A stretch of DNA of 51,738 nucleotides from an uncultured Prevotellaceae bacterium (lineage in GTDB: Bacteria > Bacteroidota > Bacteroidia > Bacteroidales > Bacteroidaceae): assembly GCA_947167835.1 (NCBI GenBank), contig CAMVJO010000002.1, forward strand, positions 1 through 51,738. The letters run 5' to 3'. A program made the position numbers and the translations under genes. Under the pieces are notes generated by a model. The model made no database searches, was not told where the DNA came from, and was given only the letters and a program-made list of their open reading frames with translations. How positions within the stretch are numbered: position 1 is the first letter of the stretch; each line of letters starts with the position of its first letter. Of the stretch, positions 1 to 51,738 are shown in pieces.

Positions 1-83
1 CAATGGCGCCAAAAAGATTGAAAAAGCATACAGACCAAAAAAAGCTTCACAAAAATTTTAAAACCTAATTTTTAGAACTACCC
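1..83 (-). mobile_element. MITE-like element copy 1 (truncated by window edge)
   Basis: Ends CCTAATTTTTAGAACTACCC followed by TATA; matches the corresponding part of copies 2-4. '-' here means the same orientation as copy 4 reversed for the family polarity is not implied; strand is nominal. Confidence 0.8.
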
Positions 84-130
84 TATAGGGAAACCCATAA
101 TAAACCAAAGGAGAAAAAAAGGCTGGAAAT

Positions 131-620
131 TAAGTCCGAGCAAATTTTAATTATCTTGGAGATAATTCTGTTTATCTCCCAATTAGTACTTGAAAACTTA
201 AAGTTTTACATATCTATGCACCCTTTATTATTCGATATTTTCGGGGTTTTTCGGGATAAAAAAAATGCGTACGGAATAGGAACAAATAGCTCCGAGCAAA
301 TTATTTTTATCTCGGAGATAATTTTTGGTATCTCCAAGCCATTAACCCCATATCCTCGGGATGCCCGAAAAAAGGGGAATAAGATTTTTTTTCGAGCGTG
401 AATAATCCACATTCTTTTCCAATCTTTTTGGCGTCTTCGGCTTTATGCCTTCGAAGCATAGACCACTATGCTTTTTCGTCCTTAAAACCAAATCCACTCA
501 ACAAGATTGAAAAATAAAAGTGGCCCCTTTTATCGGGCAACCCGTGCAAATCGCCTATTTTCCCCAGAAAAGTATTCGCAAAAGCTCGTAATAACGTAAT
601 ACCGTCTACCGTTATAAAGA
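131..620 (-). repeat. Composite repeat copy A: 21-bp CTCSGAG array + core + degraded 9-bp module + 8-bp module, interrupted by a diverged MITE relic
   Basis: CTCSGAG-like slots end at 140, 161, ~182 and at 296, 317, 338 (21-bp steps). Core GCACCCTTTATTATTCGATATTTTCGGGGTTTTTCGGGATAAA shared with copy D. 8-bp units CGTAATAA/CGTAATAC/CGTCTAC/CGTTATAA at 587-617. Confidence 0.7.
418..520. mobile_element. Diverged relic of the MITE-like family (interior only)
   Basis: Shares AATCTTTTTGGCG, a GCATAG/CTATGC hairpin and TTAAAACCAAATCCACTCAA, in the same order as copies 2 and 3. Confidence 0.6.
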
Positions 621-628
621 AAACTCAC

Positions 629-668
629 AAAAAAAGACCGACAGAAGTAAGTTCTTCTATCGGTCTTG
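629..668 (-). terminator. Rho-independent terminator downstream of tRNA-Phe
   Basis: Minus strand AAGACCGATAGAAG-aactta-CTTCTGTCGGTCTT followed by a T run. Confidence 0.8.
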
Positions 669-680
669 CTCGTTAATTTG

Positions 681-753
<73 letters not shown>

Positions 754-818
754 AACGTTTTTTGCAATCTCTGAGAACCATTGTTCTCGTTTGCGGATGC
801 AAAAGTACGTATTGTTTT

Positions 819-1613
819 TCAATCGGCCAAATTATTCTGTAATTTTTTGAAAATTTCTTTGGTATTGGCCATTGTCTGCCGTTCTATTTGCTCTTTCGGC
901 ATGTCATAAACCTCTGCAAGCCTGTCAATGATGAGCGGCACGTAGCAACTTTCGTTTCGCTTGCCGCGATAGGGCGTTGGTGCGAGGTATGGCGAATCTG
1001 TCTCGACCACAATACGCGATAGGGGTACACATTGTTTCAATACCTCGGGCAACGTAGATTTTTTGAACGTCACCACACCGCCTATGCCCAGATAGAATCC
1101 CTCGAACTCCAGTAATTCCCTGGCTTCCTCGGCCGTACCTCCGAAACAATGGAAGATACCGCCCTGTAGGTCGTGGCGAAATGGCTGCAACGTGTCGATA
1201 ATCTCGCGTTGTGCCTTGCGCGAATGGATTACGAGCGGCAATTCGTGTTCTATGCTCCACACTATTTGGCGGCGGAAGGCAGCTATCTGATCTTCTCTAC
1301 GACTGTCATCCCAATAAAGGTCGATTCCCACCTCGCCAATGGCGATAAACGGATGATTACTCTGCAGCATCGCCTCCATTCGCGCCAGAGTGTCTTCGTA
1401 ATGCTCCGGCAATTCGGTGGGGTGCAGACCTATCATCGGAAAGCACAACCCTGCATAATCCTTGCACATACGTAGCATGGGATTGATGCTGGCTTCGTCA
1501 ATGTTAGGCAGCAATAAAGCCTTCGCGCCCGCATCTACGGCACGTTTCACCGCCTCTGCGCGGTCGTTGTCGAACTCTTCTGTGTAAAGATGCGTATGTG
1601 TGTCGATGAACAT
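819..1613 (-). CDS. tatD: TatD family hydrolase
   Basis: MFIDTHTHLY..., GEVGIDLYWD, HSRKA, HCFGG, ETDSPYLAP motifs. Confidence 0.93.
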   Translation of the reverse strand: MFIDTHTHLYTEEFDNDRAEAVKRAVDAGAKALLLPNIDEASINPMLRMCKDYAGLCFPMIGLHPTELPEHYEDTLARMEAMLQSNHPFIAIGEVGIDLYWDDSRREDQIAAFRRQIVWSIEHELPLVIHSRKAQREIIDTLQPFRHDLQGGIFHCFGGTAEEARELLEFEGFYLGIGGVVTFKKSTLPEVLKQCVPLSRIVVETDSPYLAPTPYRGKRNESCYVPLIIDRLAEVYDMPKEQIERQTMANTKEIFKKLQNNLAD

Positions 1614-1705
1614 CTGCTATGGGAAAGAATAGGGTGGGGAAGAAAGCCTGTTCTGTCAGGAAACGAGGTGATTGCTCCGCGTGAATCAGGTTTTACTATG
1701 CATTA

Positions 1706-1892
1706 GGGTAGTTCTAAAAATTAGGTTTTAAAATTTTGTGAAGCTTTTTTTGGTCTGTATGCTTTTTCAATCTTTTTGGCGCCATTGTCTTTAATTCCTT
1801 GAACCATAGCTTGCTATGCTTCTGCGGCATTAAAAACAAAATCACTCAAAAATCTTTGAAAAATCAAAACAGCCTAATTTTTAGAACAACCC
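1706..1892 (-). mobile_element. MITE-like element copy 2 (187 bp)
   Basis: Inverted ends GGGTAGTTCTAAAAATTAGG / CCTAATTTTTAGAACAACCC; flanked by ATTA (1702-1705) and ATTA (1893-1896). Confidence 0.92.
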
Positions 1893-1893
1893 A

Positions 1894-2859
1894 TTAGTAA
1901 TTACGACCGAGCAAGTCTATGGCCCATTGCCAAAGCGGTTCTTTCACATGTTCGGGCAACGGCAACGTTTCGTAGATATTTCGTGCATCATCGTAGTAGG
2001 CCGAAATCATTTCGTTGCTTATTTCCGGAATATGCAGGTCGTTGTAGATTTTCGTGACGCCCGCAATTTTTTCTGCATCGGGTATGTCTTTGCTTTCTAT
2101 CAGGCGATGCAATTCGTTGCGCTGCTTTTCGTTGGAAAGGTTGAAGGCATTGATCAGGAGTAAGGTCTTTTTCCCGCAAAGTATGTCACCGCCGATTTTT
2201 TTGCCGAAAACCAAGGGATCGCCATAGACATCCAGATAATCGTCTTGGAGCTGGAATGCCAAACCTACCTTTTCTGCAAAACTATACAGCATCTCACATT
2301 CCACTTCGGGCGCATTGGCTATCATACCTCCCATCTTCGCGGCACAAGCTACGAGTACGGCCGTTTTAAGGCGTATCATTTCAATATATTCGTCGATGCT
2401 TACGTCCGTACGGCTCTCGAAATTCATATCATATTGCTGCCCTTCGCACACTTCGCGACAGGTTTTCAGGAAAAGTTCCATCACCTCGTCTTTTCTCGGG
2501 CACTGACATTCGTTTACCTTCGTCACAGCCTGGATGAGCATCGTGTCGCCCGAAAGTATCGCCGTGTTAGCATTCCATTTGCGGTGCACAGTGGGCATTC
2601 CTCGGCGCACTTCGGCCGAATCCATCAGGTCATCGTGCAGTAGTGTGTGGTTATGATATGTTTCCAACCCGATAGCAGCCGGTAATACGGTATCAAAATC
2701 CGTTTTGTAGAGGCTATAGCACAAAAGCATCAGGCTGGGGCGCAATCGCTTGCCACCACCTGAGAGTGTGTAGGCAATAGGTTCGTAAAGTCCCCGAGGC
2801 TGTTTCGGATAAACCTGGGAATCGAGTGTTTTGTTGATAAGAGAAGCAAATTGGTTCAT
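1894..2859 (-). CDS. Polyprenyl (trans-isoprenyl) diphosphate synthase
   Basis: GGKRLRP, LLHDDLMD and QLQDDYLDVYGD Asp-rich motifs. Confidence 0.93.
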   Translation of the reverse strand: MNQFASLINKTLDSQVYPKQPRGLYEPIAYTLSGGGKRLRPSLMLLCYSLYKTDFDTVLPAAIGLETYHNHTLLHDDLMDSAEVRRGMPTVHRKWNANTAILSGDTMLIQAVTKVNECQCPRKDEVMELFLKTCREVCEGQQYDMNFESRTDVSIDEYIEMIRLKTAVLVACAAKMGGMIANAPEVECEMLYSFAEKVGLAFQLQDDYLDVYGDPLVFGKKIGGDILCGKKTLLLINAFNLSNEKQRNELHRLIESKDIPDAEKIAGVTKIYNDLHIPEISNEMISAYYDDARNIYETLPLPEHVKEPLWQWAIDLLGRNY

Positions 2860-2860
2860 A

Positions 2861-3050
2861 GTGTTTTTCTGTATATGTGTGGTTTATTTCTTTATACTTG
2901 AGATTTCTTACTTTATATGCGAAATAGCTTATTCTATACGTGAGAATCTTTTTTGTAAGTGAAGGGTTCTTCACTTTATGTGTGAGGCTTTTTTCTGTAT
3001 ATGCGAGTTTCTCCCTTGTATATCCAAGCCCCTTTCCTATATATATTATA
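2861..3050. repeat. Degenerate 21-bp tandem array, 9 units
   Basis: TATA/TAA-type anchors at 2872, 2893, 2914, 2935, 2956, 2977, 2998, 3019, 3040; every step is 21 bp. Confidence 0.88.
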
Positions 3051-3320
3051 GGGTAGTTCTAAAAATTAGGTTTTAAAATTTTGTGAAGCTTTTTTGGTCT
3101 GTATGCTTTTTCAATCTTTTTGGCGCCATTGTCTTTAATACCTTGAACCATAGCTCGCTATGCTTCTGCGGCATTAAAAACAAAATCACTCAAAAATCTT
3201 TGAATTCTTCGCGCACACTCTGTTTGTTGTCTGCCCCGTAGGGTGAAGCTCTGCGGGTTGCAGGAACAAACGTATAGAGAGTGTAAGCAAATCAAAACAG
3301 CCTAATTTTTAGAACAACCC
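3051..3320 (-). mobile_element. MITE-like element copy 3 (270 bp, carries ~83-bp insertion)
   Basis: Same ends as copy 2; flanked by TATA/TATA (3047-3050, 3321-3324). Extra sequence ~3204-3286 is absent from copies 2 and 4. Confidence 0.9.
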
Positions 3321-3394
3321 TATATAATAAGGAGTATCTTTCCGTTATTTTTCTGTTTTCGCGGCAGAATCAGGCTATCCTTCGCCGCAAAAAT

Positions 3395-4198
3395 TTATTC
3401 TACGTGGAAATCTACGGGAATAGTCACCTGTACCGGTTTTATTATCCCGTCTTGTCTTCCAGGTTTCCACTTTGGCATTCGGCGCACGGCATATAACACG
3501 CTGTTGTCCAGATCTGGGTGAAGATGCTTCGTAATTCGCGCATTTTCCACCATACCCTTTTCGTTAACAATGAAGACAACTTCAATTTCGCCTTCGATTT
3601 TGCTGTCGATACATCGCTGATGATAAATGATATTCTCGTCCAACCATTTCATCATGCCGACGGGACCGCCTGGAAACTGCGGCATCTGTTCTACTACCTC
3701 CGTTGGAGTCAGTTCTTCCTTCGTGATAGGAACCAATGTGTCGTTCTGTAAAACCGTATCTGTCGGATTTATATTGACAAAAGTCTTGCCTTTTATCGAA
3801 AACTCCTCCGGTCCGCGAAGACCGATCTCCTTGTTTTTTTCTTGTCCCTCCGTTATTTCCGGCGCATCCATACTTGCATCCGGTTTTCGGTTGGGTATGG
3901 CGCGACGTCCCGTAGCAATTTCCTTATATTCGTGATTGTCTTTTGCATCGAGTGGCTTTAATCTTGCCAACTGCTGCACTTCGTCATAACTTTTCAGGAG
4001 TATTGTGTAGTGCATGTACAGTCCTGCGGCAAGAGGTAGGATGAAAAAAACAAAGACAAAGAGCAAAACGCAAATGAAAGCGCGGCGATAGCGTTTTCCT
4101 ACGGTGGCACGCAATTGATATGCCCCGTATTCCTTGTTTCTGTTCTCAAAAACAAGTTCACACCACTTCTTTGAAAATAATAATCCTGCTTTCAGCAC
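3395..4198 (-). CDS. TonB family energy transducer
   Basis: N-terminal KKWCELVFENRNKEYGAYQLR plus TM; C-terminal TonB domain with MPQFPGG...GEIEVVFIVNEKG. Confidence 0.88.
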   Translation of the reverse strand: MLKAGLLFSKKWCELVFENRNKEYGAYQLRATVGKRYRRAFICVLLFVFVFFILPLAAGLYMHYTILLKSYDEVQQLARLKPLDAKDNHEYKEIATGRRAIPNRKPDASMDAPEITEGQEKNKEIGLRGPEEFSIKGKTFVNINPTDTVLQNDTLVPITKEELTPTEVVEQMPQFPGGPVGMMKWLDENIIYHQRCIDSKIEGEIEVVFIVNEKGMVENARITKHLHPDLDNSVLYAVRRMPKWKPGRQDGIIKPVQVTIPVDFHVE

Positions 4199-4220
4199 GT
4201 TATATAATAAATAGGCTTTC

Positions 4221-4485
4221 TTTGTGTCGCAATAATTTTTGCTAATTCCGCAGTAGCTTAGACTAACTCCGAAGAAGCTTACGCTAATTCCACGGTAGCT
4301 TATACCAGCGTCGCAATAGATTTCCTTAGCTCGGCATCGTCATGCGTGAATGTCGCACAACGCAAAAACGATGCGTCACTTGGTGAAAATAGTGTGGGAC
4401 ACCGTAAAAACAGTGTCGAAACACGTAATTTTTGCGCCGTAAAAGCGTTAAAAAGTTTTTTCACGCACAAAAGTAGTGCGAAAAT
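4221..4485. repeat. Degenerate ~21-bp tandem array upstream of porQ
   Basis: e.g. GCTAATTCCGCAGTAGCTTAGA / CTAACTCCGAAGAAGCTTAC / GCTAATTCCACGGTAGCTTATA; anchors 4227, 4247, 4268, 4289, 4311, 4331, 4353, then a second word set (AGTGTGGGACACCGTAAAAAC / AGTGTCGAAACACGTAATTTT). Confidence 0.7.
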
Positions 4486-4498
4486 ATAAAATTCTATG

Positions 4499-4506
4499 TA
4501 CCTTTG
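4499..4506 (+). promoter_or_regulatory. Bacteroidetes -7 element TACCTTTG upstream of porQ
   Basis: Matches TAnnTTTG, 22 nt before the likely ATG at 4528. Confidence 0.55.
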
Positions 4507-4527
4507 GGCACAATTTGTCTTAACATA

Positions 4528-5505
4528 ATGAAAAAAATCCTATATTTAATCATTTTTTTGCTCAGCACTTCTGTTTTGAAAGCTCAGGAGAGCACATCTT
4601 CATTTACGTTGCTACGTTTGCCTACCTCGTCACACGTAGCGGCTTTGGGCGGCGAAAATATCTCTATTGTCGATGATGCAATTGCTGTCGGCTGGAACAA
4701 TCCTGCGCTCTTCGCGAATGTTTCGGATAAGACCGTGGGAGTGAATTTTATGTCGCTTCCTGATGAGGGTATCATGCTGGGAATGCAATTTTCCAAGGCA
4801 TTCGGCGAACGTCATACGGCGGTATTCGGCGCTCAGATGCTGAATTATGGCGAACAAGCCGAGATAGATGCTTCTGGCGTGCAGGTTGGTAATTTTTCTC
4901 CCAAGGATTTTGTCTTTAGTGCCGGTTATAGTTATCTGCTTGCCGATATGCTTTCGGGTGGTGCGATGCTGAATTTTGTTCACAGCCGTTATGCGGAATA
5001 TACCAGCATGGCATTGTCTGTTAATCTGGGACTGAATTATTATGACGAGGAGCGCGATTTTTCTGCTTCCTTGGCATTGAAGAATCTCGGGCATCAAGTC
5101 AAGGCTTTCGACCAGGAAACCGAAAGTCTTCCCTTGTCATTGCAAGCCGGCTTCACGGTAGGTCTGGCTCATGCGCCGGTACGTTTTTCTGTCACGCTGA
5201 CAGATTTGAATCACTGGGGCAACCATTTTTATTACACCCGTCCAGGCGAGGAAATATCCTTTTCCCGCAAATGTATCAACCATCTTGTGCTGGGTATCGA
5301 CCTGCTACCAGTCGAAAGGTTCTACCTTTCTGCCGGTTTCAACGCACGTAGGGCTTACGAGCTCAAACAAGCCGGAAGCGCTCACGGAGCTGGGTTGAGT
5401 TTTGGTGGAGGTCTGCGTCTGGATAGGCTCAAAATCGGAGCTTCGTGGGCAAAATACAGTCTTTCTGCCAGCAATATTCTGGTAAACCTCTCCTATAGTT
5501 TATAA
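4528..5505 (+). CDS. porQ: Type IX secretion system protein PorQ-like
   Basis: Signal peptide [49 protein letters not shown]...NNPAL. ORF-track start at 4504 is a TTG overlapping the promoter; ATG at 4528 preferred. Confidence 0.8.
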
Positions 5506-5545
5506 TTGTCCCTTTCCCTTTTCAGAAATATACAACATACACGAT

Positions 5546-6235
5546 ATGAAGAAGATTATAATTGCCATTGACGGCCACTCCTCGTGCGGTAAGAGCACGA
5601 TGGCCAAGGCTTTGGCGCGGCAATTGGGTTATATCTACGTTGATACGGGTGCAATGTACCGCACCGTAACGCTTTTTGCCTTGCGTAATGGTATTTTCAA
5701 GGGCGATAGTTTGGATGCTGCCCGATTAGAGGAAATGATGCCGCAGGTAAATGTGAGTTTCCGTCTGAATCCCGAAACAAACCTGCCCGAGGCTTGTCTG
5801 AATGGCGAATGTGTGGAAAGCGAAATCCGCACTATGGAAGTTTCGTCCCACGTCAGTCCGGTGGCAGCCCTGCCTTTCGTGCGAGAGGCCATGACTTTGC
5901 AACAGCAACGCATGGGTTTGGAAAAAGGCATCGTCATGGACGGACGCGACATCGGTACAGTCGTCTTTCCGCAGGCAGAACTCAAGATTTTTGTCACTGC
6001 TTCGGCCGAGGTTCGCGCCAAACGCCGTTTTGATGAGCTGAAAGCCAAGGGCGATGACGTCAATTTTGACGAGATACTCCGTAATGTGCAAGAACGCGAC
6101 TACATTGATTCACATCGCGAGGTAGCACCGCTCCGACAGGCCGACGATGCTGTGGTTTTGGACAATAGTTTTATGACGATTCCCGAACAAAACGAGTGGT
6201 TGCTGCAACAAGTCGAAAAGGCGGTGGCAGATTGA
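5546..6235 (+). CDS. cmk: Cytidylate kinase
   Basis: [41 protein letters not shown]. Confidence 0.96.
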
Positions 6236-6281
6236 GACCGAAACTCATGTTCCGTGAATTTTTAAGTCAGATATAACGATT

Positions 6282-7145
6282 GTGAAGATAGAGATAGACA
6301 CTGGTTCCGGCTTTTGTTTTGGTGTTACTACGGCCATAAGCAAGGCTGAAGAGGAACTTGCAGGTTCGGGTTCCCTATATTGCTTGGGCGACATCGTGCA
6401 TAATAGTGCGGAGGTGGAACGTCTGCATCATTTGGGGCTGGAAACCATCGACCACCAGACATTTGGTAAACTTCGTGGCCGTAAAGTTTTACTGCGTGCC
6501 CACGGCGAACCGCCCGCTACCTACGAAACTGCCAAGGAGCGCGGCATAGAAATTATCGATGCCACATGTCCTGTGGTTTTGCAACTGCAAAGACGCATCA
6601 AAAAGGTATTCGATAACGAAAACCATCCGCAAATCGTGATTTACGGCAAACGTGGACATGCCGAAGTGCTGGGTCTTGTAGGCCAGTGTCGCGGCAATGC
6701 CCATGTGGTGGAAAATATTGAAGAAGCGCAGTCCCTGAAATTGGATTACAGTCGCGATATCTGCCTTTTCTCCCAGACTACGAAGTCGCTTGACGGCTTT
6801 CGCCAACTTTCTGCCTACTTTGAGCAGCAGATTCAGGCACCTGCCACATTCCGTGCCTATGATACCATCTGCCGTCAGGTAGCAAACCGCCAGCCTAACA
6901 TCGAAAAATTTGCGGTGAAGCACGATGTCATTATTTTCGTGAGCGGTAAGAAAAGCAGTAACGGACATGCCCTCTACGAAGCCTGCCTGCGTAAGAATCC
7001 GCGCAGTCATATGGTGGATTCGCCCGCCGTTCTCTGTCGCGAGTGGTTCGATAACGCAGAGTCTGTCGGCATTTGCGGTGCCACAAGTACGCCAACGTGG
7101 TTGATGGAAGACTGCAAACACGCCATTCAGCAGCTTTTTCAGTAG
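6282..7145 (+). CDS. ispH: 4-hydroxy-3-methylbut-2-enyl diphosphate reductase
   Basis: GFCFGV, LGDIVHN, RAHGEPP, DATCPVV motifs; GTG start. Confidence 0.94.
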   Translation: MKIEIDTGSGFCFGVTTAISKAEEELAGSGSLYCLGDIVHNSAEVERLHHLGLETIDHQTFGKLRGRKVLLRAHGEPPATYETAKERGIEIIDATCPVVLQLQRRIKKVFDNENHPQIVIYGKRGHAEVLGLVGQCRGNAHVVENIEEAQSLKLDYSRDICLFSQTTKSLDGFRQLSAYFEQQIQAPATFRAYDTICRQVANRQPNIEKFAVKHDVIIFVSGKKSSNGHALYEACLRKNPRSHMVDSPAVLCREWFDNAESVGICGATSTPTWLMEDCKHAIQQLFQ

Positions 7146-7192
7146 TTTGCGGTGTGGAGCGATTTGATTCCGCCGCTGGAATAGACATTATT

Positions 7193-7232
7193 ATCGGAGT
7201 ATTCAGAGTTTTCTGAGTGCTCCGACTTTTTT
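7193..7232 (+). terminator. Rho-independent terminator after ispH
   Basis: TCGGAGTATTCAGAG-ttt-TCTGAGTGCTCCGA followed by CTTTTTT. Confidence 0.8.
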
Positions 7233-7242
7233 GTGCGGGGTG

Positions 7243-7590
7243 TCGTTATAACGGTATAACGTTATGACGTTATTACGAAGGCTTTGCGAAGAATATTATT
7301 GGGAAAATGGGCATTATGGGCAATATGGGGTTAATGGGCGCCGAGATAAAGAAACTTATCTCCGAGCAAAAAAAATTAGCTCGACACTATTTGAAATTAT
7401 CTCGGAGATAAAAAAGAATTAGCTCCGAGCTATTTGCTCCTATTTCGTGGATATTTTTTTGTATTCCGAAAAACCCCGAAAATATCGAATAATAAAGGGC
7501 TCACGACTGTGGATATAATTCGAGTTCCAGAAACTAATCGAGAGATAAATAGAATTATCTCCGAGATAATTAAAATTTCCTTGGACTTAT
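7243..7590 (+). repeat. Composite repeat copy B (complete)
   Basis: 8-bp units CGTTATAA/CGGTATAA/CGTTATGA/CGTTATTA; 9-bp GGGCATTAT/GGGCAATAT/GGGGTTAAT; CTCSGAG-type slots ending 7345, 7366, 7387, 7407, 7429, 7450; core CCGAAAAACCCCGAAAATATCGAATAATAAAGGG; tail slots 7544, 7565, ~7586. Confidence 0.82.
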
Positions 7591-7741
7591 TTTTCAGAGC
7601 GTTTTTCGAGGTTCGGTAACAGAGGAAAGTGGATAACGGATATTGATTTCTACCATTACGTTTTTTGCAGGAAAACCTATGCCCCGAAATTTTATGTTGC
7701 AAAAAAAGATGTTACACAGAGTGTAAACACCGATTTTTTAC

Positions 7742-7749
7742 TAAATTTG
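7742..7749 (+). promoter_or_regulatory. -7 element TAAATTTG upstream of rsmF
   Basis: TAnnTTTG match 28 nt upstream of ATG 7778. Confidence 0.5.
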
Positions 7750-7777
7750 CCAAAGTTCTCCTGACAGGATACTGCGT

Positions 7778-9127
7778 ATGCTCCCACAAGGTTTCAAAAA
7801 TCAGATGCAAAAACTTCTTGGCGACAGTCAGGCGGCATCTTTGTGCGATGCCATTACAAATACCGAGCCGCAGGTAAGTATTCGCGTGAATCCCCTCAAG
7901 AATTGCCCTAACCCGTTGATAGAGAGCAGCGACTTAGTGCCTTGGTGCAGCACGGGAAAATATCTCGCCGCACGCCCTTCGTTCACACTCGACCCACTGT
8001 TTCATGCCGGAACGTACTATGTGCAGGAAGCCTCGTCGATGTTCATAGAATACCTCTATCGTAATCTTGCTGAAGTCCCCATGCGCGTACTGGATCTCTG
8101 CGCTGCTCCTGGCGGAAAGGCCACTCTCTGGCGTTCGCTCCTGCCCGACGGCGCATTGCTCGTAGCCAACGAACCTGTTCAGCAACGTGCCATGATATTG
8201 TGCGAGAATATGTTGAAATGGGGGCATCCTGATGTCGTGGTAACCAAGGCTATGCCTCGCGACTTCGGACGTATGGAAGGCTTCTTCGACCTAATTGCAG
8301 CCGATGTGCCGTGTTCAGGCGAGGGAATGTTCAGGAAAGATCCCGAAAGTGTGACACAATGGAGCGAATCCAACGTGCAAATGTGTGCAGCGCGGCAGTT
8401 TGAAATCATTTCCGACGTATGGCCTGCGTTAAAGGAGGGCGGCTATCTGGTTTACAGCACCTGCACCTATAATGCTCTGGAAAACGAGGAAAATGTGCAG
8501 CGCATCTGTAACGAACTGGGCGCAGAAGCGGTCAGTCTCTCGCCCGAAAAATCGTGGAATGTGCAGACAAACGGCATAGGCTGGCATTTCTATCCGCATC
8601 TCACGCGGGGCGAAGGTTTTTATGCCGTATTGCTCAGAAAGGTGTCGGAACAACGACCTAATAAGCGCAGGAAAGTTCGTTTGGAAGCCGTGAAAACCGA
8701 TGATTTATTGCGGAATCCAGCAGATTTCCAATACTATAAAAATCCTAAGAACCGTGTGGAAATCTTTGCCTTGAAGAAAACGCTGGGCGACGACGTAGCC
8801 ACGCTTTTTGACTGCGTAAACGTGATCAATGCCGGCGTGCCAATTGGCGAAATCGTAGGTAAAAAGACCGTTCCTCACCAGGGATTGGCGCTTAGTACTG
8901 CACTTTTCAGGGAAAACTGCCGCGAGTTTCCGCTGGATCTCGAACAAGCCATTGCATACCTGCGGCGCGAAAACATACAACTCCCCGTAGGCGAACAGAA
9001 AGGCTACGCCCTCGTCACCTATCACGACGTGCCGTTGGGATGGGTCAATTATCTGGGAAATCGCTGCAACAATATCTATCCGCAGGAATGGAGAATACGT
9101 CAGGCAAACGTAGGTAATATAAAATAG
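7778..9127 (+). CDS. rsmF: RsmF/NOL1-NOP2-Sun family rRNA (cytosine-C5)-methyltransferase
   Basis: YVQEASSM, DLCAAPGGKAT, DVPCSGEGMFRKDP, YSTCTYNALENEENV. Confidence 0.92.
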   Translation: MLPQGFKNQMQKLLGDSQAASLCDAITNTEPQVSIRVNPLKNCPNPLIESSDLVPWCSTGKYLAARPSFTLDPLFHAGTYYVQEASSMFIEYLYRNLAEVPMRVLDLCAAPGGKATLWRSLLPDGALLVANEPVQQRAMILCENMLKWGHPDVVVTKAMPRDFGRMEGFFDLIAADVPCSGEGMFRKDPESVTQWSESNVQMCAARQFEIISDVWPALKEGGYLVYSTCTYNALENEENVQRICNELGAEAVSLSPEKSWNVQTNGIGWHFYPHLTRGEGFYAVLLRKVSEQRPNKRRKVRLEAVKTDDLLRNPADFQYYKNPKNRVEIFALKKTLGDDVATLFDCVNVINAGVPIGEIVGKKTVPHQGLALSTALFRENCREFPLDLEQAIAYLRRENIQLPVGEQKGYALVTYHDVPLGWVNYLGNRCNNIYPQEWRIRQANVGNIK

Positions 9128-9141
9128 CACTTTATAAGAAA

Positions 9142-9993
9142 ATGAAATATCTGGAATACCGTTTCGATATCACGCCCGCAAATAGCGATATGCAGGACGT
9201 ATTGAGTGCCGTCTTGGGAGAAGTGGGATTTGAAAGCTTTGTACCGACCGAAGATGGCGAGAATCCGCTCTTTGCATACGTGCAATCCAAAAATCTGGAC
9301 AAGGAAATGCTGCGTGCAGCCATAGAAAACTTTCCTGTGCCTGATGTAACCATCGATTTTACCTATACCGAGGCCGAAGATAAGGACTGGAATAAAGTTT
9401 GGGAAGAGAATTATTTCAAACCCCTCGTCTTAGGCAGCGATTGCGTCGTGAGCGGAACCATGCATACCGATGTACCGAAAGCTAAGTACAACATCATTAT
9501 AAATCCTAAGATGTCTTTTGGCACCGGCCACCATGCAACGACCGCTCAGATGCTGCAAGAAATACTGAAAGCCGACATCAACGGACTTCGTGTGCTGGAT
9601 ATGGGCTGCGGCACCGGCATATTGGGCATTTTGGCCGCCATGCGGGGCGCAAGTAGCGTGGTAGGCGTGGATTTCGACGAGTGGTGTGTGGAAAACACTA
9701 AGGAAAACCTTGAAATCAACGGCATAAAGAACATGAGCGTCGTATTTGGCGATGCTTCCGCCCTGGAAAACCAAGGTATGTTCGACATCATTCTCGCTAA
9801 CATCAACAGAAATATCCTGATGGCCGATATGCCTGCATATATAGCACACCTCAATCGCGGTGGCAGGCTGTTTATGAGCGGTTTCTACGAAGAAGACGTT
9901 CCTATCCTGACAGAAAAAGCCGAAACTTTGGGCCTACGTCACGTGAGCACCCACAGTCAGGACCGTTGGGCCTGCATAGGCTTTGAATACTAA
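9142..9993 (+). CDS. prmA: Ribosomal protein L11 methyltransferase
   Basis: MSFGTGHHATT, VLDMGCGTGILGI, ANINRNIL. Confidence 0.93.
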   Translation: MKYLEYRFDITPANSDMQDVLSAVLGEVGFESFVPTEDGENPLFAYVQSKNLDKEMLRAAIENFPVPDVTIDFTYTEAEDKDWNKVWEENYFKPLVLGSDCVVSGTMHTDVPKAKYNIIINPKMSFGTGHHATTAQMLQEILKADINGLRVLDMGCGTGILGILAAMRGASSVVGVDFDEWCVENTKENLEINGIKNMSVVFGDASALENQGMFDIILANINRNILMADMPAYIAHLNRGGRLFMSGFYEEDVPILTEKAETLGLRHVSTHSQDRWACIGFEY

Positions 9994-10051
9994 CGAGATT
10001 TTTCAAAAGAATAAAACCTATTTATCTGAATAACCCATATAAAATAATACA

Positions 10052-10648
10052 ATGCATATCTTTCAAGAATCACCCCGTACCGAATTTATCAATCGTGGCC
10101 GAATAGAAGTAGTATGTGGCTCTATGTTCTCAGGAAAAACGGAGGAACTCATACGAAGACTGAAGCGCGCAAAAATTGCTCACCAGAAAGTCGAGATATT
10201 CAAGCCCGCCGTAGATACACGTTACAGCGAAGAAGACGTAGTGTCGCACGATTCAAATTCTATTGCCTCAACGCCGATAGAATCCAGCGCATCGCTTTTG
10301 TTAATGACCGACGATGCCGACGTAGTGGGCATAGACGAAGCGCAATTCTTTGACGACGGATTGGTAGAAGTGTGCAACGAACTCGCAAATCGCGGCAAAC
10401 GTGTCATTATCGCCGGACTTGACATGGATTTCAAGGGAGTACCTTTCGGTCCTATGCCGGCACTTTGCGCGATTGCCGAGGATGTGACAAAAGTCCACGC
10501 CATTTGCGTGAGATGTGGCAACCTTGCCTATATTTCGCATCGCACTATCAATGATGAGCGCCGCGTAGTTTTGGGCGAAAAGCAGGAATACGAACCGCTT
10601 TGCCGTCATTGCTACGAAGAAGAGTGCAAGAAAGAACAGGAAGGGTAG
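10052..10648 (+). CDS. tdk: Thymidine kinase
   Basis: [22 protein letters not shown]; Zn-binding CxxC...CxxC. Confidence 0.96.
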
Positions 10649-10689
10649 GGTATTCATCAAACAGTCCTAAAAAAGAAAATTTTCTCATC

Positions 10690-11517
10690 ATGTCGTTGGC
10701 AAAATACATAGAAAAAATAGAAATTAGCAGTCTGTGGAGCGGAAAAAAGCACATTGTATGGAAGCTGCGCCCCGACGTAAATGTGCTGAGCGGCAAGAAC
10801 GGCGCGGGTAAGAGCACCATACTCAATCGTATCGTGCAGTATCTGCACAGTATTCCGGCATCGGGCGAAATCAGTAAGGACATCACGCGCCATATCATCG
10901 TGGATTTCTATCCCGAAGGCAGCACAAGTGTTCGTTACGACATCATTCGCAGTTTTGATCGCCGACTTCTTGACAACGATAGGGCACAAACCATCACGGA
11001 TCAGCACATAGAAACAGAAATGGACTGGCAACTCTACCAGTTGCAACGACGTTATCTGGATTATCAGGTGAATATCGGAAATCGCATGATAAGTTTTCTG
11101 TCGTCTTCCGACGAAAATGCTAAGGAAAAGGCACAAATGGCTGCACAGCAGAAGCATATTTTCCTGGATATGGTGGATAAACTTTTTGCCGAGACAGGAA
11201 AAACCATAGATCGCAACTGTAACGAATTGCAGTTCATACAATACGGCGAACCGCTCTCACCTTATTTCCTGTCCAGTGGAGAAAAACAGATTTTAGTCAT
11301 ACTCCTCACAGCCCTGACCGAAGATATGCAACCGTATGTCTTCTTTATGGACGAACCCGAGGCAAGTTTACATTTTGAGTGGCAGAAAGATCTCATTGAC
11401 ATGGTGCGAAAATTAAATCCCAACGCGCAAATAATCCTTACCACCCATTCGCCCGCCGTTATCATGAACGGATGGGAAGATGCCGTCACGGAAGTGGGAG
11501 ATATCACGCAGGATTGA
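10690..11517 (+). CDS. AAA/ABC-class ATPase paired with DUF4435 protein
   Basis: Walker A LSGKNGAGKST; signature LSSGEKQ; Walker B YVFFMDEPEAS; H-loop ILTTHSP. Start at MSLAKYIEKIEI. Confidence 0.88.
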   Translation: MSLAKYIEKIEISSLWSGKKHIVWKLRPDVNVLSGKNGAGKSTILNRIVQYLHSIPASGEISKDITRHIIVDFYPEGSTSVRYDIIRSFDRRLLDNDRAQTITDQHIETEMDWQLYQLQRRYLDYQVNIGNRMISFLSSSDENAKEKAQMAAQQKHIFLDMVDKLFAETGKTIDRNCNELQFIQYGEPLSPYFLSSGEKQILVILLTALTEDMQPYVFFMDEPEASLHFEWQKDLIDMVRKLNPNAQIILTTHSPAVIMNGWEDAVTEVGDITQD

Positions 11518-11527
11518 TTCCTTTGCA

Positions 11528-11676
11528 CTCCTTATATAATATATAGCAGCGGAAAATACATTTATTCCTACTCCATATATAAGATATAGTCGGGGCAAAT
11601 ACATTTTTCTCTCTCCTTATATAACATTCAGGTGGGAGTAAATGAAAATCCCTACACCATAAATAATATATACCGC
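11528..11676. repeat. 21/42-bp tandem array between the ATPase and DUF4435 genes
   Basis: CTCC/CACC anchors 11528, 11571, 11613, 11655 (43, 42, 42); alternating units CTCCTTATATAATATATAGCA / GCGGAAAATACATTTATTCCTA. Confidence 0.8.
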
Positions 11677-11694
11677 CTTCAAAAAAGTTTTCTT

Positions 11695-12810
11695 ATGAAG
11701 AAACTTTCAGATTACGCCAACTCTTCGTACATTCAAGCCTACAATAGATTGAATGGCAGGAATGTACGCAGGAAAATCGTGGTGTATGTGGAAGGTTATG
11801 ACGACATTCATTTCTGGAGTTCGGTACTGAAACCTCTTGAAACCGAGGAATACTATTTTGAAGTCATGCTACCGTCGCGTAGCAGCCTGGGACACGGAAA
11901 GCGTGTCGTACTTTCCAACCAATTAGGCCGACGTCTGGGAAATTATATGATAGCCTGTGTTGATGCAGATTACGATTATTTGCTGAATGGCAGCACAAAT
12001 ATTTCGCAGTTCGTATGTAATAATCCGTATGTCTTTCATACTTATGCGTATGCCATAGAAAACCTGCAATGCTACGCACCTTCTTTGCAAGGAGTCTGCA
12101 CTATGGCGACTTTGAACGACCATAGGATTTTCGACTTCGAGGCTTTTCTTGCAGAATACTCACGGATTATTTTTCCGCTCTTCGTTTGGAATGTTTGGGC
12201 CTATCGTTACGGAGAATATAAGGGATTTACCCTTTCAGACTTCTTCGCTGTCATTCAAATGAACGACATTAATACCTATCATCCCGAAAGAAACCTGCAA
12301 AAAGTGCAGCACTTTGTAAACGCAAAGATTGCGAAACTTCAAAAAAGATACCAACAAGCCAGAAAAACATGGAAGCCTTTGCGCGATGAGTTGCTGGAAA
12401 AAGGTGTTTTGCCCGAAGAAACCTATCTTTATATCCGAGGTCACGACCTTTTTGACGGTATTGTCGCTCCTTTGCTCTCCAAAATCTGCGAACAACTGCG
12501 GCGTGAACGCGAAAATGATATACGAAAATTAGCAAAACATGACACGCAAATGCAAAATGAACTGGCAGGATATCAACATGCTACGGCTGCTTCTGTGGAA
12601 ATGCTGAGGAAACATACGGGATATGCCGCATCGCCCCATTATAAGCACATACAAAATGATGTTCAAGCCTTCCTGCATAATATTTCCATGACGAAAACGG
12701 AAGAGAACTCCAATTTTTCAGGTGATATAGGCACCGAAAGACATAATAACTTAGGCTTTTCCGATGGTAGTGCCACAAAAAGACACAATACCTCCGGCAC
12801 TTATTTTTAG
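11695..12810 (+). CDS. DUF4435 (TOPRIM-like) domain protein
   Basis: IVVYVEGYDDIHFW (Glu motif) and MIACVDADYDYLL (DxD) resemble TOPRIM/DUF4435; directly downstream of the ATPase. Confidence 0.78.
   Translation: MKKLSDYANSSYIQAYNRLNGRNVRRKIVVYVEGYDDIHFWSSVLKPLETEEYYFEVMLPSRSSLGHGKRVVLSNQLGRRLGNYMIACVDADYDYLLNGSTNISQFVCNNPYVFHTYAYAIENLQCYAPSLQGVCTMATLNDHRIFDFEAFLAEYSRIIFPLFVWNVWAYRYGEYKGFTLSDFFAVIQMNDINTYHPERNLQKVQHFVNAKIAKLQKRYQQARKTWKPLRDELLEKGVLPEETYLYIRGHDLFDGIVAPLLSKICEQLRRERENDIRKLAKHDTQMQNELAGYQHATAASVEMLRKHTGYAASPHYKHIQNDVQAFLHNISMTKTEENSNFSGDIGTERHNNLGFSDGSATKRHNTSGTYF
12715..12800 (+). repeat. 42-bp (2x21) repeat forming the 3' end of the DUF4435 gene
   Basis: TTTTC anchors 12715/12757 and AAAGACA anchors 12737/12779, both 42 bp apart; encodes TERHNNLGFSDGSA / TKRHNTSG. 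Confidence 0.75.
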
Positions 12811-12890
12811 CACCCGCATTTAAACCTTATTTACCTCAAGGCATCTAAGAATATGTTTTACATCATTTGATTTATAACACCATAAACGAT

Positions 12891-15800
12891 ATGAAAAGAC
12901 TATCTGTCCTATCTTTACTCCTTATTATATTATTATTACCGGCCACGGCGCAGACTTTGCTCAAGGGTATTGTCATCAATAAACAGACTGATGAAGCCGT
13001 TCCCTTTGCTGTTATTTCTTTGCTCAACGATTCTGCAAGAATAGTCAGCAATGTTCAGACGAATGAGTACGGTAAATTCTCTTTTTCGGCAAAAAAGCCA
13101 GGAAAGTACACCTTCCGCGTTTCGTATATCGGATTCGGCACCTATTCCCAAGGCATTACCATATCCGAGGTGCCCGATACCATCGATTTTGGTGTCATCC
13201 GTATTGCTTCTCGTGAAAGTACTTTAAGCGCAGCCGAGGTTACCGTCACGGCAGCCCGAGTTGAGGAAAAAGGAGACACTACTATTTATAATGCATCCGC
13301 CTATCGTACTCCGACAGGTTCGACTTTGGAGGCATTAGTCAAGCAATTAAACGGAGTAGAGGTGAGCGATGATGGAACAATTAAGTGGAATGGACAGACC
13401 ATTGACGAGTTTTTGGTAAATGGTAAGGACTATTTCAAAGGAAATACGGACATTGCGATGAAAAACCTGCCCGTAGATCTTGTTAGTAAGATAAAAGCTT
13501 ACGAAAAGAAGAGCGATTATACCGAACAGACGGGAATTGACGACGGACAGCACACGGTAGTTTTGGATATTACCACGAAAAAAGAATTGAATGAGAGCTG
13601 GATTACAAATTTGGACGTAGCTGCCGGAACAGAGCGCCGATATAGCGGTCGTTTGTTCGTATCAAGATTTACGGATCTCAGCAATATTTCTCTTATCACC
13701 TCGGCTAATAATGTAAACGACAACAATTTCGGAAGTCCACGCGGATTTGGCGGAGGAAGTGGCCTGACTGCGAGAAAAGAAGCCAATCTTTCTCTCAGTT
13801 TCGAGAATGATAAGAAAAAAAATGAGGCAGGAAAATTGCGTTTCAACAGCGATATCAGTTTTTCTCACAGCAGTACGGATACGGAGAGCCGCAGTTCTTC
13901 CGAATACTTCATATCTACCGGAAGTTCGCGCTCATTTAGCAATAGCGTACGTAAGTCAATGGGTTCAAGAAGTCAGTTTGCTTTGAATTTAAACTTCCGC
14001 TGGACAATTGATACGCTGACAAATTTGAGTTTCCGTCCGCGCTTTTCTTATTCAGAAAACGAGAATAATCAGAATTCCCGCAATGCTACGTTTAATAGCG
14101 ACCCATATAAAACAAATACCACCGACCCGCTTGAAGATATCTTCGCTTCGGTGATAGATCCCGCGCTGCAATCCATTGCCGTAAACCGCAATTACAATCG
14201 TTCTGTCAGCGATAGCAAAAGCAGCAGCCTGAATGCTAGATTAAATGTCACACGTAAACTCAGTAAGGCCGGACGTAATCTTAATTTGTCCTTACAGGGC
14301 GGTTTGGGAGACGGCAAAAACAATTCTTATTCCCTTTCTGATATTAAATATTTCCAGAGTACGGCCACGACAAGCGGAACATTCCAGAATCGATACAACA
14401 CTACTCCATCGAAAAACTGGAATTACAGCGCACAGATAGGATATGTTGAGCCCATTGTCAAGAAACTTTTTGCAGAATTCCGCTACCAATATTCATTACG
14501 TTATACAGACAGCGAACGTACGCGCTACAATCTTGATTTACTGGCCGACGATGTGACCGATGCTGACGGAAATGGATGGAATAGTAACTACTATTCTGCT
14601 GATAAACTGGCACAACTCGGTGTTCTTCCCTCAGAAACAGATTTGCAAAGCGTAGTAGATAAGGAAAACTCGCGCTATGCCACTTATAAGTACTACGAAC
14701 ATCGTGCTAATGTCGGTGTTCGTCTCAATACAGACAAGATACGTTTCAATGCCAGCGTGCTTTTCAATCCTAAGCGCACACAACTGGATTATACCTACCG
14801 CACAATCGACACACTTGTCACGCAAAATGTATTTAATGTGTCGCCAGAGATGCGTTTCATCTACCAATTTTCACGTACCGACCGTTTAGAATTCAGTTAT
14901 CGGGGTTCTGCTTCACAACCTTCGATGACCGATTTGTTAGACGTGTGGGACGATTCAAATCCTCTGAATATTTCGGGCGGTAATCCGGGTTTGAAACCAT
15001 CGTGGACAGATAATTTGAATTTTAACTTCCGTACGTATGAGACAGTCAAACAACAGGCTTTCAATGTCGGACTTAATTTCTCCCGCACGCAGAACAGTAT
15101 TTCTTCCCGCGTAGTCTATGACGAAAAGACCGGTGTACGCTATTCACGTCCCGACAATATCAATGGTAACTGGAACGTAGGCGGAAATATCACGTTCAAT
15201 ACGGGTATCGGTGCGCAGAAACTGCTCACGTTGTCATCTTACACAATTACATCTTACTCAAATAGCGTGGGATATGTCAGCACTACAGATGCTACGGCCA
15301 GTTCGCGTGCTTTGATGGGCATCTTCTATACGCCACGTCTGCTTTCGGGTTCGGGAACTACGCTTACTCAATCAGAAATCTACAACAATCTGTATAAAAA
15401 TGCTACGAACCTGAGTAAAAAGAACACGACACGTTCGCTTAACCTCACGGAAGTTTTGAATCTCTCCTACAGAATGGGATATTTCGACTTCAATCTGAAT
15501 GGTACTGTGAACTATAGTCATGCTCGTGCCACACTTGTTGAAAGTAGCAAGTTGGATACGTGGCGTTTCAGCTATGGCGGAAGCGTTAATTACACTACAA
15601 ATTTCGGTCTCTCGGTTTCTACGAATATTCGCATGAATTCACGTCGCGGTTTCTCGGTGAGCGAATACAATACCAACGAACTTTTGTGGAATGTTCAGAT
15701 TGCGCAGAGTTTTCTTGCCAACAGAAATGCTGCCATCAGCCTGCAACTCTACGATATCCTGCGCCAACAGAGCAATGTCAGCCGCAGTGTGAGCGCTACT

Positions 15801-16043
15801 TCCCGTAGTGATACCTGGAGTAACTCTATAAACAGTTATGCGATGCTGCATTTCATCTACAAGTTCAACTTCTTTGGTGGAACTTCACGCGATAACCAGC
15901 GCAGCAACCGACGTTACAATCAGGACGACCGACGCGATGGCGAAATGCCCCAAGGTATGCCGATGGGTCCCCCTCCAAGTGGTGGGCAAGTCGGAGGTTT
16001 CAGAGGTGGCTTCGGCGGTGGTTTTGGCGGAGGCGGCAGATAA
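12891..16043 (+). CDS. Outer-membrane beta-barrel protein with CarboxypepD_reg-like/plug-like N-terminus
   Basis: Signal peptide; LLKGIVINKQTDEAVPFAVISLLND; long beta-barrel; Gly-rich C-terminus GGFRGGFGGGFGGGGR. Confidence 0.85.
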   Translation: MKRLSVLSLLLIILLLPATAQTLLKGIVINKQTDEAVPFAVISLLNDSARIVSNVQTNEYGKFSFSAKKPGKYTFRVSYIGFGTYSQGITISEVPDTIDFGVIRIASRESTLSAAEVTVTAARVEEKGDTTIYNASAYRTPTGSTLEALVKQLNGVEVSDDGTIKWNGQTIDEFLVNGKDYFKGNTDIAMKNLPVDLVSKIKAYEKKSDYTEQTGIDDGQHTVVLDITTKKELNESWITNLDVAAGTERRYSGRLFVSRFTDLSNISLITSANNVNDNNFGSPRGFGGGSGLTARKEANLSLSFENDKKKNEAGKLRFNSDISFSHSSTDTESRSSSEYFISTGSSRSFSNSVRKSMGSRSQFALNLNFRWTIDTLTNLSFRPRFSYSENENNQNSRNATFNSDPYKTNTTDPLEDIFASVIDPALQSIAVNRNYNRSVSDSKSSSLNARLNVTRKLSKAGRNLNLSLQGGLGDGKNNSYSLSDIKYFQSTATTSGTFQNRYNTTPSKNWNYSAQIGYVEPIVKKLFAEFRYQYSLRYTDSERTRYNLDLLADDVTDADGNGWNSNYYSADKLAQLGVLPSETDLQSVVDKENSRYATYKYYEHRANVGVRLNTDKIRFNASVLFNPKRTQLDYTYRTIDTLVTQNVFNVSPEMRFIYQFSRTDRLEFSYRGSASQPSMTDLLDVWDDSNPLNISGGNPGLKPSWTDNLNFNFRTYETVKQQAFNVGLNFSRTQNSISSRVVYDEKTGVRYSRPDNINGNWNVGGNITFNTGIGAQKLLTLSSYTITSYSNSVGYVSTTDATASSRALMGIFYTPRLLSGSGTTLTQSEIYNNLYKNATNLSKKNTTRSLNLTEVLNLSYRMGYFDFNLNGTVNYSHARATLVESSKLDTWRFSYGGSVNYTTNFGLSVSTNIRMNSRRGFSVSEYNTNELLWNVQIAQSFLANRNAAISLQLYDILRQQSNVSRSVSATSRSDTWSNSINSYAMLHFIYKFNFFGGTSRDNQRSNRRYNQDDRRDGEMPQGMPMGPPPSGGQVGGFRGGFGGGFGGGGR

Positions 16044-16164
16044 AGGAGTTATATCCTAAGTTGGTTTTTCTTATTCCCAATGTCGTAAAAATTGCTACGG
16101 AATTATATTGTAATTGCGGCAATAGAAAAAATCCTTCTTCACGAAAAATCAACGTTTCAACGAA

Positions 16165-16412
16165 TTTACCCCCAATTAGCTTGGAGTTATCATTTTTTTG
16201 CTCCGAGCTAATTTTTTTTTGCTCGGCACTATTTGAAATTATCTCCGAGCTATTTGCCCTTTATTCCGGGATATTTTTCCGGACTTCAAAAATACCGTAT
16301 AATACCGATGAATAAAGGGTGCGTGGCTATGCGCGATTTTTCAGTTTCAAAGATTTCTTGGGAGATAACTAAAATTAGTTCCGAGATAATTGTTTTTTTC
16401 TCCGAACTATTT
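16165..16412 (+). repeat. Composite repeat copy C (21-bp array, diverged core, tail; no 8/9-bp modules)
   Basis: Slots ending 16186, 16207, 16228, 16249, 16270 and tail 16364, 16385, 16406, all 21 bp apart. Confidence 0.8.
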
Positions 16413-16529
16413 TCCTTCCTTGTTTTTTCTTCTCCGCTTCATCATGGATTGTCTCGTAAGGAAAAGTTCTGTTTCCCCATAAATCTGAAAAAAGCGAGAG
16501 TAACGAAATCCTTATTCCTGCATTTTTAG

Positions 16530-16537
16530 TAAATTTG
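16530..16537 (+). promoter_or_regulatory. -7 element TAAATTTG upstream of DNPH1-like gene
   Basis: TAnnTTTG match 23 nt before ATG. Confidence 0.55.
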
Positions 16538-16559
16538 CAGCATATTCAGAAAACGGCTT

Positions 16560-16979
16560 ATGAGTAAAAAGTTTTATTTCGCAGGTTCTATTCGCGGAGG
16601 GCGCGTTGATGCCGCCTTATACCGACGTATGATTGCGCGCATCAAGGAAAACGGCGTGGTGCTCACCGAGCATGTAGGCGACCTCGCGCTAAGTGAAAAG
16701 GAACAGGGACTTGCTGGCGATAGTGCCATATATCAACAAGATACCGGCTGGCTACGGCAGTCTGATGTGCTGATTGGTGAATGTACCTGCCCCTCGCTGG
16801 GCGTTGGCTACGAGTTGGCGTATGCTGAGGCGCACGAAATTCCGTGTTTCCTCTTTTATAATCGCAGCCGTTGCCAACTTTCGGCCATGCTCTCGGGCAA
16901 TCCATATTTTACCGTCCACTCTTACGAAACCGAAGCCGAACTCTTTGAGAAACTTGACAAGGTATTGAGCGCTTTGTAG
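16560..16979 (+). CDS. DNPH1/RCL-like 2'-deoxynucleoside 5'-phosphate N-hydrolase
   Basis: FYFAGSIRGGRVDAALYRRMIARIKENGVVLTEHVG...QQDTGWLRQSDVLIGECTCPSLGVGYELAYA resembles DNPH1. Confidence 0.8.
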   Translation: MSKKFYFAGSIRGGRVDAALYRRMIARIKENGVVLTEHVGDLALSEKEQGLAGDSAIYQQDTGWLRQSDVLIGECTCPSLGVGYELAYAEAHEIPCFLFYNRSRCQLSAMLSGNPYFTVHSYETEAELFEKLDKVLSAL

Positions 16980-17014
16980 CACTCTTGTTTTTGTAATATT
17001 CAGAAAAAACGAAG

Positions 17015-17791
17015 ATGTCCACCGTTATTTATAATTCCCCCATATTCGGTCCCGTCCATAGTCGTCGTTTAGGCATTTCGCTCGGCATCAATCTGATGCC
17101 CGACGACGGAAAAATCTGCACTTTCGACTGTATCTACTGCGAATGTGGCTTTAATGCCGATTTCCCGCCGCGCCACCATCGTCCATCGCGACAGGATGTT
17201 TGCGAAGGTCTGGAGCAACAACTTAGAAAGATGCAGCAGGAAGGCCGTATGCCCGATGTAATCACTTTTGCCGGCAACGGAGAACCCACTGTCCACCCGG
17301 ATTTTTCTGGTATCATCGACGATACGATTCGTTTGCGCGACCTGTATTGTCCTGAAGCCAAGGTTGCCGTACTTAGCAACGCCACACGCATCACCAAGCC
17401 CGAGGTACACGCTGCGCTTGCGAAGGTGGACGACAATATCCAGAAGCTTGACACCGTTTCTGAGGGATATATCCGCCTGGTGGACCGACCTGTTGGTGCG
17501 TATGACCTACAGAAAATCATCGAAGCCCTATGTCGTTTCAATGGCCACGTCATTATTCAGACAATGTTCCTCACCGGTACTTTCGACGACCGCTCTGTGG
17601 ATAATACCAGCGAGGATTTCGTTCGCCCATGGCTGGAAACGATAGAAAAAATCCGACCTGAAAAAGTAATGATATATACTATCGACCGCGAAACGCCGGC
17701 TCACACACTCTCTAAGGCATCGCCAGAAAAATTGGACGCCATTGCCGAGCGTGTTCGCGCCCTTGGTGTGGAATGTTCCGTAGCCTATTGA
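17015..17791 (+). CDS. Radical SAM protein
   Basis: CTFDCIYC (CxxxCxxC), GNGEPTVHPDF. Confidence 0.88.
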   Translation: MSTVIYNSPIFGPVHSRRLGISLGINLMPDDGKICTFDCIYCECGFNADFPPRHHRPSRQDVCEGLEQQLRKMQQEGRMPDVITFAGNGEPTVHPDFSGIIDDTIRLRDLYCPEAKVAVLSNATRITKPEVHAALAKVDDNIQKLDTVSEGYIRLVDRPVGAYDLQKIIEALCRFNGHVIIQTMFLTGTFDDRSVDNTSEDFVRPWLETIEKIRPEKVMIYTIDRETPAHTLSKASPEKLDAIAERVRALGVECSVAY

Positions 17792-17815
17792 TTTCTGCTG
17801 CACGTTTTTCTCCCT

Positions 17816-19120
17816 ATGCTCAGCAATATCGTAAGACAATTCATAGATAACGAGTGCGATGCCCACGATGGCATTATCGTAGCCCTAAGCGGCGGAGCCG
17901 ACTCCGTGGCTTTGTTGTTGTGTCTCAGGGAAAGTGCTGAAAAAGTCTGCGCTGCGCATTGCAACTTCCACCTTCGCGGAGAAGAGAGCGACAGAGACGA
18001 GCGCTTTTGCCGCGACCTATGCCAACGTCTCGGCGTTCCCATTCACGTGTGCCACTTTAATACGTTGGAGGAGGCCGAAAAACGGGGAGTAAGTGTGGAA
18101 ATGGCAGCACGCGACCTGCGTTACGAATGGTTTGCCCGATTACGCAACGAATTAAACTACGGTATCGTGGCGTTAGCTCATCATCGCGACGATAATGTGG
18201 AGACTCTTTTGCAACACATCGCACGTGGATGCGGGATTCACGGACTTACGGGTATGCCGCAGCGACGTGATTGTTTCGTTCGCCCGCTTTTGAATGTCTC
18301 GCGCCGCGAGATTCTGGAATACCTCGAACAAAAAGGGCAGGATTTCGTTAATGATAGCACGAATACCGACACAGCATATCAGCGCAACCTCGTTCGCCAC
18401 GAATTGCTCCCGCTTCTGGAACGCCTGAACCCCAATATCCGGCAGACTCTCGCTGAAATGATGGAAAAGATGCGCGAGAGCCTGTCACTCTACGAAGAAA
18501 GTGTGGACGCGTGGCGCACAAAACTCACACGCCTCACCGCTGACGGGTTGGCAATCCGACTTGACGAACTGCGCCACATGGCTACGGCAAAAACCCTGCT
18601 GCACGAATTTCTTTTGCCCTTCGGTTTTACTCAGCAGGACGAAGTAAATATGCTGCAAGCCCGAACTGGTGCCGTCTTCTGCTCCGAGAATTATATGGCA
18701 ACCGTAGCAGGCGACCTCTTAGTTTGCGATAAAAAACCTGTAAGCGTACCTCTTACCGATTTAGTCGAAGAAGGCGAAACCTTTTTGGCCGATGGCACAT
18801 CCATAAGCCTGCATACTGCAAAAGATGTGAGCATAGAACGCGGAAATCCCCTGCGTGTTACGATAGACAAGGACAAAATCTGCGGAAAACTCTGCTGCCG
18901 CACCATAGAGCAGGGAGACCGTTTTCATCCCTTCGGAATGAAAGGTACAAAACTCGTCAGCGATTTCTTGACAGAGCGCCATATTCATCGCATAGCCAGG
19001 ATGAAAACCAAGGTTGTGACGGACGATTGCGGCATTATCTGGCTGGTAGGTCATCGTATCGACCAGCGAGTAGCCGTTACCGCTGACACCTTGCATGTTT
19101 CCGTGCTCGAAATTCGTTGA
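17816..19120 (+). CDS. tilS: tRNA(Ile)-lysidine synthetase
   Basis: ALSGGADSVALL PP-loop; HCNFHLRGEESDRDE; AHHRDDNVET. Confidence 0.94.
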   Translation: MLSNIVRQFIDNECDAHDGIIVALSGGADSVALLLCLRESAEKVCAAHCNFHLRGEESDRDERFCRDLCQRLGVPIHVCHFNTLEEAEKRGVSVEMAARDLRYEWFARLRNELNYGIVALAHHRDDNVETLLQHIARGCGIHGLTGMPQRRDCFVRPLLNVSRREILEYLEQKGQDFVNDSTNTDTAYQRNLVRHELLPLLERLNPNIRQTLAEMMEKMRESLSLYEESVDAWRTKLTRLTADGLAIRLDELRHMATAKTLLHEFLLPFGFTQQDEVNMLQARTGAVFCSENYMATVAGDLLVCDKKPVSVPLTDLVEEGETFLADGTSISLHTAKDVSIERGNPLRVTIDKDKICGKLCCRTIEQGDRFHPFGMKGTKLVSDFLTERHIHRIARMKTKVVTDDCGIIWLVGHRIDQRVAVTADTLHVSVLEIR

Positions 19121-19284
19121 AAATATGAAGTATCGCACAAATTTCATGCAAGAATCGCGAGAAGACGCGTAAATGCAGAGTTTTTCTTAAATCCAGTTTT
19201 CATTTGCTGCCTTCAAAAAATAAAATATTCTGCATGGATAGTATTTTTTGCTGATATAATAATAAGCAAGTGCAGGATTTTTAT

Positions 19285-19292
19285 TATTTTTG
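19285..19292 (+). promoter_or_regulatory. -7 element TATTTTTG upstream of dnaA
   Basis: TAnnTTTG match in the tilS-dnaA intergenic region. Confidence 0.45.
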
Positions 19293-19302
19293 CGTCTCCA
19301 AG

Positions 19303-19327
19303 TCCGTACATCTACGGGATTTTTTTT
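19303..19327 (+). terminator. Hairpin + T8 (terminator/attenuator-like) in dnaA 5' region
   Basis: TCCGTA-catc-TACGGGA followed by TTTTTTTT. Confidence 0.5.
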
Positions 19328-19357
19328 GTTAAAAGGTTACAAATTTAAGAGATATTC

Positions 19358-20698
19358 ATGAGTGAATCCTCAGAAAGCAAGTGGCAAATTTGCTTAGAAA
19401 ACATTCGCGCAAATATTCCTGCGGCAATGTTCAGCACTTGGTTCGTTTCAGTGGCTTTTTCTTCCTGCCAAAATGACGAACTCACGCTGAGCGTGCCCAA
19501 TATGATTGTGCGAAATTTCATTGAGGAGCACTATAATGCTGTTTTGCGTCAGGCTGTAAACGAAGTGTTCGGCGAAAAGACAAAAATCTCCTTTGTTCAA
19601 CGTTCTGTTGCCGACAATACTCCAAAATCTGTCTTACCTGATCTCACGCAGCAGGAAAATATCCTTCCGCCGCTCGACCCTCAGCTCAATCATCGCTATA
19701 CTTTTGAGAATTTTGTCGAGGGACAGAGTAACAAACTCGCATTTACGGTTGCTACTGCCATAGCAAACAATCCTAATCAGGCCACTTTCAATCCACTCTT
19801 CATATATGGCCCGTCAGGAGTCGGAAAAACGCATTTGGCAAACGCCATTGGCATACGTGTCCGCGAGCGATTTCCTAAAAAGCGCGTTCTATTTGTTCCT
19901 ATCAACGTTTTCCAGACACAATATACGCACTCAGTGAAGCAAAACCGCTTCAATGATTTCATGGCCTTCTACCAATCTATAGAAGTCCTGATTATTGATG
20001 ATATTCAAGAGCTGACAACGCCGAAGACACAGCAGGTATTTTTCCATATCTTCAACAATCTGCAACAGAACAACCGGCATATTATCATTACCTCCGACCG
20101 CTCACCCGCACAACTCGAGGGAATGGACGAACGCATGCTTTCCCGTTTTAAATGGGGCATGACAGCCGAAATTGAACGCCCGGATATGCAACTTCGCAAG
20201 GGCATATTGATTTCAAAGAGCTACAAAGACGGACAAACCTTGAGCGAAGGTGTAATTGACTTCGTGGCACAGCACGTTACTGGCAGTGTACGCGAATTGG
20301 AGGGCGTGATAAATTCCATGATGGCGTATTCCATAGTAGATAACTGCGATATAGACATAAAGCTTGCCGCAAAAGTTATTGCCCGCACGGTTTCAATGAA
20401 CGAAAGTACGCTGACGGCTGATGATGTGATGCAGGCAACTGCAAAATACTACGGAGTAAAAACAAAAGACCTCGTTTCAAAAGCCAGAACAGCCCAGATA
20501 GCCAACGCACGCCAAGTGGCAATGTATCTTTGCAAGAAACATTTGGAAATGGCCTACACGCAAATCGGTAAGAAATTCGGCAAACGCGATCATTCCACTG
20601 TGCTACATAGTTGTAACCAAGTCACAGTACGAATGTCTGTCGATAAAGTTTTCCGCCACGAGGTAGAAGAAATCGAAACCAGCCTAAAGAAAAATTGA
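19358..20698 (+). CDS. dnaA: Chromosomal replication initiator DnaA
   Basis: NPLFIYGPSGVGKTHLANAIG; IDDIQEL; C-terminal KKFGKRDHSTVLHSCNQV. Confidence 0.98.
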   Translation: MSESSESKWQICLENIRANIPAAMFSTWFVSVAFSSCQNDELTLSVPNMIVRNFIEEHYNAVLRQAVNEVFGEKTKISFVQRSVADNTPKSVLPDLTQQENILPPLDPQLNHRYTFENFVEGQSNKLAFTVATAIANNPNQATFNPLFIYGPSGVGKTHLANAIGIRVRERFPKKRVLFVPINVFQTQYTHSVKQNRFNDFMAFYQSIEVLIIDDIQELTTPKTQQVFFHIFNNLQQNNRHIIITSDRSPAQLEGMDERMLSRFKWGMTAEIERPDMQLRKGILISKSYKDGQTLSEGVIDFVAQHVTGSVRELEGVINSMMAYSIVDNCDIDIKLAAKVIARTVSMNESTLTADDVMQATAKYYGVKTKDLVSKARTAQIANARQVAMYLCKKHLEMAYTQIGKKFGKRDHSTVLHSCNQVTVRMSVDKVFRHEVEEIETSLKKN

Positions 20699-20710
20699 AT
20701 CCCCGATTAA

Positions 20711-20830
20711 GGCTTTTTCTTGTCAGGCATCAGAAACAAATCCCTGTGGTAAAAGGAAGGTTTGTCAGTTATAACGTTTTTTCTATCAGGTATTAGAAAC
20801 GATTTTCCGCTGCAAAAGGATTGAATCTTC
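20711..20830. repeat. 21/63-bp degenerate repeat downstream of dnaA
   Basis: TCAG anchors 20723, 20765, 20786 (42, 21); CAGGCATCAGAAAC vs CAGGTATTAGAAAC 63 bp apart. Confidence 0.65.
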
Positions 20831-20957
20831 GATTCAGTTCTTTTTTTGTACCCTCTTTTTGATTGTTATGCGGGATAAAGGTGATTTCCCTTGACGAAAA
20901 AAGTGAATATTGTGAGAGAAAAAACGATTATTTCGGCAACAAAAGTTATTATAACAA

Positions 20958-20987
20958 AGAAAGCAACCTGTTTCGGTTGCTTTTTTG
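20958..20987 (-). terminator. Bidirectional terminator next to tRNA-Ser
   Basis: AAAGCAACC-tgtttc-GGTTGCTTTTTT. Confidence 0.75.
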
Positions 20988-20988
20988 C

Positions 20989-21075
20989 GGAGAGAGGGGG
21001 ATTCGAACCCCCGAAACGGTTTTGCCGTTTACACGCTTTCCAGGCGTGCCTCTTAAGCCACTCGAGCATCTCTCC
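20989..21075 (-). tRNA. tRNA-Ser(GGA)
   Basis: Reverse complement GGAGAGATGCTCGAGTGGCTTAAGAGGCACGCCTGGAAAGCGTG...GGGGGTTCGAATCCCCCTCTCTCC; class II with long variable arm. Confidence 0.95.
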
Positions 21076-21159
21076 AAGTCGGATGTAAATTCCGAATCGG
21101 CTGCAAAAGTAAACAATATTTTTGACATAGTTACTTTTTATGCCGATTTTTTGATTTTT

Positions 21160-21318
21160 ATGGCCTTGAAATCTAAATCTATAGTCGTGCAATGCGATTA
21201 AATTTCTTTGAAATCTAATTCAATGGCCGTGCAATCCAATTAAAGAGTTGAGGTGTCCAATTAAATGTACGTGCAATCTAATTAAACAGCCGTGTTATCC
21301 TCTTTTATATTCGCAGAA
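21160..21318. repeat. Degenerate 21-bp tandem array
   Basis: Anchor T of ...AATC/GTCC... at 21172, 21193, 21214, 21235, 21256, 21277, 21298; all 21 bp apart. Confidence 0.85.
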
Positions 21319-21342
21319 AGCTATCGGATATGTGCAGAATAA

Positions 21343-23079
21343 TCAGTTGTTTCCGAAGAGTATTTCCGTCTCTATGGGTTTGCGTTTTTCTACCCAGTCT
21401 TCTGGAATGAATTTCCATTGGTTAAGGGCTTTCGGTGCGACATTTCCATGTTGGCTTATGGCTTCTATCATGTAGAAACGGAGGTCTTTTTCCGTACTCC
21501 AGACAATGCGGTCTTTTAGTCGGTCAGGCGCGATGCCTGCTCCCTTTGTCAGCAGATTTCCTCCACCATTTCCGCGATAAGAGTTGAGTGCTACACGATA
21601 AATGGCGTCTAACTCGAAGGGACGTCCGTCTGCAAATGATTTAATGCTGACACGTTGTCCTTTTGCCTTTCGTAAATCGACGGTATATAGGAGTCCTGCT
21701 GCACTATCGAAGTTATACGATGGTGTAACGAGGCGCTGCCATGCTTCGGTGTACTGCTTTGGATTTTCTTTCATGAGCAACATATTGTCATCGGCGGACT
21801 TCATGGTGTTTACCCAGCCATCGTAGGAAAATTCCAAGTAGTCTTTGATTTCTTTTCCGCTTAGTTTCATCACATAGAGCATATTTTCAAATCTATACAG
21901 CCTGAACATTTCGCTCACGTGGATATCTCCGGCGGGAATGGCGGCATCGAAGGAGAGGGGTGCGGCAAACGATACGTCGGCACCGCTCAATTCCAATTGT
22001 AGTGTGTGAATAAAATCTACAAAGGCGGACGGACCGAAATAGGCTGGTTTTGTGTCAATGCCTGTGTCGAAGTGTCCGATTTTTTCGTGCGTAAATCTGT
22101 TTACGGTGCGGAACTGGCTCACGAAATGATTGACAAATTCGGTATGAGGCGTGATGTTTCGGATGTCGGCAAGGCTTACTTCTACTTTTTCGCACACCTT
22201 TTTCCTTTTGTTATAGACGATATCGCCAATTGCCACGTTCATACCGTTTGGTCCTGTGTTGGCAACGCATACTTTCCGGCCTTCAACGTTGGTGATGTCG
22301 CCATGAAATTCGCGATGGTCGTGGCCGCAGAAAATAAGGTCGAAGCCAGGCACATTTTTCGCCACTTGCAGGGTGGCTTGCTCGTTCAAAAGTCCTGTTT
22401 GGTCGGGATTACCCACTCCGGAGTGGAACAAACCGATGATGAGGTCGGGCTTTTCTGTTTCTTTCACGACTTTTATCCAATGTTTGGCCGTTTCTACCAT
22501 ATCGTCGAAGCGCAATCCGCTCCACAATACCTCGGCTAACCATTGCGGAATGGCAGGTGTAATCATACCAATGACGGCTATGCGAAGTCCCTTGCGCTCT
22601 AAAATGGTATAAGGCTTCCAATATGGTTTTTCTGTCCGTGTATCGATGGCATTAGCCGCCAGTATGGGGAAATTGCACTGGCGTGTCCATCGGTCATATA
22701 CGGGATGTCCGGTTTCTATATCGTGGTTTCCTATCGTTCCTACGTCATATCTCAGATAATTAAGGGCAGCGGCACAGAAATGTGTGGACACCGTGTCCAT
22801 ATAGTTGTAGTAATACGAAGTAGGTTGGCCTTGCAGGATATCGCCATTGTCAAAAAGCAAGACGGCGTCGTCTCCCAACGTTTCGCGTTGCTGCTGTACG
22901 AAGGTTGCTACGCGCGAAAGTCCGCCTTCCCAGGGCTGTCCTGCAATAAAGTCGTAGGGCAGGTAGTTGCCGTGCACATCGCTGGTGCAGAGGAAGCGTA
23001 AACTTACTTTTTGTTGGCTATTGGCGTTGAAAGTGGTTAGTAAACTCATAAGGAGCGAGAGAAACAATGACTTGTTCAT
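21343..23079 (-). CDS. 5'-nucleotidase/metallophosphatase (UshA-like)
   Basis: TSDVHGNYLPYD, GNHDIETGH, CGHDHREFHG, NSYRGNGGGNLLT. Confidence 0.9.
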   Translation of the reverse strand: MNKSLFLSLLMSLLTTFNANSQQKVSLRFLCTSDVHGNYLPYDFIAGQPWEGGLSRVATFVQQQRETLGDDAVLLFDNGDILQGQPTSYYYNYMDTVSTHFCAAALNYLRYDVGTIGNHDIETGHPVYDRWTRQCNFPILAANAIDTRTEKPYWKPYTILERKGLRIAVIGMITPAIPQWLAEVLWSGLRFDDMVETAKHWIKVVKETEKPDLIIGLFHSGVGNPDQTGLLNEQATLQVAKNVPGFDLIFCGHDHREFHGDITNVEGRKVCVANTGPNGMNVAIGDIVYNKRKKVCEKVEVSLADIRNITPHTEFVNHFVSQFRTVNRFTHEKIGHFDTGIDTKPAYFGPSAFVDFIHTLQLELSGADVSFAAPLSFDAAIPAGDIHVSEMFRLYRFENMLYVMKLSGKEIKDYLEFSYDGWVNTMKSADDNMLLMKENPKQYTEAWQRLVTPSYNFDSAAGLLYTVDLRKAKGQRVSIKSFADGRPFELDAIYRVALNSYRGNGGGNLLTKGAGIAPDRLKDRIVWSTEKDLRFYMIEAISQHGNVAPKALNQWKFIPEDWVEKRKPIETEILFGNN

Positions 23080-23088
23080 GTATATTTT

Positions 23089-23580
23089 TTATTTTCGTCG
23101 GTATTCTGTGAAAGCGAAGGCGTGGGCGTGGCGCTCATCGGGCAGGTGTTGTTCACTTGCGGCCATTTCCCATTCTCCCTCGGGTATTTCGGGAAAGAAG
23201 GTGTCGGCATCTTTCGGAATATCATCGACCCACGTAAGGAAAAGTCGGTCGGCCAGCGGCAAAGCCTTGTCATAAACCGATGCACCTCCGATGATAAACA
23301 CGTTTTCGTCGGGAGCGCAGTGGGTTAGTGCGTCTTCTAACGACGGAAATGCCTCGGTATTTTCTGCTGCAAACGACTTTGAGCGCGACAGCACGATGTT
23401 ACGGCGATTGGGCAGGGCACCTTTCGGCAACGAATCGAAGGTGCGGCGTCCCATCACGATGGTATGTCCCTCGGTGAGGTGCTTAAAATGCTTCATGTCG
23501 TCGGGAAGTCGGTAAATCAACCTGTTTTCGTAGCCTATGGCGCGGTTTTTGGCTAATGCCGCTATGATATTGATCGTCAT
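23089..23580 (-). CDS. folA: Dihydrofolate reductase
   Basis: IIAALAKNRAIGYENRL; MGRRTFDSLP; IGGASVYDKAL. Confidence 0.95.
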   Translation of the reverse strand: MTINIIAALAKNRAIGYENRLIYRLPDDMKHFKHLTEGHTIVMGRRTFDSLPKGALPNRRNIVLSRSKSFAAENTEAFPSLEDALTHCAPDENVFIIGGASVYDKALPLADRLFLTWVDDIPKDADTFFPEIPEGEWEMAASEQHLPDERHAHAFAFTEYRRK

Positions 23581-23642
23581 TCTACAGTTCTTTTTTTATT
23601 TTGTAGGAGTAACAAAGATGCTTTGTCCTTTTCTTTTGTTCT

Positions 23643-24437
23643 TCATACGCTTACCACACCTGCAATGTGGGGCCATGGATCGTAACCTTCGAGTTCAAAA
23701 TCCTCAAACCGGAACTTGAAGATGTCCTTTACGTCCGGATTGATTTTCATGCGGGGCAAAGGTCGCGGTGTGCGGGTGAGTTGCAGTTTTACCTGCTCAA
23801 AATGATTGGTATATACGTGGGTATCGCCTGTGGTATAGACGAAATCGCCGGCTTGCAGTCCGCAAACTTGCGCCATCATCTGCAAAAGCAAAGCGTAACT
23901 GGCTATATTGAATGGTACACCGAGGAAAGTGTCGGCGCTACGCTGGTAAAGTTGCAAAGAGAGGCGGCCATTGGCCACATAAAACTGGAAAAGTACGTGG
24001 CATGGCGGGAGATTCATATTTCCCAGGTCGGCAACGTTCCATGCGCTGACGATAATGCGGCGTGAATCGGGATTGTGTTTTATCATCTCCACGGCCTCGC
24101 TGATTTGGTCTATCGTAGTGCCGTCGTATGCCGGCCAAGAGCGCCATTGATAGCCGTAAATATGCCCCAGGTCGCCGTCTTCGTCAGCCCACTCGTTCCA
24201 AATTCTCACTCCGTGCTCTTGCAGGTATTTTACGTTCGTATCGCCTTGCAGGAACCACAGGAGTTCGTAGATAATCGACTTCAAATGCAGTTTTTTCGTA
24301 GTCAGAAGTGGAAATCCCTCATACATATCAAATCGCATTTGGTGACCGAAAATGCTGCGCGTGCCAGTCCCTGTACGGTCTGTCTTATCTGCGCCATCGG
24401 CCATGATATGTTGTAACAAATCAAGATATTGTTTCAT
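23643..24437 (-). CDS. thyA: Thymidylate synthase
   Basis: [49 protein letters not shown]. Confidence 0.97.
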
Positions 24438-24557
24438 GTTCTTTGTGCTATTTCTGTGCAAATATACAAAATAAAACGCAGGTTAGTCCTATTCTTTCCG
24501 TTTTATTGAGTTATCTATGGTTTTTCGTGTCCGCAGTATGATTTTTGCTTCGGAAAA

Positions 24558-24922
24558 TAAGTCCGAGCAAAATTCAAGTATCTCGGAGCAAATTCTAATT
24601 ATCTCCCAATTAGTTTGTGATACTCGAATTTTATCCATATCCGTGCACCCTTTATTATTCGATATTTTCGGGGTTTTTCGGGATAAAAAAAATTGCACAC
24701 GGAATAGGAACAAATAGCTCCGAGCATAATTTTTTTATCTCGGAGTTAATTCTTAATAGTGTCGAGCTAATTTTATTTTGCTCGGAGCTAAATTTTTGTA
24801 GTTCCGAGCCCATTAACCCCAAATTGCCCAAATTGCCCATTTTCCCCCAAGGAAAAATATTACCAGCGGCCATAGTTTTTTCTTCTCCTTCGGTATATCG
24901 TGATAACGGTATAACGGTATTA
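24558..24922 (-). repeat. Composite repeat copy D (complete)
   Basis: Slots ending 24567, 24588, ~24609, then 24724, 24745, 24766, 24787, 24808 (exact 21 bp); 9-bp module 24809-24848; 8-bp module CGGTATAT/CGTGATAA/CGGTATAA/CGGTATTA. Confidence 0.85.
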
Positions 24923-25025
24923 TGAAAGTGGGGTGGGGCTTGTTGATAATCCCCTCGAATATAAAATACTCCAAAATAAACAAATGAAAAGGTCGACATT
25001 ATTTTGTGATTTGAGCGATAAAATG

Positions 25026-25033
25026 TAAATTTG
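25026..25033 (+). promoter_or_regulatory. -7 element TAAATTTG upstream of plsC
   Basis: TAnnTTTG match 29 nt before ATG. Confidence 0.55.
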
Positions 25034-25061
25034 CACAGATTATATTTTAGAAGAAACGACT

Positions 25062-25766
25062 ATGAAATTTCTGTATCGCGTATATCAACTCTTTATCGCA
25101 GCCCCAGTTATTGTGATTTCCACAATTATCACCTCTCTCACCATAGCAATTGGTGCTTCCTTGGGCAGTGCACATTTTTGGGGCTATTGGCCCGGACGTT
25201 ACTGGAGCAAAGTGGTGTGTCGCATCCTGCTACTTCCCGTTCATGTGGAGGTAGATCCCGCTATTCGCAAAGATAAATCCTATGTGTTCGTAGCCAATCA
25301 TCAGGGCTCTATGGATATTTTTCTGATCTACGGATATATAGGACGAAACTTCAAATGGATGATGAAGAAATCGCTGCGCAAAATGCCGTTTATCGGACTA
25401 GCCTGCGAGAAAGCCCGCCACATCTTTGTGGATAAGTCGGGACCTAAAGCCATAGAAGCCACCTATAGACAGGCACGTGAGACACTACAGGGCGGTACGT
25501 CGCTCGTAGTTTTCCCGGAGGGCGCACGAACCTTCGACGGCAAGATGATACCGTTCCGTCGTGGCGCATACGCTTTGGCTCAAGAGATAGGACTTGAAAT
25601 TGTCCCCATCACAATCAAAGGTTGCTTCGAGGTGCTGCCGCGTACCAAAGGATTCAGTTTCGTAGAGTGGCATCCCTTGCATCTTATCATGCACGCACCA
25701 ATTCCTTCCAACGACATCAATAAGGCTATGGAGCAGTCGCGCGAGATTATCGAGAAAGATTTATAA
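25062..25766 (+). CDS. plsC: 1-acyl-sn-glycerol-3-phosphate acyltransferase
   Basis: ANHQGSMDIFL (HxxxxD) and VFPEGARTFDG. Confidence 0.93.
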   Translation: MKFLYRVYQLFIAAPVIVISTIITSLTIAIGASLGSAHFWGYWPGRYWSKVVCRILLLPVHVEVDPAIRKDKSYVFVANHQGSMDIFLIYGYIGRNFKWMMKKSLRKMPFIGLACEKARHIFVDKSGPKAIEATYRQARETLQGGTSLVVFPEGARTFDGKMIPFRRGAYALAQEIGLEIVPITIKGCFEVLPRTKGFSFVEWHPLHLIMHAPIPSNDINKAMEQSREIIEKDL

Positions 25767-25832
25767 ACTGCTGTTGAGATATTTCTGTCTTTCAGCATCA
25801 TATTATATTAAAAAGAAAGAATATCATATATT

Positions 25833-28685
25833 ATGCACTATCTACTTTCCCTTCCCCCTAATGTAGTCAGTCATTTCCACGCCATTACAGGACTTAGTCC
25901 CGAACAATGGTTCTGTACTCACGACCCCATAGGCCATAAGTTGGGCTCCGGAGGTGGTACCACGTGGCTGCTCGAAGCCTGCTGCCGTGCCGAAAAAGCC
26001 GATGCCGACTTCAACGAATGGATAGGCCGCGAAAAACGCGTTCTCCTCCATGCCGGAGGACAGAGCCGCAGACTGCCGTGCTATGCTCCGCAGGGAAAAG
26101 TACTTACCCCCATTCCGGTTTTCCGTTGGGAAAGCGGACAGCGCATTAACCAGACACTACTCGATTTGCAGACGCCGCTTTACGATGCTATCTTGGATCG
26201 TGCGCCCAAAAGTCTGAACACACTCATCGCCTCGGGCGATGTATATATCCGTGCTACGGAGCCATTGCAGAACATCCCCGATGCCGATGTGGTTTGCTAC
26301 GGCTTATGGGCAGAACCCGTGCAGGCATCGCATCATGGCGTGTTTATGATGAATCGCAATACGCCGGAAAAACTCGATTTCATGCTCCAAAAGCCCAGTA
26401 TAGAACAACAGGCCAAACTGATGCCCACACATTTCTCGCTTATGGACATAGGTATCTGGCTTTTGAGCGACAGAGCCGTAGAAATCCTGCGCAAGAAATC
26501 ATACGATAGCAACGGAAATCTTTGCGAATACGACCTTTATAGTGAGTTTGGTTGCGCATTGGGACAGCATCCGTCCGTTCCCGATTCCGACCTCGCCGAT
26601 CTTTCTGTTTGTGTCCTGCCTCTTCCGGGCGGAGAGTTCTATCATTTCGGAACAGCCCCCGAATTATTATCTTCGGCCATGGCTATTCAGAATTTAGTCA
26701 AGGACCAGCGCCATATTATCCAACTTCATGTGAAAAGTCACCCATCGCTTTTCACACAGAACGCCGTCATCCGTAGCAAGTTCAACGAGAAAAACCAATA
26801 TGTCTGGGTGGAAAATTCCTATGTGCCTGATACTTGGACATTGACCAGACAGAATATCGTAACTGGCGTACCTGAGAATAATTGGCACCTTACTCTTCCC
26901 GAAAATGTCTGCATAGACGTCGTGCCTATCGGCGAAAAACAATGGGCGCTCCGACCTTATGGATATAATGACGCCTTCCGCGGACCGGCAAGCGACGAAA
27001 AGACACAATACCTCGAACGCCCCTTGAAAAAATGGTTGGAGCAACATCTGATTACTGACAGCCAAATTGAAGGAGCGCAGACCGATTTGCAGAGAGCGCA
27101 GATATTCCCCGTAGTAGATACCACCGATGAACTGTTACATTGGTTCGAGTGGATGACAGGTACGACATCTACTCCCGAAGAGACGGAGAAATACCTGAAA
27201 CTGCCGAGACTTGCAGCCGAAGACCTGTCCAATCAAGCCAATCTGCCGAGAGTGGCAGCACAACGTACGAGGTATTGCGCGGAAAACATACAGAAAATAG
27301 CAAAGAACTGGCATAAAAGTGTGTTCTATCAGACTAATCTGAAGAATATGGCGGAGCAATTCCATCATGCTGCCATCGAATTGCCACAACCCCTGACAGA
27401 CGAAGCACCATTGATGACTAAAATTCACGATGCTATGTTCCGTTCGGAATTTCATCGGCTCGGTGGCAACGAAGATCAGGCAGAAAAGTTCCAAGCCGAG
27501 GCTTTTTCATTGCTACGTCAGGGATTGACACAGGAAGCCCTGGAACACAAGAGTAATCCTCGCCTCTCCGTTTATTCAGATCAGATAGTTTGGGGTAGAA
27601 GTCCCATTAGAATTGATGTTGCCGGCGGGTGGACAGACACGCCTCCGTACTCATTGAAAACGGGTGGCAACGTAGTGAATTTTGCCATAGAGTTAAATGG
27701 TCAGCCTCCCTTGCAAGTTTATGTGAAGCCCTGCAAAGAATTTGTTATCGTCTGCAGAAGCATTGATTTGGGCGCCATAGAAAGAATTGAGACCTACGAA
27801 GAATTAAAACAGTACAACAAAGTCGGTTCACCCTTCTCCATTCCTAAAGCTGCCCTGTCACTTGCTGGGTTTTTGCCCGGCTTCGGCGCAGAAAACTTCA
27901 GGACTTTGCGTGAACAACTCGAAGCCTTTGGTTGCGGTATTGAGATTACTTTGCTTTCTGCCATACCTGCTGGTTCGGGACTTGGCACAAGTTCTATTTT
28001 GGCCGCAACTGTTTTGGGAGCAGTCAGCGACTTCTGTTCGTTAGACTGGGATTCCAATGAAATATGTCACCGCACTTTGGTTTTAGAGCAGTTATTGACA
28101 ACAGGAGGTGGCTGGCAAGATCAATATGGTGGCGTATTACCAGGTGTTAAGTTGCTGCAAACGGGACAAGGCTTCCGGCAAGATCCGCTTACCCGCTGGC
28201 TACCCGATACTATCTTCACGAATGACGACACTAAAGGCCTGCATCTTTTGTATTACACGGGAGTAACGCGCACCGCCAAGCACATTTTGGCCGAGATAGT
28301 CCGAGGTATGTTCCTGAATAACACCACTCATTTGCAGTTGCTCGGCGAAATGAAACAACATGCCCTGCAAATGTTTGAAGCGCTCCAACGTAACGATCTC
28401 AACCTCTACGGAAAATTATTGCGGCGCACATGGCTGCAAAATCAGCGTTTAGATAGCGGTACGAATCCTCCCGTTATTCAGAAACTCTGCGGCGAAATCG
28501 ATGATTGGTGCGCAGGTTATAAACTTCCGGGCGCAGGTGGCGGCGGTTATCTCTACATGGTTGCTAAAGATGCCGAGGCTGCGAAGAAAATTCGCCAGCA
28601 TCTCAACGAAAACTCCCTCTCTAAAAATGCACGCTTCGTAGAAATGAGCGTTTCCAACCAGGGTTTACAAGTAAGTCGCAGCTAA
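25833..28685 (+). CDS. fkp: Bifunctional L-fucokinase/GDP-fucose pyrophosphorylase
   Basis: N-terminal pyrophosphorylase; C-terminal GHMP kinase (RIDVAGGWTDTPPY; LLSAIPAGSGLGTSSILAA; KLPGAGGGGYLY). Confidence 0.92.
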   Translation: MHYLLSLPPNVVSHFHAITGLSPEQWFCTHDPIGHKLGSGGGTTWLLEACCRAEKADADFNEWIGREKRVLLHAGGQSRRLPCYAPQGKVLTPIPVFRWESGQRINQTLLDLQTPLYDAILDRAPKSLNTLIASGDVYIRATEPLQNIPDADVVCYGLWAEPVQASHHGVFMMNRNTPEKLDFMLQKPSIEQQAKLMPTHFSLMDIGIWLLSDRAVEILRKKSYDSNGNLCEYDLYSEFGCALGQHPSVPDSDLADLSVCVLPLPGGEFYHFGTAPELLSSAMAIQNLVKDQRHIIQLHVKSHPSLFTQNAVIRSKFNEKNQYVWVENSYVPDTWTLTRQNIVTGVPENNWHLTLPENVCIDVVPIGEKQWALRPYGYNDAFRGPASDEKTQYLERPLKKWLEQHLITDSQIEGAQTDLQRAQIFPVVDTTDELLHWFEWMTGTTSTPEETEKYLKLPRLAAEDLSNQANLPRVAAQRTRYCAENIQKIAKNWHKSVFYQTNLKNMAEQFHHAAIELPQPLTDEAPLMTKIHDAMFRSEFHRLGGNEDQAEKFQAEAFSLLRQGLTQEALEHKSNPRLSVYSDQIVWGRSPIRIDVAGGWTDTPPYSLKTGGNVVNFAIELNGQPPLQVYVKPCKEFVIVCRSIDLGAIERIETYEELKQYNKVGSPFSIPKAALSLAGFLPGFGAENFRTLREQLEAFGCGIEITLLSAIPAGSGLGTSSILAATVLGAVSDFCSLDWDSNEICHRTLVLEQLLTTGGGWQDQYGGVLPGVKLLQTGQGFRQDPLTRWLPDTIFTNDDTKGLHLLYYTGVTRTAKHILAEIVRGMFLNNTTHLQLLGEMKQHALQMFEALQRNDLNLYGKLLRRTWLQNQRLDSGTNPPVIQKLCGEIDDWCAGYKLPGAGGGGYLYMVAKDAEAAKKIRQHLNENSLSKNARFVEMSVSNQGLQVSRS

Positions 28686-28733
28686 AAAATAGGGTAGGGC
28701 GCCGATTTGATAAGATTCTTCGGATTCTTTTTA

Positions 28734-28920
28734 GGGTTGTTCTAAAAATTAGGCTGTTTTGATTTTTCAAAGATTTTTGAGTGATTTTGTTTTTAATGCC
28801 GCAGAAGCATAGCAAGCTATGGTTCAAGGAATTAAAGACAATGGCGCCAAAAAGATTGAAAAAGCATACAGACCAAAAAAAGCTTCACAAAATTTTAAAA
28901 CCTAATTTTTAGAACTACCC
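28734..28920 (+). mobile_element. MITE-like element copy 4 (187 bp)
   Basis: GGGTTGTTCTAAAAATTAGG...CCTAATTTTTAGAACTACCC; flanked by TTTA/TTTA (28730-28733, 28921-28924); by eye identical to the reverse complement of copy 2. Confidence 0.93.
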
Positions 28921-29184
28921 TTTAAGAAATTCCAGCAATTAGAAAATAATAGTCTGGCTTTCTTTGAGAATATTCGGAATTGAGAAACAATAATTCTGGT
29001 TTTCTATAAATAGATACGGGACTTTGGAAAAATTGCTCGGCTTATCTTTGAAAAGATGTGGAACTATTTTTTGAAATGGTGGCACTTCTTGTATTTAGTT
29101 CAGCAAATAGAAAAGAAGAACCTGGTTTTCGGGAATAATAGTCCGAGGTGTAAAAATAGAAATCCGTTTTGTAATAAAAAATAC
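28921..29184. repeat. Degenerate ~21-bp tandem array (about 12 units)
   Basis: e.g. AAAATAATAGTCTGGCTTTCTT / AAACAATAATTCTGGTTTTCTA with CTGG at 28954 and 28996 (42 bp); ~254 bp parse into 12 units. Confidence 0.65.
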
Positions 29185-29191
29185 TATAAGA

Positions 29192-30766
29192 ATGATGAAG
29201 AAAAGTTTGATATTACTGCTGATGCTGCTGAGCTTTTTTGGTGCAGCGGCACAAAACGTGACAGTAGCTGTGTTTAGTCTGAATGATTTCCACGGCGCTT
29301 TTTTGCGCGACGACCGCAAAAATATAAAAGGTGCGGCTGCGGTGGCGCAAACGTTGAGAAACTTGCAGGAACTGTACCCTTATAATGTGACAGTGTCGGC
29401 TGGAGATAATTTCGGAGGCAGTTATTTCTATAATGTGACGAAGGGCCGGACTTTACCTCTGTTTTTTCAGACAGCAGGTATTGAACTTTCTGCCGTTGGC
29501 AACCATGAATTTGACGATGGCTTGGTGAAACTGGCCGATAAGTGGAGCAAATGGCGTCCTGAAGGCTGGAATCTGAAATATGTCTGCGCAAACGTGACAG
29601 AAAAGGCAACGGGAAAAATTCCTTCTTACTTCCAACCTACGGCTACTGTCAGCATACCGCTGTCGGAGACGAAGCAAATAAAAGTTGGCTTCGTGGGACT
29701 GGCAACTTCCAACACCCCATTTCAGGTTTCATCGGGCAAAGTCGATGCGCTCTCGTTCAACGGAGATTATACCTCGGTCGTCAATCAGTATAAGTCGGAG
29801 ATAGCCGATGCCGACATCCGACTTTTGCTCATGCACATCGGGACAAATATGAAAGACGGCGCACCAATCTGGGCAGACCGCGACTCTGCAAATATTTCCT
29901 CGTTCAACGATCGCGATTTCCACGGCCTACTGACAGGACACTCCCATGAAGCTGTCGTTGGCACGATAAATTCTAATGATTACCCCGTAGTTCAAGGACA
30001 TTGGCACGGCAATTATATCAATATCATCCGATTTACGGTCGATACTGTCGCCATGCGTGTGTTGAAAGCCGAACCTGAAATTATTTCCGTGAACGAAAAC
30101 ATTCGTTTGGACGACACTTGCAAACGTTTCGAGGCCGTCTGCGATTCATTAGTCCGCCATACGAAAGTGGGAGGCTACAATATGGATCAGGTAATCGGCA
30201 CTATCGAAGAAGAAATCATACATGATAGAAGCGATAAGTACAAAAAGACGAAAATTGGCGAGGCTGTTTGCCGTGCTTACGCCGAAACCGTTCGCGAAAA
30301 GGGTGGTTTCGGAAAGAATGAACCCATTATCGGATTAAGTCACTTCGGTAGTATTCGCAGTGGCTTCCCTAAAGGAACTTTGCGCGTTATTGATGCGGGC
30401 GAAACCTTGCCTTTCGAGAATACGCTCTGTCCTTTCTATATTTCCGGCCGCGTCCTGAAAGAATTAGTCAGTTATGGTTTTCACAATATGAAATATGGCT
30501 GGCTACAGACCGGATGGCTAAAAATAGAAACCGATGCAAATCAGAATGTCAAGCGACTTATCATCCAGACTCCCGGAGGTAAAAACATCAAAGTCAAGGA
30601 TAACGGGAAATACATCTTCGTTGTAGATAGTTATATGGCCGGTGGCGGCGATGGCTACGACAAGAAATATTTTGATCCCGAGAATAAACTGAAGATTGAC
30701 GGACTTCCCGTAACCACTGGCGCCTTTATCGATTACCTCATCCGCAATAAGGCAAAAATAGACTGA
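29192..30766 (+). CDS. 5'-nucleotidase/metallophosphatase (UshA-like), second paralogue
   Basis: SLNDFHGAFLRDD, GDNFGGSYF, GNHEFDDG, GHSHEAV. Confidence 0.9.
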   Translation: MMKKSLILLLMLLSFFGAAAQNVTVAVFSLNDFHGAFLRDDRKNIKGAAAVAQTLRNLQELYPYNVTVSAGDNFGGSYFYNVTKGRTLPLFFQTAGIELSAVGNHEFDDGLVKLADKWSKWRPEGWNLKYVCANVTEKATGKIPSYFQPTATVSIPLSETKQIKVGFVGLATSNTPFQVSSGKVDALSFNGDYTSVVNQYKSEIADADIRLLLMHIGTNMKDGAPIWADRDSANISSFNDRDFHGLLTGHSHEAVVGTINSNDYPVVQGHWHGNYINIIRFTVDTVAMRVLKAEPEIISVNENIRLDDTCKRFEAVCDSLVRHTKVGGYNMDQVIGTIEEEIIHDRSDKYKKTKIGEAVCRAYAETVREKGGFGKNEPIIGLSHFGSIRSGFPKGTLRVIDAGETLPFENTLCPFYISGRVLKELVSYGFHNMKYGWLQTGWLKIETDANQNVKRLIIQTPGGKNIKVKDNGKYIFVVDSYMAGGGDGYDKKYFDPENKLKIDGLPVTTGAFIDYLIRNKAKID

Positions 30767-30843
30767 CATTCCTTTCTCGCTCACGCGCGTATTTATTTAA
30801 AAAGGAGTGTATGAAGAATTATTAGTCCACACTTTCAAAGAAT

Positions 30844-31971
30844 ATGTCACTGATAGCTTATCCTCCCAAGCTGCCGCATACCGATATCGACATGGATATG
30901 TTTTTGCAGTCGGGGCCAGACGATCCTATCCGTCGTTTCAAGCGCACGCTGCCCGCAGAATGGTTTCCGCAGAGCGGCATACAGCTCACTTGGCCGCACA
31001 AAGATACCGATTGGGCGTATATGCTGCAAGATATCACAGAGTGTTACATACGGATGGCCTACGAAATCGCTACGCGTGAGCGGCTTATCATCGTGACTCC
31101 CGACGTGAAATCCGTACAGTCCCTGCTTAACGAGCGTTTGCCACGACGTGCTACCGACAATATCGTTTATATGGAATGTCCTACCGACGATACCTGGGCG
31201 CGCGACCATGCTTTTCTGACGGTGGTGGGAGGTAGCGGAGCCGAACTGCTGGATTTCCGTTTCAATGGCTGGGGCGGTAAGTTTGAAGCCCGACAAGATA
31301 ATGCTATCAACCGACATTTGTATGAAAGCGGGCTGGTAAAAGGACAGTATGTCGATCTTAACGATTTTGAACTCGAAGGCGGCAGCATAGAGAGCGACGG
31401 TATGGGAACCATTCTCACTACTACCTCATGTGTGCTCAACGAAAACAGGAATAATGGCGATGCTATCGGCATCAGTACCCGACTTACGGAACTTTTGGGC
31501 GCAGAACAGATACTCTGGCTCCGACACGGGCATTTGGAGGGCGACGATACCGACGGACATATCGACACTCTGGCGCGTTTCTGTCCCGACAATCATATTG
31601 CCTACGTGAAATGTGAGGACCACTCCGACGAACATTACGAAGACCTCCGACTTATGGAAGAGGAACTCATGGCTTTCAGAACTTTGCGCGGAACGCCCTA
31701 TCAGTTAGTGCCGCTTCCCATGCCCGATGCCATATATGACGAAGAAGGGCAGCGACTTCCCGCTACTTATGCCAACTTCCTCATTATGAATCACGCCATT
31801 CTGTTGCCTACATACCGCCAAACCGAGAATGACGAGCGCGCAAAAAAGGCTTTGCAACGACTTTTCCCGAAATACGACGTGGTGGGAATAGATGCCGTCC
31901 CGCTTATTCAGCAACACGGCTCCATTCATTGCGCCACGATGCAATATCCCAAAACAGTAATCCCAACATAA
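30844..31971 (+). CDS. aguA: Agmatine deiminase
   Basis: Peptidylarginine-deiminase family: PTDDTWARDHAFL, FELEGGSIESDG, HGHLEGDDTDGHIDTLARF. Confidence 0.9.
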   Translation: MSLIAYPPKLPHTDIDMDMFLQSGPDDPIRRFKRTLPAEWFPQSGIQLTWPHKDTDWAYMLQDITECYIRMAYEIATRERLIIVTPDVKSVQSLLNERLPRRATDNIVYMECPTDDTWARDHAFLTVVGGSGAELLDFRFNGWGGKFEARQDNAINRHLYESGLVKGQYVDLNDFELEGGSIESDGMGTILTTTSCVLNENRNNGDAIGISTRLTELLGAEQILWLRHGHLEGDDTDGHIDTLARFCPDNHIAYVKCEDHSDEHYEDLRLMEEELMAFRTLRGTPYQLVPLPMPDAIYDEEGQRLPATYANFLIMNHAILLPTYRQTENDERAKKALQRLFPKYDVVGIDAVPLIQQHGSIHCATMQYPKTVIPT

Positions 31972-31991
31972 GTTTTTTTCTGACACAGCAC

Positions 31992-32879
31992 ATGAAAATT
32001 GCAGTCATACAATATGCCCCTACGACCGATGCGCAGGAAAATCGCAGGCGTCTTGGTGAGAAAATAGGCGAGGCAGCCGCTAAAGGTGCCGAACTTGTAG
32101 TGTTACAAGAGCTACATGACACACCATATTTCTGCCAAACCGAAAATGTGGACCTGTTTAATCTGGCCACTCCCATACCTGGCGAAGCAACTGCCTATTA
32201 TAGTGAAGCAGCCCGCCGACATCATGTGGTTTTAGTCACCAGTCTGTTTGAAAAGCGCGCAGCTGGACTTTATCACAACACCGCCGTTGTGTTTGAAAAG
32301 GACGGTAGTGTGGCAGGGCAGTACAGAAAAATGCACATTCCCGACGATCCTGCCTATTATGAGAAGTTTTATTTCACTCCTGGCGACATAGGTTTCCGTC
32401 CCATCGACACCAGTGTAGGACGCCTCGGCGTTCAGGTTTGTTGGGACCAGTGGTATCCTGAGGGAGCGCGACTTATGGCTTTGGCCGGCGCCGATATCCT
32501 GATTTATCCCACCGCTATAGGTTATGCTGCCGAAGATACGCCCGAAGAGCAGGCACGTCAGCGACAGGCGTGGCAACTTGTACAACGTGGACACGCCGTT
32601 GCCAATGGTTTGCCCGTCGTAACGGTAAATCGCACAGGATTTGAACCCGACCCCAGCGGACAAACCGCAGGAATACGCTTTTGGGGCACAAGTTTTGTGT
32701 GCGGTCCGCAAGGAGAACTCCTATATGAAGCTCCGCAAGACGAGGAAACCGTAGAAATAGTGGAGGTCGATATGCAGCGCAGTGAACAAGTGCGTCGCTG
32801 GTGGCCATTTCTGCGCGACCGCCGCATAGAGAATTATGGAAACCTCACTTGTCGGTTTATTGACGAGGGAGAAGAGTAG
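31992..32879 (+). CDS. aguB: N-carbamoylputrescine amidase
   Basis: Nitrilase fold: LVVLQELHDTPYF, YRKMHIPDDPAYYEKFYFTPGD, VQVCWDQWYPEGAR. Confidence 0.93.
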   Translation: MKIAVIQYAPTTDAQENRRRLGEKIGEAAAKGAELVVLQELHDTPYFCQTENVDLFNLATPIPGEATAYYSEAARRHHVVLVTSLFEKRAAGLYHNTAVVFEKDGSVAGQYRKMHIPDDPAYYEKFYFTPGDIGFRPIDTSVGRLGVQVCWDQWYPEGARLMALAGADILIYPTAIGYAAEDTPEEQARQRQAWQLVQRGHAVANGLPVVTVNRTGFEPDPSGQTAGIRFWGTSFVCGPQGELLYEAPQDEETVEIVEVDMQRSEQVRRWWPFLRDRRIENYGNLTCRFIDEGEE

Positions 32880-32909
32880 ATTTTGCAGGGACTCTCAATG
32901 CGCTTTTTG

Positions 32910-33000
32910 GGGGGAAATGGGGAAAATGGGCAATTTGGGCAATATGGGCTCGGAGATACAAAAATTTATCTCCGAGCTATTTTTTTTCTTGTCTCGGGAG
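32910..33000 (+). repeat. Composite repeat copy E (truncated: 9-bp module + short CTCSGAG part)
   Basis: GGGGAAAAT GGGCAATTT GGGCAATAT GGGCTCGGAGATA...TTATCTCCGAGCTATTT. Confidence 0.75.
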
Positions 33001-33002
33001 TA

Positions 33003-33038
33003 AAAAAACGAAAGCCTAAATTGTCTTAGACTTTCGCT
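33003..33038 (-). terminator. Terminator downstream of WG-repeat gene
   Basis: CGAAAGcCTAAattgtcTTAGaCTTTCG flanked by A7 (T7 on minus strand). Confidence 0.7.
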
Positions 33039-33080
33039 CTTAAATGATTTTTTGTCTGACTAAATGTCCGTATGTGCCGC

Positions 33081-34958
33081 TTATTCTGCAACTGCAACGG
33101 AGTCAGCAGTCGCTGCTTCGACGGGTTGTGCGTAATCTAAGTCGTAAGAGTCGTCAGATGCTCCGTCTTTCACATTTTCGAAAGACGAGATATCCACATC
33201 GTAGGGATCTCCTTTGAAAACATGGATTAAAACTCTGTTACCTGCGTTTGCAACGAAGATAGCCTTCTCATAGTCAAGTTGTGCTACGAAGGCATTTCTG
33301 TTTGACTTGACTTCGCTACCCAGATCTTCAGCTTTTTTCTTGACGGCTTGGTACAAATCCTTCATTTTGTCGCTAAGTTTGCCGCTGTTTCCGATTGTGA
33401 CGAAGATTTGTCTGGGAGTAATTGACTTGAATCGCTGTCCAACGGTCTTATCCCAGCTGTATGAATAGCCATAGTAGGATTCCGTGACGCGTTCCTTGAT
33501 ATCTTCCGTCATATCTTCGCTATATATCACTTCATATTCCACACCTGTGCCGTTACTTAGCTTCAAGTTACCCGTAATGTTGCTTCTATAGCGATATTCT
33601 TCGGCCTTCGGTTCGTAATCTATATCTACTTCGCCCAATTCCATCATGTGTTTAAGCGCAGCTGCGGGTTCTAAATCGAGAGTGAAGTCCAAAATGCCTT
33701 TATCCGTTATCTTCAGTTCGTTTACCAAGGTTTTGAAATCAACATAGTCGCTTTCTACCCACAAATTTCCGTAACCAAAACTTACTTCGTAGATATCCGG
33801 TGTTTTTTTCTTGATTTCCCCCTTTCTATCCATGAGCGAATATTCGTGATCGTCGTCCTTTACGAAGCAATAGTCGCTTCCTTCGAAGAAAGGAAGGATG
33901 TCTTTATATTCGTCGTCAATGATTTCGTTGCCATCCAAGTCGATAACGATATATCCGTCGTCATCTTTTTTCTTGGCAGCCAGCAAGTCATCATCAATGA
34001 AGAAGAGGTCTTCGTATTTTGCGCGCAAAACGATTTCACCTTCCAAGTCCATAACGCCTTTTTCGTAATCTTTGTTGGAAAAGGTGACATAATTTCCGCG
34101 CATACTCGTATTGGGATAGATATCGTCGTCATTTCCGATATTGATGTGGCGGAATTTGGTGGAAGGTCCGACAACCCATTCACCTTTTTCGTCTAATAGT
34201 CCGCAAGCCTCGTCTCCGTCTTTATCAACTGAGCCTGCCATAACGCCAGATGCGAAACAACCGCCGTATTTGGGGATTTTTGACAACTTAAATGAGCCCA
34301 ATTCCTTGCCTGCGGGCGTCATAATACTGGCTTCGCGCTTGTCTTCATACTTATCCTCGCTGCCAAAATCCTTCATGCTCTTCATTTTCTCTTTTTCGGC
34401 ACGGATGCCCACCGTTTTGCCATCGGAAACAAGATAGAGTGAGGCATATTCGGCAGGGATTGTCACTTTGCCGTCGGTATCTACCAGACCATATTTATTT
34501 CCTGCCTGAAAAACGGCATAACCGTTGTAGAAGACCGACATACCTGTGACGGGAACTCCATCAACCTCGTCGAAAGTGAATTTTACCTTGCCGTCTTTGT
34601 CAATAACGTCGATGGGTTTTCCGGGTTCTACGGCCGGTGTCACATCATCGTTGAACAAACCGATGGCTTTGTAGTCAGTTTTATTGACACGCGTAGGCTT
34701 TTTCTTCGTAGGTTCGTAGAGTTCGTAGAGACCGTCCTCGTTTTCCACCGTAAAGCGGTCATTAACGACAGCACTCGGCCTTTTGCTGAATTCTTCTTTG
34801 TACAAAACTTCGCCATCTATGCTAATCAGTCCCCAATCGCCGCCTTCTTCTTCCTGATAAGGGAGGTATTCAACCTTAGACTTGTTGAAAAACATGCAAC
34901 TGCTGAACATGGTTGAGGCAAGCAGGAGCAAAATGGAGAAGATACGAATATGTTTCAT
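33081..34958 (-). CDS. WG-repeat-containing lipoprotein
   Basis: Lipobox LLASTMFSSC; repeats such as DWGLISIDGEVLY, KYGLVDTDGKVTIPAEY. Confidence 0.85.
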   Translation of the reverse strand: MKHIRIFSILLLLASTMFSSCMFFNKSKVEYLPYQEEEGGDWGLISIDGEVLYKEEFSKRPSAVVNDRFTVENEDGLYELYEPTKKKPTRVNKTDYKAIGLFNDDVTPAVEPGKPIDVIDKDGKVKFTFDEVDGVPVTGMSVFYNGYAVFQAGNKYGLVDTDGKVTIPAEYASLYLVSDGKTVGIRAEKEKMKSMKDFGSEDKYEDKREASIMTPAGKELGSFKLSKIPKYGGCFASGVMAGSVDKDGDEACGLLDEKGEWVVGPSTKFRHINIGNDDDIYPNTSMRGNYVTFSNKDYEKGVMDLEGEIVLRAKYEDLFFIDDDLLAAKKKDDDGYIVIDLDGNEIIDDEYKDILPFFEGSDYCFVKDDDHEYSLMDRKGEIKKKTPDIYEVSFGYGNLWVESDYVDFKTLVNELKITDKGILDFTLDLEPAAALKHMMELGEVDIDYEPKAEEYRYRSNITGNLKLSNGTGVEYEVIYSEDMTEDIKERVTESYYGYSYSWDKTVGQRFKSITPRQIFVTIGNSGKLSDKMKDLYQAVKKKAEDLGSEVKSNRNAFVAQLDYEKAIFVANAGNRVLIHVFKGDPYDVDISSFENVKDGASDDSYDLDYAQPVEAATADSVAVAE

Positions 34959-35001
34959 GGTATTTCGGAGTAGATAATAAAAATGTGAGCAAGAAAGTTA
35001 A

Positions 35002-35187
35002 GGGTTGTTCTAATAATTAGGCTGTTTTGATTATTCAAAGATTTTTGAGTGATTTTGTTTTTAATTTTGCAGAAGCATAGCAAGCTATGGTTCAAGGAAT
35101 TAAAGACGAAAGCGCCAAAAAGATTGAAAAATCATACAGACCATAAAAGAACTTCCCAATATTTTAAACTAATTCTTAGAACAACCC
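35002..35187 (+). mobile_element. MITE-like element copy 5 (186 bp, diverged subfamily)
   Basis: GGGTTGTTCTAATAATTAGG...CTAATTCTTAGAACAACCC; flanked by TTAA/TTAA (34998-35001, 35188-35191). Confidence 0.92.
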
Positions 35188-35796
35188 TTAAAGTAATCCC
35201 TCAACGGCTTCGCGCACTCGCTGCATATCTTCGGTAGGTTCGAAGCGTTGCACGGGATGTCCGTCTCGGTCGATAAGGAACTTGGTGAAATTCCATTTGA
35301 TGTCGGGATTCTTGTCGAAATCCGGGTTCTGTGCCCTGAACATCTGGTCTAAACGTTGTCCAAATGGGTTATTGAGATCGAAACCGCGGAAGGGCAGTTT
35401 GCTTTTCAGATAGGAAAAGAGCGGAGTGGCGTCCGGTCCGTTCACACATACCTTGTCAAATTGCGGAAAGGTGACTTGAAAATGCTCCGTGCAGAAGCTC
35501 TGAATGGTATGTATGTCACCAGGAGCCTGAGTGCCGAACTGATTGCACGGAAAGTCGAGAATGACGAATCCGCGTGCCTTGAACTTGTTGTAGAGTGCTT
35601 CCAACTCTTTGTATTGTGGCGTGAAACCGCAATGAGTGGCGGTATTTACCACAAGAATAACTTGTCCTTTGTAAGTATCCATGCACACTTCCTGGGCAGC
35701 GGCGTTGCGTGCCGTGAAACCGTAGATGTCACTCTGCGCTGCTGCCTTGAAAGAAATGAAAGTGAGCAGGAAAAATAAAATAGTCAGCCTCTTCAT
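35188..35796 (-). CDS. Glutathione peroxidase (Cys type)
   Basis: VVNTATHCGFTPQYKELEALY; DFPCNQFGTQAPG; KWNFTKFLIDRDG. Confidence 0.93.
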   Translation of the reverse strand: MKRLTILFFLLTFISFKAAAQSDIYGFTARNAAAQEVCMDTYKGQVILVVNTATHCGFTPQYKELEALYNKFKARGFVILDFPCNQFGTQAPGDIHTIQSFCTEHFQVTFPQFDKVCVNGPDATPLFSYLKSKLPFRGFDLNNPFGQRLDQMFRAQNPDFDKNPDIKWNFTKFLIDRDGHPVQRFEPTEDMQRVREAVEGLL

Positions 35797-35805
35797 AAGA
35801 AAACC

Positions 35806-36888
35806 TTATTTGAAAATTTCAGCAAGTCTGTCCAACATCGCTTCGCCACGCAGGTCTTTTGCAATAATCACGCCCTGCGGATCAACAAGTAAGGTAGCAG
35901 GAATGGATCTTATGCCATAAACCTGTCCGGCCAGGCAATCCCAACCTTTAAGGTCGCTCAAATGAATCCAATCCATCTGTTTGCGTTTGATAGCTCCTAC
36001 CCAATTTGCGCGATTGTTGTCAAAAGAAAGACCAACTATGTCGAAACCTTTGGAATGATAGAGCTCGTATGCTTTCTTTACGTTAGGAAGTTCAGCCATG
36101 CAGGGACCGCACCAACTTGCCCAGAAATCTATCAGGACATATCGGCCTTTTCCCACGTATTCGCTCAGCTTGTGAGATTTACCCAAGGTATCCGGCATCT
36201 CTAAGTCGGTAAACATTTTGCCAATTTCCGACTTCTTTTTCGTTTCCACCATTTCGATGATAGGTTTTACGTAGGAATGTTTGGTGTAAGCGGCATTAAG
36301 AGCCAAGATGTCGTCCAAATCTTTTTCTTCCATTTGGAGCGCGTATGCCCGAAGCACGAAAGCCGGATAGAGCATGGAGGTATCTTCTTTTAGCACCTTC
36401 TTTACGATTTTCAGCGAGGCATCCATCACATTTTGTGCCTTGGCCTGAAATGCTGCCACCTCTTCTTTTGGAAGTTCCTGCCCAGCCGCTCTTTTTTGCA
36501 TCAGGGCATCGTATTCTTTCATCAGAGGCGCTTCGATTTCGTCCAGAGATTTATTGAATTCGTTCAGCTTCTGCGTTTCTTTTCCGCCCGAAGCCGTTTT
36601 GTTAATCAGGTCAATTTTCACATTTCCCTCGCAGAAAAACGCAACGGTGCGGGGTTTCTGAGGAGTTTCCATGAAGTAAGCCGTCATAAATGGCTGATTG
36701 TTGGTCGTACCTGCGAACTGGAACTTACCGTCGCGGCTTACTTTTACGCTATCTACCTGCCGAGTTTCGAGATTTTGGAGATAAACGGTTTTTGTTCCGG
36801 CAGGAGCTAAGCCTTCTACCTTGTAACTCTGAGAATATCCCAGTTGTGTGAAAATAGCCAGGATTCCGATAAAAAATAATCTTTTCAT
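35806..36888 (-). CDS. TlpA-like thioredoxin-fold protein (AhpC/TSA) with DUF4369-like N-terminus
   Basis: LIDFWASWCGPCMAELPNVKKAY; signal peptide. Confidence 0.88.
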   Translation of the reverse strand: MKRLFFIGILAIFTQLGYSQSYKVEGLAPAGTKTVYLQNLETRQVDSVKVSRDGKFQFAGTTNNQPFMTAYFMETPQKPRTVAFFCEGNVKIDLINKTASGGKETQKLNEFNKSLDEIEAPLMKEYDALMQKRAAGQELPKEEVAAFQAKAQNVMDASLKIVKKVLKEDTSMLYPAFVLRAYALQMEEKDLDDILALNAAYTKHSYVKPIIEMVETKKKSEIGKMFTDLEMPDTLGKSHKLSEYVGKGRYVLIDFWASWCGPCMAELPNVKKAYELYHSKGFDIVGLSFDNNRANWVGAIKRKQMDWIHLSDLKGWDCLAGQVYGIRSIPATLLVDPQGVIIAKDLRGEAMLDRLAEIFK

Positions 36889-36998
36889 TTTTGTGTTTTA
36901 TTTCGTTTATAATCTTTTCATTCAGCGCGAAATTAGCAAAAAAAGCAGTTACGTACAAAAAATAGCACGGAGAAATGGTTGTTTCGGCAAAAAATCAT

Positions 36999-37006
36999 TA
37001 CTTTTG
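36999..37006 (+). promoter_or_regulatory. -7 element TACTTTTG upstream of GT gene
   Basis: TAnnTTTG match 29 nt before ATG 37036. Confidence 0.5.
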
Positions 37007-37035
37007 CTTGTGTAAAAACTAAAAACGCCGTATTC

Positions 37036-37782
37036 ATGGTAAAAAGTGACAGTTTGGTAATCATTCCAACCTATAACGAAAAAGAAAATATCGAGAGAAT
37101 TATCCGTGCCGTCTTTGCACTTGAAAAAAGTTTCCATATACTCATTATTGACGACGGATCTCCCGACGGTACTGCGCAGATTGTGAAAAATCTGATGCAG
37201 GAAGAATTTGCAGACCGCCTGTTTCTGGTAGAACGCTCGGGGAAATTAGGTCTGGGAACGGCATATATCCGCGGTTTCAAGTGGGCTTTGGAACGCGACT
37301 ACGAATATATCTTTGAAATGGATGCCGACTTCAGTCACGATCCCCATGATTTGCCGCGCCTATACGCCGCCGTTACTACGGAAGGCGGGGATGTCTCGGT
37401 GGGTTCCCGATATGTCACAGGAGTGAACGTAGTAAACTGGCCAATGGGTCGTGTTTTGATGAGTTACTTCGCTTCAAAATATGTTCGCCTCGTCACGGGT
37501 ATTCCTATTCACGACACTACGGCAGGATTTGTATGCTATAAACGCAAAGTGCTCGAGACTATCGACCTTGATGCCATACGTTTCAAGGGATATGCCTTCC
37601 AGATTGAAATGAAGTTCACCGCTTATACTTTAGGCTTCAAAGTAAAAGAAGTAAGTGTCATATTCGTTAATCGACAGGAAGGAACAAGCAAAATGTCCGG
37701 CGGCATTTTCAGCGAAGCGCTCTTTGGTGTGATGAAATTGAAGGCAGCAAAAATGTTCGGAAAGATAAAACCAAAAAAGTAA
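37036..37782 (+). CDS. Polyprenol monophosphomannose synthase-like GT2
   Basis: IIPTYNEKENIERII; IIDDGSPDGTA; EMDADFSHDP; DTTAGFVCYKR. Confidence 0.9.
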   Translation: MVKSDSLVIIPTYNEKENIERIIRAVFALEKSFHILIIDDGSPDGTAQIVKNLMQEEFADRLFLVERSGKLGLGTAYIRGFKWALERDYEYIFEMDADFSHDPHDLPRLYAAVTTEGGDVSVGSRYVTGVNVVNWPMGRVLMSYFASKYVRLVTGIPIHDTTAGFVCYKRKVLETIDLDAIRFKGYAFQIEMKFTAYTLGFKVKEVSVIFVNRQEGTSKMSGGIFSEALFGVMKLKAAKMFGKIKPKK

Positions 37783-37804
37783 CTCCCCACAAAAATCATA
37801 TATC

Positions 37805-38284
37805 ATGGACTACGAAAATAATAATACCGATTTCAATAACCAAAGTGCCCAACAACCCAACGAGAACGGGCAGCAGAATTGGCAACAAAACCAGCAAAAC
37901 TGGCAGCAAGGGCAGCAAAATCGCGTTTGCCCGTGTCAGTATTGCAATTACTCGCAGCAGAATTGGCAAGGCCAGCAACAAAATTGGCAGGGACCGCAGC
38001 AATCTTGGCAGCAGTCCCCACAAAATCATGCAGGCTCGGAGGAAAGACCGAGTACATACATGGTTTTGGCCATTCTAAGCACGGTATGCTGCTGTATCCC
38101 CTTCGGAATCGTTTCAATCGTCTATGCAAACAAAGTAGATACGCTTTGGTATCAAGGAATGTACGAGGAAGCCAGAAAGAGTTCCCGCAGAGCGCGTAAT
38201 TGGGCTTTGGCTTCAATTCTTACAACCATAGCATTTTACTTTTTGTATATTTTCTTTGCTATTATCATAGCAGCAATGAATTGA
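37805..38284 (+). CDS. CD225/dispanin-like membrane protein with Q/N/W-rich heptad-repeat N-terminus
   Basis: TYMVLAILSTVCCCIPFGIVSIVYANKVDTLWYQGMYEEARKSSRRARNWALAS; N-terminal heptads GQQNWQQ, NQQNWQQ, SQQNWQG. Confidence 0.85.
   Translation: MDYENNNTDFNNQSAQQPNENGQQNWQQNQQNWQQGQQNRVCPCQYCNYSQQNWQGQQQNWQGPQQSWQQSPQNHAGSEERPSTYMVLAILSTVCCCIPFGIVSIVYANKVDTLWYQGMYEEARKSSRRARNWALASILTTIAFYFLYIFFAIIIAAMN
37862..38040 (+). repeat. In-frame 21-bp coding array (8 heptads) in the CD225 gene
   Basis: TGG/CGC/TGC/CAT codons at 37880, 37901, 37922, 37943, 37964, 37985, 38006, 38027; all 21 bp apart. Confidence 0.9.
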
Positions 38285-38327
38285 AACAGCGGGGAAATCA
38301 GATTTAAATTCGACTTCCTGTAGAATA

Positions 38328-38580
38328 GTTCCGAGGTGCTCCCGGAGATGTCCGACATCTTTTCAGAGAAGTCCGTTATCTTTTTAGAGAAGTCCTACAT
38401 CTTTTGGGGATAGTCCGACAACTTCTTAGAAAAGTGAGGCATTCCTCTGAATAAGTCCGAGATAATTCAAAATAAGTCCGAGATAAAATAAAATAGTTCG
38501 GAGATAAAATAAAATAGTTCTGAGGTAATTTATAATAGCCCTGAGGTACGGAAAGATATATCCGACTATTTTCACATTAC
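38328..38580. repeat. Degenerate 21-bp tandem array (about 12 units, GTCCGAGATA-like)
   Basis: GTCC-type anchors 38328, 38350, 38371, 38392, 38413, 38434, 38455, 38476, 38496, 38517, 38538; mostly exact 21-bp steps. Confidence 0.9.
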
Positions 38581-38594
38581 TTTGCCATTAACGT

Positions 38595-39773
38595 ATGTTA
38601 CTTCGCATCCTTCCACTCATATTTCTGCTTTTCTCGTTGCCTACCTTCGTGATAGTGCGACGTTACTGGCGGCGGCGTCATCTGAAGTGGGCGAAATATC
38701 TGCTTTTATCGGTAAACGGACTGATTTTCCTTGCCGCAGCAATTCTGGCCTTCGACGAAGGATATACGCAGCGCGAGGCAATGCTGAAATCCTATGTGGT
38801 ATTTGCTTTTATGCTTGTTGCCATTCCACAGACATGGCTGGCCATATTTCTTTTCGTCGGCAAACGGTTTAAGCGCCGCCCGCAAATCAGGAAAATCATA
38901 GACAGAATGGGATGGATCACGATGCCGTTTATCGTTATCTTACTCCTACACTCCACATTCGTTGAGCCTTATGAAATTAAGGTGAAGGAAGTAACATTCC
39001 GCTCCAACAAATTACCGCGTTCCTTCGATGGATTCCGCATTGCCGTCGTTTCGGATTTACATGTCGGCAGTTATGATGGCGATACAACGTTCCTAAGTAA
39101 ACTTACCGACAGCATAAACAGTCTGGATGCCGACCTCATAGCCGTTGTGGGCGATGTGGTAAACTTTAGTGCTGACGAATGGGAACCGTATGCGGGGATT
39201 TTGTCTCGTCTAAGGGCGAAACACGGCGTGGTGTCGGTTATGGGAAATCACGACTACATGGGATATAGAAAATGGCCTACGCCTGCTGACAGCATCGCGC
39301 AGATCATGCAACTTTGCCGGCAGCAAGAAGAAGCCGGATGGCACCTGTTGCGTAATGCCTCGTATATCGTCCGTGAAACATCGGGCGACAGCATTGTTAT
39401 CTTGGGTTCTGAGAATTATAGCAGCCCGCCATTTCCACATACGGGCGACCTGAAAAAAGCACAACAGGGCATCAATGAAAATTCCTTCCAGATATTGCTC
39501 ACTCACGACCCATATCAATGGCATTATGACGTGGTGAATCATCCCGAAATCCCATTTACCATTTCAGGGCACACACATGGTGCACAAATGAACCTGTTTG
39601 GTTGGTCGCCAGCCGTCTTTAAAAGAAAAGAGTGGGGAGGTCTCTACGAACAAGACGGACATACGCTCTTTGTCACCCAAGGTACGGGAATGGGCTTCAT
39701 GCTTATGCGCATTCTGCTCCCACCCGAAATCGTTGTTGTCACGCTTCGCACTAGTGCGCAGCCCGCAAAATAG
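38595..39773 (+). CDS. Metallophosphoesterase, membrane-anchored
   Basis: SDLHVGSYDG, VGDVVNF, VMGNHDYMG, SGHTHGAQ; N-terminal TM segments. Confidence 0.9.
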   Translation: MLLRILPLIFLLFSLPTFVIVRRYWRRRHLKWAKYLLLSVNGLIFLAAAILAFDEGYTQREAMLKSYVVFAFMLVAIPQTWLAIFLFVGKRFKRRPQIRKIIDRMGWITMPFIVILLLHSTFVEPYEIKVKEVTFRSNKLPRSFDGFRIAVVSDLHVGSYDGDTTFLSKLTDSINSLDADLIAVVGDVVNFSADEWEPYAGILSRLRAKHGVVSVMGNHDYMGYRKWPTPADSIAQIMQLCRQQEEAGWHLLRNASYIVRETSGDSIVILGSENYSSPPFPHTGDLKKAQQGINENSFQILLTHDPYQWHYDVVNHPEIPFTISGHTHGAQMNLFGWSPAVFKRKEWGGLYEQDGHTLFVTQGTGMGFMLMRILLPPEIVVVTLRTSAQPAK

Positions 39774-39840
39774 TGTGATTGGCGTTTTGTGAGAGGATAA
39801 TCCTGATTAAGAAATTGTTGATACCGACTAAAAATACGAT

Positions 39841-40794
39841 ATGTTAGACATTATATATATTATAATAGGAGTATGCATCGTTCTCTTCGGTGCAGACCGA
39901 CTTACCGACGGAGCCGTGAATATTGCTCGCCGAATGAATATGCCAGAAATCGTGATTGGACTTACTATCGTGGCGATAGGAACCTCTATGCCCGAGTTCT
40001 TTGTCAGTTTGATGTCGGCATTGAAAGGAACGTCCGACATGGCAATCGGTAATATCGTGGGCTCAAATCTTTTCAACACGCTACTAATCACAGGCGTCGC
40101 GGCTTGTGTGGCTTCCATGCAGATTGGCCACGCTACCGTCCGCAAAGATATTCCTTTTGCCGCAGCAGCCACGCTTTTGTTGGTGACTTTATGTTTTGAC
40201 CGCCACATCTCGCGGCTTGATGGCGTGATTATGATTTTCGGCCTGCTGTTTTTCTTCTTTTATACCCTTCGTTTAGGACGTAAGGGCAATATAGAAATGG
40301 CTACCCCCGAGGATTTAGAAGAAGGCTCGGGGAAAAAACAACAGGCTGTGTGGCTAAGTATATTTTGGACCGTCTGCGGACTATCTTGCCTCGTCTTCGG
40401 CAGCCATATCTTCGTTTCCGGTGCTGCCAATGTCGCGAAATCTCTCGGAGTGTCCGATGCCGTAGTTGGTTTGACGATACTTGCGGGCGGTACGTCGCTT
40501 CCCGAATTGGCTACCAGCGTAGTAGCTGCATATAAAGGGCAGAGCGGTATTGCTATCGGCAATGTAATTGGATCGAATGTGCTGAATATCCTGATGATAG
40601 TCGGCGTAACGGCCGTGATTCACCCACTTTATATCAATCACCTCAGCCTTGTTGATTTCGGCCTCATGCTTTTCAGCATTGTGTTGCTTTGGTTTTTCTG
40701 TTTCACCAAATATAAAGTGGAACGCTGGGAAGGTGCTGTACTGACAACCCTCTTTCTTGGATATTTGGGCTGGCTCGTATCACAGAATATCTGA
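39841..40794 (+). CDS. Calcium/sodium antiporter (CaCA/YrbG family)
   Basis: Duplicated VIGLTIVAIGTSMPEFFVS / VVGLTILAGGTSLPELATS and GNIVGSNLFN / GNVIGSNVLN motifs. Confidence 0.94.
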   Translation: MLDIIYIIIGVCIVLFGADRLTDGAVNIARRMNMPEIVIGLTIVAIGTSMPEFFVSLMSALKGTSDMAIGNIVGSNLFNTLLITGVAACVASMQIGHATVRKDIPFAAAATLLLVTLCFDRHISRLDGVIMIFGLLFFFFYTLRLGRKGNIEMATPEDLEEGSGKKQQAVWLSIFWTVCGLSCLVFGSHIFVSGAANVAKSLGVSDAVVGLTILAGGTSLPELATSVVAAYKGQSGIAIGNVIGSNVLNILMIVGVTAVIHPLYINHLSLVDFGLMLFSIVLLWFFCFTKYKVERWEGAVLTTLFLGYLGWLVSQNI

Positions 40795-40939
40795 TTTCTG
40801 CAAGATGTAGTCCGAAGAAACTCCTGATAGTTTCGGACAGGTATCCTTTTTCCCTGTTTTATCATTTCAAAAAGTACGGTAAAAAGCCAGATTTCTCTTT
40901 CAATCATTTTATCCAGCCCAGCAAAAAGTCGGAATCCCT

Positions 40940-42400
40940 ATGCAAATTTCTGAACTCTTAGGTCAATCGTTCGGTATGTCGCTCACTCCGTCGCAGCAGT
41001 CGGCAGTAGCGAAAATTGGTGCGTTCTGCGAATCGAAAGACCAGATGAGCGCATTTATTTTGCGCGGTTATGCCGGAACGGGAAAGACGACATTGATAGG
41101 TACCTTGGTTAAAGTTTTCAATAGCCTGAAGCGCCCTGTCGTTTTGTTGGCGCCAACGGGTAGGGCAGCCAAGGTTTTGTCGCTTCATGCAGGGCAAATG
41201 GCTTTTACTATCCATAAAGTGATTTATAGGCAGGAGACCTTCAACGGAGAACAGACGCGATTTTCTCTTGGCTTCAACAAATTGCGCGACGCCTTGTTTA
41301 TTGTAGATGAAGCCTCGATGCTACAGATGGGCGGAATGGGGGAAACCAGTATTTTCGGGAGCGGAATGGTTATGGATGACCTCGTAAAATTTGTTTACCA
41401 AGGTTCTGGATGCCGTTTGATGCTGATTGGCGACGATGCCCAGCTGCCACCTGTAGGCGAGTCCGAAAGTCCTGCACTTAATAACCAGGTAATAGGCGCT
41501 TATGGCCTGCAAGTTTTTGAAAGTTGCCTGACAGATGTCGTTAGGCAGGAGGCCGCTTCCGGTGTCTTGAGTAATGCCACCCTTATCCGCCAGATGATTC
41601 AGACCGAAACCCTGCAACCGCCCATTATCACGGGGCGAAAAAAGGGCGAAGTGGAATTTGTTGATGGAAATGACTTAGTAGAAAAACTTGATGAGGCATA
41701 TAATGAATATGGAGTGGGCGAAACCATCGTCGTAACCCGTTCAAACAAACGCGCCAACCTATTTAACGAAGGAATACGCCGCATGATTTTCGATCGCGAG
41801 GAGGCTATCTGTCGCGGTGACTACATTATGGTGGTGAAAAACAACTATTTCTGGGCAGAAACCTTGGCAAAAACACTTCCGAAGGGCGAAACCTTGCCTT
41901 TTGCCTTTATTGCCAATGGTGATACGGCACGTGTTGTGAGAATATTCAACTTTCACGAAGCACACGGCTTCCATTTTGCCGATGCTGTGCTGGAATTTCC
42001 CGACTATGACGACTTTACGATGGAATGTCGCGTAATGATTGATACGTTGCTCTCCGAATCGCCATCGCTCTCGTCAGAAGAATCGCACCGCCTCTATGAA
42101 AGCGTACTTTCCGACTATGCTGATATTCCGAATAAGCGCGATCGCATGAAAAACCTGCGCGAAGATTCGTATTACAACGCCTTGCAGATAAAACATGCCT
42201 ACGCCGTTACCTGTCACAAGGCACAAGGCGGACAATGGTCGCAGGTATTTATTGATCAAGGTTATATATCACCTGAAATGATGGATATATCCTATTTTCG
42301 CTGGCTATATACTGCTTTTACCCGCGCCACCGAGAATGTTTACCTCGTGAATTGGCCCCGCGAACAACGTATTTTGGAAAAAGAAGCTGAGGAAGAATAG
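40940..42400 (+). CDS. RecD-like DNA helicase (AAA_30/UvrD_C_2)
   Basis: RGYAGTGKTTLIGTLV; LLAPTGRAAKVL; DEASM; YAVTCHKAQGGQW. Confidence 0.9.
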   Translation: MQISELLGQSFGMSLTPSQQSAVAKIGAFCESKDQMSAFILRGYAGTGKTTLIGTLVKVFNSLKRPVVLLAPTGRAAKVLSLHAGQMAFTIHKVIYRQETFNGEQTRFSLGFNKLRDALFIVDEASMLQMGGMGETSIFGSGMVMDDLVKFVYQGSGCRLMLIGDDAQLPPVGESESPALNNQVIGAYGLQVFESCLTDVVRQEAASGVLSNATLIRQMIQTETLQPPIITGRKKGEVEFVDGNDLVEKLDEAYNEYGVGETIVVTRSNKRANLFNEGIRRMIFDREEAICRGDYIMVVKNNYFWAETLAKTLPKGETLPFAFIANGDTARVVRIFNFHEAHGFHFADAVLEFPDYDDFTMECRVMIDTLLSESPSLSSEESHRLYESVLSDYADIPNKRDRMKNLREDSYYNALQIKHAYAVTCHKAQGGQWSQVFIDQGYISPEMMDISYFRWLYTAFTRATENVYLVNWPREQRILEKEAEEE

Positions 42401-42482
42401 AATTTCGGAACAGCAATAAAAGGTTGATCTTGCCTTTTGTTTATTATCTGCCGGTTACAAGAATAGATTGACAAGCTAAATA

Positions 42483-42570
42483 TTTTCTCATCGCCATGAT
42501 AAAGTTTTCTCATCGCGTAGAGAAAATTTTCTCTTCGCGATGAGAATCTTTTCTCTACGCGAAGAGAATG
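42483..42570. repeat. 22-bp tandem array of palindromic units
   Basis: TTTTCTC at 42483, 42505, 42527, 42549; units such as TTTTCTCATCGCGTAGAGAAAA, TTTTCTCTTCGCGATGAGAATC. Confidence 0.85.
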
Positions 42571-42895
42571 CATATTGGCTGGATTGATTCAGGTAATGTG
42601 GGCGTTGTTTGGAAAACTCCTTGTTGTGTTATTTGTAGTGCTTACTTAACGCTGAAAAGTGTCGTTTCTTTTAGAAAAGGTAGGGTGAATTTCTGAAATA
42701 GTAGGGTAGGAGTGGCAGATTTTGTAGGTTTTATCTCCGATATCTCCAATAATGAATTAAAAAAAGCGGGATAAGGCAGGAAAAGCCGTTTTTTATTTGT
42801 ATCTTCGCGAGGCAATATGAGCTCTTTTGTCGAGCCGTTATTGCAAAGAATAGAATTTATAGATTTTTTATCGGAATCCAGAAACAAAATACTTG

Positions 42896-44260
42896 ATGGA
42901 AAAAGAAAAACTCCATACGAACGAGGCCGTATTAACGGACGAAAATCCGTTAGGTCTGACTGAACGAGAGAAAAAGCAGTTGATACCGCGCAAATTATTG
43001 GTGCCTTTTATTTTGATTACGACACTTTTTGCACTTTGGGGCTTTGCAAACGACATTACCAACCCGATGGTGGCGGCTTTCCAGACAGTAATGGAAATTT
43101 CTGCGGCAAAAGCATCGCTTGTGCAGTTTGCATTTTATGGTGGCTATGCAACAATGGCCATTCCTGCCGCGCTGTTCATCCGTCGCTACTCGTATAAAAA
43201 AAGTATCTTACTGGGACTTGCACTTTATGCCCTAGGTGCTTTTCTTTTCATTCCGGCAGCATCTATGCAAGAGTTCTCTTTTTTCTGTATCTCCCTGTAT
43301 ATTCTCACTTTCGGCCTGGCATTTCTTGAAACCACGGCCAATCCGTTCATTCTCTCCCTGGGAAGTAAGGAAACCAGTACACGCCGTCTGAATATGGCGC
43401 AGGCTTTCAATCCTATTGGTTCGCTTTCGGGCATGGCTGTCGCATCACTTATTGTTTTGCCGCAGTTATGGAGCGATAGGCGCGATGCCACAGGTGAAAT
43501 CATCTTCTCAACACTTTCCGAGGCTGAGAAAGCCAATATTCGTCTGCATGATTTGGCCATTATTCGCGATCCTTATGTGGCTTTGGGACTTGTAGTTACC
43601 ATGATATTTGTGATAATAGCCCTTACCCGTATGCCGAATATTGGTATGAGCGCCGAAAAATCTGGTAAGCGCGAAACATTGAGCCGTTTGTGGCACAATT
43701 CGGAATATCGCTTCGGGGTAGTGGCTCAGGTGTTCTATGTAGCGGCGCAAATCATGGTGTGGACTTTTATTATCCACTACGCAAATCGTCTTGGCATCAA
43801 CAAAGCTACTGCGCAGAACTACAATATTTTTGCTATGTCCATGTTTTTGTGCGGTCGCTTCGTGAGTACGTTCCTGATGCACTATGTAAATTCGCGTAAG
43901 TTGCTATTCGTATTCGGTATCTGCGCCTCCATTTGTACTATAGGCACGATATTCTTTACGGACATAACGGGATTGTATTGTTTGATAGGCATTAGTGCAT
44001 TTATGTCGCTCATGTTCCCCACGATATACGGTATAGCTCTCGAAAATGTGGAGTCACGCGATACTACCCTCGGGGCTGCTTTTCTTGTCATGGCTATAGT
44101 TGGCGGTGCCTTGATGCCACCGTTGCAGGGTGCCGTGATAGATTTGAAAACTGTTGCGGGAATGCCTGCCGAGAACGTGAGTTTTGCACTTCCCTTGGTA
44201 TGTTTCATCGTTGTTGCCCTATATGGTTGGACTACGCGGCGAGTTTTGAAAAACGAATAA
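42896..44260 (+). CDS. MFS sugar transporter (fucose permease FucP-like)
   Basis: FALWGFANDITNPMVAAFQ; FLETTANPFILSLG; AQAFNPIGSLSG. Confidence 0.85.
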   Translation: MEKEKLHTNEAVLTDENPLGLTEREKKQLIPRKLLVPFILITTLFALWGFANDITNPMVAAFQTVMEISAAKASLVQFAFYGGYATMAIPAALFIRRYSYKKSILLGLALYALGAFLFIPAASMQEFSFFCISLYILTFGLAFLETTANPFILSLGSKETSTRRLNMAQAFNPIGSLSGMAVASLIVLPQLWSDRRDATGEIIFSTLSEAEKANIRLHDLAIIRDPYVALGLVVTMIFVIIALTRMPNIGMSAEKSGKRETLSRLWHNSEYRFGVVAQVFYVAAQIMVWTFIIHYANRLGINKATAQNYNIFAMSMFLCGRFVSTFLMHYVNSRKLLFVFGICASICTIGTIFFTDITGLYCLIGISAFMSLMFPTIYGIALENVESRDTTLGAAFLVMAIVGGALMPPLQGAVIDLKTVAGMPAENVSFALPLVCFIVVALYGWTTRRVLKNE

Positions 44261-44275
44261 GTCTAAAGAATAAGA

Positions 44276-45634
44276 ATGACGCACTCATTATTTAATATAC
44301 TTGATATACGTTTCACTATGGGCAGGATTTTACTTTCTTTCTTGCTCATGCTTTGTGCTATTGCGGCACAAGCCGATGGAAAGAAGTTCATACTTGTAAT
44401 TGATGCCGGACATGGCGGTCACGATGCCGGAGCTGTGGGAATTTACTCGCGCGAAAAAGATATTAACCTGAAGGTAGCGCTGGAATTCGGCGCATTGGTT
44501 ACTCAGAACTGCCCCGATGTGAAAGTTATCTACACACGCTCTACGGATATCTTCATTCCCCTATATAAAAGGCCTGACATAGCCAACAAAGCCAAGGCTG
44601 ATTTATTTGTTTCCATCCATACCAATTCCGTTCCCAAGGATGCACCACGTACTGCTCGGGGAGTAGAAACTTTTACTAACGGTGTGGCGCAGACTAAGGC
44701 GAATATGGCCGTTGCCCGCAGGGAGAACTCCGTCATTCTCTTGGAGAGCGATTACAAAAAGCACTACCAAGGATTTGATAACTCGCCCGAAAGCTACATT
44801 ATCTTCGAGGTAATGCAGGACAAGTACATGGAAAAAAGCATAGAACTGGCACGTCTCATTCAAAAGCAGTTGAAAAATGGTGGAAGAGTCGATCGTGGCG
44901 TTCACCAGGCCAGTCTTGCCGTTCTCAGAATGTCGGCTATGCCCAGCGTTCTCGTAGAAGTAGGATTTATCAGCACACCTGCTGAAGAAGATTACCTCAA
45001 TACCAAAGCAGGTATCAGCACTATTGCGCGTTCTATCTACAATGGTTTTATAGACTACCGCAATAAGCACGACCGCGCGGCAGCAACCTTACCCGAAATC
45101 GATATTAACGCAGGTAATCAGGCAGAAGAAACCCCACAAACCGAACCTGTAAAAGCAAAGCAAGAAGATAAAAAAGAAAAGGACACGGTAAAACCTGAAA
45201 AGTCCGAAGAGAAGTCTGCAAAGTCCGAGGATAAATCCGATAAGGTTGGTGAAAAATCTGGAAAAGCCAGTGAAAAATCTGGAGGTGTCGTAGGTAACGC
45301 AGGTAAATCCAACGAAAAAGAAACACAGGTGCCGCAAAAGAAAGAAGAAACCGCAGAGGCTCCTGTCTTCAAGGTACAACTCTTCGTTTGCGAACGTAAA
45401 CTAAAACAAAATGACATCCGTCTAAAAGGTTTGGCCGATGCCGATTTCTATTTAGACGGAGGCGCCTATAAATATACCTACGGTAATACGACAGATTACG
45501 AGGAAATCAAGCGTTTGCAGAAGAGTATTTCTGACAAGTTCAAGGATACTTTTATCGTAGCCTTCAAAAACGGAAAACGTATCGACCTTCGCGAGGCTAT
45601 CAACGAAAGTAAAAAGACTAAAGGCCGGAAATAG
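44276..45634 (+). CDS. N-acetylmuramoyl-L-alanine amidase
   Basis: LVIDAGHGGHDAGAVG; SIHTNS; VLVEVGFIST; Lys-rich linker. Start may instead be ATG at 44318. Confidence 0.92.
   Translation: MTHSLFNILDIRFTMGRILLSFLLMLCAIAAQADGKKFILVIDAGHGGHDAGAVGIYSREKDINLKVALEFGALVTQNCPDVKVIYTRSTDIFIPLYKRPDIANKAKADLFVSIHTNSVPKDAPRTARGVETFTNGVAQTKANMAVARRENSVILLESDYKKHYQGFDNSPESYIIFEVMQDKYMEKSIELARLIQKQLKNGGRVDRGVHQASLAVLRMSAMPSVLVEVGFISTPAEEDYLNTKAGISTIARSIYNGFIDYRNKHDRAAATLPEIDINAGNQAEETPQTEPVKAKQEDKKEKDTVKPEKSEEKSAKSEDKSDKVGEKSGKASEKSGGVVGNAGKSNEKETQVPQKKEETAEAPVFKVQLFVCERKLKQNDIRLKGLADADFYLDGGAYKYTYGNTTDYEEIKRLQKSISDKFKDTFIVAFKNGKRIDLREAINESKKTKGRK
45200..45287 (+). repeat. In-frame 21-bp coding array in amidase linker
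   Basis: AAGTCCGAAGAGAAGTCTGCA / AAGTCCGAGGATAAATCCGAT / AAGGTTGGTGAAAAATCTGGA / AAAGCCAGTGAAAAATCTGGA at 45200, 45221, 45242, 45263; KSEEKSA/KSEDKSD/KVGEKSG/KASEKSG. Confidence 0.85.
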
Positions 45635-45755
45635 AGGAATTATCTCAGAGCTTGATTCGTATGTATCGGCACAAATAAATAGAATGTTCCCGCAAATAAG
45701 CAGAATCTTCTTATAGGCGGAAATAATCAAAGATATAGCAAAACATCAGTACCCT

Positions 45756-46682
45756 ATGAAATATTTTACAAAAGAAGTAAAAATTGCGCTCACGGCAATT
45801 GTTGCCATTGCATTGCTTTTCGTTATGATTAACTTCCTGAAAGGCGTCAATGTCTTCAAGTCATCAAACACTTACTACATAGTTTTTCACGATGTTGTGG
45901 GGTTAAGTGTATCTAACCACGTATATGCAAATGGTTATGCCGTAGGAATTGTTCGTGAAATCAATTATGATTATGAAAACACGGACAGAGTTGTTGTTGC
46001 CGTGGAGTTAGACGAAGATATGCGCGTTCCTGTGGGTACTATTGCCGAACTTGAAACGAGTTTGATGGGTTCTATAAAAATGAACCTCATACTTGGTAAA
46101 AATCCCTTGGAGGTAGTGGAAAAAGGCGACACGATACAAGGCGATTTGCACAAGGGAGCGATGGACGAAGTTGCGAAATTCATTCCTGTTGTGGCAGAAA
46201 TGTTGCCAAAGTTGGATTCCATTCTTACTAATGTGAACAATCTGACAGGTAATCCCGCACTGGTGCAGATTCTCTCGAACACAGCGCAGATTACTTCGGA
46301 GCTAAATGCCACTTCCCGCCAACTTAATGTGATGATGCAGCAGGATATTCCGAGTTTGCTCACCCATTTGAATGCCACAAGTCAGAACTTGCAGAAACTT
46401 TCGGGTAATTTGGCTGCGGTAGATGTGCAGAAAACCATGAAAGAGGTGGATGAAACAGTGGTGCAGATGCAACAATTTTCAAATAACCTGAACAATATCA
46501 GTCAAAGTCTGAATACAAAATTAAACAGCACCGACAATTCTCTCGGTCTCCTGCTGAATAGTCGTAATTTCTACGACAATCTGAATAATACGGTGCAGCA
46601 TACCGACAGTTTGGTGACAGATTTGAAAAATCACCCCAAGCGTTACGTTCATTTCTCCGTATTCGGTAAAAAAGACAAGTAA
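45756..46682 (+). CDS. MCE/MlaD domain protein
   Basis: N-terminal TM; YYIVFHDVVGLSVSNHVYANGYAVGIVREI; coiled-coil C-terminus. Confidence 0.9.
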   Translation: MKYFTKEVKIALTAIVAIALLFVMINFLKGVNVFKSSNTYYIVFHDVVGLSVSNHVYANGYAVGIVREINYDYENTDRVVVAVELDEDMRVPVGTIAELETSLMGSIKMNLILGKNPLEVVEKGDTIQGDLHKGAMDEVAKFIPVVAEMLPKLDSILTNVNNLTGNPALVQILSNTAQITSELNATSRQLNVMMQQDIPSLLTHLNATSQNLQKLSGNLAAVDVQKTMKEVDETVVQMQQFSNNLNNISQSLNTKLNSTDNSLGLLLNSRNFYDNLNNTVQHTDSLVTDLKNHPKRYVHFSVFGKKDK

Positions 46683-46756
46683 CCAAGCGTAACTTTCGGC
46701 TGGTCTTTTGATTTCAGTGTGCTGTTTCCATTGTTTTTCTCCGTCATCTTCTCTTC

Positions 46757-47410
46757 ATGTTACGACTTGTTGATCTGAATGTGGGATATGGCCGTCAGGA
46801 AGTCCTGTCTTCGCTCAATTATCACTTCGATAGTGGGAGCGTGACCGCCATTATCGGACGAAACGGCTGCGGAAAAAGTACATTGCTCCGTACTATAGTG
46901 GGTTTGCTCCCCCCAGTATCAGGGAAGGTGCTTTGGAACGATACAGATGTCAGAGAAATGAGTCTGCAAACCCTTGCAAAAAAAGTGGCTGCCGTATTTA
47001 CCACGCGATATGACGCAGGTATGCTCACGGTGCGCGAGGTTGTTGAAATGGGACGCCTGCCTTACGCATCTTTGACGGGACATCTTTCGGAGTATGACCG
47101 CCAAACTGTTGAGCAGAGCATGGAAATCATGCAGGTACTGCCACTTGGCGCGAAGCGCCTCGGTGCTATCAGCGATGGTGAGCGACAACGTGTGATGTTG
47201 GCCAGAGCTTTGGCGCAGAAGACCCCAGCTATTGTACTGGATGAGCCCACGGCTTTTCTTGACTACCGAGCTCGTCCCGAAATTCTCGGCATTCTGAAAC
47301 GTCTTGCCGAAGAAAACGGAAAAACCATCCTGCTTACCACCCATGATGTCGAACTTGCGCGTCATTTGTGCGATGCTGTTTGGAATTTAGACGAAGGTGA
47401 AACGAAATAG
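46757..47410 (+). CDS. ABC transporter ATP-binding protein (FecE-like)
   Basis: IIGRNGCGKSTLLR; ISDGERQRVMLARAL; IVLDEPTAFLD. Confidence 0.9.
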   Translation: MLRLVDLNVGYGRQEVLSSLNYHFDSGSVTAIIGRNGCGKSTLLRTIVGLLPPVSGKVLWNDTDVREMSLQTLAKKVAAVFTTRYDAGMLTVREVVEMGRLPYASLTGHLSEYDRQTVEQSMEIMQVLPLGAKRLGAISDGERQRVMLARALAQKTPAIVLDEPTAFLDYRARPEILGILKRLAEENGKTILLTTHDVELARHLCDAVWNLDEGETK

Positions 47411-47491
47411 GTGGAAGCATCGCGCCAATAAATAGGAGCAGGTTCTTAATAAATCGTAGCGCTCAAAATATAATAAAGGAGTAGAAAACGC

Positions 47492-49558
47492 ATGATCGTA
47501 TGTATTGCAGAAAAGCCCAGTGTGGCGCGTGATATAGCCCAGATTCTCGGAGCCACGCAGCAACATAAAGGATATTTGGAGGGGAATGGTTATCAGGTGA
47601 CTTGGACTTTCGGTCATCTGTGCGAACTTAAAGCCCCCGAAGATTATTCTCCTGCGTGGAAGCGCTGGACTCTCGGTTCTTTGCCCATGATGCCAGAACG
47701 TTTCGGCATACGTCTGAAAAACGATAAGGGCGTAAAGGAGCAGTTCGACGTCATAAAGGAATTGATGCAGCACGCCGAAAAAATTATTAACTGCGGTGAT
47801 GCCGGACAGGAGGGAGAACTCATCCAACGGTGGGTAATGCAAAAAGCAGGAGCCCGATGTCCGGTGGAACGCCTCTGGATTTCTTCTCTTACCGAGGAGG
47901 CTATCCGCGAAGGGTTCCGCAGTCTGCAACCGCAGGACAATTATAAAGCACTTTATGAGGCAGGACTTTGTCGTGCCATCGGCGATTGGCTCTTAGGAAT
48001 GAACGCTACGCGCCTTTATACCTTGAAATATCGTCCGCAAGCCTACGGTCAGCCACCGTTGTCGGTAGGTAGGGTACAAACTCCCACACTTGCCCTTATT
48101 GTTCGCCGACAGCAAGAAATAGAGAACTTCAAACCCGAACCGTATTGGGTACTTACGACGAATTATCGCGACACCATTTTCAACGTGGTGCTACAAGACG
48201 AGGGCGATGACGAACAAAAAGAGGGAAATGCCCCAGACAATCAGAAAAAATCCGTCACAGCCCGCGGTTTCTCGACAGAGGAAGAGGGTAGGGCCGTACT
48301 TGAAAAGATAGAAAAGGAACCTTTCTTTGTAGATAGCGTACAAAAGAAAAACGGTACCGAGGCACCGCCGCGATTGTTCGACCTTACGAGCCTTCAGGTG
48401 GAGTGTAACCGTAAATTCGGCTTTAGTGCCGAGCAAACCCTCAACCTTATTCAGAGTTTGTACGAAAAGAAAGTGACGACCTACCCACGTGTTGATACCA
48501 CGTTCCTGAGTGATGATATCTATCCCAAGTGTAAGTCGATATTGAACGGCATCAGCAGTCATTATGGCGCCTTGCTGCAACCTTTGCGCGGCGAGAAGTT
48601 GCGTAAGAGCAAGAAAGTGTTCGACAGTTCAAAGGTAACGGATCACCATGCCATTATACCGACGGGGCAGACGGCGAATAACCTGACAGACATGGAGCGA
48701 AATGTATATGACCTCGTGGCACGCAGGTTTATTGCCGTGTTCTATCCCGATTGCCGCTTTGCAACGACCGTTGTGACGGGACATGCAGCCGATGTGCCCT
48801 TCAAAACCTCGGGTAAGTTGATACTTGATCCAGGTTGGCGCTATGTATTTGCCGGACAGGAGGACAACGCGGAAGATAAGCCCGAAAACGATGAAGAACG
48901 CACGCTCCCGACATTCACTGTGGGCGAGAACGGTCCGCATCGTCCCGACCTGGCTCAGAAAATGACACAGCCGCCCAAGTATTACACCGAGGCAACGTTG
49001 CTTCGTGCCATGGAAACGGCCGGTAAGTTGGTGGAAGACGAGGAATTGCGCGATGCCTTGAAAGAAAACGGCATAGGACGTCCCTCTACCCGTGCGGCAA
49101 TTATAGAAACCCTGTTCAGACGCGGATATATCCGCAAGCAACGCAAATCGCTCTTCGCGACACCTACGGGTATCGAACTGATAGGACTGATTCAGGAAGA
49201 ACTATTGAAGAGTGCTTCGCTCACAGGAATCTGGGAAAAGAAGCTACGTCAGATTGAGCACAACCAATATGAACCTCATCAGTTTATAGCGGAACTGAAA
49301 CAGATGGTAACGGATATTACTCTCCAGGTAATGGCTGATAATAGCAACCGACGTGTGGAAAACTCCGTGGCGGAGAAATCTCATGCGGCGGCAAAAGGCA
49401 CTGCCTCGGGTTCATCAGAAGACAAACCGAAGGAAAAGCGTATTCGTGTGGGAAGTAAATGCCCTGTGTGCGGACAAGGAAAGGTTATCAAGGGACATAC
49501 CGCCTACGGGTGCTCACGATGGAAAGAAGGGTGCAACTTCCGCAAACCTTTTAAGTAG
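47492..49558 (+). CDS. topB: DNA topoisomerase III
   Basis: IVCIAEKPSVARDIA; NCGDAGQEGELIQRW; TYPRVDTTFL; C-terminal Zn-finger CPVCGQGKVIKG. Confidence 0.95.
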   Translation: MIVCIAEKPSVARDIAQILGATQQHKGYLEGNGYQVTWTFGHLCELKAPEDYSPAWKRWTLGSLPMMPERFGIRLKNDKGVKEQFDVIKELMQHAEKIINCGDAGQEGELIQRWVMQKAGARCPVERLWISSLTEEAIREGFRSLQPQDNYKALYEAGLCRAIGDWLLGMNATRLYTLKYRPQAYGQPPLSVGRVQTPTLALIVRRQQEIENFKPEPYWVLTTNYRDTIFNVVLQDEGDDEQKEGNAPDNQKKSVTARGFSTEEEGRAVLEKIEKEPFFVDSVQKKNGTEAPPRLFDLTSLQVECNRKFGFSAEQTLNLIQSLYEKKVTTYPRVDTTFLSDDIYPKCKSILNGISSHYGALLQPLRGEKLRKSKKVFDSSKVTDHHAIIPTGQTANNLTDMERNVYDLVARRFIAVFYPDCRFATTVVTGHAADVPFKTSGKLILDPGWRYVFAGQEDNAEDKPENDEERTLPTFTVGENGPHRPDLAQKMTQPPKYYTEATLLRAMETAGKLVEDEELRDALKENGIGRPSTRAAIIETLFRRGYIRKQRKSLFATPTGIELIGLIQEELLKSASLTGIWEKKLRQIEHNQYEPHQFIAELKQMVTDITLQVMADNSNRRVENSVAEKSHAAAKGTASGSSEDKPKEKRIRVGSKCPVCGQGKVIKGHTAYGCSRWKEGCNFRKPFK

Positions 49559-49582
49559 TTTTATATCGTTGGCGGTGTGTTT

Positions 49583-49845
49583 CGTTATGACGGGATGACG
49601 GTATAACGGAATAACGAGTTCTTTGCTAACATTTTCATGGGGTAAATGGGCGATTTGGGCAATATGGGTTAATTGGCTCGGAGCTATTTGCCCTTATTTC
49701 TGGGGTAAATATTTTGACTCCCAAACTATGAGAAACTACTGATGAACAAAGGCCGCATAGATGTGGGTAAATATAAGGTATCGAGAACTAATTGGGAGAT
49801 AAATGAAATTATCTCCGAGATAACTGAATTTTGCTCGGATTTATT
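49583..49845 (+). repeat. Composite repeat copy F
   Basis: CGTTATGA/CGGGATGA/CGGTATAA/CGGAATAA; GGGCGATTT GGGCAATAT GGGTTAATT; tail slots 49798, 49819, ~49840 (21 bp apart). Core largely eroded. Confidence 0.8.
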
Positions 49846-49963
49846 TTTTTGAGATTTGTCTTGAAGTGCCTGAAAAACGCAGGTAAATGTGCCGTAATCA
49901 CGGGTTTGTGCGTATATAAAGATGATTTCGGGCACGAAAATGATATTTTGCAGGATTTTTTTG

Positions 49964-49971
49964 TAATTTTG
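49964..49971 (+). promoter_or_regulatory. -7 element TAATTTTG upstream of GT2 gene
   Basis: TAnnTTTG match 7 nt before ATG 49979 (possibly near-leaderless). Confidence 0.45.
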
Positions 49972-49978
49972 CTCCGCT

Positions 49979-50968
49979 ATGAAATATTCTTTCATCATAC
50001 CGGTATATAATCGTCCCGACGAAGTGGACGAACTCCTGCAAAGTCTTTGCGAACAACGCGTGAAAGATTTTGAAGTCGTGGTGGTAGAAGACGGTTCGTC
50101 CCTGCCCTGCGAAGATATCGTGCAGAAATATTCCGGCCGTTTGGACGTAAAATATTTTTCCAAGCCCAATAGCGGTCCGGGACAGACACGTAATTACGGC
50201 GTGGAGCGTGCTATGGGCGACTATGTGCTGATACTCGACAGCGATGTCATCGTTCCCAGCAGCTACCTCGAAGCCATTGAAACGGAACTGGCTGCTGCCG
50301 ATTGCGATGCCTTTGGCGGTCCCGACAGAGCCCACCCATCTTTCACTCCTGTGCAGAAAGCCATCAATTATGCCATGACCTCGTTTTTTACAACGGGAGG
50401 CATACGCGGTGGCAAGAAGAAAATGGACAAGTTCTACCCACGCTCGTTCAATATGGGCGTTCGTCGTCAGGCTTATCAGGCACTCGGCGGATTCAGTCGT
50501 ATGCGATTTGGCGAAGACATCGACTTCAGCACTCGGATATTCAAGGCAAATATGCGATGCCGCCTGTTCCCCGAAGCATGGGTATGGCATAAACGCCGCG
50601 CAAACCTACGTCAGTTTTTCAAGCAGGTGCATAACTCCGGCATAGCCCGCATCAATTTAGCGAAGCGCCATCCCGGAACGCTGAAACTCGTACACCTGCT
50701 TCCCGCAGTCTTCACTATGGGATGCTTGCTGCTGCTCGTTCTGAGTTTGCTCTCGCCTTGGTTCTTGTTGCCCCTGGCTTTATTCTGCATAATCATCTTT
50801 ATTGATGCCTCGTTGCGCGAAAAAAGTGTGGGAGTGGGACTTCGCGCCGTCTTAGCCTCGTTTGTCCAGCTTTTCGGCTACGGCACAGGATTCTTGCGCG
50901 CCTGGTGGCGGCGAATAGTGCTGGGGCGCGATGAGTTTGAAGCCTTCAAGAAGAATTTCTATAAGTAG
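49979..50968 (+). CDS. Family 2 glycosyltransferase
   Basis: FIIPVYNRPDEVDELL; VVEDGSS; ILDSDVIVP; RFGEDIDFSTRI. Confidence 0.92.
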   Translation: MKYSFIIPVYNRPDEVDELLQSLCEQRVKDFEVVVVEDGSSLPCEDIVQKYSGRLDVKYFSKPNSGPGQTRNYGVERAMGDYVLILDSDVIVPSSYLEAIETELAAADCDAFGGPDRAHPSFTPVQKAINYAMTSFFTTGGIRGGKKKMDKFYPRSFNMGVRRQAYQALGGFSRMRFGEDIDFSTRIFKANMRCRLFPEAWVWHKRRANLRQFFKQVHNSGIARINLAKRHPGTLKLVHLLPAVFTMGCLLLLVLSLLSPWFLLPLALFCIIIFIDASLREKSVGVGLRAVLASFVQLFGYGTGFLRAWWRRIVLGRDEFEAFKKNFYK

Positions 50969-50992
50969 TATTCATAGCAGAAAGGGACTGAA

Positions 50993-51682
50993 ATGAAAAC
51001 AAACCTGAACCAACTGCCGGAAAAAGACCGCCCGCGCGAAAAGCTGATGATGCACGGGGCTCAATCCCTGTCGGATGCAGAATTACTGGCCATCTTGATA
51101 GGCAGTGGTTCGGACGAAGAAACGGCAGTCGGCTTAATGCAGCGACTTTTGCGCGACTGCGGAGAAAATCTGAAGGAGCTTGGTAAACTTTCCATCGACG
51201 AACTTTGCACTTACAAGGGCATAGGACCTGCAAAAGCCGTTACCATCATAGCAGCCTCGGAGTTTGGCCGCCGCCGCGCCCTGTATTCCGGTAATAGCAG
51301 GCGGGAAATCAAGTCTGCCAACGACATAGCGGATTATTACAAGGAAGTAAATGCCCTTCACGAGCAGACGGTGGAAGAATTCCACGTGATGATGCTCAAT
51401 AACAACCTGCGACTGATTCGCAGCACGATGATAAGTCGCGGCGGCATCGTACAAACCTCCGTAGATCTCCGCGTTCTGATGCGCGAAGTCCTGCTTTCAA
51501 AAGCCACAGCCATAGCTGTTTGTCACAATCACCCCAGCGGGCAGGAAAAGCCCAGCAAAAACGATGACAACCTGACACAACGCATACAACAGGCTGCCAG
51601 TTATTTTGACATAAGACTGATAGATCATGTCATTATAGCCGACGAAACATTTTACAGCTACGCAGAAAACGGACGTTTGTAG
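50993..51682 (+). CDS. radC: RadC/JAB domain protein
   Basis: RPREKLMMHGAQSLSDAELLAILIGSG; HNHPSGQEKPSKND; LIDHVIIADE. Confidence 0.95.
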   Translation: MKTNLNQLPEKDRPREKLMMHGAQSLSDAELLAILIGSGSDEETAVGLMQRLLRDCGENLKELGKLSIDELCTYKGIGPAKAVTIIAASEFGRRRALYSGNSRREIKSANDIADYYKEVNALHEQTVEEFHVMMLNNNLRLIRSTMISRGGIVQTSVDLRVLMREVLLSKATAIAVCHNHPSGQEKPSKNDDNLTQRIQQAASYFDIRLIDHVIIADETFYSYAENGRL

Positions 51683-51689
51683 CATTAAA

Positions 51690-51738
51690 GGGTTGTTCTA
51701 AGAATTAGTTTAAAATATTGGGAAGTTCTTTTATGGTC
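51690..51738 (-). mobile_element. MITE-like element copy 6 (cut by window end), copy-5 subfamily
   Basis: 49 nt identical to the reverse complement of 35139-35187; preceded by TAAA. Confidence 0.9.

Follow-up and report, generated by a model that had tools for sequence, protein, structure and literature searches.

Defence systems are commonly treated as a fast-turning accessory pool, and the locus described here lets one ask whether an abortive-infection module that has long been fixed in a lineage is still immunity or has turned into a cellular regulator. The locus lies on contig CAMVJO010000002.1 of an uncultured Prevotellaceae bacterium (assembly GCA_947167835.1), and the whole stretch of DNA that was analysed, 51,738 nucleotides, is called the window below. 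An earlier note on this DNA had described an ATPase gene followed by a DUF4435/TOPRIM gene and had read the two as a divergent defence pair or a domesticated relative. The PARIS-type identity and the housekeeping context of that reading were borne out; the conserved tdk order and the intergenic array did not survive as parts of it. The features of the locus are given one per line, with residues numbered from the first codon of each protein.

10690–11517, plus strand: AriA-like ABC/SMC-type ATPase, putative sensor, 275 aa plus stop
10792–10818, plus strand: Walker A, GKNGAGKST; G35, N37, G38, G40 and K41 invariant and T43 nearly so in 61 homologues
11269–11289, plus strand: ABC signature, LSSGEKQ; L194, G197, E198 and Q200 invariant in 61 homologues
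11341–11361, plus strand: Walker B, FFMDEPE; D221 and E222 invariant in 61 homologues
11446–11448, plus strand: H-loop His253, invariant in 61 homologues
11527–11669, no strand assigned: 42–43-bp tandem array in the AriA–AriB spacer; reported by TRF at 11527–11624, with four units spaced 43, 42 and 42 bp up to 11669
11695–12810, plus strand: AriB-like DUF4435/TOPRIM protein, 371 aa from ATG 11695; the reading frame is open from GTG 11632
11782–11817, plus strand: TOPRIM motif 1, VYVEGYDDIHFW, with predicted catalytic E33; E33, D37, F40 and W41 invariant in 64 homologues
11956–11976, plus strand: TOPRIM DxD motif, CVDADYD, with D90 and D92 invariant in 64 homologues
12715–12798, plus strand: two in-frame 42-bp repeats, 71% identical, in the C-terminal tail of the AriB of the window

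Identity of the ATPase–DUF4435 pair

The upstream protein carries the complete set of ABC/SMC-type ATPase motifs that had been ascribed to it, and its ATPase site is intact. Pfam AAA_21 matched it at 1.8e-21 (77.9 bits) and SMC_N at 1.2e-14. The PADLOC AriA model PDLC04164 was matched over its 253 aa from end to end (5.9e-56), and the same model was matched by 61 of 61 AriA homologues. A profile built from the homologues detected AriA of the PDB at 5e-31, with the Walker A part and the signature/Walker B part colinear. The single-chain AlphaFold model (mean pLDDT 90.9) suggests the same fold, as the top PDB matches in Foldseek were the AriA chains 8v45, 8v46 and 8ux9 (E 7e-13). The protein had been called short, and at 275 aa it is, but this length is typical for its clade and is covered by the PADLOC model. 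Core-clade AriA proteins have 271–298 aa, and some lineages have 221–237 aa; the latter lengths come from four genera (g211, g193, g188 and g187; five sampled rows), with intact ATPase motifs. The homologue alignment is most variable at residues 51–70, 91–110 and 141–150. Five loci (L192, L193, L194, L195 and L204) were observed to have lost about 40–50 aa from the middle part of AriA and to have kept the ATPase and nuclease motifs. Replacement of the ATPase by another one was considered for genomes with a weak AriA match and rejected. Mostly, these hold the same adjacent gene with a shortened middle, and genus g190 is the true exception.

The second protein was matched by Pfam DUF4435 at 6.2e-51 (173.9 bits) and by the PADLOC AriB model at 1.2e-58; this model was matched by all 64 AriB homologues. 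The NCBIfam search gave no name for either protein. Sequence comparison with PDB chains, AriB among them, yielded no detectable match, even with a profile built from homologues. The AlphaFold model (mean pLDDT 90.9) had 8ux9_A, the AriB of the PARIS complex, as its top Foldseek match with a probability of 1.00 and an E of 4.5e-3 at a low global TM of 0.34–0.39, which points to an AriB-like fold. The earlier note would have given up its reading had no structural TOPRIM match turned up, and this refutation did not come about. Both TOPRIM-like motifs that it had pointed out are present, and their acidic residues are invariant among the 64 homologues, so that the predicted catalytic site is intact. 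Residue numbers of AriB are counted from ATG 11695, which is probably the true start. An alternative start at GTG 11632 is unlikely, because the homologues begin at the position of ATG 11695 and the intervening stretch is array DNA.

PARIS loci are detected by an AAA_15 or AAA_21 ATPase beside a DUF4435 protein, with a threshold of 27 bits each for AAA_21 and DUF4435 (PMC9122126). Here, both domains score well above this value in adjacent genes on one strand. The curated AriA and AriB models, AriA and AriB folds as the best PDB matches and a TOPRIM Glu plus DxD were all found as well. Judged from its sequence and by the published definition (an AAA_21 plus DUF4435 cassette), the pair is thus a two-gene PARIS with a short AriA. 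The layout that the earlier note had recognised as that of PARIS is accordingly supported by PADLOC, Pfam architecture, profile search and fold. Gene order, domain composition, full-length PADLOC models for both partners, the TOPRIM catalytic set and the fold are all shared with the AAA_21/short-AriA type. In contrast, the solved AriA of E. coli has 464 aa, and about 170–190 of these form an extra segment between the Walker A part and the signature part that is absent from the AriA described here.

Two related groups were compared. OLD-family nucleases and Gabija GajA also couple an ABC ATPase to a TOPRIM nuclease. They are single polypeptides that act on DNA, whereas the pair consists of two separate reading frames, with a TOPRIM domain of the DUF4435 kind. 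In the profile search, the OLD match to the ATPase was far weaker than that of AriA (6p74, 3e-6). The ATPase is also related in its core to the PtuA ATPases of Septu and retron systems (PADLOC PtuA at 2.6e-22; fold match at an E of about 1e-11). However, the partner of PtuA is the HNH nuclease PtuB and not a DUF4435 protein, and the AriA models score far better.

Distribution, descent and chromosomal site

We surveyed genomes with one representative per species, many of them MAGs. The family is the GTDB family that includes Bacteroides, Phocaeicola, Prevotella and Alloprevotella relatives. An AriB relative was present in 379 of 399 genomes of this family (200 of the 207 good ones) and in 55 of 58 genomes of the same genus. 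An order-wide sample gave AriB in 24 of 295 genomes, four of them in the same family, which leaves 20 of about 291 elsewhere in the order; this search used a single protein query, and distant AriBs would escape it. An AriA hit was obtained in 393 of the 399 family genomes, of which about 382 hold real partners and the remainder weak matches to other ATPases, as judged by E-values. Of the 20 genomes that lack AriB, 17 also lack a real AriA, and no genome without a real AriA has AriB; AriB therefore never occurs alone. The other three AriB-less genomes gave an AriA signal only, one of them (G566) being cut by a contig end and two having fragment-like scores. The two genes are strictly paired, usually in single copy and adjacent. 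The restriction control, type I HsdR_N, was found in 138 of 201 genomes, often in multiple and very divergent copies, and is only a loose yardstick because the model is broad. Genus g190 (L197 and L198) carries a PARIS pair with a long AriA of 358 aa instead, which lies outside the core clade.

No match was found in 50,697 phage records, and IMG/VR held only remote relatives of up to 33% identity. Plasmid copies were also considered and rejected. Two close plasmid hits were obtained, both in Bacteroides/Phocaeicola records, and the annotated one is probably a chromosomal piece because its neighbours are the ancestral chromosomal ones.

Among 62 core loci, AriA and AriB are same-strand neighbours; their median gap is 24 bp, and four pairs overlap. 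The pair has descended vertically. In the tree of concatenated AriA and AriB, the 33 genus groups require 32 changes, which is the minimum, and none of 200 shuffles was as low. Distances of AriA and AriB are correlated (r=0.74; Mantel 0/2000). Both genes are under strong purifying selection, with dN/dS values (NG86, close species) of 0.01–0.07 for AriA and 0.05–0.19 for AriB; the sensor is thus more conserved than the effector. The pair therefore behaves like core genes in being near-universal, single-copy, vertically inherited and under purifying selection. It is not essential, since it has been cleanly lost in several lineages and is missing from complete genomes. The housekeeping context that had been proposed is upheld by this near-universal vertical conservation within one family. 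In this respect the pair differs from PARIS elsewhere, which is mobile cargo.

A site with the order DUF1573–MeaB–(EamA)–AriA–AriB is shared by Bacteroides and several other genera, in most cases with MscS downstream. The annotation of Bacteroides finegoldii has the same order, given there as MeaB, a DMT transporter, an AAA family ATPase, a DUF4435 protein and MscS. There is one ancestral chromosomal site, MeaB–EamA–AriA–AriB–MscS, which can be read in several genera even though the neighbours drift. From the same block the pair is cleanly missing in one genome (L249 / G350), where about 150 bp separate EamA and MscS. The pair is also absent from four related species of genus g2 (L255–L258), in which an acn-icd-gltA operon lies between EamA and MscS; this aconitase–isocitrate dehydrogenase–citrate synthase operon was read in two of the species, and the other two have the same spacing.

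The window does have tdk on one side of the pair and an outer-membrane beta-barrel protein (OMP) on the other, as had been described. However, tdk stands beside the pair in none of about 75 other loci examined, and a conserved tdk–ATPase–DUF4435 order had to be rejected: the adjacency is private to the window. Several congeners have the pair next to the same OMP family, with the OMP upstream and divergent, so the arrangement of the window could be obtained by a block inversion of the pair. The surrounding genes of the window encode LytB, RsmF, PrmA, Tdk, the OMP, a radical SAM protein, a PP-loop protein and DnaA, and not one of them is a defence gene. PADLOC and the neighbour annotation revealed no mobile or other defence genes next to the pair in the window. 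PADLOC matches of mad2 to RsmF and PrmA were rejected as cross-hits of the methyltransferase domain.

In Bacteroides, Prevotella and their relatives, a defence-type module thus belongs to the core genome and is passed on vertically, which is unusual for defence genes. We found no statement of this core status for the Bacteroidales pair in the literature searched, and papers beyond it may have one. Rst_PARIS calls have been reported in gut Bacteroidales, and the parts of that paper available to us state no vertical inheritance, single-copy fixation or ancestral site for them (PMC10924106). These calls probably include the core pair of the family. Core status also means that figures on how common PARIS is among gut bacteria may largely count one vertically inherited locus and not many acquisitions. 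Transcription has been found for a PARIS call in B. thetaiotaomicron jmh43, which does not imply identity with the core locus (PMC12135933).

Immunity, regulation or addiction

We consider it probable, at roughly 0.6, that the pair is an active, vertically inherited AriA–AriB module that became fixed in the family and that probably still provides phage-triggered, tRNA-cutting immunity. The mechanism would follow that of E. coli PARIS (PMC12409363, PMC11455837), from which we infer the oligomer, the sequestration, the release and the tRNA cleavage. In E. coli, an AriA hexamer holds AriB, a two-metal tRNase that is inactive as the E26A variant (PMC12409363). By analogy, an ATP-bound AriA oligomer would hold AriB inactive until a phage-made trigger protein binds AriA and AriB is released. 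The freed AriB would dimerise and cleave host tRNA at its TOPRIM site (E33, D37, D90 and D92), whereupon translation would stop and the infection would abort. The segment of about 170–190 aa is missing from AriA, so that neither a hexamer nor the binding of a trigger can be taken for granted. As a rule, defence genes have a patchy distribution, evolve fast and are gained and lost between strains. The pair is neither patchy nor fast-evolving, and this speaks against immunity as its present function.

Near-universal vertical retention and slow evolution of the sensor are atypical for immunity, and for this reason we give some weight to a second, more doubtful reading, which is the main rival. 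Here, a PARIS-type ATPase–tRNase pair might have entered the ancestor of the family, become fixed between MeaB/EamA and MscS and turned into a permanent switch. It would answer an internal signal (for example DNA damage, stress or nucleotide state) by cutting tRNA or other RNA, and defence would be secondary or lost. The single-copy, near-universal occurrence among housekeeping-like neighbours, dN/dS values like those of core genes and the lack of copies on the sequenced phages are all in line with such a switch. Moreover, AriA keeps pace in its divergence with its core neighbours at the shared site. Between L045 and L260 the values are 85% for AriA, 82% for MscS, 81% for EamA, 87% for MeaB and 77% for AriB. 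Against it stand the clean loss in several lineages, the variation of the AriA middle region and length between lineages and the lack of a conserved partner gene. The different, long-AriA PARIS clade in g190 is also more easily explained if the need is defence. The earlier note had held that universal vertical conservation with an established housekeeping role would count against a defence pair. Conservation indeed proved near-universal and vertical; an established role is not part of the picture, as no cellular role of the pair was found in the literature searched. If the switch were real, major gut commensals would have made a core regulator out of an anti-phage module.

Immunity as the preferred reading must also be weighed against a selfish, toxin–antitoxin-like pair, retained since loss of AriA alone would free a toxic AriB. 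No AriB was found without AriA, and PARIS has been called toxin–antitoxin-like (PMC11455837). Nevertheless, we think this improbable: deletion of either PARIS gene is non-toxic in E. coli (PMC9122126), both genes can be cleanly lost together, and addiction alone poorly explains retention throughout the family across such divergence. Finally, an ordinary mobile PARIS recently acquired at the tdk locus by the genome of the window, as the private tdk neighbourhood and the mobility of PARIS elsewhere (PMC9122126) could suggest, is refuted by the distribution in genus and family and the genus-congruent tree, and further contradicted by the several congeners with the pair beside the same OMP family, as local rearrangement predicts, and by the lack of adjacent mobile or other defence genes.

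The intergenic spacer and tandem arrays

The 21/42-bp array that the earlier note had placed between the two genes is real but irrelevant to the module. TRF reported 15 rows in the window, every one with a period of 21–22 or 42–44 bp. In congeners, similar arrays occur at different places, and the AriA–AriB spacer is mostly free of them. Since both the window and the congeners have further arrays of this kind, the spacer array is not part of the module. Examples in the window are 4242–4302, 11527–11624, 21181–21294, 24565–24809, 37871–38548 and 42479–42569, and their unit sequences are unrelated. The periods correspond to about two or four turns of DNA, as if helically phased arrays were a habit of this genome. 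In one congener, the spacer is occupied by an agmatine-deiminase-like reading frame (L224:5950-7197) with a signal-peptide-like start, which was named by eye from its sequence. The C-terminal tail of the AriB of the window falls into alignment columns that are mostly gaps in the homologues, and its pLDDT is under 50. No relative has this repeat-bearing tail, and it looks as though array DNA had extended into the gene.
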